A DNA stretch of 38,695 bases from a virus, in the IMG/VR virus record IMGVR_UViG_3300049855_000212, positions 1 through 38,695 of that record. The stretch is one strand, 5' to 3'. The notes beneath the pieces were generated by a model. It searched no databases, was not told where the DNA came from, and worked only from the letters and a program-made list of their open reading frames with translations. This document shows, piece after piece, positions 1-38,695 of the stretch. The number at the start of each line of letters is the position of its first letter. Within the stretch, counting starts at the first letter, position 1. Both the position numbers and the translations under genes were made by a program.

Positions 1-125
1 ACAAGTTGGCCCGCATTGCCAGTGGCAATCCTGAACACATCGATCATTGGGATGACATTGCAGGATACGCCACTCTGGCAGCCAACTACTTGAGGGAGAA
101 GCAAAATGCAGCCGAACGCATCTGA
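1..125 (+). CDS. DUF6378-like protein, 3' part only (complete copy at 38404-38673)
   Basis: The reading frame open at base 1 is the C-terminal part of the 89-residue protein encoded at 38404-38673 and ends with TGA at 123-125. It is cut by the start of the window, not broken. On the circular molecule it is the last gene before the thymidylate-synthase-like gene, which it overlaps by 20 bases. Confidence 0.85.
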   Translation, partial: KLARIASGNPEHIDHWDDIAGYATLAANYLREKQNAAERI

Positions 126-147
126 GGCCTGGCTTAACTGCGTAGAA
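1..147. repeat. Left copy of the 147-bp terminal overlap (circular assembly)
   Basis: This stretch is repeated at 38549-38695 with one difference: G at 127 here, A at 38675 there. The overlap interrupts a gene that is whole at the right end, so it looks like the join of a circular assembly or the product of a circularly permuted genome rather than a functional direct terminal repeat. The mismatch changes codon 8 of the thymidylate-synthase-like gene (Ala here, Thr there). It suggests either population variation in the sampled DNA or a base error near the contig end. Confidence 0.9.
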
Positions 148-888
148 GATGTCCTGACTGAAGGCAGTTTGCAGTCTTCACGCAATGGAGGCTGCAAGGA
201 GCTGATCAATCATTCTATGTGCTTTGACATGCGGTTTCCGTTCGTAACGGTACGAGAACGAAACATCAACTTCAAGTATGTCGCAGCCGAGAGTCATTGG
301 ACCATTATGGGCTCTAATCGACTGGATTTCAATCCATCTCTGCAGAAGACCCTGATCAAGTGGTCCGATACGGGCAATCATCTGGCCGGCGGCTACGGTC
401 CCGCGTTCTGTCTCCAGCTACCCTATTTGGTATCCCTCCTCAGGAAGAGACCAGATACCCGACAGGCCGTGTGCTCTATCTGGGAACGCAATCCACACTT
501 CGAGAACGACATGCCGTGCATGCTGTCCCTGCAATTTCTTGTGCGTGACGGTAAGCTTCACACGGTTGTCAACATGCGATCGTCTGACGTCTGGCTTGGT
601 CTGCCTAATGACATGACTGTGTTCGCTATGATGGCCGCATGCGTCACTATCGAGGTAGGCAAAAGGTGGCCACTTGGCGTGTGCTACATCAATGCTGGTA
701 GCAGGCACGTATATGATGACAACTATGATAGCTGTTATCGCGTGACGACCTTCCCAGGTTACTCAGACACGCCAGCCTTTGAACCTGAGAAGATGAACTT
801 GGCCCAGTTTATTCTCTATCTTTCTCAGGCCGCGAATGCCGAGAGTCGTGCAGATGCAATGGAGAAACTGACGGGAGTTAGGCCATGA
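106..888 (+). CDS. Thymidylate synthase family enzyme, possibly dCMP-specific
   Basis: This 260-residue protein has the thymidylate synthase fold signature. Glu62 falls in the equivalent of the TS ELLWFL motif. GGYGPAF (95-101) holds the TS tyrosine. PDTRQAV (116-122) is followed by MPC with the catalytic cysteine at 138, then NMRSSDVWLGLPND (156-169) and SRHVYDDNY (199-207) with the His and Tyr of TS. In thymidylate synthases the LPFN motif ends in an Asn that selects dUMP. Here the aligned residue is Asp169, as in T4 dCMP hydroxymethylase, so the substrate may be dCMP. That is inference from one residue. The family would transfer a one-carbon unit from methylene-tetrahydrofolate to C5 of a pyrimidine nucleotide. 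The start follows a GAGGGAG ribosome site. The neighbour is dCMP deaminase, overlapping by ATGA. Confidence 0.85.
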   Translation: MQPNASEAWLNCVEDVLTEGSLQSSRNGGCKELINHSMCFDMRFPFVTVRERNINFKYVAAESHWTIMGSNRLDFNPSLQKTLIKWSDTGNHLAGGYGPAFCLQLPYLVSLLRKRPDTRQAVCSIWERNPHFENDMPCMLSLQFLVRDGKLHTVVNMRSSDVWLGLPNDMTVFAMMAACVTIEVGKRWPLGVCYINAGSRHVYDDNYDSCYRVTTFPGYSDTPAFEPEKMNLAQFILYLSQAANAESRADAMEKLTGVRP

Positions 889-1235
889 GACCTACAATAC
901 ATGAGACTATGCTGAAGATCGCATTCGCCCTGTCCGAACGTGGGACATGCGCGAAGAAACAAGTCGGCTGTGTTATCGTGGATAAATATGGCAACATTCT
1001 GAGTTCAGGTTACAATGGACAACCGAGGGGTGCAGAACACTGCGCCCCCGTCACGCCGTGTCCGGCGTATCTCGATGCCAATCTCAGCTGCCAAGCAATC
1101 CATGCCGAAGTTAATGCCTTGATGCGTTGTCCTGATCCTGAGAAGGCACGTGTTATTTATATTACTGAGGCTCCGTGCCAAAAGTGTTCCATGCTCATTG
1201 CCAACACGGCTATTAAACATGTGATAACGCCATGA
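885..1235 (+). CDS. dCMP deaminase
   Basis: This 116-residue zinc-dependent cytidine/deoxycytidylate deaminase converts dCMP to dUMP. The zinc and catalytic residues are visible: HAEVNAL with His73 and the proton-shuttling Glu75, and PCQKC with Cys98 and Cys101. An N-terminal block with the CAKKQVGCVIVD pattern and the GYNGQPRGAEHC loop are typical of phage and eukaryotic dCMP deaminases. It is short for the family: the chain stops just after the helix carrying the second cysteine pair and lacks the usual last strand. It starts at an ATGA overlap with the TS-like gene and ends in an ATGA overlap with the polymerase. Together with the TS-like enzyme it manages the dCMP/dUMP pool for replication. 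Confidence 0.88.
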   Translation: MRPTIHETMLKIAFALSERGTCAKKQVGCVIVDKYGNILSSGYNGQPRGAEHCAPVTPCPAYLDANLSCQAIHAEVNALMRCPDPEKARVIYITEAPCQKCSMLIANTAIKHVITP

Positions 1236-3124
1236 CCCAATGGACCTGTCCTACGTCATTGCCATCCATTCCTCAGGGTGCGACAGTCGCTCTAGACACC
1301 GAGACTCACTCGGTAGACCTGAAGAAGCTGGGTCCACAATTCCAACATGGTCCCGATCACATTATCGGGGTCTGCATAGCCTTTGAGGGCTATTCTGAGT
1401 ACCTTCCGATTGCACATGCATCGGGAAACTGTGATTTGCCAGTAATTGATTGGCTGAAGGAACAGGTCTTGAGAGAGGACCTTACGTTTGTATTCGCCAA
1501 TGCGAAATTTGACTTAGCTGCATTCGCCAGAGAAGGGGTCTGGTTTGATCAAACGAAAGTGGTCGATATTCAGGTGACTGATTCGCTCATCAACGAGAAC
1601 GAGGAGTCTTTCAGTCTTGCAAGCATAGCAAAGCGAAGGGGTCTGGGTAAAAAGTCCAATGCTGAAATGGAGCAATGGATGATTATCAAGGGTTTGATTG
1701 TTCGAGGAGGTGCCGATTACTCACGGCTGAAAGAAGTCCCTCCGCACATAGTGGCGCCATATGGCATCGGTGACGCTGAGCTCACTTTGGCCATTCACAG
1801 TGCACAATTGGCTGATATCGACAGGGACGAGCTGCAGCAGGTCGCAACTCTTGAGAGCCGATTGATCCCCATCCTATTTCGCATGGGTCACAAAGGCATT
1901 CGAGTCAATGTAGGTTTGGCCGAAGAACTCAATGAACAATTGGGCATGTCCTCGATGGATCTGTTTGACAGCATCGACGGCGCTTCTGCTGTTGATCCAT
2001 TTTCAAGCAATAGTCTTTCCACATGGGTGCGAAGTCACGGCTTCACGCCGCCCGAGACTGTCAAGGGCAACGACTCGATTTCTAATGATTGGATGTTAGC
2101 GTCCGGCAACGATGAGCTGATTAAGATGGCTCAGTACAGGCAAGCTGAGAAAATCCGCCGAGATTTTATCCAATCAATGATACTCGAGGGGTCTCACAAA
2201 GGGCGACTACATCCCCAGTGGTTCCAAACCCGAGGTTCGTCCTTCATGTCTGGTGGCGACACCAATGGTACCAAGTCCGGCAGGTTAGCTTGCACAAACC
2301 CAAATCTCCAGCAGATACCCTCTCGTCATCCAGTCTATGGACCTATGGTCCGCGGGTTGTTCTTGCCTGAGGAAGGCGAGCTGTTTAATAAGAACGACTA
2401 CAACTCCCAGGAAATACGTGTTGGTGTTCACTACGCCGCCGTGCTCGGACTCGAGGGCGCCGCAGACATTCGTAGAGCGTATCAAGACAACCCTTTGCTC
2501 GACTATCACTCTATGGTCATGGAAATGATTAATGCGGTGATTTCCACGCCAGTCACACGTACAACTGCCAAGACTACCAACCTGTCGCTAGCCTACGGCA
2601 TGGGCAAACGCAAGCTGGCCGAGCGCCTTAACATGTCCTCTTCTCAGGTCGAGGCATTTCTGAGTGTCTATCATAGGGAAATTCCCTTCGTTAAACAAGC
2701 CTTGGACAAGGTCATGCGGGTAGCTGATTCCCGTGGATATGTAAAGACTATTCTGGGCCGACGGCGCCATTTCGACGAATGGGAGAATGCTAACTGGGGA
2801 TCGCCCTGGGTCCGTCCTGAGAAGGATCGTACTACGGCTTTGCTCAAGTTCGGGAAGATCAAGCGGGCAAACACTTACAAGGCTTACAATTCGGTTATTC
2901 AAGGCACATCGGCCGAGATGACCAAGGTGGCTATTGTGAATTCGGTTGACGCTGGGCTATGGCCCATGTTGACGGTCCACGATGAGCTCTGCTATTCTGT
3001 GTCTTCTGTTGAAGAAGCTCGCCGGGCTAAGAAGATCATGGAAGAGGCAATTGAACTGAGCGTCCCAGTAATAGCCGACGGAACAGTAGGAAAGACCTGG
3101 GCTGACAAAGGAGAGAAACTGTGA
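1232..3124 (+). CDS. Family A DNA polymerase with 3'-5' exonuclease
   Basis: This 630-residue replicative polymerase is of the Pol I type without a 5' nuclease domain, like T7 gp5. The N-terminal proofreading exonuclease has LDTET (Asp22, Glu24), FANAKFD (Asn90, Asp94) and YGIGD (Tyr177, Asp181). The polymerase half has SGRLACTNPNLQQIPSR (349-365), motif A NDYNSQEIRVG (Asp389, Glu394), motif B from Arg443 through Lys447 to Tyr455, and motif C VHDE (582-585). At the site matching E. coli Phe762 it has Leu451. In published surveys of viral PolA, Leu at this site marks a separate class from the Phe and Tyr enzymes. The start overlaps the deaminase by ATGA, and the stop overlaps the ligase by GTGA. 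Confidence 0.95.
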   Translation: MTQWTCPTSLPSIPQGATVALDTETHSVDLKKLGPQFQHGPDHIIGVCIAFEGYSEYLPIAHASGNCDLPVIDWLKEQVLREDLTFVFANAKFDLAAFAREGVWFDQTKVVDIQVTDSLINENEESFSLASIAKRRGLGKKSNAEMEQWMIIKGLIVRGGADYSRLKEVPPHIVAPYGIGDAELTLAIHSAQLADIDRDELQQVATLESRLIPILFRMGHKGIRVNVGLAEELNEQLGMSSMDLFDSIDGASAVDPFSSNSLSTWVRSHGFTPPETVKGNDSISNDWMLASGNDELIKMAQYRQAEKIRRDFIQSMILEGSHKGRLHPQWFQTRGSSFMSGGDTNGTKSGRLACTNPNLQQIPSRHPVYGPMVRGLFLPEEGELFNKNDYNSQEIRVGVHYAAVLGLEGAADIRRAYQDNPLLDYHSMVMEMINAVISTPVTRTTAKTTNLSLAYGMGKRKLAERLNMSSSQVEAFLSVYHREIPFVKQALDKVMRVADSRGYVKTILGRRRHFDEWENANWGSPWVRPEKDRTTALLKFGKIKRANTYKAYNSVIQGTSAEMTKVAIVNSVDAGLWPMLTVHDELCYSVSSVEEARRAKKIMEEAIELSVPVIADGTVGKTWADKGEKL

Positions 3125-3990
3125 CCATTAGACCGATGCTAGCTGCTACTATCAATTTGGACAGGGTGAAGTTTCCCCTGTTCGTGTCTCCCAAAATCGA
3201 TGGCATACGTTGCTTGATTGAAGATGGCAAGGCGAGATCGAGAACGGGCAAGTTGTTGCCCAATGTTCATCTGCAGCGCATAGCTCGTGTACTGCCGCAT
3301 GGTCTAGACTGCGAAGTTACGGTCGGTGAACCGAACGAACCTAATGTGATGCAGGATACGTCGTCAGGCATCATGTCAATTTATGGCGAACCCGATTTCC
3401 AATTCCACATGATTGACATATGGGACATGCCTGGATTTGCAGCTGATAAACGGCACAACAGACTATACATGTTAGAAAATTCCCATCCCGCTCTGCGCCG
3501 AGTGCATCAGAACGCAGTATTCAATATGTCAGAGCTACGCAGAGCCTTGAAGAATTACCTGGTTAAAGGCTACGAAGGTCTCATGGCCAAGGGTATTGAC
3601 AGCCGTTACAAGTACGGCAGATCCACCGTTAATGAAGGCTCCCTTCTCAAGTGGAAGGAGTTCGAAGACACCGAGGCGATTGTCACAGGTTTCAACGAGC
3701 TTATGCACAATGACAATCCTGCTTTCGAAGGCGAGTTAGGCCAGACTAAGCGCCAGACTTTGCAAGAAAATATGGTTGGCATGGATACCCTCGGCTCCTT
3801 GGTGTGCAAATCCCCCAAGTGGCTAGTCCCCTTTTCCATTGGCACTGGGTTCGACCGAGCCAACCGCGATCACATCTGGGAGAATCGAGAGTCCTATCTT
3901 GGCAAGCAAGTCCAGTTCAAATACTTCCCAAGCGGTTCTAAGGAGGCGCCTCGGTTCCCAGTCTTCCTCAGGTGGCGGGACCATGAATAA
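3121..3990 (+). CDS. ATP-dependent DNA ligase
   Basis: This 289-residue protein seals nicks in phage DNA, using ATP to adenylate its active-site lysine. The nucleotidyltransferase motif I SPKIDGIR places that lysine at residue 25. GLDCEVTVG carries motif III-like acidic residues, GYEGLMAK is motif IV, and LLKWKEF is motif V. The C-terminal part, ending FPVFLRWRDHE, fits the OB domain. It is smaller than T7 ligase (about 359 residues) but has both domains. The start is GTG, chosen because it forms a GTGA overlap with the polymerase stop. It closes the nucleotide/DNA synthesis operon. A promoter for the next operon follows directly. Confidence 0.93.
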   Translation: MTIRPMLAATINLDRVKFPLFVSPKIDGIRCLIEDGKARSRTGKLLPNVHLQRIARVLPHGLDCEVTVGEPNEPNVMQDTSSGIMSIYGEPDFQFHMIDIWDMPGFAADKRHNRLYMLENSHPALRRVHQNAVFNMSELRRALKNYLVKGYEGLMAKGIDSRYKYGRSTVNEGSLLKWKEFEDTEAIVTGFNELMHNDNPAFEGELGQTKRQTLQENMVGMDTLGSLVCKSPKWLVPFSIGTGFDRANRDHIWENRESYLGKQVQFKYFPSGSKEAPRFPVFLRWRDHE

Positions 3991-3996
3991 ACGCTG

Positions 3997-4067
3997 GAGC
4001 TATGCAAATCTGGCATAACAGGTATGCTAAATGAGCGCTTTACTTTCACTGTAAAGTGTGATATGGT
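3997..4067 (+). repeat. 71-bp promoter-proximal repeat, copy 1
   Basis: This block aligns without gaps to 36977-37047, with about 56 of 71 bases identical by eye. The first 41 bases differ at only two positions. It contains three related 7-mers (GCTATGC, GCATAAC, GGTATGC) in alternating orientation, then TATGCTAA at 4023-4030 and the promoter elements. In the other copy the left half encodes the last residues of a gene. Here it is non-coding, so this copy may have arisen by duplication of the end of that gene together with its downstream promoter. Confidence 0.85.
4039..4067 (+). promoter_or_regulatory. Sigma70-type promoter for the VRR-NUC/SSB/helicase operon
   Basis: The -35 is TTTACT (4039-4044), the spacer is 17 bp, and the -10 is TATGGT (4062-4067) preceded by TGTGA, which supplies an extended -10 TG. 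The expected start of transcription, about seven bases after the -10, coincides with the ATG at 4074, so the first gene may be translated from a leaderless mRNA. The same arrangement occurs at 37019-37047. Confidence 0.65.
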
Positions 4068-4073
4068 TACAAG

Positions 4074-4469
4074 ATGAACGAGTCGCTGTTATACAGAAAA
4101 CTGGAACCTTGGTTCAAACAAGGCGGCTTACCCATCCGCATAGAGAACGCTATAGGTTCTGGTATGCCCGACATCCTCGTCCTGAGGAAAGGGCGGGCAA
4201 TATTTGTGGAGCTCAAGATTCAACATTCGGGCAAGATCCATATGCCCAAATTTCAATGGTCCTTCGGACGCAGGATCATGCGCTACTACGATGCGAGCCT
4301 CCACTGGGTTTGCGTCTGGGATGGCACCATAAAAGCCTGCACCTTTTCTCAGGTAGCATTGGCACCCAACACAGCGGCTAATGACGTTGTGACTGTCGAC
4401 GTGAGTAGAGTTGAGTTCAGATCCCTAAAAACCAAACACGAACTGGAGGTACTACTCGATGGAAGATAA
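4074..4469 (+). CDS. VRR-NUC domain nuclease (PD-(D/E)xK superfamily)
   Basis: This 131-residue protein carries the compact VRR-NUC fold. GSGMPDILVL has Asp33, IFVELKIQ has Glu46 and Lys48, and Gln61 follows in a PKFQWSF segment, matching the conserved glutamine of the family. Phage members are thought to act as structure-specific or Holliday-junction-type nucleases in recombination or in removing branches before packaging. No Shine-Dalgarno sequence is evident, and the promoter predicts a start at or next to the ATG. It is followed, with an 11-base overlap, by a coiled-coil protein. The context (SSB-like and SNF2 helicase genes) fits DNA repair or recombination. Confidence 0.85.
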   Translation: MNESLLYRKLEPWFKQGGLPIRIENAIGSGMPDILVLRKGRAIFVELKIQHSGKIHMPKFQWSFGRRIMRYYDASLHWVCVWDGTIKACTFSQVALAPNTAANDVVTVDVSRVEFRSLKTKHELEVLLDGR

Positions 4470-5007
4470 TTGGCTTGAAGACGTTAAGGCTGAGGCAGAC
4501 GTCTCAGTGATCCCAACTGAAGAGAAGTTGTCTCGCTTGGCCGAGTTGGCCAGGGAGCAGCGCAGGATCGAAGGTCTGATCGAAGATCTAAAGGTCCAGG
4601 CTGAGCAGGCCAGAGCCGATCTGAGCGCTGTGTCTGAAAAGCACATTCCCGAGCTGATGACTGAAATCGGCATCTCGGAGTTCAAGCTGTCGAATGGGCT
4701 CAAGGTCTCGATTAAGCCCTACTATTCGGGCAAGATTACCGACGACAAAGCCTATGTTTGGCTTGAAGAGAACGGGTATGGCGACTTGGTGAAATCTGAA
4801 CTCATTATCAAGTCCCGCAGGACCGACAAGGACATCCTTCATCCGGTCTATGATCTGCTTGCCCAGATGGACATTGATTTCACCGAGAAGGAGGGGGTCC
4901 ACTATATGACCCTCTCGGCGTTTCTCAAGGAGGCCATCACGACTGGGGTTCCCATCGACCGGGAACTCTTCAACGTTTTCACTGGGTGGAAGACCACCAT
5001 CAAGTGA
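4459..5007 (+). CDS. Conserved phage protein with N-terminal coiled coil, function unknown
   Basis: This 182-residue acidic protein has residues 20-65 rich in Glu, Leu, Arg and Ala with coiled-coil character (RLAELAREQRRIEGLIEDL), followed by a mixed alpha/beta region. The start has a GGAGGT ribosome site eight bases upstream, inside the end of the nuclease gene. Its place between a nuclease and an SSB-like protein suggests a recombination or nuclease-modulating accessory, but I recognise no catalytic motif. The coiled-coil start loosely resembles Gam-type host-nuclease inhibitors; that comparison is weak. Confidence 0.75.
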   Translation: MEDNWLEDVKAEADVSVIPTEEKLSRLAELAREQRRIEGLIEDLKVQAEQARADLSAVSEKHIPELMTEIGISEFKLSNGLKVSIKPYYSGKITDDKAYVWLEENGYGDLVKSELIIKSRRTDKDILHPVYDLLAQMDIDFTEKEGVHYMTLSAFLKEAITTGVPIDRELFNVFTGWKTTIK

Positions 5008-5052
5008 TTACTGCCGCGGGTCAGCAACTCGCAACATGAACGGAGAACTGTA

Positions 5053-5829
5053 ATGAATACTCTTCCTATGAAGTCCGAAAGCGCTTTGGGCAGCGTGCCA
5101 ATGAACATTGAGGACCTGGAGCACGATGTCGCGCTTGGTGGCGTTATCGGTCTCAAGGACATTTCGATTCCGTATCTCTATGTCCTGCAGACCAACTCGC
5201 CACAGTGCAACGAGGACAACGCCAAGCATGTCGAAGGCGCCAAGGCCGGCATGCTCATTTTGACTGTCAAGAATGAGGTATACGATGGTCGTGTCGATGG
5301 ACTCACCATCGTTCCTTGTTTCTACGAGCGAAAGATCATGCGCTGGGTCGACCGTGACAAGGGTGGAGGTTTGGTGGGTTCTTACCCCGCCGAGGATCCG
5401 ATCATGAAGCAAGCGAAGCAGAACGAGCGCGGCCAGTGGATCATGCCGAATGGAGATCAGCTGATCGATACGGCCTACCACTTCTTGCTCGTTCAGAATC
5501 CCAAGACCCTCGGTTGGACCCAGGCGATCTTCCCAATGAAGTCCACCGCCCTGAAGGTATCCAGGGCTTGGAATTCCCAGGTCGCTACTACTCTGATCCC
5601 CAACTCGAACAAGCCCGCTCCGCGGTTTTTGTTCAAGTACAATCTGTCGACAGTCAAGGAGCAGAAGGATACCAACGTCTGGAGTTCTCCCAAGATCCTC
5701 CAGCTGGACATGGTCACCAAGGAGATCTATGACCAAGCGAAGGACTTCGCCAAGATTGCGGCTCAGAACCTGCTGATGCGGGCTCCTGAGTCCACTGATG
5801 CGGCAATCGACGATAGCGTCCCGTTCTAA
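5053..5829 (+). CDS. Putative single-stranded DNA-binding protein
   Basis: This 258-residue protein ends in AIDDSVPF, an acidic tail closing with Pro-Phe. That is the hallmark of bacterial SSB tips (DDDIPF) and resembles the acidic, Phe-ended tail of T7 gp2.5, which recruit other replication proteins. The body is mixed alpha/beta with many aromatic residues. It lies between the nuclease and helicase genes. The start follows GGAG at eight bases. Assignment rests on the tail and the context, since I do not see a clear OB-fold signature. It could instead be a recombination mediator. Confidence 0.6.
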   Translation: MNTLPMKSESALGSVPMNIEDLEHDVALGGVIGLKDISIPYLYVLQTNSPQCNEDNAKHVEGAKAGMLILTVKNEVYDGRVDGLTIVPCFYERKIMRWVDRDKGGGLVGSYPAEDPIMKQAKQNERGQWIMPNGDQLIDTAYHFLLVQNPKTLGWTQAIFPMKSTALKVSRAWNSQVATTLIPNSNKPAPRFLFKYNLSTVKEQKDTNVWSSPKILQLDMVTKEIYDQAKDFAKIAAQNLLMRAPESTDAAIDDSVPF

Positions 5830-5901
5830 CTAGTTGGGCTCCCTCGGTGAATTAGGTATTGTGTATCACTGGGGGAGTCCTCTTTCCTGAGGAAGAGGCG
5901 A

Positions 5902-7269
5902 ATGCAAGACTTTAAACATCAGCACGATGTATTCGAGCGTTTCAAGGATCAAGCCTATGGTGCTCTCTTCCTGGAACAGGGCCTAGGTAAGACGCGCATC
6001 GCGATTCAATTGGCCGAGCACAACTTTGCGCAGGGCAACATCACTGCCTGCGTAGTGGTCACTACCAAAGGTCTCGTTGGTAACTGGCTGCACACAGAGA
6101 TCCCCAAGCACAGTTCCATTGAGTATAACACATACGCCTGGAACGTGCCCAAGCAATTCCTTCTCAAGTCGAAGCGCCTGCTATATTTCCTTGTCAACAT
6201 TGACGGGCTGCTGGCAAATGCATTCCCTGAGACTTTCAAGGAATTCCTTCGAATGCATCCGAAATTCATGGTAATCATTGACGAGTCCACGGTGGTGAAG
6301 AATCCCAAGGCAGCTCGCACTAAGCGCTGTCTACAGTTGGCTGGACGGTCAGTGCGCAGATTCATCATGTCGGGCACGCCTGTGACCAATTCGCCCTTGG
6401 ATCTGTTCAGCCAGTGTGAGATGCTGGTTCCGCAGTGTCTAGGGCACAAGTCCATCGTCACTTTTCGCAGCCGCTATGCTATCACCGAGCGTCGTACTTT
6501 TGGACCTAGATCATTTGACGTCATCGTCGGGTACAGGCTTCTGGATGAACTTACTGGACGCGTCCAAAAGTTCGCATCTATCCTCAAGAAGGCCGACTGT
6601 TTGGACCTGCCTGAGAAGATGTATCGCACTATCGATGTTGAGATGACTGGCGAACAGATTAATGCTTACATGGAGCTCAAGGAGAAAGCGCTCACGTATA
6701 TTCAAGATCATGAGATAACCGTGGTCAACGCTATTTCATTGATCAATCGGCTTCTTCAGATATGTGCCGGGCAGATTAAGGTGGGCGACAAGTATCTTTC
6801 GCTCCCTAACAATCGTCTTGCTATGACAAAAGAGCTTGTTGAAGAATGCCCAGGCAAGACCATCATATGGACCTCGTTCGTCAATACTGCGACGGATTTG
6901 GTTGAGACCTTGGGCAAGTCCTGCATTCACTTGCCAAGCGGCACCTCGCTTGAGAAGAGACACCAGATATTGGAGGAGTTCAGGAAGGGTACGCCAAAGG
7001 CCCTGATTGCTAATCCTGCATCAGCAGGCCACGGCATAACTCTAACCGAGAGTTCCAATGTGATCTACTATTCAAATTCCTGGAATTATGAGCACAGGGC
7101 TCAATCGGAAGATAGAGCTCATCGCATCGGCCAGACGGAGTCTGTGTTGTACACAGATTTGATTGCACCCGACACTGTGGAGCAGAAGATCGTTGATCTG
7201 TTGAAAGCTAAGAAGGTCATGGCTGACACGGTTATTACGTCCGCTGAACTGAGGAGCTTGTTGACATGA
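5902..7269 (+). CDS. SNF2/SWI2-type DNA translocase or helicase
   Basis: This 455-residue superfamily 2 ATPase has motif I FLEQGLGKT (23-31), motif II DEST (127-130), motif III SGTPVTN (157-163), a C-terminal RecA-like domain with SAGHGITLTES, and motif VI SEDRAHRIGQ (402-411). The HRIGQ ending is diagnostic of the SNF2 branch. It covers only the two motor lobes, with no added chromatin-type domains. Phage members probably remodel branched DNA or displace bound proteins during replication, as UvsW does in T4. The ribosome site is GGAAGAGG, the tail of one of the CCTGAGGAAG repeats. The stop overlaps the next gene by ATGA. Confidence 0.9.
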   Translation: MQDFKHQHDVFERFKDQAYGALFLEQGLGKTRIAIQLAEHNFAQGNITACVVVTTKGLVGNWLHTEIPKHSSIEYNTYAWNVPKQFLLKSKRLLYFLVNIDGLLANAFPETFKEFLRMHPKFMVIIDESTVVKNPKAARTKRCLQLAGRSVRRFIMSGTPVTNSPLDLFSQCEMLVPQCLGHKSIVTFRSRYAITERRTFGPRSFDVIVGYRLLDELTGRVQKFASILKKADCLDLPEKMYRTIDVEMTGEQINAYMELKEKALTYIQDHEITVVNAISLINRLLQICAGQIKVGDKYLSLPNNRLAMTKELVEECPGKTIIWTSFVNTATDLVETLGKSCIHLPSGTSLEKRHQILEEFRKGTPKALIANPASAGHGITLTESSNVIYYSNSWNYEHRAQSEDRAHRIGQTESVLYTDLIAPDTVEQKIVDLLKAKKVMADTVITSAELRSLLT

Positions 7270-7535
7270 ATGAACCAACGGCTAGGGAATTGGCTCGTTT
7301 ATCCAGGGGTAAATGCAGCAAGTGCGAAAAAACCATAGAAGCTTTGGGCCTATGTTCAGCTCACTATCGTGCACACCTGCGTAAGAGACCTATAACTACC
7401 GGCAGGTGTAATATTCAAGGGTGCTTTAGGCGTGCTGCCAAAGAGGGCAAATGCGCGGAGCACAGTGGACTGAAAGCTCAGATGATCGCCGACAATGATC
7501 GAGTCACTGACGAGGCTAATACATGCCCTACATAG
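7266..7535 (+). CDS. Small cysteine-rich (zinc-ribbon-like) protein
   Basis: This 89-residue protein has CSKC at 17-20, then C29xxH32, C48/C53, and C63xxH66, spaced as two possible zinc-binding units. It is rich in Arg and Lys up to residue 66 and then acidic. This suggests a small zinc-dependent nucleic-acid or protein binder. ATGA overlap with the helicase gene argues for co-translation. No family is recognised with certainty. Confidence 0.7.
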   Translation: MNEPTARELARLSRGKCSKCEKTIEALGLCSAHYRAHLRKRPITTGRCNIQGCFRRAAKEGKCAEHSGLKAQMIADNDRVTDEANTCPT

Positions 7536-7568
7536 CTCCAATAATGACCAATTTGGAGCCCTACGTCG

Positions 7569-7614
7569 ACCGCCGACACTGGTTCAGGGCTGGTCTAAGG
7601 GCGACGTCGGCGGT
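7569..7614 (+). other. Inverted repeat in the gap after the Cys-rich gene
   Basis: ACCGCCGAC (7569-7577) and its exact complement GTCGGCGGT (7606-7614) could pair around a 28-base loop. No run of T follows, so it is not a typical intrinsic terminator. It lies in the only long non-coding gap of this operon (7536-7659), just before a gene with a strong ribosome site. It may be an RNA stability element or processing site. A 26-codon frame (7544-7624) covers it, but it has no ribosome site. Confidence 0.35.
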
Positions 7615-7659
7615 GGCCCGGTGACCCCCGATAGTTCTAATTAACCAAGGAGAAACAAG

Positions 7660-7806
7660 ATGACTGTTGCACAAACCAAAGCCGCCCGCCGGAAGATCAT
7701 GGCTCATTACGGCAAGAAGGGCAAATCCAGGAGCGTCCATGACGCCATCTACAACGAACGGAAGAAAGCCGAACGCGAAACCAAGGCCAAGGGGAAGAAG
7801 AAATGA
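7660..7806 (+). CDS. Small highly basic protein (48 aa)
   Basis: The frame starts with ATG after a strong AAGGAG site at a good distance and runs 48 residues to TGA, overlapping the next ATG. The product begins MTVAQTKAARRKIMAHYG and ends in a Lys-rich tail (KAKGKKK), with more than a third Lys/Arg. A nucleic-acid-binding role is plausible but not shown. A longer frame on the same strand (7667-7849) is a shadow of this gene and the next and has no ribosome site. Confidence 0.72.
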   Translation: MTVAQTKAARRKIMAHYGKKGKSRSVHDAIYNERKKAERETKAKGKKK

Positions 7807-7931
7807 AACTTGGCAAGACGTCCTACCAATCCATCCCACTCGCCCCTGAGGAAAAGGATGCGATAGTGGAAACACTCAAGGTATGTCAGCGTGCGTACGA
7901 AATCGCATGTCAACAGGAGAGGAAGCAATGA
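7803..7931 (+). CDS. Small hypothetical protein (42 aa)
   Basis: This is a 42-residue frame beginning MKLGKTSYQSIPLAPEEKD. It starts in an ATGA overlap with the 48-residue gene and ends in an ATGA overlap with the 69-residue gene. The purine-rich end of the upstream gene serves as ribosome site. The double overlap at both ends, which is the rule in this genome, is the main evidence that it is translated. One of the CCTGAGGAA repeats lies inside it (7845). Confidence 0.65.
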   Translation: MKLGKTSYQSIPLAPEEKDAIVETLKVCQRAYEIACQQERKQ

Positions 7932-8137
7932 GAAATCTACAAGATATCTGCGAGGATCTAATTATTGCTAAGGATGATTTGCGGTTCTGTGAACTTAGCG
8001 ATATACCAACTGGCTTTGACGCCCGTGTCGAGTCCCTGGTCACCTTGACAAGAATACGCGCCAAGATCCACGATCTGAACAATGAACTCAATGCCTGGAT
8101 CGTCGATCCAGAGCGCAAGGAAGGAACGAACAAATGA
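7928..8137 (+). CDS. Hypothetical acidic helical protein (69 aa)
   Basis: This 69-residue product begins MRNLQDICEDLIIAKDDL and is mostly helical by composition. The ATG at 7928 is chosen over an in-frame ATG 45 bases upstream because AGGAGAGG lies at the right distance and an ATGA overlap links it to the preceding small gene. The stop overlaps the next start in the same way. No family recognised. Confidence 0.68.
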   Translation: MRNLQDICEDLIIAKDDLRFCELSDIPTGFDARVESLVTLTRIRAKIHDLNNELNAWIVDPERKEGTNK

Positions 8138-8379
8138 AACACGCTAGCATTCTGAAACTATCCAAGGATTACGCCGACGCCCAGCTTGAGCGTCGCCAGA
8201 AGCACCAGGACAAGATGAACAGCCTCGAACGGATGCTGGAGCAAGTGACCGATGGCATCCGCCGTCGGGCCGTCGAAGACACCCAGAACTACGCCACCCT
8301 GTTCAATAACCTGATCAAGGAAGAGCAGGAGGCTATCAACAAGATCGACGCCACTCTCGCCTCTGAAGAGGAGGAATAA
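8134..8379 (+). CDS. Coiled-coil protein (81 aa)
   Basis: This 81-residue protein is nearly all charged helix: KDYADAQLERRQKHQDKMN continues with heptad-like Leu/Met spacing to about residue 60, ending in SEEEE. It is likely a homo-oligomerising coiled coil. It overlaps the previous gene by ATGA and is followed three bases later by the next gene, whose GAGGAGG ribosome site is provided by the Glu-rich tail. Role unknown. Confidence 0.7.
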   Translation: MKHASILKLSKDYADAQLERRQKHQDKMNSLERMLEQVTDGIRRRAVEDTQNYATLFNNLIKEEQEAINKIDATLASEEEE

Positions 8380-8382
8380 ATC

Positions 8383-8658
8383 ATGACCGAGGAAGAAGCC
8401 AATAGGAAGTGGTGCCCGGCCATCCGGCTGACTGCTGCTAATTTGGATTGGTGCACCAATAGAGGCGACAACCCAAAAGTGGATGGCTCAATCTTTTGCA
8501 TCGGCTCCGGCTGCATGGCGTGGCGGTGGTTTGAGCGGATCACCAATAAAGATGCGTTGGACCGGGAGCGCAATTCTTTCATGTCAATGCCGAAAGTGGT
8601 GGCAACCTACGAGAATACTGAACACGGTTACTGTGGACTAGCGGGGAAGGAGGAATAG
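8383..8658 (+). CDS. Conserved Cys/Trp-rich phage protein (91 aa)
   Basis: This 91-residue protein has the pattern EEEANRKWCP near the N-terminus, CIGSGCMAWRW in the middle and HGYCGLAGK near the end. It resembles a small phage protein family that I have seen in many tailed-phage genomes, of unknown function. The spaced cysteines (11, 24, 39, 44, 83) suggest metal binding. It has a strong GAGGAGG site and sits in the small-gene tail of the early operon. Confidence 0.72.
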   Translation: MTEEEANRKWCPAIRLTAANLDWCTNRGDNPKVDGSIFCIGSGCMAWRWFERITNKDALDRERNSFMSMPKVVATYENTEHGYCGLAGKEE

Positions 8659-8817
8659 ATGTTCAACCCGAACCTTTACCCTGAGCGCCACTCCGACTAT
8701 GACCCGCCCCCGCCTGAGGATGAACCACCCTCATCGATATCTCTCCTCAGGTTGGGGGCGTGGTTCGTACTGATCGCCGTAATCGCGGGCCTCGGCACCC
8801 TGCTGGCTACGCTATAG
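8659..8817 (+). CDS. Small membrane protein (52 aa)
   Basis: The ATG directly follows the stop of the preceding gene and has GGAGG six bases upstream. The 52-residue product has a Pro/Asp/Glu-rich N-terminal half (DYDPPPPEDEPP) and one clear membrane segment near the C-terminus, GAWFVLIAVIAGLGTLLATL, ending flush with the membrane. The negative N-terminus suggests it is outside and the tail inside, or a tail-anchored form. It may be an inner-membrane early effector. Function unknown. Confidence 0.68.
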   Translation: MFNPNLYPERHSDYDPPPPEDEPPSSISLLRLGAWFVLIAVIAGLGTLLATL

Positions 8818-8826
8818 GATGACGCC

Positions 8827-9147
8827 ATGAGCAAGTATCGCAAGAAACCCGTTGTAATTGAAGCGTGTCAACTCCCCAAGGCTGGCGAGGATAACGTAGA
8901 CGATTTCATATTGTGGGCCGATGAACATGGCCTGCCCTACAACAGCGACCGAAACGAGGGTATTTCAATTGAAACCCTCGAAGGAACCATGCGCGGCGAT
9001 CCGGGTGACTGGATCATCAAAGGGGTGAATGGGGAATTTTACCCATGCAAGCCCGACATTTTCGCTAAGACCTATGATCCTGTGGAAGCTGACAAAATGG
9101 AAAAGGAAATATCACCAGCCGAATTTTATTTTCTAATCATGGAATAA
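8827..9147 (+). CDS. Conserved phage protein, PGDWIIKGV family (106 aa)
   Basis: This 106-residue protein opens MSKYRKKPVVIEA and contains PGDWIIKGVNGEFYPCKPD. Both blocks are typical of a widespread small phage protein family of unknown function. It is the last gene of the plus-strand early region. It ends a few bases before the terminator hairpin that separates it from the convergent late operon. The start is the ATG at 8827; only a GGATGACGCC stretch precedes it as ribosome site. Confidence 0.82.
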   Translation: MSKYRKKPVVIEACQLPKAGEDNVDDFILWADEHGLPYNSDRNEGISIETLEGTMRGDPGDWIIKGVNGEFYPCKPDIFAKTYDPVEADKMEKEISPAEFYFLIME

Positions 9148-9170
9148 AAAGACCCCGCATTGCTGCGGGG
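9145..9170 (-). terminator. Intrinsic terminator of the late (minus-strand) operon
   Basis: CCCCGCA (9153-9159) pairs with TGCGGGG (9164-9170) around a TTGC loop. On the minus strand the hairpin is followed by T-C-TTTTT (complement of 9145-9152), the classical layout. On the plus strand no T run follows, so stopping of early transcription here would be weaker. Confidence 0.88.
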
Positions 9171-9237
9171 CCAAGTTTGGTGAGTAGTAGTCAAACAGAT
9201 GAAGCGTAAGCAAGGCGCTCCATCGGGTGTATTCCCC

Positions 9238-9585
9238 TCACGGGGAATTGGTGTTCCTCAACTTCTCGCGCAGAGCATAACCCATGAGCGGCCAACACTG
9301 ACGGATGGCGTCCTCGTGGGCGAATTTCATGCCGAGTTCGGCGTTAAAATTCTGCTCGTCAGCCGGAGCCGCCTTGCCGATCACCGTGAAGCCGTTCTTG
9401 AGAACGAGCACGCACACGGTCAGCACAGAAAGACTCTTCCCATGGGGAATGTCGCCGGCAAACACGCTGCCGTTGATCCAGTACTGCTCGGCAATATTGG
9501 CGTAAATGTCGTCCAGCCTCACCCTGGTATTGGGAGATACAACCACGGCGGCGGAGGCGTTTTCGGTTTCTTGCAGGCCAGTCAT
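9238..9585 (-). CDS. N4 gp49 / Sf6 gp66 family protein
   Basis: This 116-residue protein has the family pattern RVRLDDIYANIAEQYWING, then TVCVLVLKNGFTVIGKAA, NFNAELGMKFAHEDAI and CWPLMGYALREKL. It matches the N4 Gp49/Sf6 gene 66 family of small phage proteins of unknown function. The start MTGLQ is preferred over longer forms because AAGGA lies eight bases upstream. The long N-terminal extension in the same frame is Pro/Arg-rich and atypical. It is the last gene of the late operon, next to the lysis genes. Confidence 0.82.
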   Translation of the reverse strand: MTGLQETENASAAVVVSPNTRVRLDDIYANIAEQYWINGSVFAGDIPHGKSLSVLTVCVLVLKNGFTVIGKAAPADEQNFNAELGMKFAHEDAIRQCWPLMGYALREKLRNTNSP

Positions 9586-9637
9586 TGTCAGCATCCTTTT
9601 CTGACATAATACCATGAGTCCGTCATGGCGCGGTAGA

Positions 9638-9814
9638 TCAGCATTTGTTGGGAGAATTCTCCCAATTGCCGCACACGGTCCGCTCGGTGGTGGAGATACC
9701 ACTCCCCTCGCCGGTCGGCCACTTGACCATCTTCTGCCCAACCGGACTCATTCCGAGGGCGACGGCGCCGAGCAGCAAGGCGACGATAACCGTAACAGGT
9801 TCATAGAGTTTCAT
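9638..9814 (-). CDS. Small single-pass membrane protein in the lysis cluster (58 aa)
   Basis: The start at 9814 has a strong AAGGAG site. The product begins MKLYEPVTVIVALLLGAVAL, a short N-terminal membrane segment followed by about 30 polar residues with two cysteines. It lies right after the holin candidate and before the gp49-like gene, so a lysis role such as spanin or antiholin is possible. There is no lipobox and no long periplasmic coiled coil, so a standard spanin is not supported. Confidence 0.68.
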   Translation of the reverse strand: MKLYEPVTVIVALLLGAVALGMSPVGQKMVKWPTGEGSGISTTERTVCGNWENSPNKC

Positions 9815-9815
9815 A

Positions 9816-10055
9816 TCATTCTCCTTTAGAAGGCGGGGGTGGCTGGCGACCTGAGAAGGCAAGTGCCACAGCCATGCCCCCTGTTAGTAATTCGAATAGG
9901 CTCGGAGTCAGTTCCTTGCACGACCCGATGGGAAACGGTCCAAAGATCATCCCAGCAGCGCACACCCCGAACGCCATATACGAAAAGACAATCTGTGCCC
10001 AGATAATCGAGGCTATGAGCCAGAATGCCGCCCTGACTGGGTCAAAGTCACGCAT
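9816..10055 (-). CDS. Putative holin (two to three membrane segments)
   Basis: Taking ATG at 10055, the product is 79 residues: a short charged start (MRDFDPVRA), hydrophobic stretches at about 9-27 and 27-45, another at about 52-68, and a Pro/Lys/Glu tail. It overlaps the end of the lysozyme gene by eight bases, and the lysozyme has no signal sequence of its own, so a pore-forming holin is expected nearby. An upstream in-frame ATG at 10076 would add seven residues (dual starts are known in holins), but its AAGG is directly adjacent to the ATG. Identity rests on topology and position. Confidence 0.6.
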   Translation of the reverse strand: MRDFDPVRAAFWLIASIIWAQIVFSYMAFGVCAAGMIFGPFPIGSCKELTPSLFELLTGGMAVALAFSGRQPPPPSKGE

Positions 10056-10500
10056 CGAGAAACACCGAGCGTTCATCCTTACGCCGGTTTGTAAGGCCCT
10101 TCATCACCTTGCCGTTGGCTCTATTCCACTTGAGGAAGGCATCTGCGGCGGCTTGAGTGTTCCCCTTGTTGAACTCCCGTACAACGGTCGAGCTGCGAAA
10201 ATTCCCAGGTCCTATGTTCCAGCACAAACTGACCATAGCATCGAACTGTTCTTGTGTCGGCTCTCTTTTCAGGGCGCCCAGCACGGCTTCCTCGTAGGGC
10301 ACTAATCCAGCAGACAACCAGTCATCGGCTTGTTGCTGACTAATCGTCATACCCTTGTAAATAGTTCCTAGACCCGCTGCCGTGGTTATACCATATCCGA
10401 TGGTCCACGGTTCCCCACCGGTCGCTGGGTCTGGGTAAGCTGTTAGCTTACACCCCTCCCAGCGTCGAATCAGCCCGTACCCTGCCTTTCCTGTTTTCAC
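10048..10500 (-). CDS. Endolysin, GH24 lysozyme
   Basis: This T4-type/lambdoid phage lysozyme cleaves the MurNAc-GlcNAc bond of peptidoglycan at lysis. With the GTG start at 10500 it is 150 residues. The catalytic triad is Glu15 (RRWEGCKLTAY), Asp24 (YPDPATGGEP) and Thr33 (WTIGYG). The GTG is chosen because GAGG lies eight bases upstream and GTGA overlaps the tail gene stop. An ATG nine codons upstream, inside that gene, is possible. No signal or SAR helix is visible, so export needs the holin. Confidence 0.92.
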   Translation of the reverse strand: MKTGKAGYGLIRRWEGCKLTAYPDPATGGEPWTIGYGITTAAGLGTIYKGMTISQQQADDWLSAGLVPYEEAVLGALKREPTQEQFDAMVSLCWNIGPGNFRSSTVVREFNKGNTQAAADAFLKWNRANGKVMKGLTNRRKDERSVFLDA

Positions 10501-11678
10501 TTGAAAGCCCTCACCATTACGCTCCATTCGGCTTTGGTGATTGTGCTCATTCCGACCCCCGCCTTATCCATCAGGAAAATAGTGGGCGTGCAGGACAGGT
10601 AGATATTCGTAGCGTCCGCTGAAAGGGAGAAACCTGCTTCTGCTCCCGCATTGACTTCCGTTCCCTGAACGTATACCACATCATTGGCAGCGTAACCCAG
10701 ATTGGCTACGATGCACTTCAGAGCAACAGAAAGCCTAGAAGGAACTGCGCCAAGACCATGAGCCTGAATAGCTTGAGCAACAGGGAAAGTCATGGTGAAA
10801 TCAACGTATTCTGCCGGTATAGTGCTAGACTGATACGATACCAGCCGGAAAACATCCCCTGTGTCGTACACAAATAGCGCCACGTCGTTCGTCTTGGCAG
10901 CGATGTCCTTGCCGCCCGGCAACGCGAGCAACGGGCCGTTCTTGATTGTGATATTATTGTCGTTAAACACGAGGGTGAACCGACGGCCCTTGGACGAGGT
11001 CTGCGTGAACACGATAGAAGTCATATTCTGCGCAGCCGCCGAAGACACGTGGAAATGCCCGCCCTTGGCCAGCGTCAGTGTGCTGGCAGCTAAGGTGACA
11101 TTTGCGCCAATCTCCCATAGCGCCGAGACGGTTTGCACATCAGTAACCAGGTGGTTGGATGCGGGCAAGCTTTCCAGCACCTGTTCCAGCGTGGCTAGCT
11201 TGACTGAGCCGTACACGGTCTCCGACGCATTGACCAGCGCCTGCGGCGCATTCAGCAAGATGAACTGATCCCCAGAGACGTTGTATACCACTTCGACCGG
11301 GAAGCCCAGCTGGATGTCCCCGGCGACCAGTTCAACCGCAGCCCCGCCTGTCACCTTGCGAATACGCTTGTTGCCGAGCGCGTTGATGTTCAGGTTCGGG
11401 CTAGCGTTGCTGTCAATGTGCGGGACCCACATGAACCGCTGACCGGCATACAGGGCGTCCGGGTTAACGGCATACGTCAACACGTAATTGGTGGCTGAGC
11501 CTGTTGAGTTGATCGTCGCGTTGATCTGGTCGGCCCACCGCTTGATGGCCCCCATCACCGCTCGCGCCGCGTTGTTCAACTGGTTCGCAGGCATGAACTC
11601 CGGGAAGCTCGGCATCTGGGCCGAGTTGTTATTCGCGTCGATCTCATTCCAGACGAGCGGATTTAGAATGTCGGCCAT
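10497..11678 (-). CDS. Tail fibre/spike-like structural protein
   Basis: This 393-residue protein has an N-terminal region typical of phage receptor-binding or tail proteins: PEFMPANQLNNAARAVMGAI, then TNYVLTYAVNP, FMWVPHIDSNASPNLNINAL and QLGFPVEVVYN. That pattern of residues 1-150 is often found at the virion-attachment end of podovirus fibres. The rest is beta-rich with Gly, Asn, Thr and Val, and it ends in a compact domain. It sits between the ejection-type proteins and the lysozyme. Good GAGG ribosome site. The exact role (fibre or spike base) is inferred. Confidence 0.7.
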   Translation of the reverse strand: MADILNPLVWNEIDANNNSAQMPSFPEFMPANQLNNAARAVMGAIKRWADQINATINSTGSATNYVLTYAVNPDALYAGQRFMWVPHIDSNASPNLNINALGNKRIRKVTGGAAVELVAGDIQLGFPVEVVYNVSGDQFILLNAPQALVNASETVYGSVKLATLEQVLESLPASNHLVTDVQTVSALWEIGANVTLAASTLTLAKGGHFHVSSAAAQNMTSIVFTQTSSKGRRFTLVFNDNNITIKNGPLLALPGGKDIAAKTNDVALFVYDTGDVFRLVSYQSSTIPAEYVDFTMTFPVAQAIQAHGLGAVPSRLSVALKCIVANLGYAANDVVYVQGTEVNAGAEAGFSLSADATNIYLSCTPTIFLMDKAGVGMSTITKAEWSVMVRAFK

Positions 11679-11680
11679 GA

Positions 11681-13690
11681 CTATTCCTCTTGAGCAAGTT
11701 CGTTGGCGTATTGTCCGAATAGCGCATTCACAGGGAGACGCTTCTTAAGTCGTTTCTCCCATATCGACGGTGGCAGTTTAGTGGGGATTTTCTGACCAAG
11801 AAGCAGGTTCATGCGATGGGGTGCCTGCTTCTCAAGAGTCTTGGCCATAGCCTTCTCTGCGGCTTTGCGAACCATTGGAATAGAGAACGCTGCAGCGCCG
11901 GAGAGTACGCTGGGAAGTGACCCAGAATACAGTCCACTACCCATACTGATAAGTCCACCACCGCCTAGACCATAGGTCATAAGTGCCTCAGATAGATTGG
12001 ACGAGTTGCTCAGTACTTTCTTGTTAGTCTGAGCGAATTTCTGTGCATTTACCAGCATACGCTCTATCTGAGGTGCATCTGGCCCGTACACAGATTTGAT
12101 GGCCTGTTTGCCCGCAGGAGTGTGCATGCGCTTGATAGCCGGCCCCGTGGGGTTACTAAATACCCTTTCCCTCAGGGCGGCAGCATAACCCTGCTTCTGG
12201 GGAATCTGAAAGTCTCCCGGCGTCTTGCCCGCTTCCGCTACCTGAGGAAGATCTATGGTGCGGTCGGTTAGCATTGCTCCACGATCGATGGCATCGATGG
12301 TCTGGCCTTCTTTTGCACGCAGCTCACGAGCCTTGCGATAGGCCGGGCTTTGGATCACTTCGTCCATGCGGTTAGTGAGGTCTGTATATAGCTGAGTTAG
12401 TGGTGCCTCGAGAGGGTCACCTTTACGCTTAGCTGTCTCCAGTTCATATTTAAGTATCTTTCTGGTTTCATCGAGATGCGCAAAAGTGCTGTTGACCGTG
12501 CGATCCTGATTGGTCTTCCAGTTCTGCATATTGCTATGCGACTGTATCCAGGCTTTCATGCCAGCAGGAGTGTCGAGAATGTCTTCGAAGCCATCGGGAA
12601 GATTGGGTCCACGAGAGCCAGCAGAAGCTGGTACGTTCATTGACATAGCCGCGTTGGCTTTTTCGGCCTCATTGTATAGCGGACGGTACTGAGGCGAATA
12701 CAGAGCATGCGCCTCGTCCTTCAGCTGCTGAACACTCTTTGCGCTAGTCCTTGGTATACCAGACAGATCTGAGATAGTCTGAGTGATGTTATAAGGCTGA
12801 AGCTCATCGCGGGGAACGAGATACTGTTCAGCCGCTATATTGGCAGCATCGGACCTCTTGTTGGCATCGCGAGCCATGCGCTGACCAGGTCTGCCGAGAA
12901 CATCGACCAGCGCCCCCTCTGAACCGATATTCGCCAGATCCGCCTGCGCCTGAGAAGGATTGGGAATTATATTGGCCACCGCCTGTTCCGCCCTCTTCTC
13001 AGGAGACAAGCGTGCATTTCTAGAGGCTCTGGCTACTAGAGCCGCGGCAAGTTGAGCGGGCTCAAGCACGACATTGCTAGCTAAACCACCGAGCCCTCCA
13101 GCAGCCATACCAGTTGCAATGTCCTGGTCATTGAAAAAAGCGTTGAGTCCGCCCCAGCCCGAACCCTCGAGACCAGCGATACCTGTGCGAGCAGCTAGAC
13201 CCTTGAGTCCTTGAATACCTGCAATTGCTGGTTTGTTCAGCGTTGAAAGTTTGCCTGGGCCCATTACATTGCCGACAACACTCGGTAGTTCTGCAGCTGG
13301 ACCGAGCCAATAATTGAGTCGTGCATCGCGCTTGTCGAATTCAGCTGGATCAGTCCCAGTTTGCTTGGCGAGCCAATCGGCTCCACCAACAGTTGCGCCA
13401 GATAGTCCCTTAGAAAGAAGATCCCCAGCAGCGGTAGTCGCCTTACTGTACCAAGGAGCGTCGCGAAATTCCTTGGCGTAGGACTCGCGCAGATCTTGGG
13501 CCTTAGCTTCAGCTTCGGCTTCGGGTGACATGGGCAAGGGGGTATTAAGGGCCTTGTTGAGACTCAAGGCGGGGACTTGGGGTGTTCCGTCAAGCTCTCT
13601 GATACGCTTGGCAATAGCTTTAGCTGCTGGTACATCTCCAGCCGCATCCGCCTTCCGCAATTTGGCAAGTAGCTCTTCCCTGGTGGCCAT
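11681..13690 (-). CDS. Large internal virion / DNA ejection-type protein
   Basis: This 669-residue, Ala/Gly/Leu-rich protein starts MATREELLAKLRKADAAGD, a charged helix. It has long helical regions and two amphipathic Gly/Ala-rich hydrophobic stretches (about residues 175-225 and 585-630) that could span or disrupt a membrane. The size, composition and position after two other long helical proteins fit the large ejection protein of podoviruses (P22 gp16 or T7 gp15/16 role). No lytic transglycosylase motif was seen. It is followed by the tail fibre-like gene. Confidence 0.6.
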   Translation of the reverse strand: MATREELLAKLRKADAAGDVPAAKAIAKRIRELDGTPQVPALSLNKALNTPLPMSPEAEAEAKAQDLRESYAKEFRDAPWYSKATTAAGDLLSKGLSGATVGGADWLAKQTGTDPAEFDKRDARLNYWLGPAAELPSVVGNVMGPGKLSTLNKPAIAGIQGLKGLAARTGIAGLEGSGWGGLNAFFNDQDIATGMAAGGLGGLASNVVLEPAQLAAALVARASRNARLSPEKRAEQAVANIIPNPSQAQADLANIGSEGALVDVLGRPGQRMARDANKRSDAANIAAEQYLVPRDELQPYNITQTISDLSGIPRTSAKSVQQLKDEAHALYSPQYRPLYNEAEKANAAMSMNVPASAGSRGPNLPDGFEDILDTPAGMKAWIQSHSNMQNWKTNQDRTVNSTFAHLDETRKILKYELETAKRKGDPLEAPLTQLYTDLTNRMDEVIQSPAYRKARELRAKEGQTIDAIDRGAMLTDRTIDLPQVAEAGKTPGDFQIPQKQGYAAALRERVFSNPTGPAIKRMHTPAGKQAIKSVYGPDAPQIERMLVNAQKFAQTNKKVLSNSSNLSEALMTYGLGGGGLISMGSGLYSGSLPSVLSGAAAFSIPMVRKAAEKAMAKTLEKQAPHRMNLLLGQKIPTKLPPSIWEKRLKKRLPVNALFGQYANELAQEE

Positions 13691-13703
13691 ATTCGTTGTC
13701 CCA

Positions 13704-14915
13704 CTAGTACTTGTTAATCAGGGCGTCGTCTTCAGCAGTACTGGCATCCTGCCCGCTGTAGGTCTCCATGTAGGCCTTAAGGAGATTGGCCTTGCTCTTC
13801 GCCATAGCCTCCCTGAGCTTATTCATCTGTATTCTCACGGCTTCTTCACCCTGTGCACTGTCAAGGCTGGCAATGGCGTTCTTCAGTATCTCTTCTTCAT
13901 ACGTCACCATCTGACCGAAGCCAGTTGATCCAGTGGCTGATAGCTGTTTCAGAGCCGCCATCTGTCCTATGATCTGCTGATACCCGGCAGTCTTGATCTT
14001 CTGCCACGTAGTAGCAGCTTCACCCCAAGGAGCGTTCGGGAACATACCGCGGAGACCGTAGTTACCCTTGAGACCTGGATCATCAAGGATATCCACAAGA
14101 TTGGCATCGGCCGTATCAAGAGCCGTTATAGCTTCGGTCAAGCGCGCGGTCACAAGTGGCTTCTCGGCTTCGCGCTCAGCCTTCAGGGCACCTTTCTTCT
14201 TCAAATTCGCCTCTTCCTCAGGAGACTTGGCTATGGGCGTTCCCACCTGAGTTCCGGTACGATTGCCTAGCGGAACTAGCTCGGTTCCAGTATCACCATA
14301 GGTAACTCGCTGAGATAGCCTCCACTCTTTCGAATCAGGGAGTACGTTTTTGCCGTCCTTGCGAAGCTGAACTACTTGCGTTTGCGTGGGATCCTTGATA
14401 TTTTCATAAACGTAGCCAGTTCCGTAGTATTCAGGAGCAGTGGGGTTCTGGGCCTCCATCGCAGCCTTCTGTTTCGCCTGCTCGTTCTCGAAATACGCCT
14501 TGGCGTATAGATCCGGGTATGCCTTGGCCATGGCTTGGATTTCCGGCGGAGCCTGTGCCAATGCCGCATCCATAAAGGCCTTATGCTTGGCCTGCTCTCT
14601 TGCCGTCTTGGCGGCTTCACTCGATGTCTCGGCCATCTTCAGGTAGTCCTGGCCCCCTTGGTCCATGGCCTCGGCGCCCTTTCCAAATGCCTGTGCGAAC
14701 GGCGTAAGCGGCCCCTGCTTGAATCTCGTCGGCTCCTGAGAAAGGAGTGACATTCCCGCGCCCCGGAGTAGGGCACGGCGGCGCTCCTTGGCGTAAGCTT
14801 CAGGCGAATAGGACTCACCGAAGACGTTGCGGTACTGGGCATCCTGCATGGAATCAGGTCCGAACAAGCCGTTGGACGGGTTCAGTTTATTCATGAGGCC
14901 GTCGAAAACACCCAT
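13704..14915 (-). CDS. Internal virion / ejection-type protein (helical)
   Basis: This 403-residue protein is mostly charged helix, with long Ala/Glu/Lys-rich stretches at about 90-160 and 225-280 and a Gly-rich segment near 325. Its start (MGVFDGLMNKLNPSNG) and the block RRRALLRGAGMSLL resemble virion proteins carried inside podovirus heads. It has a strong AGGAG ribosome site and lies between the 250- and 669-residue genes of the same type. No enzymatic motif is recognised. Confidence 0.6.
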   Translation of the reverse strand: MGVFDGLMNKLNPSNGLFGPDSMQDAQYRNVFGESYSPEAYAKERRRALLRGAGMSLLSQEPTRFKQGPLTPFAQAFGKGAEAMDQGGQDYLKMAETSSEAAKTAREQAKHKAFMDAALAQAPPEIQAMAKAYPDLYAKAYFENEQAKQKAAMEAQNPTAPEYYGTGYVYENIKDPTQTQVVQLRKDGKNVLPDSKEWRLSQRVTYGDTGTELVPLGNRTGTQVGTPIAKSPEEEANLKKKGALKAEREAEKPLVTARLTEAITALDTADANLVDILDDPGLKGNYGLRGMFPNAPWGEAATTWQKIKTAGYQQIIGQMAALKQLSATGSTGFGQMVTYEEEILKNAIASLDSAQGEEAVRIQMNKLREAMAKSKANLLKAYMETYSGQDASTAEDDALINKY

Positions 14916-14925
14916 AGTGATTCTC

Positions 14926-15678
14926 CTAGAACAAGCTGAGGCCGGTCAATGCGCCGCCGAGTATCTGGCCGAATAGTCCGGGCTGCTGGTAGGGGGTGCT
15001 GGTAGAACTCGTGCCTCCCCAATTGCCGCCGATATTCTTCATGTAGTCTTGCAGCTTACTGTAGTCAAGGTTCTGGTAGTAATTGTAGCGACTAATTTTA
15101 TCGCCCAATTCAGCCTGCCCCAGCGCCTGCGTCTTATCACCCACCCGTGACAGCGCGTCAGCCCCGAAGTATCCGGCCTCGTTAAGACCCGGCGCCATCT
15201 GCGCTGCCTGCTGCATCCGGTCGAGACCCTGCCCGTATTGTTGAGAAGCATAGGGCGCATAGGCGTTAGTGAGTTCCTGCGCCGCCAAGCCTCCGGCCTG
15301 CTGCGATCCCTGCCGCCCGGCCATCATAGCCTGCGATTGCACAGCGGGCATGATCTTCGACTGGATATTCTGGAACACCTGATCATCGTAGGGGTTCGAG
15401 TTCAGGTACTTGCCGGTCAGGAAGTCAGTATTCGTGTTCTGGGCCTGTGTAACACCCTGCGACCCGGCGGACCCGGCATCGGCCTGATTTCGTACTATAC
15501 CGAACGCCGCTTCCTGATCCGGGCTGAACCCAGCCACGGTCGAACCAGGAAAATAGCTCGGTCCCTCTTTTTGCCACAGCTTCTTGGCTTGATCAAAGCC
15601 CTCCAGCACGAAGGGCATCTGCTTGGACCACGGCTCCGAGGTGTTTGTGGTAACCGACTCTTTTTGCTGTCCGCCCAT
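14926..15678 (-). CDS. Gln/Gly/Ala-rich virion protein, possible ejection protein
   Basis: This 250-residue protein is very rich in Gln, Gly, Ala, Tyr and Ser. Repeated Gln-rich helical stretches lie in the middle (QSQAMMAGRQGSQQAGGLAA). It ends with a short hydrophobic glycine-rich tail, GLFGQILGGALTGLSLF, which could insert into a membrane. This composition is typical of small ejection proteins (P22 gp7/gp20 role), and position supports it. It starts in a TGATG overlap with the preceding gene. Confidence 0.6.
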   Translation of the reverse strand: MGGQQKESVTTNTSEPWSKQMPFVLEGFDQAKKLWQKEGPSYFPGSTVAGFSPDQEAAFGIVRNQADAGSAGSQGVTQAQNTNTDFLTGKYLNSNPYDDQVFQNIQSKIMPAVQSQAMMAGRQGSQQAGGLAAQELTNAYAPYASQQYGQGLDRMQQAAQMAPGLNEAGYFGADALSRVGDKTQALGQAELGDKISRYNYYQNLDYSKLQDYMKNIGGNWGGTSSTSTPYQQPGLFGQILGGALTGLSLF

Positions 15679-16100
15679 CAGAGCACCTTTTCCATCTTAA
15701 CTTCTGCTGCCTTGTAGCCGTAGGGCTGCAGGAACCGCTCCCAGCCCATACGGCCCCGGTCTACTACAACCGAGTGATACTTGTTCTTGCGCGCCCAGTC
15801 TTCGATCTGATCGAGATACACTATCCAGTCATTTATGCCTCGACCAGCTAGGTATTGTATATTCAGGACGTTTTGCCCTTTCCTGAGGAAGGATTGTGTA
15901 ACGACGACGGCCTGGATTTCGTACGTCTCCTTGTTCACGGCAATGGTCAGCTGGGACTCGCCAGCAAATACTTGGCGACACAGCGAGTCTAGGCTATCCC
16001 CCGCCTTTCGCACAATTGGCGCAAGCATCGACGACGCCTTGTTCCACACGCTGGGAAGCTGTGGTGGTGTGACCGAGGTTATGGCAATAATGTTTGTCAT
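15678..16100 (-). CDS. GNAT-like small virion-cluster protein
   Basis: This 140-residue protein has the strand-helix layout of a GNAT-type acetyltransferase domain: LTIAVNKETYEIQAVVVTQ as central strands, LNIQYLAGRGI as the acetyl-CoA-loop strand, WARKNKYHSVVVDRGRMGWERFLQPYGYKA as the last helix-strand pair. GNAT-like proteins occur in virion gene clusters of T7-like podoviruses. The pyrophosphate-binding loop is not clear, so it may be non-enzymatic. It overlaps its upstream neighbour by ATGA. Function unknown. Confidence 0.55.
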   Translation of the reverse strand: MTNIIAITSVTPPQLPSVWNKASSMLAPIVRKAGDSLDSLCRQVFAGESQLTIAVNKETYEIQAVVVTQSFLRKGQNVLNIQYLAGRGINDWIVYLDQIEDWARKNKYHSVVVDRGRMGWERFLQPYGYKAAEVKMEKVL

Positions 16101-16495
16101 CCGATTATTGTCACCAGGAATTTCATGTCTTCTAGATCTTTGTTTGCGTGACGAATGGTCCAGTGGCCGTCATGGCGATCATCAATATACGAATATATAC
16201 CCTTCGGATCGTTGAAGAGGGTGCTGGCATTCGCGTTCAACGGCGACCAAATCAGTTGACTTTGGATCGTCAATCTGGGGTCGTAAAATTCAGTGATATC
16301 ATCTATTGAAGTAAGCGTGACATAGATATTGACATCCAGTTTACCCTGCCGAAGCATTCTGAGACTATCGTAAAATCGCCTTGCCCAACGCGATATTTCC
16401 CCCAGGCTCGACATATTGAGAGGTGGGGGGTTGTCGATAGGAAAGGCGTTCAACGGATGCCTAAGTTTATACTCTGGCGGAGGAGGCTTACCCAT
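16097..16495 (-). CDS. Hypothetical structural protein (132 aa)
   Basis: The 132-residue product opens with a Pro-rich leader (MGKPPPPEYKL) and continues with a beta-rich domain (VNIYVTLTSIDDITEFYDPRL and SQLIWSPLNANA), then a closing block DGHWTIRHAN. This layout is seen in small head or neck proteins of phages, but I do not recognise a named family. It overlaps the 47-residue gene by eight bases and has GGAGGAG as ribosome site. Confidence 0.65.
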   Translation of the reverse strand: MGKPPPPEYKLRHPLNAFPIDNPPPLNMSSLGEISRWARRFYDSLRMLRQGKLDVNIYVTLTSIDDITEFYDPRLTIQSQLIWSPLNANASTLFNDPKGIYSYIDDRHDGHWTIRHANKDLEDMKFLVTIIG

Positions 16496-16631
16496 TGGCT
16501 AGCTCCTCCGCCGTCCGGTGTGGTGCTTCCGCCCGCACCCTCGGCATACGCTCCTTCACTTGCGCAAGGTAGTGTTCCACCTTGTTCAGCAGCCTATCCA
16601 CCGCTCGATCTCTTTCCTCAGGTGTCATCAT
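16488..16631 (-). CDS. Small helical protein (47 aa)
   Basis: This 47-residue frame fills what would otherwise be a 132-base gap in a densely packed operon. It starts in an ATGA overlap with the stop of the Gly/Pro-rich gene and ends eight bases inside the next gene. The product (MMTPEERDRAVDRLLNKVEH and onward) is a charged, Leu/Val-spaced helix, likely a coiled coil. The first codons contain one of the CCTGAGGAAAG repeats. Real translation is likely from the overlaps. Function unknown. Confidence 0.65.
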   Translation of the reverse strand: MMTPEERDRAVDRLLNKVEHYLAQVKERMPRVRAEAPHRTAEELANG

Positions 16632-17806
16632 ACCAACCACGACTGTGTATATTGCGGATAGGCCCATTGCGGAATCGACGTAACCGGACTGCTCGGGGGG
16701 TTAAGCGCGGGGATGCTGGCAGCGATAGCTCTGCGGCGAGCCTCGGCCTCCCGCCGCCGTGCTTCCATCTCGGAAATGTCCCCGTGTCCGCCTATATCGT
16801 CGAAGCCGCCCCACAGGCCCCCACCCTGAGAAGGTGACGATGAACCGAGCCAGCCCGCGAACCGGCCGAACGGCCCCGCCTCAATCCGGTCCTGCACTTG
16901 CTGAGCATAGGGATTGCGCGGCAGGGCAGGTTGAGAATTGCCGTAGACGGGATTCTCATTGGCACTCGGCGGAGGTGCGCCCCCAGCCGTCTCATTATTG
17001 TTGGGGTTGAACCTCTGCTCGTCAGGTGTCTCAGGCCCATCCGCGTTATACCCCGCAGGAAGATGTAGTGAGCCATCACTGCCTGAATAGTATTCGCCTT
17101 GTTGCTGGTATCCTGGAAAGCCCGCAGTATTAGGAGGCGTTGCAGATGAAGGAGGAGTCGTTGGATTGGGGGGCATCCTAAGCCCACGTCCCCAGCCAAC
17201 GCTGTTTGGATCAGCTACTCCTCCAGGCGCTTGCGGAACAGGTGGAGCGTAGGGATTGCGGAATGGAGCATAGCTGTAGGGGAGATTGTAGTTCGGAGTA
17301 TAGTCCGGAACCTCCTCTCCTTCTTGCGGAACCCGATCCGTGTAGGTTTTCTTCACAGGATTTTTTGCTGCTGGAACACGATCCTGATACTTTTCAGGAG
17401 CAGGAGCAAACATATTCCGGAATATGCCAACGATCGCGTCAGCAACGCCAGATCCAAGAGTCACCCCCAAGGCGGGAGGCGTAGGTGAGTGTAACGCTAC
17501 AATACCGCTTCCAGTCGTAGCACCACCCCCAGCTCCCACTCCAGTGTTGAACGCACCCCCAGAATTGCCTGTTCCGCCATTGGGCCAACCTCCAACACTA
17601 GCCGCTGCGCCTCCGCCTGAGCTAGCGCTGCCGCCAATACTGCCCTGATTGCCATATCCGGCGTTTGGCGCACCACCAGTCCCACTGTAGTTATTGGACT
17701 GATTCCCATAGCCAGAATTAGCCGTACCACCAGTCCCGGCATAATGGCTCTGGCTAACAGCAGCTTGATGAGCGGCTTGTTGAGATCGTGTTGGGGGTGC
17801 GGGCAT
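16628..17806 (-). CDS. Gly/Pro-rich low-complexity virion protein
   Basis: This 392-residue protein is dominated by Gly, Pro, Asn, Ser and Tyr. Residues about 20-56 hold two imperfect copies of a 17-residue unit (YAGTGGTANSGYGNQ and YSGTGGAPNAGYGNQ), followed by Gly/Ala-rich sequence, then Pro/Asn/Tyr-rich sequence to a helical Arg/Glu-rich region (EMEARRREAEARRRAIAA) near residue 355. It is probably largely disordered. Position after the gp10-like gene suggests a tail or head-tail accessory. It has a good AGGAG ribosome site. Confidence 0.65.
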   Translation of the reverse strand: MPAPPTRSQQAAHQAAVSQSHYAGTGGTANSGYGNQSNNYSGTGGAPNAGYGNQGSIGGSASSGGGAAASVGGWPNGGTGNSGGAFNTGVGAGGGATTGSGIVALHSPTPPALGVTLGSGVADAIVGIFRNMFAPAPEKYQDRVPAAKNPVKKTYTDRVPQEGEEVPDYTPNYNLPYSYAPFRNPYAPPVPQAPGGVADPNSVGWGRGLRMPPNPTTPPSSATPPNTAGFPGYQQQGEYYSGSDGSLHLPAGYNADGPETPDEQRFNPNNNETAGGAPPPSANENPVYGNSQPALPRNPYAQQVQDRIEAGPFGRFAGWLGSSSPSQGGGLWGGFDDIGGHGDISEMEARRREAEARRRAIAASIPALNPPSSPVTSIPQWAYPQYTQSWLV

Positions 17807-17815
17807 AACCGACTC

Positions 17816-19318
17816 CTATTTAGATTGTGGCTTGACATCGAGATCATCGACACCAAGCATTGTTGTCCACCGCCCAGCGTCCGCTCCTATGATTACTCCG
17901 AGGCGATGATAGCGGCCAGAAGAACGCATAGGAACGATGCCTCGACTATTAGCAACACGAACATTATTTTGGCCAGAAGTGGTGACGAAGCTATCCTGCA
18001 GACGATCGGCCACAGCATCATACGCAGAGATATCATCGTAATCTCCCTCGGCCATCGGGCGAACCCCCAGCAGAAGCGACTTGCGCCCCGGCACCAGCTG
18101 AATAGCTCCCGTCTCTACCTGCGCTCGCATCGGGGGTCCATTGAAGAACCCGTTATAGCGAGCCTTGTCAAACATCGAGAGATTGAGTATCCCCGGCCCT
18201 GAGAAGATAGCTGCATCAAATGAGAAGTTCATCCCGTCGATGCCAGTAGTATTTGGCGGATTGGGGTTCAGGTCGTCGATGGTATCTAGGTTATAGCCAG
18301 TCTGCGCAATGGCGGTATAGAGCCACAGGTGCTCCCGGTCGATCAGCGACCACTTGCCGGTAGGCCAATGATATACCAGCAACTTGTCGGGGGTGCCGTC
18401 CGCAGAAGCCATAGTTGGGAAGCCCATTATGTAGGTCTTACCAACGGGGTTAATGGCCGATGAGATATTGTTATAGAACTCTTTGTTGACATTGGCAGCG
18501 AACCACAGGTCAATCTTGCCTTCGCCAATAGGAACTATCTCCTGGCCCGAACGGATCATATGCACCCCGTTCTCGGCCAAAAAGAATATCAGATCCCCGT
18601 AAGCGGCGATAGACCCAGAAGCCCGGCAGCCAAGCGTGTTCGATATCTTGTCGAACCCAAAGGTCAGCGGAGGACCGGCGAACACCATACGCTGAATAGC
18701 GCGGCGCTGGAACAGCACCCCGATCTCGCCGCCAACGAACCCCATGATTTCACCCCCGTCCGGCATATACTGCTGATCCGACATAGTAATGTCAGAGGGA
18801 ACGAAATCAGTAGGCGAATATATTCCAGACCAAGCCAACGCGTGATTATCGGTCAATAACCTGGCAGCAACAGAGAACCCGCGAACCGTGCCAGAGAACT
18901 GAGCCACCGGGATATTGGCATCGTTTATAAAGTTGGTTGATACGTCCAACGTAAAGGTCTGCGGAGTATCAAAGCCATTCTGAGCCGTGACTAAATCACC
19001 AAATTGGCTAAAGGTCCAGAAGCCCCCAGGCGGAGTAGTATAGTCACCCCCGGCAGTGCGCGTAGCGTTGAGCCACGACAACCCATCTGTTGCCGCCCGA
19101 TACAGCCGCGTAGCCGTCCCCACGAAGTTGTAGATGGTCCCCACGGCAGAAATACACGAGAACGCACCTCTCGGCGCTCCGGCAATGTTGTCACCATACC
19201 GTTCAAACTGCGGGAACGGGCGATAACCCTGAGCCGATGGCGCCACATTCTGGGCAATACGAGACGCACCACTCATAAACTCAGCGGCGTCAGGTAGCCA
19301 GGGTCCTAGTGGTATCAT
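17816..19318 (-). CDS. P22 gp10-like neck/tail hub (packaged DNA stabilisation) protein
   Basis: This 500-residue, beta-rich protein begins MIPLGPWLPDAAEFMSGASR and continues with repeated short blade-like motifs (GTIYNFVGTATRLYRA, FWTFSQFGDLVTAQNG, IGVLFQRRAIQRMVF). This is the architecture of P22 gp10 and related head-completion/tail hub proteins, which cap the portal and keep packaged DNA inside. The ATG at 19318 is chosen because it makes an ATGA overlap with the preceding gene; GTG six bases upstream is possible. Order after a gp4-like gene matches P22. Confidence 0.75.
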   Translation of the reverse strand: MIPLGPWLPDAAEFMSGASRIAQNVAPSAQGYRPFPQFERYGDNIAGAPRGAFSCISAVGTIYNFVGTATRLYRAATDGLSWLNATRTAGGDYTTPPGGFWTFSQFGDLVTAQNGFDTPQTFTLDVSTNFINDANIPVAQFSGTVRGFSVAARLLTDNHALAWSGIYSPTDFVPSDITMSDQQYMPDGGEIMGFVGGEIGVLFQRRAIQRMVFAGPPLTFGFDKISNTLGCRASGSIAAYGDLIFFLAENGVHMIRSGQEIVPIGEGKIDLWFAANVNKEFYNNISSAINPVGKTYIMGFPTMASADGTPDKLLVYHWPTGKWSLIDREHLWLYTAIAQTGYNLDTIDDLNPNPPNTTGIDGMNFSFDAAIFSGPGILNLSMFDKARYNGFFNGPPMRAQVETGAIQLVPGRKSLLLGVRPMAEGDYDDISAYDAVADRLQDSFVTTSGQNNVRVANSRGIVPMRSSGRYHRLGVIIGADAGRWTTMLGVDDLDVKPQSK

Positions 19319-19980
19319 TGCCACGAGTCAACACCCCACGTTTCGTAGCCAGACATAAGCGAGAGGTCACCCGGCGAAGTTAGCACCCGCACTGGATACC
19401 GGCGGCGGCTCTCCGCCAGCAGAGCATCATATGCTTCCTGCTCCAACGGCATAACCGACTGAGCTAACTCGACATTGTGTAAGATATTCAGGGCCAACCG
19501 GCGCTTGGCCGATTGGCGTATCAGTTCCTCGGCCTCGGTAGTCCACACATTGGATGAGCTGTCATCAGCTAGTGGCGGGAACTTGACAGCTGCCTGGACG
19601 GTAGCCATTATCCCTGAGGAAGGGATGGGAAAGAAACGGAGTTGCTGGTGGATGTACGAGAACGCGTAGGGGGTGCCCGTCACGCCTCCATTTTGGAGCG
19701 CGGCGATGTAGCTGTCATCAACCGGCATGACCTTAATACGCAAGCCGCCGGTAGTGAATTCAATGTATTCGATCGATACGTAGTCGGGAATGTCTGACGA
19801 TGTGTAGTATTCCTGCCCGCCGATAAGCGTCACGGACTTGTTGAACCCGTTGAAGTAGAACGACTTCTTCTCATAGAAGTTGATGGCATCATTGATCGCC
19901 CGGTTGACCTGCGGAGTAGTAAGCCGCGAGTCAATCAGGTCGTCTAGTATGGTAGCCCGTAGTTCGCCGAGAGTAGCCAT
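19315..19980 (-). CDS. P22 gp4-like head-tail adaptor
   Basis: This 221-residue protein begins MATLGELRATILDDLIDSRL and continues TTPQVNRAINDAINFYEKK. That is the N-terminal helical pattern of gp4-type adaptors, which bind under the portal ring. The middle is beta-rich, and a helical C-terminal part carries EELIRQSAKRRLALNI. It has GGAGGG as ribosome site. It sits between coat-associated genes and the gp10-like gene, as in P22. It lacks any visible muramidase motif, so a purely structural role is inferred. Confidence 0.75.
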   Translation of the reverse strand: MATLGELRATILDDLIDSRLTTPQVNRAINDAINFYEKKSFYFNGFNKSVTLIGGQEYYTSSDIPDYVSIEYIEFTTGGLRIKVMPVDDSYIAALQNGGVTGTPYAFSYIHQQLRFFPIPSSGIMATVQAAVKFPPLADDSSSNVWTTEAEELIRQSAKRRLALNILHNVELAQSVMPLEQEAYDALLAESRRRYPVRVLTSPGDLSLMSGYETWGVDSWQ

Positions 19981-19996
19981 CGTTCCCTCCGGTAGA

Positions 19997-20020
19997 GAGG
20001 CGGGGGTGGTCCCCCGCCTC
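19997..20020 (-). terminator. Strong hairpin between coat and neck genes (attenuator-like)
   Basis: GAGGCGGGGG (19997-20006) and CCCCCGCCTC (20011-20020) form a perfect 10-bp GC stem with a 4-base loop. No T run follows on the minus strand, so full termination is unlikely. The place, just after the coat and the 104-residue gene, fits a partial terminator or mRNA 3'-end stabiliser that keeps coat mRNA above neck-gene mRNA. Confidence 0.6.
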
Positions 20021-20027
20021 GTTATTG

Positions 20028-20342
20028 TTACACGGCGGCGATATTCGCCAGCAGCTTCTCCGGCCTGAACCAGAAGACCAGGAACGGAACGGTGCCGGGG
20101 TTGATCGGGGCGGCGGTGGGGTTGATGAACCTCACCGTCAACGTGTTAGCTGCCGAGACACGTAGCCCGGCAATGCCAACGTTGCCCAGTCCGCTGGACT
20201 GGGCATTCAGATGACAGAAGTCGCCGGGGCGAAGCCCGGCAACCGTGAACGACTGCTCCGTGATGGCCGCAGCCGCGCACGACACCACGTTGAACGATGC
20301 GGATGCAATGCCGAACCGGTCCTCGTTGATCATGACACCCAT
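20028..20342 (-). CDS. Hypothetical head-cluster protein (104 aa)
   Basis: This 104-residue, Ala/Gly/Val-rich, beta-type protein (FNVVSCAAAAITEQSFTVAG, then LRVSAANTLTVRFINPTAA) sits directly after the coat gene, 11 bases downstream. Similar small proteins next to coat genes are often decoration or stabilising proteins; that is inference from position. It is free of charged helices and has no signal peptide. A strong hairpin follows its stop. Confidence 0.7.
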   Translation of the reverse strand: MGVMINEDRFGIASASFNVVSCAAAAITEQSFTVAGLRPGDFCHLNAQSSGLGNVGIAGLRVSAANTLTVRFINPTAAPINPGTVPFLVFWFRPEKLLANIAAV

Positions 20343-20353
20343 GTGCGTTCCTC

Positions 20354-21550
20354 CTAGTTGCAGGCCAAGACGGCGGCGGTCTGAGTGCGCAGTTCCTTGT
20401 AACCGTACTGGACATCAATACGGCACGGGAAGGCGTCCGTATTGATGTCGTAGGCGCGGATGATGCGCATCGAGATACCGTCAAGGACCTCGCGGGCCTT
20501 GAAGTCGACGCCGTTTGGCATGACGAGGTCCGCCGTGGCGAAGGTGAAGGCATCCTTGTGGTACATGAGGGACTGCCCCCACGTAGCGCCGGAAGTACCA
20601 GCGATGACCAGCGCCGCGCCCGGAGCCGGAAGCGCCGAGACGGTCTGGTCTGCCGCGCTGGCACCAGTACTGAGCGAATACAGCGCCGGGTATATGCCGA
20701 TATCGCCCGCGCCACCAGCGTAATCCGCCGTAGCCTTGAACTGCATGAGATATGCAGTCGGCTGACGAGTTTCCTGGTGGACACGATAGACGCCCGCGAT
20801 GGTGAAGCTGTCGCCCTTCTTCAGGGTGCCAGCGCCGGTAGTGACGTTAAGGGTAGTAGCGCCCTGCGCCGGAGCGGTGCCGACGACATAGGCGGCGTTC
20901 GCCGTTCCGCGCGTATGGCGCGGCCAGAGGGTGTTTTCCATGAAGTCGAACCCTGCGGTCCTGCCCATGTAGCCCTCGATGTACTGCTTCGAGAGTTCCG
21001 ACTTGTCGTTAACCAGACCCTTCAGGTTGTCGATCAGATCGACGTTATCCTGGAGGTTCAGGTTGGCCGAGCGCTTGTCGAGCGGGGTGAGGGCCGCGCC
21101 GAGCAGACGCCGTCCTTCCATGACATGGCGCCACTGGCAGGGGGCACCCTGGTTGTTCACCTGCTGAGGAACACCCTCGATCATCGACATGGCGTCAGCT
21201 TCCAGCCCAGCGGCGAGGACCGACATGGCTGGATCTAGGATGCGGTTCGAGAAATCGTCCATAGACAGGGTGAGTTCAGCCGAAGTGAACGATACGTCGA
21301 CGCCCATGCGCTTGGAGACCGCGAGAACGATCTGACGTTCCTTGGTATCCTGTGTCGAGAGGGCGACAGTGTTGCGTGTCACGTAGCGGTTCGGCAGGCG
21401 GATGCGGAGGCTGTCGCCGATCTTGGCGCCTTCCTTGGCGAAAGAGTCGTCGTACGCCTTGTTGATCGAGCTGATGAAATTGGCCTTCTGATGAAGGATC
21501 ATCAGCGCCTTTCGGGTGATCTGGCTGACAGTGAGAAGAGTATTGACCAT
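20354..21550 (-). CDS. Major capsid protein, P22 coat-like
   Basis: This 398-residue protein resembles the P22 gp5 coat family in length and layout. It has an N-terminal helix (ISSINKAYDDSF), the SLRIRLPNRYVTRN region, long central helices, and an inserted beta-rich stretch (GTLKKGDSFTIAGVYRVH) that matches the TGMKRGDKISFAGV segment of P22 coat. The end is MRIIRAYDINTDAFPCRIDV. It assembles the icosahedral HK97-fold shell, using the scaffold encoded just upstream. Codon use is distinctly GC-rich at third positions, as expected for the most expressed gene. Confidence 0.87.
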   Translation of the reverse strand: MVNTLLTVSQITRKALMILHQKANFISSINKAYDDSFAKEGAKIGDSLRIRLPNRYVTRNTVALSTQDTKERQIVLAVSKRMGVDVSFTSAELTLSMDDFSNRILDPAMSVLAAGLEADAMSMIEGVPQQVNNQGAPCQWRHVMEGRRLLGAALTPLDKRSANLNLQDNVDLIDNLKGLVNDKSELSKQYIEGYMGRTAGFDFMENTLWPRHTRGTANAAYVVGTAPAQGATTLNVTTGAGTLKKGDSFTIAGVYRVHQETRQPTAYLMQFKATADYAGGAGDIGIYPALYSLSTGASAADQTVSALPAPGAALVIAGTSGATWGQSLMYHKDAFTFATADLVMPNGVDFKAREVLDGISMRIIRAYDINTDAFPCRIDVQYGYKELRTQTAAVLACN

Positions 21551-21574
21551 TGTATTCTCCTGGGCTTGGCCCGG

Positions 21575-22447
21575 TTAGTGGTTGGGTCCTGCGGCAGCTT
21601 TCGCCATGCGCTTACGTTCCCACTTGACCCAATCTTCGATTGGCATCTTGTCGGGGTTCACCGCGCCGTTGCCCCTAGCGCCTCGCACTTGCGGTACGGG
21701 CCTCGGTTCCGGCGTGGGTGTAGCGGGTTTGCGGGCCTGCTTGAGTGAATTGAGCCCGATGACCCCGAGGTTCAAGATCTTGATTGCCAGAGGCGAAGTG
21801 ATTCGCTTCAGGTCCGCACTGGATACCCCGAGCTCCTTAGCTGCCTTGGCCAACTTGGCCATATGGGCCTCCGAATAGCCTGGCCATCCATTGGCCGGGT
21901 CCGGTGCCTTGAGAGCATCCACGGTCTTCTGCGTAGCAGCAGCGATATGCTGTTCCTGCTCCGATACGTGCTTGCTCACCTTCCCATCCAATTCCTGCGC
22001 CTTGGCAGACCGGGCGTCGCGGAGTTGCTGGTAGGAAATCTGTAGCTGGAGCGCCCGGTTGGGATCCGTCTGGGCAAGGGTATTCCAGTCAATCTTGGCA
22101 TATTCAGCGAGGCCCTTGTCCATGGCCCGGACATCGGCGATGTCCTCCATGAACGCCTGCTGGTCTTGGATCTGCTTGGCGAAGGTCTCCCGCTCGGCCT
22201 CGAATTCCTTGGCCCGCTCGGCGATCTCCTGCGTTTTGACAGTATAGTCCTCCTGCCGCAGAATTGCCGCCTTGATCAGCGGAGAGACCTTGAATTTCTT
22301 GCCTTCGAGTTCGACTTCTTCATCTTCCGAAAGTTCATCACCCTCACCATCAGGAGAGTCAACCTCAGGTTCATCGTCCACCGGATCATCAGGGGCTTCC
22401 TGAGGAAGGACTTCGGGTTCGGTGGCTAGAATAGGATCGTCGCTCAT
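21575..22447 (-). CDS. Scaffolding protein
   Basis: This 290-residue protein has a strongly acidic N-terminus (about residues 1-55, EDEEVELEGKKF), long charged helices with Gln/Ala/Glu (about 70-200) and a basic C-terminal tail (WVKWERKRMAKAAAGPNH). That is the typical layout of phage scaffolds, whose basic end binds the coat. It lies immediately before the coat gene. The ATG at 22447 is chosen: GAGG stands nine bases upstream and ATGA overlaps the previous stop; 24 further in-frame upstream codons lie inside that gene. Confidence 0.83.
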   Translation of the reverse strand: MSDDPILATEPEVLPQEAPDDPVDDEPEVDSPDGEGDELSEDEEVELEGKKFKVSPLIKAAILRQEDYTVKTQEIAERAKEFEAERETFAKQIQDQQAFMEDIADVRAMDKGLAEYAKIDWNTLAQTDPNRALQLQISYQQLRDARSAKAQELDGKVSKHVSEQEQHIAAATQKTVDALKAPDPANGWPGYSEAHMAKLAKAAKELGVSSADLKRITSPLAIKILNLGVIGLNSLKQARKPATPTPEPRPVPQVRGARGNGAVNPDKMPIEDWVKWERKRMAKAAAGPNH

Positions 22448-22818
22448 TTGCTTTTCCTCTTGGGGGTTGTAGTTGCGGGCTCGGGCTCGGCAGTCCAGTA
22501 GTCCATGCCCCCGGCCCATTCGCGCTGGGGATTGGTAATAGTCACAGGATCGATCCAGATGACGTTCTCGTTGCCCAAAGACACATTAGCAATGCGAGAG
22601 GCGGGGTATAGCTCGTCATCGATGCGGGAGTTGACGTTCCATACCGCCTGCGCATTCTCGAATTGCGGGTCATCCATTTCGGTGCCCGCCGGTGCCTCCA
22701 GCAGGCCGAAGGGCATCCAGCCAATTTCGTCTACCCACGTTCCCTCAGGGAGGGTAGTGACATATGCGTCCCAGTCCTCGGGGGATACACAGTTGAACGT
22801 GAAGTCTTTCATTGTCAT
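22444..22818 (-). CDS. Hypothetical protein between head fibre and scaffold (124 aa)
   Basis: The 124-residue protein begins MTMKDFTFNCVSPEDWDAYV and ends in a Lys/Arg/Pro tail (TTTPKRKSK). It has many Trp and Asp residues (for example EGTWVDEIGWMPFG). ATGA overlaps tie it to both neighbours. This pattern is found next to fibre-like genes in several podophages, where it may act as a fibre accessory or attachment protein, but no family is recognised. Confidence 0.68.
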   Translation of the reverse strand: MTMKDFTFNCVSPEDWDAYVTTLPEGTWVDEIGWMPFGLLEAPAGTEMDDPQFENAQAVWNVNSRIDDELYPASRIANVSLGNENVIWIDPVTITNPQREWAGGMDYWTAEPEPATTTPKRKSK

Positions 22819-25800
22819 TTGGTAATCCCTTGCAGTTCAGCGGCAATCATGGCGCGTGGAAGAACCATGCCAGAGATCAAAGCGCCTGACAGCACATTAT
22901 TTGCGCCCGCGGTTTGAGACCCTAAGGTAACAGTGGTTACCGAATCAAGCACCGCCGCAGAGTCTACGGAAAGGGTCATAGCAACTCCGTTTACATAACC
23001 CACTGATGCCGAGGGCTTGTTCCATGCGTACCCCGCCTTCCTAGGCACACCAGAAACAACTGTGCTTGGGCTCTGCAGCAATAAGTTTGTACCACCGGGA
23101 ATGTTAAACCCAATCTGAGATAGCTTTGTTACGTTGAGGGCAATGTAGTTTAACGAACGATCGTCAGTAGCTGTATAAAGATCAAGGAAGACCTTATTAA
23201 AGGTCGCGTCATCCTCGATCTCTGACAACATACCTGCCATAAACGCCGTACGTTGAGTAGTTCCGCACTTAAGGCTGGCAGAAGAGACGCTCACAAGATC
23301 TATAGCCTTAGTGGCTGCGACGCCACTGGTTGGGATAGGATCGCTAGTGATGCTGCGATTGTTTGTTAGCATCAGACACCACATGGCGTGGGCCGATGAG
23401 ACATCAGATCCCGCCCCAAATCCGATAGCGCTAGCAAAGGTCCCAGTGTTATCTGGGACTACGACAATCCAAACTTTTATCCAACCGTTTTTAAGGAGTT
23501 GATACCCCTTGCTTACAATCTTTCCACCTGGATCATTCATGGTCCATGCTCCGGGCAAACCGTTCGACATGGACAAAGTAGCTTCACGAAGCAACGTATC
23601 CGTAAAGTAAGACCCACTTACTGAGAAATAGATACTCTCATTTCCGGCCTCAAACCAGCCAGTTGTCACCCCAGCCGCAGCAGCGGTTCTAGATAGGGCA
23701 CGAGAAACCGTAGCCGGATTTCCTGCAGCAGCCCGACGCAGACCAAGGCAGTTAGCTACTCCATCCGGGGCAGCTTTAGTCGTTGCTTCTGCCGTAGCGT
23801 TTGTTTTGGTCCACCAAGACTGAGTATAGTCGTTACTCCAAATATAGCTGTTTGTGACCTGCCGCCCAATAATGGAACCTAGGCGGACACCAGACAAGGG
23901 GTTGTGTCCAAAACGATGTTCGTTATTTGCTACCGTCTTGTATAGCCCATCAGAACCCATCACCGTAGCAGTTGAGGCCCGTACCATCGGGAACTTGCCC
24001 GTAGCTGTCCCGTTGTATGCGTTTCCAGGCGTAGCTACGTCTTTCACTTGGCAAGAATCATCTGTGAAATCAAACGCCCACCCGTTCAGTTCAGGCGCCA
24101 TTAGGCGTTCAGCCATAGTCAATCGTGTAGGCGCCGCTTTGGGCGCAGTCAACGACTGCAACTGACTAAGTGAGCTTGGCAATGGAGCAAATAGCCCCTG
24201 CGAAAGCGTTCCGTTTAGTCCGTTGTTGGGCCCGCCAAAATTGCCAATATAGAGGTCAGTTAGGGCCGGGAAGCCAGCAGGGGGAGTTGCACCAAATCCA
24301 TTTATCTGACTACCCCCGTTTTGACAGCCTATAGCCAAAGTACCATTCACGCTGAACGCCAAAGCTTCGTCTGCTCTTAAAACAGCGCGTGTTCCTTCAA
24401 AATATCTGTAAGTATTAACGCCTTTTGAATACTCAATAACCGGAATATTCGTGCTTGGACTATCGAAATATACACCAACATAATTATTGTTATCTAGCCA
24501 CCCAGCGAGGGCGGTGGCTCCCCCCATAGGAACCAAAGTAGTGCCAATAATGCGCGCTCTAGCGTACATTGTACCATAGTTCGCCGCCTGAGGAAGGATT
24601 GATGTATTGATAAAGCAATCGTCAAAAGATCTGGTAACAGCTACCGTAGTGGTGGGAATATAGCTAGACGGGACCGCAACATTTTCCTCTACTTGGAAGC
24701 CCCACACAGGAACATCCATAGGTGGTGATACGCCGTCATAGTAGGTGCTAAGCCCGAAGCCTACCGCAGAGGTTGTAACTGTTCCTGGGATAAACGTGAC
24801 ATAGATTCTCGCCCACCCGTTCGGGTAATTCACCGAGCCGTAGGCATAGATGCCGCCTCCGCCTGTATCAGAGACAGTCATAACAGGCGGAGCATCGGGT
24901 CCATTGGACCACTGAAATTTTACATACCGTGCAGTGGCATTGGCAAATGCGTTACCATTGATATGAATTATTGCGTCATACTGCGGGCGATTTCTCAAGC
25001 CCTGAATAAAGAACGAAGCGCAAGTTTTTGTCCCTATGGTATACGCCCTGCTGCAAGAAAGACGCCCCTCACCAGTCTGGGTAGCCTTACGTATTCCTTT
25101 AGAAAACGCAGCATTACCCATTGGGTCAATCACATTGGTGTCAACCACTGTCAGTGTGCTTGCTGGGCTAACAAACCATGGCGATTGCGAAGGGTCTTCG
25201 CTATAAACTTGCCTATTAGTAGATTGACTTTCAAACACAAAGCCAGTTCGTCTACCCGTAGCGGGGTCAAACCACGGACGATGAACATTGTTTCCAACAG
25301 TTTCAATCAAGCCATAGCGATTTAACGTTGTGGCTGTTGAAGCCCGGACGACCGGCAACTTGGTTGAAGCTAATCCAAGGTAGTTATTCGCGGGTACAGC
25401 CTGATTCTTTATCATGCAGGAATCATCAGACCAGTCAAAAGCTATGCCATCAACATACTCGGCCATAACGCTTTCAGCGCCGGTATTCACGAGATATGGA
25501 TTATACACCGTTGCTGTTTCTAAAGAAACCGACGATGCCGTGCCGACGCTATTCGTCGCCGTAACCTCAATACTGATGCGCTTCCCCACATCAGATAGAC
25601 GGGGGTAGAATGTACTAAACGTGGCCCCAAGCACTGGCTCGCCGTCCGCTAGCCACTGGTAGGTGTAAGTAATGACAGGATTACCTGACCACATTCCATC
25701 GGTTGATGCAAGCTGTTGATTGTATTCGGCTACCCCAATAACACTCGGCTTCATAGTATTCACAGGCAAGCCAGCTAGAGCCGAACCCCTACGCTGGCTA

Positions 25801-25832
25801 AATGGAATGCCTATGGCAACCGCAACAGTCAT
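22815..25832 (-). CDS. Large lectin-like head/tail fibre with internal domain duplication
   Basis: This 1005-residue protein has three parts. Residues about 20-105 form a bacterial Ig-like domain (VITYTYQWLADGEPVLGATF, then VTATNSVGTASS). Two long homologous units follow, at about 115-560 and 575-1000. Each opens FDWSDDSC or FDFTDDSC, then VRASTAT, GL-TV-NN-HR, TNR/TNS and a beta-sandwich with NGWARIYVTF or NGWIKVWIVVV, like carbohydrate-binding modules. It likely binds surface glycans. Position between portal and scaffold suggests a head fibre more than a tail spike. The ATG at 25832 replaces a longer TTG frame. Base composition is visibly more AT-rich than the neighbouring coat gene. Confidence 0.72.
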   Translation of the reverse strand: MTVAVAIGIPFSQRRGSALAGLPVNTMKPSVIGVAEYNQQLASTDGMWSGNPVITYTYQWLADGEPVLGATFSTFYPRLSDVGKRISIEVTATNSVGTASSVSLETATVYNPYLVNTGAESVMAEYVDGIAFDWSDDSCMIKNQAVPANNYLGLASTKLPVVRASTATTLNRYGLIETVGNNVHRPWFDPATGRRTGFVFESQSTNRQVYSEDPSQSPWFVSPASTLTVVDTNVIDPMGNAAFSKGIRKATQTGEGRLSCSRAYTIGTKTCASFFIQGLRNRPQYDAIIHINGNAFANATARYVKFQWSNGPDAPPVMTVSDTGGGGIYAYGSVNYPNGWARIYVTFIPGTVTTSAVGFGLSTYYDGVSPPMDVPVWGFQVEENVAVPSSYIPTTTVAVTRSFDDCFINTSILPQAANYGTMYARARIIGTTLVPMGGATALAGWLDNNNYVGVYFDSPSTNIPVIEYSKGVNTYRYFEGTRAVLRADEALAFSVNGTLAIGCQNGGSQINGFGATPPAGFPALTDLYIGNFGGPNNGLNGTLSQGLFAPLPSSLSQLQSLTAPKAAPTRLTMAERLMAPELNGWAFDFTDDSCQVKDVATPGNAYNGTATGKFPMVRASTATVMGSDGLYKTVANNEHRFGHNPLSGVRLGSIIGRQVTNSYIWSNDYTQSWWTKTNATAEATTKAAPDGVANCLGLRRAAAGNPATVSRALSRTAAAAGVTTGWFEAGNESIYFSVSGSYFTDTLLREATLSMSNGLPGAWTMNDPGGKIVSKGYQLLKNGWIKVWIVVVPDNTGTFASAIGFGAGSDVSSAHAMWCLMLTNNRSITSDPIPTSGVAATKAIDLVSVSSASLKCGTTQRTAFMAGMLSEIEDDATFNKVFLDLYTATDDRSLNYIALNVTKLSQIGFNIPGGTNLLLQSPSTVVSGVPRKAGYAWNKPSASVGYVNGVAMTLSVDSAAVLDSVTTVTLGSQTAGANNVLSGALISGMVLPRAMIAAELQGITK

Positions 25833-25833
25833 G

Positions 25834-26079
25834 TCAGGCCACCGCAACCAGACCGGCGGCGGTAGTGCCAGTGGCCTTGACGCCTATGTGGCAGAACGGG
25901 AAGTAACCAACCGGCACATTGGTGAACGCGATCGTCAAGCCATTGCGCAGGACGAGCGTGAGGTTGCCGGTAGTCCCCACCCACAGGGCAGCGGCCTCAT
26001 TCTCGTACAGAACAGTATCACTCGGCGTTGCAACCCACGCCCGGCTGGGAATACGTGCTTCGGTTCCTGCTGTGAACAT
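25834..26079 (-). CDS. Small beta-rich head-cluster protein (81 aa)
   Basis: This 81-residue protein (ARIPSRAWVATPSDTVLYE, then NLTLVLRNGLTIAFTNVPVG) is all beta by pattern and ends in a Gly/Ala/Val tail. The ATG at 26079 has GGAG at six bases and overlaps the portal stop as TGATG; GTG three bases earlier is possible. It is one base from the fibre gene and may be its partner or a decoration protein. No named family. Confidence 0.68.
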   Translation of the reverse strand: MFTAGTEARIPSRAWVATPSDTVLYENEAAALWVGTTGNLTLVLRNGLTIAFTNVPVGYFPFCHIGVKATGTTAAGLVAVA

Positions 26080-28226
26080 CACGAACTCCTATTCGCGTTG
26101 GACGATGAGTTGGGCTTAGAAGGCGGGGGCATAACGAGCTTCATGCGGTCGGTCTCGGCCTGGAAGCTCTTGATCTTCAGCTCTTGCTCTTTCAGCGCCG
26201 CCTCGATCTGAACCTTCTGAGCCTCAATCTGGTTAGCTTGCGCATCGGACTTGGCAGCAACCTTCAACTGCTCGTTCTCCTGCGTAAGCCGCTTGATCTC
26301 TTCCATGCCCTTCTGAATTTGCTCTTGCAGCTGAGGCGGAATGCCGCCGGTCGCCTGCGGAGGCATCATGGCCTTCAATCGCCCAGCAATTTCCTCCGCC
26401 TGCGGCCAATCCAGCGACTTGACCAGGATGTCGCCGATGATCGGCGCGGCCTGAGGGAAGGCACGGAGAAATTCGGTGGCCTGTGTGGCAAACTCTTCCC
26501 GCTGGGTGGTAAAAGACTTGCCAGTATCCACAACCACATCATAGATGCCTGCGCCAAGGTCGTATATTCCGATGATACCATCTTCGTCAGGTGGAGGAGG
26601 GGTCGGGCCCCCAGACGGCGGGGGAGCCATACCGGGGGGCCCTACCATGCCGGGGGGAGTTCCTGGCATGGATGGTGATGGGGGCGGAGGGGCACCAGCC
26701 GATCCCACAACTGGTACCCCTCCTTGCGGGGGAGACATGCCTTGGGGCGCCTGAGGCGTGGCTCCCTGCGGCTGCTGCGACCCTACCTTGATTGACTGCT
26801 GCTTCCCATCCGGCTGGATGATCCGTACGACACGCTCACTAGTGTACACGAGCGGAATGAGATCGACCAGAATTGACCCGCCGTGCGCAATGGCTCGATT
26901 GAGGTTGTCAATAAAATGAAATGTGGAGACATCACCTTCACGTTGACGTAGGGAGATCGCCTTGCCTGAAGTTTCATTGGATTTCTGGCCCAAACTTGCT
27001 TCATGCATTCCCATAGTGTTCTTGATGTCACGGTCAGCCGCCATAGCTTCGCCCATAGCCCCGATGGCGCCGCCCCCGTCCAAGGGCTGACGCATGGGCG
27101 GCTGATAACCACGCTTGTATTGGAGATAGGCGTAAGAGACCGAGTTGGCGCTGGCCCACTTCTTGGCCTCACCCTCAACGTCGAACGCACCCTCCTCACC
27201 GATGAACGGCACTCGCGGGGCGAGGGAGACCAACTCGGTAGAGGTGGTCCGCCAGTAGTTCATCATTCGCTGGGCATCTTTGGAATTGTGTATGAGGGAC
27301 CGGTAGAGCTTACGTCCTTCAATATTGATTTCTTCACCATAGACCGGTACGATCGGAATATACTTTCCCGCCCATTCGGTGGTCTCCAAGATCTCCGCGC
27401 CGGTCATCATCCGCTGGGTGACCTTGCTGCCCTGAGAAGGACGCTCGGCTACAACTTGGATGCCCATAGCGTCATACAAGGGCTTGACGTTCTTGTATGC
27501 GGGGGACTCAAGAATTTCACCGTTGCTCAGTTTGACCAGGGTGATTTTGGTTGTTGAGCGTTCCCAACTCTCACAAACCAGTACCTTTTCGTCATTGAGC
27601 CACGGATCCTGCAGAGCGCTGTAGCCAGTGCTCTCCCAGTCCACTTCTTCAGCACCCTTGTACTCCCGCTGGAATTCGTCTTTCGACATGTAGTCGACGA
27701 CAAACGCGTTGTTCCAATCGGCACTGTCTGCCCGCTTCGAGTAGGGGTCGCCGAATACCGAGAAGACGTTCGGGACGCGATTGATGCGGAGTACTTGATC
27801 AAACGAGTAGGGGTGCTCATACTCAATGTCAATACGATAATACCCAATACCAGCGCTGACAGCAAAATCCATAGCTGTGTCATATGCGATATCCGCCCGG
27901 CTCACGTTCTCGATATTCTTGATAATGCCGTTGAACACATTGGCAGTGCGAGTGTTGCCCGCCGCCCCCACCGGCTTCACCTTGATCGCGGGGCGGTTCT
28001 GCCGTGCATCGTTCACAACCTGTCGCACGAACGTCGGCATTACGTTGATGGTCAGCATCGGGCGGCCTTCCTGCCGCCGCTGTACCTTCACTTCTTCGGG
28101 CCACTGTTCCCCCATACGACCAAACTTCAGGTCGTCCAGCATCATCTCGCGCTGGTCGGACTCAGAGTCAGCGATGATGTCGAACATCGCCTTCTGGTCT
28201 TCGAGGATGTCTTTTTCCTTGGCCAT
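26079..28226 (-). CDS. Portal protein, P22-like
   Basis: This 715-residue protein is of the P22 gp1 family. The signature start region holds FGRMGEQWPEEVKVQRRQEG and the next block GRPMLTINVMPTFVRQVVND with RQNRPAIKVKP. It forms the 12-fold ring through which DNA is packaged and ejected. Residues about 495-550 are a long Pro/Gly-rich insert (PPPPSPSMPGTPPGMVGPPG), and the C-terminus (about 620-705) is a long Gln/Glu coiled coil. That fits the helical barrel of P22-type portals. The ATG at 28226 overlaps the terminase stop as TAATG; the longer TTG frame is rejected. Confidence 0.88.
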   Translation of the reverse strand: MAKEKDILEDQKAMFDIIADSESDQREMMLDDLKFGRMGEQWPEEVKVQRRQEGRPMLTINVMPTFVRQVVNDARQNRPAIKVKPVGAAGNTRTANVFNGIIKNIENVSRADIAYDTAMDFAVSAGIGYYRIDIEYEHPYSFDQVLRINRVPNVFSVFGDPYSKRADSADWNNAFVVDYMSKDEFQREYKGAEEVDWESTGYSALQDPWLNDEKVLVCESWERSTTKITLVKLSNGEILESPAYKNVKPLYDAMGIQVVAERPSQGSKVTQRMMTGAEILETTEWAGKYIPIVPVYGEEINIEGRKLYRSLIHNSKDAQRMMNYWRTTSTELVSLAPRVPFIGEEGAFDVEGEAKKWASANSVSYAYLQYKRGYQPPMRQPLDGGGAIGAMGEAMAADRDIKNTMGMHEASLGQKSNETSGKAISLRQREGDVSTFHFIDNLNRAIAHGGSILVDLIPLVYTSERVVRIIQPDGKQQSIKVGSQQPQGATPQAPQGMSPPQGGVPVVGSAGAPPPPSPSMPGTPPGMVGPPGMAPPPSGGPTPPPPDEDGIIGIYDLGAGIYDVVVDTGKSFTTQREEFATQATEFLRAFPQAAPIIGDILVKSLDWPQAEEIAGRLKAMMPPQATGGIPPQLQEQIQKGMEEIKRLTQENEQLKVAAKSDAQANQIEAQKVQIEAALKEQELKIKSFQAETDRMKLVMPPPSKPNSSSNANRSS

Positions 28227-29578
28227 TAGCCCATCCAAGCCTGTGGAACACGTTCCCGTCCAGATGACTCTAGGACAGGCCTAAATTTCTCCCTCACACC
28301 CATCACACCAGTCCTCATGGCATCGGCACCATTCGAGGTCCAGTCATGCAGCGGCTTGTCCGAGAGCACGTTATTCTTAGTGTCCAACTGACTGCGGTAC
28401 ATGCGCAAGCAGTCAATTCCTCGCCTGGTATTTTCCTTATCGAACCAGGACTTGTTGAGCATCATCTTCACAGCATGGATGCCGTCCTGGATAAACTCGC
28501 GTTTGCATACGAATACCGAGTGACCGCGATCTTCGAAGAACTGTTCACGAGTCTTTCCGCTTTGCAGCTCCTTGGCCTTCGCATCATGCGGCAAAATGTG
28601 CAAATCGATCTTGTACGGGCGGCTCTTCTGCTCGTCCAAGTACCAATCCAGACCTTTTCCAGTGTTTTCAATATAGCGCAACCAGTGCCACTCCTTGCCG
28701 ACCAGCTGGAATTCCCATACAGCCATGGCATTACCAATGCCCAGGTCCCAGGCTGCATAAACATCTGCCGCCTTATCATACGGAACGCCACATATGCGCT
28801 TTTCGTTCTCCGCCTGCTCGATATCAGCCCCGTAAAACGCTCCCTGCACAGCCGAGTCGAATGAACATTCGTATTCCTGCGCATACTGCTCAGGAGTCAT
28901 CGTCTCCCTGGCCAGCTGCAGCTCTTCCTGAGAAAGATGATTAATGACTGAGGCCTTCAGCATGTCCGTATACCAATTGGGATCTTTCTTTGCCATCTCA
29001 TACATATCATAGAAGGCATTTCGGCCCTTGGCCGATCCTATGAAATTAGCAGAGCCTGCATAATCCGACAGTGCCGGCCGCACCACCTCGCCCCAAACAC
29101 GCGGATCTTGTGAAGCAAATTCATCGAGAGTCGCCCGGTCCAGGTACATCCCTCTCAGGGCTTCGTAGTTGTCGGACCCCGTCAAAATATAACGCGCTCC
29201 GTTAGGAAGCAGCATGGTCAACTCTCCTTCGAGCGGCCGAGCCCCCGGCAGTGTACTGCAGTACTCCTTCACATACGCCCAGGCATTGCGTTTGCTCTGT
29301 GCGAAGGTAGGTGAGATAAATACGCCCTGAGGAACTGGGAACCTGCGCTGATGTCTCAGTAAGCATTTGATGTCATCATTGATAACAGCGACCGTCTTGC
29401 CCGCCCTCCGAGCAGCCACGATCAGTGCAAACCTTTCCCTCCGTTCGTGGAATGGCTTAAACCAGGTCCGCGGTACGTACGGAATTCTGACCGACACGCC
29501 TCGCGATTGCTCCCTCCTCAGCTGAGGCACTACGTCCTCAGGAGCGTGGAATATTCTCTTGAGCGCTTGGGGGATCAC
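28226..29578 (-). CDS. Terminase large subunit
   Basis: This 450-residue packaging motor has an ATPase domain with Walker A-like AARRAGKT (56-63) and Walker B RATLDEFAS, and a coupling GSAKG near residue 200. The nuclease domain has YAAWDLGIGNAMAV (first Asp) and DWTSNGADAMRTG near the end (last Asp). It docks on the portal, cuts concatemeric DNA and pumps it into the head. GTG start with GAGGAG site; GTGA overlap with the small subunit stop. Cluster of four CCTNAGG motifs nearby (29336-29842). Confidence 0.93.
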   Translation of the reverse strand: MIPQALKRIFHAPEDVVPQLRREQSRGVSVRIPYVPRTWFKPFHERRERFALIVAARRAGKTVAVINDDIKCLLRHQRRFPVPQGVFISPTFAQSKRNAWAYVKEYCSTLPGARPLEGELTMLLPNGARYILTGSDNYEALRGMYLDRATLDEFASQDPRVWGEVVRPALSDYAGSANFIGSAKGRNAFYDMYEMAKKDPNWYTDMLKASVINHLSQEELQLARETMTPEQYAQEYECSFDSAVQGAFYGADIEQAENEKRICGVPYDKAADVYAAWDLGIGNAMAVWEFQLVGKEWHWLRYIENTGKGLDWYLDEQKSRPYKIDLHILPHDAKAKELQSGKTREQFFEDRGHSVFVCKREFIQDGIHAVKMMLNKSWFDKENTRRGIDCLRMYRSQLDTKNNVLSDKPLHDWTSNGADAMRTGVMGVREKFRPVLESSGRERVPQAWMG

Positions 29579-29991
29579 GCCGCTTCTCCTGAGGAGGAGT
29601 CACTATCATCGCCCCAGGTGATGACGAGTTTGCTCGGCTGCTTGGCGTTGAGTTCGAGGAGCCCAAGAAGCTTTGCCTTAGCCATCGTTGCAGCGACGGC
29701 CGCCGACGGGTTCTCCATGGTATGGGCCAGCTCGCGATCACGCTCCAGCTGCTCAAGGATCGTGTTCGCATTGTCCGCCAACTTGGAATTGATCCATTCA
29801 CGTGTATCGGCAATGCACTGGAGGACGTACGGATCCCTGAGGAGGGACAATGCTGTGTTGAGGGAACGGGTGCCATAACCAGCTCCCATCAAGGCCTGGG
29901 GAAGGGTCTGACCATAGCAGTACAGAGCGGCAAACTGCGCCTTGCGATCTAGGTCGAACTGGTCTTCTTGAACTGGCTGGGTCACTCGCAT
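29575..29991 (-). CDS. Terminase small subunit (DNA recognition)
   Basis: This 138-residue protein has an N-terminal helix-turn-helix type region (FAALYCYGQTLPQALMGAGY, then LLRDPYVLQCI) followed by a long helical oligomerisation part (LADNANTILEQLERDREL) and an acidic Ser/Asp end. That is the layout of terminase small subunits, which bind the packaging site. It is the first gene of the late operon, about 30 bases from the predicted start of transcription. No strong ribosome site is visible before its ATG. Confidence 0.78.
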   Translation of the reverse strand: MRVTQPVQEDQFDLDRKAQFAALYCYGQTLPQALMGAGYGTRSLNTALSLLRDPYVLQCIADTREWINSKLADNANTILEQLERDRELAHTMENPSAAVAATMAKAKLLGLLELNAKQPSKLVITWGDDSDSSSGEAA

Positions 29992-30015
29992 TCACACAGG
30001 GCTGAAAATATGCTT

Positions 30016-30037
30016 GTTTATGCTAATTAGCATAAAC
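30016..30037. promoter_or_regulatory. Perfect 22-bp palindrome (operator candidate)
   Basis: GTTTATGCTAA (30016-30026) is followed directly by its exact reverse complement (30027-30037), with no spacer. The half-site TATGCTAA is also found at 4023-4030 and 37003-37010, upstream of two early promoters. On the minus strand the right arm contains the predicted -10 of the late promoter, so a dimeric protein bound here would block or reposition RNA polymerase. Confidence 0.7.
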
Positions 30038-30057
30038 TGATATTTTGCAAAAGTAAA
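30022..30057 (-). promoter_or_regulatory. Late promoter for the structural operon
   Basis: On the minus strand TTTACT (complement of 30052-30057), a 17-bp spacer and TATGCT (complement of 30029-30034) form a sigma70-type promoter with start near 30022. It nearly repeats the plus-strand promoter at 4039 (TTTACT-17-TATGGT). It overlaps the 22-bp palindrome, which suggests control by a DNA-binding protein. The leader to the terminase ATG would be about 30 bases. Confidence 0.6.
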
Positions 30058-30086
30058 TGTGGCAAATTGTCACATGCGACTGGCTG

Positions 30087-30112
30087 TTTGTGCGGGTGGA
30101 TGACGCGCATAG
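30087..30112. repeat. Third copy of the TTTGTGCGGG...GCATAG module
   Basis: TTTGTGCGGGTGG (30087-30099) followed by GACGCGCATAG (30102-30112) matches the same two blocks at 31976-32007 and 32058-32087, with a shorter spacer here. It abuts the GGGCCTA array. Just upstream, CAAATTGTCA (30063-30072) repeats the arm of the inverted repeat at 31550-31588. Confidence 0.65.
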
Positions 30113-30195
30113 GGCCTAGGGCCTAGGGCCTATGTCTGGCAGGGGGGTTAGGCCCTAGGGCCTAGGGCCTAGGGCCTAGGGCCTATGTCTGGCAG
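30111..30195. repeat. GGGCCTA heptamer array in two blocks, each ending TGTCTGGCAG
   Basis: Block 1 has three copies of AGGGCCT (30111-30131) followed by ATGTCTGGCAG. Block 2 has AGGCCCT and then four copies of AGGGCCT (30150-30184) followed by the same ATGTCTGGCAG (30185-30195). The first heptamer of block 2 is inverted, giving a local palindrome. The remaining non-coding stretch 29992-30423 holds the late promoter, this array and a terminator. No convincing gene is seen in it. Confidence 0.9.
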
Positions 30196-30363
30196 TTGAG
30201 ATGAAATTCGTGAAATGTACGAGGGGTCATATGTGGTTGAAAATTGTCTTTGACTTCGTCCCTATGGGTGGGGGCTCTTGGGCCCAGGGTCGGTGCTATT
30301 GGAGCCGGGAACCTTGCTTCCTAGACCAAGAGAGCGAGCGACTAGCGCGCACCGATCCTGTTA

Positions 30364-30412
30364 ATAAAAAGAAGAAGGCGGTAGCCAGGATCACATGACC
30401 CTGACTACCGCC
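30364..30412 (-). terminator. Intrinsic terminator of the small minus-strand operon
   Basis: GGCGGTAGCCAGG (30377-30389) and CCTGACTACCGCC (30400-30412) pair with one mismatch around a 10-base loop. On the minus strand a T-rich run follows (complement of 30364-30376). It lies 12 bases after the last gene of the 31450-30424 operon and keeps its transcripts out of the late promoter region. Confidence 0.85.
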
Positions 30413-30423
30413 CGTGATAGGTA

Positions 30424-30696
30424 TCAACCGAGAATAGCGGCTCGGACGGCCTCTGCTCCATTCAAGTCGGTGATCACATAACCGTGTGAACCGTTGTTAA
30501 CCGGGAACAGCTCAATAGGCCATGCTTTGTTCGGATTGCCGGGCTCGATGCAGTGCAGTGTGCGTTGGCGATAGAGCTCGCCTCCCTTGGTCAGCGTGAT
30601 TTCCCCATCCTCCCATACTTCGTAAACCATGACATAGGCTACGAGTTCCGGTTTGTGGTGGCTGAGCAGGAATTCTTTCTTCTGATCGTCGTTCAT
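30424..30696 (-). CDS. Hypothetical protein (90 aa)
   Basis: With the ATG at 30696 (GGAGA at seven bases) the product is 90 residues. It begins MNDDQKKEFLLSHHKPELV, continues as a small beta-rich domain (VAYVMVYEVWEDGEITLTKG) and ends in a short helix. It is the last gene of a four-gene minus-strand operon lying between the two repeat-rich non-coding regions. Longer starts upstream have no ribosome site. No family recognised. Confidence 0.68.
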   Translation of the reverse strand: MNDDQKKEFLLSHHKPELVAYVMVYEVWEDGEITLTKGGELYRQRTLHCIEPGNPNKAWPIELFPVNNGSHGYVITDLNGAEAVRAAILG

Positions 30697-30721
30697 GTTG
30701 TTCTCCATTGGCTGAAGGGAA

Positions 30722-30745
30722 GCCAGCACCCTTACGGATGCTGGC
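30722..30745 (-). terminator. Hairpin between small genes
   Basis: GCCAGCA (30722-30728) and TGCTGGC (30739-30745) form a 7-bp stem with a 10-base loop. On the minus strand it is followed by TTCCCTT, a poor T run. It may reduce expression of the last gene or protect the upstream mRNA end. Confidence 0.45.
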
Positions 30746-30753
30746 GATTGATA

Positions 30754-30849
30754 TCAGTCCCAGTTATCTCTTTCGACCAACCAGCACCAGAGCAAACCGA
30801 CGATGACTGTGGCGATTACAGATGCGACGCAGGTAAGAAACAGAGACAT
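30754..30849 (-). CDS. 31-residue membrane microprotein
   Basis: ATG at 30849 lies three bases after the stop of the paralogue gene, with GGAG about eight bases upstream. The product is a single membrane helix with a charged tail: MSLFLTCVASVIATVIVGLL, then a Trp/Cys interface and VERDNWD. Length, composition and ribosome site together favour a real gene although it is too short for ordinary gene callers. It is probably an inner-membrane peptide; candidate roles are superinfection exclusion or lysis timing. Confidence 0.6.
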   Translation of the reverse strand: MSLFLTCVASVIATVIVGLLWCWLVERDNWD

Positions 30850-30851
30850 GA

Positions 30852-31259
30852 TCAGAGCTCCGTCAGTTCCAGCTTGATCTCGTCGATGTCCTCGTGCTCG
30901 AGGATTTCTTCAAGCTTGGCGAAAAGGTAGTCGATCTTCGCCTGAAGATTTGCGATGACCTCCTTGTGTTCTGAGGCCTTGGATGGCGACTTGGTGACTG
31001 TGATGAAGCCAGGATCCTGCAATCCACGCTTGCGGTAGAACTCGTAGATCCTCGAGATCGGACCCGAGGAACCCTTGCTGAGGACCTTGCCGGTGTGCTG
31101 GTGAGCATTGAATTCCAACAACAGATCCGACTGGTTGATCGGATTGTCGACGCCATGAGTAGTGAACAGGTACTGGAGGATCTCCCTGCACTGCGGTGTC
31201 TTGATTGCCGCGATGCTGGCCGGTGTGCACTTGTCAGTCAGAGTGATGAACGTAGTCAT
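30852..31259 (-). CDS. Paralogue of the 37145 protein; putative DNA-binding protein
   Basis: This 135-residue protein is clearly related to the 151-residue protein at 37145-37600. The shared block is NPINQSDLLLEFNAHQHTGK, then VLSKGSSGPISRIYEFYRKR, against KPIDQSQLVLELNSHQFDGV and VLSKQSTSPISRLFEFYRTS. The common core (about 30-90) looks like a compact helical domain, possibly a winged helix. Both end in an acidic coiled coil. I do not know the family name. The start has AAGGAG. It is second in the small minus-strand operon. The two copies lie on opposite strands about 6 kb apart. Confidence 0.75.
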   Translation of the reverse strand: MTTFITLTDKCTPASIAAIKTPQCREILQYLFTTHGVDNPINQSDLLLEFNAHQHTGKVLSKGSSGPISRIYEFYRKRGLQDPGFITVTKSPSKASEHKEVIANLQAKIDYLFAKLEEILEHEDIDEIKLELTEL

Positions 31260-31450
31260 TAGCGGATCTCCTTGTGGAATGAGCGGGACACGTAGTACGT
31301 CACAAGCGCTGCCCTCAACTTAAAACGGTTGAGATCATCGAAAATCTCGCTAGCAGGAGTCGAGAAATCTTCGAAGTTATTGAGCAGGTTGTCGTTGAGG
31401 TTGTCCTCGACCTGGTCAGCCCAAGAGACAGCATCGGATAAGGTAATCAT
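31259..31450 (-). CDS. Hypothetical acidic protein (63 aa)
   Basis: This 63-residue protein is acidic in its first half (DAVSWADQVEDNLNDNLLNN) and basic toward the end (FHKEIR). AGGAG lies six bases before the ATG. The stop and the next start overlap as TAATG. It is the first gene of the small operon. I found no clear promoter upstream. A short CTACTC/GAGTAG hairpin (31466-31483) covers its leader region. Confidence 0.68.
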   Translation of the reverse strand: MITLSDAVSWADQVEDNLNDNLLNNFEDFSTPASEIFDDLNRFKLRAALVTYYVSRSFHKEIR

Positions 31451-31549
31451 GTTTAGTTCTCCTATCTACTCTTCATTGAGTAGTAATATGGGATGTACGG
31501 GGTGCACGGGACTCAGTCACACGGGGGTTAACGAGGTAATCGTCAAAGG

Positions 31550-31588
31550 ACAAATTGTCATAGGCTCTTGGGTCCTGTGACAATTTGT
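31550..31588. promoter_or_regulatory. Inverted repeat ACAAATTGTCA / TGACAATTTGT
   Basis: Exact 11-bp arms (31550-31560 and 31578-31588) extend to 15 bp with one mismatch (TAGG against CCTG), loop 9-17 bases. The same arm appears singly at 30063-30072, on the other side of the small operon. This could be a repressor site for the operon at 31450 or an RNA hairpin. Confidence 0.55.
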
Positions 31589-31642
31589 TATGCTGCGGTG
31601 GTGGATACCCCCGTTGACTTAGTTTCTCCCCGTGCCGACCCG

Positions 31643-31681
31643 TATAATGACTAAAGGCAGCTCATCGTTCTTCACGATGAT
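31643..31681 (+). promoter_or_regulatory. TATAAT box followed by a hairpin (possible non-coding transcript)
   Basis: A perfect TATAAT (31643-31648) is preceded by TTGACT but with a 23-bp spacer, too long for a normal promoter. A TCATCGT/ACGATGA hairpin with a 5-base loop follows shortly after. No gene follows for almost 1 kb, so if used it would make an untranslated RNA across the iteron-like repeats, for example a replication primer. Confidence 0.3.
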
Positions 31682-31719
31682 GGGCCGATAAAAACTCTTA
31701 ACCCTTTCTTGGCAATGGC

Positions 31720-31881
31720 GAGCCAGAGCGAGCACTTAGGGCCGAGCAGAGCAAGTCTTAGCCCGTCAACGAGCGACCAGCGAGTCCTTCTAAAATGAAA
31801 CTCTTAATAATGTGCAACGCGCCCTGGGCATTGTGCGAGCTCTTGCGAGAGGTCCCAAGAAATGCGAGCGACTAGCGAGTC
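31720..31881. repeat. Iteron-like repeats, GAGCGACYAGCGAGTC type
   Basis: Two near-identical 16-mers, GAGCGACCAGCGAGTC (31771-31786) and GAGCGACTAGCGAGTC (31866-31881), are joined by three degenerate relatives at 31720-31734, 31744-31757 and 31837-31853. A sixth partial copy, GAGCGACTAGCG, is at 30336-30347. Spacings are 24 to 66 bases. Direct repeats of this kind next to an AT-rich tract and upstream of a primase-helicase gene are typical of initiator binding arrays. Confidence 0.6.
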
Positions 31882-31936
31882 TTCCCGGCCTGCGAAGTTG
31901 CGAAGTTTGCAAATAATAGCTTTTAGAAAATCCGGG

Positions 31937-32117
31937 CTACCTGAGGAAGGGATTGGCAATGGTGGCGCCATGAAATTTGTGCGGGTGGCACACGAGGACG
32001 TGCATAGATTTCATTGGGCAGATGTGTCCGCTACCTGAGGAAGGATCGGCAATGGAATTTGTGCGGGCCCATGGGCCACGTGCATAGATTTCATGTGCAG
32101 ATTGTGCCCGGATGCAC
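31937..32117. repeat. Two-unit imperfect direct repeat (about 90 bp each)
   Basis: Units start at 31937 and 32030. Both run GCTACCTGAGGAAGG, GGCAATGG, AATTTGTGCGGG, ACGTGCATAGATTTCAT, then a GCAGAT/TGT/CC end, with differing spacers. Unit 2 holds a GGCCCATGGGCC palindrome. A third CCTGAGGAAGG follows at 32136. The order of conserved blocks with variable spacers suggests protein sites or a structured RNA rather than a recent duplication. Confidence 0.75.
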
Positions 32118-32224
32118 CAGCCAGGCGCCCCATATCCTGAGGAAGGAGTGGAATTATAAGGGTTCTTGGCTCTTTATGCCTCAGAGATACGAGTACAAGT
32201 TTGGTCTTTCGATGGACAAAAGTT

Positions 32225-32400
32225 GTACCGACCTAAGTCATTGATTTTGTTACCTTTTTCGAATTATACAACTTATACAAATATATTTTATATTAGAATT
32301 AAAAGGTGATAAAATAGAAAAGGCCAATAATAGCCTATATAAGGGGTAGTGTAAAAAACCCGTTTTCTTGCACAATTTGTAAAAGGCAATAATAACAAGG
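32225..32400. other. AT-rich tract, candidate DNA-unwinding element
   Basis: This stretch is much richer in A and T than the rest of the genome (TTATACAACTTATACAAATA, TTTTATATTAGAATTAAAAG). It also contains two AAAAGGC(C)AATAATA repeats (near 32318 and 32381). It follows the iteron-like and direct repeats and precedes the primase-helicase operon. The whole non-coding stretch 31451-32602 shows no convincing gene and fits a replication origin. CTTAGGGCCGA occurs at both 31735-31745 and 32402-32412. Confidence 0.5.
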
Positions 32401-32556
32401 GCTTAGGGCCGACGACTCTTTTTACAACTTCTGCCTCGGATTTATTCGTACTCAGTTACCCTCAGGCACCTCGCCATGTGATGAACCAAATAAGGACACA
32501 TATGCATTCCTGACATAGCACATATGCGATAATAGCGCTTCTCTTTACCTCGGAAA

Positions 32557-32567
32557 TGTGCTATTAT
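32557..32567 (+). promoter_or_regulatory. Extended -10 promoter for the primase-helicase operon
   Basis: TGTGCTATTAT (32557-32567) gives a -10 TATTAT with the extended TG element. The region 17 bp upstream (TTCTCT) is a poor -35. The expected start, near 32574, leaves a leader of about 30 bases to the GTG at 32603. It shares the TGTG(A/C)TA form with three other promoters in this genome. A second TGCGATAAT lies at 32525-32533. Confidence 0.6.
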
Positions 32568-32602
32568 GATTCCAGAGAGTAATCTTTTCTCAGGAGAGAA
32601 GT

Positions 32603-32803
32603 GTGAAACGCCAGTGGGTCCCTGTACCAGAGGAAATTAAAATTAAAATTAGGATAGGGACAGCTATAAAACAGGCCATTGAGCGCCGACAGCGAATAGC
32701 TGAGAGAAAGAGAAACCAAGCCTCTGCTCTCCCAGGGTATCTGCCCCTCGAAGCTCGGTTGCTACTGTGTGAAATTAAACAACTCCTGAGGGAAATACAA
32801 TGA
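32603..32803 (+). CDS. Small basic helical protein upstream of the primase
   Basis: This 66-residue protein starts with GTG, six bases after an AGGAGAG site. It is rich in Arg, Lys and Ile (EEIKIKIRIGTAIKQAIERR, then QRIAERKRNQ) and highly helical with net positive charge, ending in LLLCEIKQLLREIQ. It may bind nucleic acid, perhaps as an origin or primase accessory, given that it is the first gene after the putative origin and overlaps the primase start by ATGA. No family recognised. Confidence 0.68.
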   Translation: MKRQWVPVPEEIKIKIRIGTAIKQAIERRQRIAERKRNQASALPGYLPLEARLLLCEIKQLLREIQ

Positions 32804-35226
32804 GCCCCGAAATAGAGCAACTCTCCCTCAGGATAGCCAGGGGCCTGGCGAATGGCGAGTACGAACAATCACCGACTGAGATAACATGTCCGTGCCCGTC
32901 CAAGACGCATCTGGCAAACAATAGTCAATGGCTGAGGTTGTACGAGAAGATCAATAAGATCACCGGTAAACCTGAGCTGGGCATTAGCTGCAACGGTGGC
33001 TGCGCGGTGGCCGATGTAAAGAAAGCCCTTTTCAGTCTAAAGCTCCTTCCTCAGGAAGCAAAGAGAAACTATGAAATAAACATCCCGCCCCATGATGAGC
33101 CCGATTTCGAAAGGCTTAAACTGTTCGATGAGATTATATCCCCGGACAAGATCTGGCCAAAGAAAGACCGTGAAGGCAATATTGAGTTTTGGCTTGTGCG
33201 CACGTCCAATAAAGTATTTGCCAAAGTGTTCTCTGTAACAGATAAGAATACGCAAGAGAAGTCATTTCACTGGAAAGAGTCTGATTTGCCATTGCGCAAT
33301 AGGCGCTTTGATCCATATGGCTCTGACATACTCAAGCTCCTTCCTCAGGCGCCGGTCCTGGTTGTCAGTGGTTTCAAGACTGCTGATGCGGCGAGAGATT
33401 GGCTCTCCCCCGATTGGCTTGTTGTAGCCTATGATTCGGACTCGTCTATTAGTCACTATAACTGGGATGTTCTCAAAAACAGAGAAGTTACCCTTTGGCC
33501 AGATAACGACACGGGTGGGATCAAAGCTGCGCGTAAGCTTGGTGCGTTTCTAGAAACGGCCCCGAAGATTGTATTTACCGAATTGCTCGAAGGCTATCCC
33601 GAGAAGTGGGACCTGGCCGATGCAACGCCAAGCACAGCTAAGTATAGTCCCGAGGTCCTTCTCAGGACAGCGGAGCTGCTTGATATAACTGAAGAAGATC
33701 GTCAAGCTATCAAAGATCCAGCTGAACTACAGGCTATGTTCAAGTTATTCGATGAGACGTTGATACCTGTGCACAACGCAGGGGCTGGTGGGTTTGATTA
33801 CTACGATGTGAGCGACCCGATGTTGAGTAGGCCTATGCCCTATAGGAACTATAAGCCGGGCAATCTCCAATACCTTTATCCTCAGGTAGCGAAGATCGAG
33901 AACGATCAGAAAATAATCGATCTTTGGCTAATGCGTGAGGGTAAGAAAATAGCTTCTGGAATTGTGTATGCGCCATTCACAACTGAAAAACTAGTAATTA
34001 TGCCAGAGGAAAAACACCCCTATTTAAACACATTCTGCGGATATCCGGTCGAGCCTATCGAGTCTCTTCCTCAGGACAGTGACTGGTTTACTAGTCATTT
34101 AGAAAACTCACTCGGAAAGGACATTGCTGAGTATGTCCTGGACTGGATTGCGCATATAATTCAGAAACCCGCCGAAAAGCCTCGGACAATGATTATCTTT
34201 GAAGGGCCTATGGGCGCTGGTAAATCGACTATTGGGAATGTGTTGCGTAGTCTGTTAGGTACGGCTAATTTCTTAGCGATTAATTCGTCCGTAATCGACA
34301 GTCAATTTACGGCAGAGTATGCGACTAAGCAAGTTGTGCTATTCGAAGAACGACCCGCTGACAAAGGAATTAGTAAAAGTTTTGAAAACACTTTGAAGAC
34401 TCTCGTGACGGAAGATTTCATTCGTTATCACGACAAGGGTATTAGAGGCTATATGATTCCCTCGTATCATCGGATTATGCTTGCAGTAAATGATATATCA
34501 GATCTCAAGCTATCTCTCGATGATCGTCGTGTCAATATTTTCAAGTTCCATGTCATACATCTGAAAAGAAATGCTACTGGCGCGTACTACGACCCTGGCT
34601 ATTTTGGCCCCATATATTCAGCTATTGCAAGTCAGCATAAGCTAGGTCAGTTAATGTTCTTCCTCAAGACTAGGAAAATAAAAGAAGATATATTCACTCC
34701 TTTCCATACAGTTGAGCGTGAAGCTCAGATGGGCGCAACAGATCCAGTGGAAGCCTTCGTAGAAGATATATTACAGTCGGGCAATCTTCCTAAAATAATT
34801 AAGGACAAGATGCCTAACAAAGATGGTGTGGCTGGGTTGGACTGGCCTTCTGAGCACGTTAAAGTTTACACTTCTCTTCTCCACGATGCCTTCTTTGAAT
34901 TTTACAAGGGGATCAGTAATTCTATACCCGACCACTTGAGAGGGATTCGTCTCACCAAATCGCTATATAAGTTCTTCCCTCAAGAGGGGCACAAAACTAT
35001 CAGTACGACGAGAGCTATAGGTTATGGTTTATTGGATCCTGTTAAAAACACTCTAGTTAACTATACGGAGCGAGTGTTTGTTTTTAGGCCCTTGGCAGAA
35101 GCCCGAAGTATATTCGAGGATGTGACTAAGCGAACTGTGAAATGGGAGGAAACGGTGGTGGAGAAGGTGGAAACTGGGAATGTCATAGATTTTCCTGCCA
35201 AGCGCAGGCCTGAGGAGGTGTTGTGA
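32800..35226 (+). CDS. Primase-helicase (Toprim-like region plus SF3/D5-type ATPase)
   Basis: This 808-residue replication protein has an N-terminal possible zinc site (Cys30, Cys32, Cys64, Cys68) and a Toprim-like region (about 185-240: VLVVSGFKTADAARDW, VAYDSDSS, LWPDNDTGG). Its helicase domain has Walker A EGPMGAGKST (468-477), Walker B VVLFEE (512-517) and DDRR (574-577), as in D5/NrS-1-type viral helicases. It would unwind and prime the phage origin. In the Toprim motif the usual catalytic Glu (EG-K) is Ser (SGFK), so primase activity is uncertain. It ends in an overlap with the next gene. Confidence 0.87.
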   Translation: MSPEIEQLSLRIARGLANGEYEQSPTEITCPCPSKTHLANNSQWLRLYEKINKITGKPELGISCNGGCAVADVKKALFSLKLLPQEAKRNYEINIPPHDEPDFERLKLFDEIISPDKIWPKKDREGNIEFWLVRTSNKVFAKVFSVTDKNTQEKSFHWKESDLPLRNRRFDPYGSDILKLLPQAPVLVVSGFKTADAARDWLSPDWLVVAYDSDSSISHYNWDVLKNREVTLWPDNDTGGIKAARKLGAFLETAPKIVFTELLEGYPEKWDLADATPSTAKYSPEVLLRTAELLDITEEDRQAIKDPAELQAMFKLFDETLIPVHNAGAGGFDYYDVSDPMLSRPMPYRNYKPGNLQYLYPQVAKIENDQKIIDLWLMREGKKIASGIVYAPFTTEKLVIMPEEKHPYLNTFCGYPVEPIESLPQDSDWFTSHLENSLGKDIAEYVLDWIAHIIQKPAEKPRTMIIFEGPMGAGKSTIGNVLRSLLGTANFLAINSSVIDSQFTAEYATKQVVLFEERPADKGISKSFENTLKTLVTEDFIRYHDKGIRGYMIPSYHRIMLAVNDISDLKLSLDDRRVNIFKFHVIHLKRNATGAYYDPGYFGPIYSAIASQHKLGQLMFFLKTRKIKEDIFTPFHTVEREAQMGATDPVEAFVEDILQSGNLPKIIKDKMPNKDGVAGLDWPSEHVKVYTSLLHDAFFEFYKGISNSIPDHLRGIRLTKSLYKFFPQEGHKTISTTRAIGYGLLDPVKNTLVNYTERVFVFRPLAEARSIFEDVTKRTVKWEETVVEKVETGNVIDFPAKRRPEEVL

Positions 35227-35447
35227 TGAGCAATTGGATTTATATACGGAAAGAAGCCACTTGGAGTAAGTCAAGAGCAATTAATCTAGAAAAGGTGATG
35301 ATGATAGAAATACTTAGTGTATCCTATACAGATTATGAAGTATCCATTTCATTGCCAGAAAAAACAGTCAAGGGCTGGATAAACCATGAAGACCTTGAGG
35401 GGCTCGGAATTAATACAGAACTCCTGCTTCGGGAAATTGTAGACTAG
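35226..35447 (+). CDS. Hypothetical protein (73 aa)
   Basis: The ATG at 35226 has AGGAGG seven bases upstream (the end of a CCTGAGGAGG motif) and overlaps the primase stop; a GTG three bases earlier is less well placed. The 73-residue product (MSNWIYIRKEATWSKSRAIN and onward) is a small mixed alpha/beta protein with a C-terminal helix (LLLREIVD). No family recognised. Confidence 0.68.
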   Translation: MSNWIYIRKEATWSKSRAINLEKVMMIEILSVSYTDYEVSISLPEKTVKGWINHEDLEGLGINTELLLREIVD

Positions 35448-35540
35448 GGTCTACCTCAGGTAGGAGCCATGTCAATAACGCATGGCAGGTATGACTTGGG
35501 TCCCAAGGCTAATCATTTTGTTTCCCTGAAAGTCACAGGT

Positions 35541-35550
35541 GTGCTATAAT
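35541..35550 (+). promoter_or_regulatory. Extended -10 promoter for the small-gene cassette at 35591
   Basis: TGTGCTATAAT ends at 35550: a perfect TATAAT with extended TG, but weak -35 (TTCCCT at 17 bp). The expected start near 35557 leaves about 34 bases of leader to the ATG at 35591. Upstream, CTACCTCAGGTAG (35452-35464) and a GCCATG/CATGGC inverted repeat fill the gap 35448-35520. Confidence 0.65.
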
Positions 35551-35590
35551 AAGTCCTGGGCCGCAGTTGGCCCGCAGGAGAACTGACCCG

Positions 35591-35995
35591 ATGAAACACG
35601 CAGAGTTTGAACAGGAGTACATCTCATACATATCAGACGTATGGGAAGAATATTTGTATGATCGCAAGGTCATGAAGTTCAATGCGATGTCAATGAGACA
35701 ACGTGATGAACTCTTGTCCGACCTGAGAAGAGATCTTGATGAGATCATTGCTGAAAAGCCTGTGGTATCCCTTCCTCAGGAAGCGAAGATCGCAGTCAAG
35801 CCCGCGATTGACGTAGATCATGTGGGAATGGTCTACGAAGAAGTCAAACTGAAACTCAACAAGGGTGACTCAGTGTGTTCCACTGCCTGTCTACTGGCTA
35901 TGGTGGAAGACATCGTCAAGCCGCTCAATCACTATTCCAAATCCAGGGCTGGTTTGATACTGGCTGCGAAAGATCTCAAGGAGCTCAGCAAGTGA
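35591..35995 (+). CDS. Hypothetical helical protein (134 aa)
   Basis: Starting at ATG 35591 (GGAGAA at ten bases) the protein has 134 residues: an acidic, aromatic N-terminal helix (MKHAEFEQEYISYISDVWEE), then RQRDELLSDLRRDLDEIIAE, a linker, and a C-terminal helix pair (VEDIVKPLNHYSKSRAG). An upstream TTG frame would start almost at the predicted transcription start and is rejected. It is first in a five-gene cassette. No family recognised. Confidence 0.68.
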   Translation: MKHAEFEQEYISYISDVWEEYLYDRKVMKFNAMSMRQRDELLSDLRRDLDEIIAEKPVVSLPQEAKIAVKPAIDVDHVGMVYEEVKLKLNKGDSVCSTACLLAMVEDIVKPLNHYSKSRAGLILAAKDLKELSK

Positions 35996-36204
35996 CCAAG
36001 TACCATGCCATCATGCTCGATGAATGCGGCGAAGAGTTCGGTGTCACATTCGAAGCCGCCAACATAGGTCATGCCAAAGATCAGCTGCGTGAGGACTATC
36101 CTGAGTCTCGCATGATCAAACTCCAAACTGTCAAACGTCAGCAGGACGAGAAAGTCCGATTGGAGCAGTTCTTCGCTGATGGCCGTCCGTTTTATCATCG
36201 CTAA
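35992..36204 (+). CDS. Hypothetical protein (70 aa)
   Basis: The GTG at 35992 makes a GTGA overlap with the previous stop. The 70-residue product is MTKYHAIMLDECGEEFGVTF, then a helix (HAKDQLREDYPESRMIKLQT) and a basic, aromatic end (FFADGRPFYHR). The fold looks like one small alpha/beta unit. Longer in-frame sequence upstream lies within the preceding gene and is not needed. Confidence 0.68.
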   Translation: MTKYHAIMLDECGEEFGVTFEAANIGHAKDQLREDYPESRMIKLQTVKRQQDEKVRLEQFFADGRPFYHR

Positions 36205-36218
36205 CCAGGAAACTGAAA

Positions 36219-36398
36219 ATGACCCCCATGGAATTAATTGACAAGCACATCGACGTCACCGGGGCCACCCACGTGGAGTTCCAGATACGTTACGACGGAG
36301 CCGTCATTTGGCTCAATGTGGACGGGGTTTGCCTTGTCCGTATCTGCCGCATCGAGAAACCCATCCAGATCATAGACGAAAGGGGACTGCCGCTATGA
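36219..36398 (+). CDS. Hypothetical protein (59 aa)
   Basis: The ATG at 36219 follows CAGGAAACTGAAA. The 59-residue product (MTPMELIDKHIDVTGATHVE, then FQIRYDGAVIWLNVDGVCLV) looks like a helix plus beta-sheet domain and ends RGLPL at a TGA that overlaps the next ATG. It fills the gap between two accepted genes. ATGA coupling is the chief evidence. Confidence 0.65.
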   Translation: MTPMELIDKHIDVTGATHVEFQIRYDGAVIWLNVDGVCLVRICRIEKPIQIIDERGLPL

Positions 36399-36616
36399 CC
36401 ACCATCACTACTACCCCCGCCTTCCGCAACCTCCAGAATGTCACGCTAGTGTCAGCGATGAAGCTCCGGCTGAAGGGCATCCAGGTCAGGAAATCCTACA
36501 CTATCTCGGCCATGCTGCGCACAGCTAGCCATCTCACCGGCAAGCACTATCCGCACAGCAAGAAGTCTCTTCAGCTGGCCATCGACGATCTGATCACAAT
36601 GAGGAACCCACAATGA
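36395..36616 (+). CDS. Small basic protein (73 aa)
   Basis: The 73-residue product (MTTITTTPAFRNLQNVTLVS, then AMKLRLKGIQVRKSYTISAM) has many Lys, Arg and Thr residues and a central helix pair, ending AIDDLITMRNPQ. It might be a ribbon-helix-helix or similar DNA binder, by composition only. It starts and ends in ATGA overlaps. The longer in-frame extension to 36308 lies within the upstream gene. Confidence 0.65.
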   Translation: MTTITTTPAFRNLQNVTLVSAMKLRLKGIQVRKSYTISAMLRTASHLTGKHYPHSKKSLQLAIDDLITMRNPQ

Positions 36617-37014
36617 AGTACAGCAGCGCTGACCCCACCATAATCCTCAGGGACGTCCGCAACTATATCACCAAAGGCTGGTGTCAAGGGTCCCTTGCCA
36701 AAGACAGCCAAGGAGCCCCAATCGACGAAAACGACCCCAACGCCTGCCAATGGTGCCTAATCGGGGCGATACGAGCTTCGGTATTTAAGCGGGGCATACG
36801 CGACAACTATTTCGTCGATTACATATATGGGTACATCTGGCGACACACGATTGTCAAGCCGCACGGCGGCATCGCCTCCTACAACGATTCGCCGAACACT
36901 ACCCACCAGAGCGTCTTGGCAGTTCTCGATGACCTGATCGATGAAGCCGAAGGAGTCCCCAATGACATTCTCGCGAGAGCTATGCAAATCTGGCATAGCA
37001 GCTATGCTAAATGA
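36613..37014 (+). CDS. DUF6197-like phage protein
   Basis: This 133-residue protein has ILRDVRNYITKGWCQGSLAK, CQWCLIGAIRAS, then SYNDSPNTTHQSVLAVLDDL and IDEAEGV. The pattern (an N-terminal helix, a WC-L-GA motif, a ND-P-T block and a final helix) matches the DUF6197 family of phage proteins, whose function is unknown. Its last 12 codons lie inside the 71-bp repeat shared with 3997-4067. The stop codon precedes the promoter at 37019. Confidence 0.75.
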   Translation: MKYSSADPTIILRDVRNYITKGWCQGSLAKDSQGAPIDENDPNACQWCLIGAIRASVFKRGIRDNYFVDYIYGYIWRHTIVKPHGGIASYNDSPNTTHQSVLAVLDDLIDEAEGVPNDILARAMQIWHSSYAK

Positions 37015-37047
37015 GCGTTTCACAACTGGATCAAAGTGTGATACAGT
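36977..37047 (+). repeat. 71-bp promoter-proximal repeat, copy 2
   Basis: This is the second copy of the block at 3997-4067. Here GCTATGC (36979-36985), GCATAGC and GCTATGC are perfect alternating half-sites, with TATGCTAA at 37003-37010. The first part codes for the end of the DUF6197-like protein; the rest is promoter. Of the two copies this is the one with intact inverted repeats, so it is probably the original. Confidence 0.85.
37019..37047 (+). promoter_or_regulatory. Sigma70-type promoter for the nucleotide/replication operon
   Basis: TTCACA (37019-37024), a 17-bp spacer and TACAGT (37042-37047) with TGTGA just before the -10 make the best-matching promoter in the window. Start expected near 37054. 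The leader of about 90 bases contains a GGGC-GAAA-GCCC tetraloop hairpin (around 37118-37129) and one CCTTCTCAGG motif before the gene at 37145. This promoter would drive genes from 37145 across the junction to 3990. Confidence 0.72.
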
Positions 37048-37144
37048 AATCAAATCCTAGGCCGATCGGTCTGGGTTCACATACTGGGTCGGACAATGGT
37101 GTCCTTCTCAGGTAGCGGGCGAAAGCCCAGAAGGAAGACTACAT

Positions 37145-37600
37145 ATGGCTAAGATCTTGGTTATCAATGAGTCCGCCAAGGAGGCACTCGGCGAATTGAA
37201 GGGACAGAGCAAGGAGCTTCTCTCCTACATCATCGGCAAGTATGGCATCGGTAAGCCGATCGACCAGTCTCAGCTGGTTCTCGAACTCAACTCGCACCAG
37301 TTCGATGGGGTTGTCCTGTCCAAGCAGTCCACATCGCCGATCTCCCGCCTGTTCGAATTCTACCGCACCAGCCGCTGGCTCAAGAAGGGTCTGGTCTCTG
37401 TGACCCAGGAGAACAAGGGCACCGGCAAGTCGGCGGGTTCCGGCAAGTGGAAGAAGCTCGAGGCCCAGCACACGGCGCTCGTCGCCTACGTCAAGTCGCT
37501 CATCGAAATCCTGGAGGCAGCCAATCTGGTATATCCGGATGCGCCGTTCGAAGACGAGACTCCGGAAGATGTCGATGTCGAAGAGACCGAGGTCGTCTAA
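37145..37600 (+). CDS. Putative DNA-binding/regulatory protein, paralogue of 30852-31259
   Basis: The 151-residue protein has the core GKPIDQSQLVLELNSHQFDG, VVLSKQSTSPISRLFEFYRT, then a Gly/Lys-rich linker (GTGKSAGSGKWKKLEAQ), a helix and a very acidic end (DETPEDVDVEETEVV). The core is homologous to the minus-strand protein at 30852-31259. It has an AAGGAAG ribosome site. It is the first gene after the strongest early promoter, hence probably abundant and early. High expression plus paralogy suggests a DNA-binding or regulatory role, but no known family is recognised. Confidence 0.75.
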   Translation: MAKILVINESAKEALGELKGQSKELLSYIIGKYGIGKPIDQSQLVLELNSHQFDGVVLSKQSTSPISRLFEFYRTSRWLKKGLVSVTQENKGTGKSAGSGKWKKLEAQHTALVAYVKSLIEILEAANLVYPDAPFEDETPEDVDVEETEVV

Positions 37601-37621
37601 TCCAATCGTCGACAGCACATA

Positions 37622-37645
37622 CCGTCGGGGAGAAATCCCCGACGG
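37622..37645 (+). terminator. GNRA-loop hairpin after the 37145 gene
   Basis: CCGTCGGGGA (37622-37631) pairs perfectly with TCCCCGACGG (37636-37645) around a GAAA loop. It is followed by CTTTAGTCGTTT, a weak T run. It is likely a partial terminator or 3' protector that raises the first gene above the rest of the operon. Confidence 0.7.
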
Positions 37646-37669
37646 CTTTAGTCGTTTGGAGTATGAGTC

Positions 37670-37867
37670 ATGTTAACACAACAGCAAATTCAAGAGATCC
37701 TTACAGCTGACGAGTTCAGCGTTAACCAATTTGCTAGTAAGTTCAGCGTACCCGTGCGTGAGATTCAATCAGTACTAGAGGAACGTGACAATGAAGTTCG
37801 TCTCCAACACAAAATGGATGAGAGAGGCTCGCCAAATGAAAAACCCGATGTCAAACAAAACACCTGA
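37670..37867 (+). CDS. Small helix-turn-helix-like protein (65 aa)
   Basis: The ATG follows GGAG at eight bases. The 65-residue product begins MLTQQQIQEILTADEFSVNQ and continues FASKFSVPVREIQSVLEERD. Residues about 17-40 have the spacing of a helix-turn-helix (FSVNQFASKFSVPVREIQSV). The C-terminal part is polar and overlaps the next gene in another frame. It may be a small regulator. The family is not recognised. Confidence 0.62.
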   Translation: MLTQQQIQEILTADEFSVNQFASKFSVPVREIQSVLEERDNEVRLQHKMDERGSPNEKPDVKQNT

Positions 37868-38036
37868 AATGCGCAATGCCATCGAGGAAATGTTCCCCGG
37901 CACCAAGGAGAACATCGCCGCCCGCCGATGCCCTCTGTGCAAGGACGTCATCACCGGCTTCCGTGATGCTCTCAGCAAGAGGGAGTACGAAATCTCCGGC
38001 ATGTGCCAGAACTGCCAGGACGAGGTGTTCAAATGA
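37836..38036 (+). CDS. Conserved phage zinc-finger-like protein
   Basis: The frame encodes EMRNAIEEMFPGTKENIAAR, CPLC, FRDALSKREYEISGMCQNCQ. The two CxxC pairs (RRCPLC and MCQNC) around an EISG block resemble a small phage protein family of unknown function. Start at 37836 has GAGAGG eight bases upstream and a 32-base overlap with the previous gene; a GTG at 37785 or an ATG at 37848 are alternatives. The stop overlaps the MazG-like start by ATGA. Confidence 0.72.
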   Translation: MKNPMSNKTPEMRNAIEEMFPGTKENIAARRCPLCKDVITGFRDALSKREYEISGMCQNCQDEVFK

Positions 38037-38407
38037 GCGAAGATTTGTTCGGAATGGTCGCAGAGTTTCAAGAAAAGTTTGGGCTCGAGTATGATGGTCC
38101 ACCCAGATATCTCGTACTTGAGGAGTGGGATTTGAAGAGGATGCATATACGAGAGGAGTATCATGAACTCTGTGATGCTACGACTCTCGAAGAAGAATTC
38201 GATGCGCTGATCGATCTTGTGTACGTCGCACTCGGCATGGCGTACAGGATGGGCCTGCCATTCAACGAGGGCTTCAGGCGAGTTCATGCTGCGAACATGG
38301 CTAAGGTCAGGGCTTCTTCCTCAGGTGAATCGAAGCGTAACTCAACGTTGGATATAATCAAGCCGGCGGGGTGGGTGCCAGCTAACTTGGAGGATTTGGT
38401 GAAATGA
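38033..38407 (+). CDS. MazG-like nucleotide pyrophosphohydrolase
   Basis: This 124-residue protein has the all-alpha NTP-PPase metal site: EEYHE (Glu41, Glu42, Glu45) and EEFDALIDLVY (Glu54, Asp57, Asp61), then MAYRMGLPFNEGFRRVHAAN and KPAGWVPANLE, typical of phage members that hydrolyse (d)NTPs or ppGpp-type substrates. It may lower host dNTP or alarmone levels or adjust the pool for replication, in line with the neighbouring dCMP deaminase and TS-like genes. ATG 38033 is chosen because of the ATGA overlap. Confidence 0.82.
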   Translation: MSEDLFGMVAEFQEKFGLEYDGPPRYLVLEEWDLKRMHIREEYHELCDATTLEEEFDALIDLVYVALGMAYRMGLPFNEGFRRVHAANMAKVRASSSGESKRNSTLDIIKPAGWVPANLEDLVK

Positions 38408-38673
38408 TCGAACAGGTATTGGAGGAACGCAAGAAGACTCATGGTGATTTCAAGGATCATGCAAGGATCAGTCAAGGCCTGAAGAGCACTATCCTCAGTG
38501 AGACAAGCCTAGATGTTGTGTTGACTGAGGCGATCGAAATGATCTGTCACAAGTTGGCCCGCATTGCCAGTGGCAATCCTGAACACATCGATCATTGGGA
38601 TGACATTGCAGGATACGCCACTCTGGCAGCCAACTACTTGAGGGAGAAGCAAAATGCAGCCGAACGCATCTGA
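38404..38673 (+). CDS. DUF6378-like phage protein
   Basis: The 89-residue protein has ILEER-type start (MIEQVLEERKKTHGDFKDHA), RISQGLKSTI, TEAIEMICHKLARIASGNPE and HIDHWDDIAGYATLAANYL. This matches the DUF6378 family, common in phages beside MazG-like and nucleotide metabolism genes. The conserved His/Glu/Asp set in a helical fold makes a MazG-like metal-dependent activity possible, but it is untested. It overlaps the MazG-like gene by ATGA; its 3' part is repeated at 1-125. Confidence 0.85.
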   Translation: MIEQVLEERKKTHGDFKDHARISQGLKSTILSETSLDVVLTEAIEMICHKLARIASGNPEHIDHWDDIAGYATLAANYLREKQNAAERI

Positions 38674-38695
38674 GACCTGGCTTAACTGCGTAGAA
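38549..38695. repeat. Right copy of the 147-bp terminal overlap
   Basis: Identical to 1-147 except A at 38675 (G at 127). It contains the end of the DUF6378-like gene and the first 14 codons of the TS-like gene, here with Thr at codon 8. When the genome is treated as a circle one copy should be removed. Confidence 0.9.

Follow-up and report, generated by a model that had tools for sequence, protein, structure and literature searches.

The window analysed here is the whole 38,695-bp stretch of DNA of an IMG/VR record of an uncultivated bacterial virus. Its ends overlap: they share a direct repeat of 147 bp that differs at a single position, and the genome is therefore probably complete or circularly assembled. 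Due to this repeat, the genes at 38003-38673 lie directly upstream of a thymidylate synthase (TS)-like gene. The resulting order is nucleotide pyrophosphohydrolase (NTP-PPase, PF01503), DUF6378 protein, TS-like enzyme, dCMP deaminase and DNA polymerase A, with reading frames that overlap by a few bases:

1-147, plus strand: copy 1 of the 147-bp direct terminal repeat (other copy at 38549-38695)
106-888, plus strand: TS-family enzyme of 260 aa, predicted dCMP hydroxymethylase (Pfam, PHROG, alignments and structure model); further residues listed are Glu62, Tyr97, Arg119, Arg158, Ser159, His201 and Tyr203
508-510, plus strand: Asp135, at the site of T4 Asp145 (alignment)
517-519, plus strand: Cys138, nucleophile (alignment)
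520-522, plus strand: Met139, at the site of E. coli His147 (alignment)
885-1235, plus strand: dCMP deaminase of 116 aa with HAE and PCxxC zinc motifs (PF00383, E 2e-19; PHROG 174, E 3.1e-33)
1232-3124, plus strand: family A DNA polymerase with 3'-5' exonuclease (PF00476, E 1.7e-49)
38003-38407, plus strand: MazG/PRA-PH nucleotide pyrophosphohydrolase (PF01503, E 4.6e-11)
38404-38673, plus strand: DUF6378 protein (PF19905, E 7.2e-10)

The first-pass annotation had described a dCMP deaminase adjoining the TS-like gene as well as a MazG-like gene, and both were recovered, at 885-1235 and, as a PRA-PH/MazG-like protein, at 38003-38407. The repeat copies differ by G/A at position 127, so that residue 8 of the TS-like protein, Ala in copy 1, is Thr when read from the second copy; this is either a population variant or an assembly-end error.

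The product of the open reading frame at 106-888 matched Pfam Thymidylat_synt (PF00303, E 1.8e-20) and PHROG 160, thymidylate synthase (E 1e-36). The TS fold and the catalytic cysteine (Cys138) are present according to PF00303, the structure model and Foldseek, and the alignments show that the TS-type C-terminal tail, or lid, is missing. The segment MRSSDVWLGLPND of the product was aligned with QRSCDVFLGLPFN of E. coli TS. In phmmer comparisons with solved TS structures and in MAFFT alignments LGLPND lies over LGLPFN/LGVPFN, so that Asp169 (codon 610-612) corresponds to Asn177 of E. coli TS, Asn229 of L. casei TS and Asp179 of T4 dCMP hydroxymethylase. These alignments, including the comparison with gp42 and TS proposed earlier as a check, bear out the initial claim that Asp169 of the LPND motif occupies the site of the dUMP-selecting Asn. 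The enzyme reads D135-M-P-C138, with an Asp three residues ahead of the catalytic Cys.

Relatives of the enzyme are widespread, occurring in at least 595 IMG/VR stretches. The best-scoring 80 of these were fetched with search patterns that excluded column 177, and all 80 carry Asp at this column. Asp169 is also among 25 columns that are invariant in 57 relatives with 30-39% identity to the window enzyme, and Asp occurs at 177 in six relatives from the phages collection and in the cultured phages AXL3, PW916 and HTVC119P. Judged from these sequences, Asp169 is no chance substitution. The corresponding 80/80 count for Asp143 is partly circular, as this residue belonged to one of the two retrieval patterns. 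Neither the window protein nor SPO1 gp29 retrieved a match in single-sequence queries of viral_contigs, and no near-identical phage was found in the phages collection with 12.6 kb of the window.

Residues at positions 143, 147 and 177 were compared in 27 enzymes (window, reference and phage) and the 80 relatives. TS show Leu143/His147/Asn177, position 143 being Leu or Ile in TS-like enzymes, SPO1-like dUMP hydroxymethylases Asp143/Asn147/Asn177, and T4, AXL3 and the 80 relatives Asp143/Thr(Ser)147/Asp177. Xp12-type enzymes (AXL1 and eight loci) combine Asn143/Pro147/Asp177 with a TS-like tail. In the sample examined these three residues thus sort TS, dUMP and dCMP hydroxymethylases and putative Xp12-type methylases, which allows testable predictions of base modification from sequence. 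The window enzyme has Asp at 143 and 177 and Met at 147, in contrast to Thr or Ser in all 80 relatives. In the tree it groups with the enzymes of L015 and L020 (support 97) inside the Asp177/Asp143 clade, which is separated from the Xp12-type enzymes with a support of 100. Since these three contigs also have at least eight homologous genes in common around the cassette, they represent one lineage.

Asp at position 177 is the published determinant for dCMP, as in Asp179 of T4 (PMC6400193, PMC8670742), and TS mutants N229D/N177D switch to dCMP, as cited in PMC8670742. The AlphaFold model of the window enzyme (pLDDT 93.1, pTM 0.92) retrieved MilA at ranks 1-7 of a Foldseek search against PDB (TM 0.80), followed at rank 8 by L. 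casei TS N229D with dCMP. The CMP 5-hydroxymethylase MilA (PDB 5b6d) resembles the window enzyme in having Asp at both key positions, including the site of T4 Asp145, and a non-TS C-terminus. It differs in its Ala and Lys for ribose, whereas the window enzyme carries Ser159 and Arg119 at the sites of MilA residues 176 and 133, the combination defined as deoxyribose-preferring in the MilA study (PMC5175136). The clade-wide Asp at 177, Ser159/Arg119 and the best structural match to MilA support dCMP rather than dUMP as the substrate.

The name of the family could be taken literally, with an ordinary TS acting on dUMP and tolerating the Asp; the family models that match the enzyme are named thymidylate synthase, and most of the cultured relatives examined carry this annotation. 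However, the enzyme scores 67 bits against a curated NCBIfam TS cut-off of 327 bits, it has Asp177, Asp143 and no tail, and the mutants mentioned above change their substrate to dCMP. An ordinary TS (ThyA) is thus highly improbable and was rejected on the lack of Asn177, Leu143 and His147, the missing C-terminal lid and scores far under the cut-offs. SPO1 gp29, a dUMP hydroxymethylase, shares Asp143 and the missing TS tail but differs in Asn147, Asn177 and its substrate. The adjacent deaminase might instead convert a 5-substituted dCMP to 5-hydroxymethyl-dUMP or dTMP, in which case modified or ordinary thymine would be made via a cytosine route. The deaminase gene lies directly downstream of the TS-like gene and accompanies it in 70 of the 80 relatives, and the window contains no ThyX, no second TS-family gene and no kinase for 5-hydroxymethyl-dCMP. 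Against this stand the 5hmdU phages, which use dUMP hydroxymethylases with Asn177 (SPO1), the Xp12-type enzymes, which are accompanied by a deaminase too (8/8), the ThyX that AXL3 possesses for dTMP (PMC7504290) and the MetaGPA data tying Asp177 to modified cytosine in DNA (PMC8670742). This route is therefore improbable as well, although slightly less so than an ordinary TS.

More serious is the question of whether the methylene group is reduced, giving 5-methyl-dCMP for a 5mC genome as in the putative dCMP methylases of the Xp12 type. Dihydrofolate reductase (DHFR) recycles dihydrofolate after reductive methylation. DHFR was found near the TS-like gene in 6/8 Xp12-type loci versus 0/80 Asp143-type loci by iterative HMM (Fisher p 5e-8, shared ancestry ignored), and none was found in the window by this method, which was used instead of Pfam DHFR because the latter is insensitive on whole records (1/8 Xp12-type records). 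Like the window, the Xp12-type systems, for which AXL1 gp63 served as a proxy for Xp12 (MT664984), show Asp177, deaminase and NTP-PPase neighbours and a cassette without a kinase (0/8). Met147 occurs in the enzyme of Lynlen, which has a DHFR upstream and a TS tail, and the window enzyme resembles TS in having Trp at position 83. However, the window enzyme has Asp instead of Asn or Leu at 143, the window harbors neither a TS tail nor a DHFR, the Xp12-type enzymes have Asn143, Pro147, a TS-like tail and an adjacent DHFR gene and form the separate clade described above, and a hydroxymethylase is the best fold match. The water that yields the hydroxyl is activated in T4 by Asp145, which precedes Cys148 by three residues, and D145N forms no product (PMC6400193). 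Asp135 at this site, the missing tail, the missing DHFR and the tree position favor hydroxymethyl over methyl. A methylase is thus disfavored by Asp versus Asn at 143, the tail and the DHFR neighbor, and is unlikely. The first-pass annotation had left open whether 5-methyl- or 5-hydroxymethyl-dCMP is formed; dCMP as the substrate held, and the product is narrowed to the hydroxymethyl form. The TS-type tail is kept in Xp12-type, Lynlen and Aeromonas enzymes. In the Microbacterium phage Lynlen (L113:2534-3442) and the Aeromonas phage GomatiRiver_11 (L112:2498-3337), TS-like proteins annotated as thymidylate synthase show Asp177, Ile/Leu143, this tail and a nearby DHFR. From their sequences these are candidate dCMP methylases (5mC).

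The dCMP hydroxymethylase of T4 provides the reference for the preferred reading. Gp42 (PDB 1b5d, 6a9b) has equivalents of the Cys, Glu, Tyr, Asp179 and Asp145, lacks a TS tail and shares an Asn-Asp pair with the window enzyme (FRND in gp42, LPND in the window). It is very distant in sequence and differs at Ser94, where the window enzyme has Gly95, and at position 147 (Thr versus Met). The T4 Ser94-x-Tyr96 motif, with its Ser or Thr, is replaced by Gly95-Gly96-Tyr97. Ser94 belongs to the published hydroxymethylase signature, and about 25% of the activity is kept in the T4 mutant S94A. As Gly occupies this site in 80/80 relatives and Ala in the SPO1 hydroxymethylase, the Ser is not universal among hydroxymethylases. 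The window enzyme is therefore proposed to work like a dCMP hydroxymethylase, and not to be a strict member of the T4 type.

The enzymes of Stenotrophomonas phage AXL3 (gp28) and Pseudoxanthomonas phage PW916, annotated as thymidylate synthase/dUMP hydroxymethyltransferase, share 32-38% identity, Asp143, Asp177 and adjoining NTP-PPase and deaminase genes with the window. AXL3 differs in Thr147, a ThyX and the kinase and methyltransferase genes of its cassette. The commonest order (29/80 contigs) is methyltransferase, NTP-PPase, kinase, TS-like, deaminase and DNA polymerase, the last gene in the conserved order. It is complete in a Manatee Spring podovirus, whose NTP-PPase is 43.7% identical to the window pyrophosphohydrolase over 126 aa, and is matched by AXL3 up to the deaminase. 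Of the AXL3/Manatee-type order from NTP-PPase to DNA polymerase, the window has all genes but the kinase, whose slot holds DUF6378. The window deaminase stops a few residues past the PCxxC helix (116 aa versus 173 aa in AXL3 and 127 aa in L020), and its short C-terminus is shared with sister L020 (75% identity over 114 aa). A conserved SAM methyltransferase (Methyltransf_23) stands first in the cassette of most relatives (54/80), e.g. L003:2650-3474 and L004:2942-3838. No such gene was found in the window; the methyltransferase could modify the hydroxymethyl group or another base.

T4 encodes a kinase, which it needs for 5-hydroxymethyl-dCMP, as well as glucosyltransferases. No kinase homologue emerged when the window was searched with PF02223, PF21448, a family HMM and tblastn, in agreement with the first reading of the sequence; the sole match was to the P-loop of the primase-helicase (E 0.005). 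Kinase homologues were likewise not found in the records of L015, L020 and L034. DUF6378 occupies the kinase slot in the window, L015 (7676-8002) and L020 (7682-8008), and L034 has a homologue at the corresponding position (4197-4454). Among the cassettes, DUF6378 in this slot is limited to this sub-lineage, and relatives found elsewhere with the window copy as query showed no link to TS-like genes. The protein is predicted to form a four-helix fold without a match in PDB, and a MazG fold was rejected on this ground. Either the host supplies the kinase, or DUF6378 plays some part. Apart from Met147 and the absence of a kinase from this sub-lineage, nothing about the system is unusual. As a speculation of low probability, the window and L015/L020/L034 might represent a kinase-less cassette variant in which DUF6378 replaces or spares the modified-dCMP kinase, with Met147 of the window as a further change in specificity or chemistry.

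Gly95 at the site of T4 Ser94, Met147 and the lack of a kinase in the window speak against a dCMP hydroxymethylase. Nevertheless, the open reading frame at 106-888 probably encodes such an enzyme, with 5-hydroxymethyl-dCMP as the product. From homology, residue positions, cassette and fold we infer its substrate, its chemistry and the fate of its product. Cys138 would attack C6 of dCMP, Asp169 would read and protonate cytosine N3/N4, and methylene-tetrahydrofolate would donate a one-carbon unit to C5. Without a TS C-terminal lid, and with Asp135 able to activate water, the exocyclic methylene would be quenched by water and not reduced, yielding 5-hydroxymethyl-dCMP and tetrahydrofolate. The neighboring pyrophosphohydrolase probably lowers dCTP and supplies dCMP, the deaminase may tune dCMP/dUMP, and a host kinase would raise the product to the triphosphate used by the family A polymerase of the phage. 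In the genome, 5hmC, either plain or with further decoration, would then guard against restriction.

Modified cytosine in DNA is indicated for related systems. Of 37 restriction enzymes, only two cut the DNA of AXL3, and their sites consist of A/T alone; the DNA resists nearly all enzymes with G/C in their sites (PMC7504290). Its authors assigned the cassette to dTMP synthesis, yet suspected altered nucleotides (PMC7504290). In MetaGPA, modified cytosine in the DNA of environmental phages was associated most strongly with TS-family genes, which co-occurred with PRA-PH and dCMP deaminase domains, and positions 177 and 147 were the most discriminating for modified-cytosine TS homologues (PMC8670742). 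By analogy with the AXL3 resistance and the MetaGPA association, the virion DNA of the window virus would contain modified cytosine, which probably blocks bacterial DNA-cutting defences. The link between Asp177 and modified cytosine is already published (MetaGPA, PMC8670742), and such enzymes are known from phage T4 and common in viral metagenomes. The prediction can be tested directly in AXL3, which is in culture and has the same cassette.

In line with the first-pass annotation, no glucosyltransferase family match was detected in the open reading frames scanned, the best match of T4 beta-GT having an E of 0.05. Carbamoyltransferase PF02543 was absent from 50 related records, a set outside which the window lies. 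In Xanthomonas phage Xp15 (L110:1-3820), a carbamoyltransferase gene precedes genes for a hydrolase, a further protein, a TS-like enzyme with Asp177 and Asp143, and a dCMP deaminase, in this order. This locus is a candidate source of the 5-carbamoyloxymethylcytosine described by MetaGPA.
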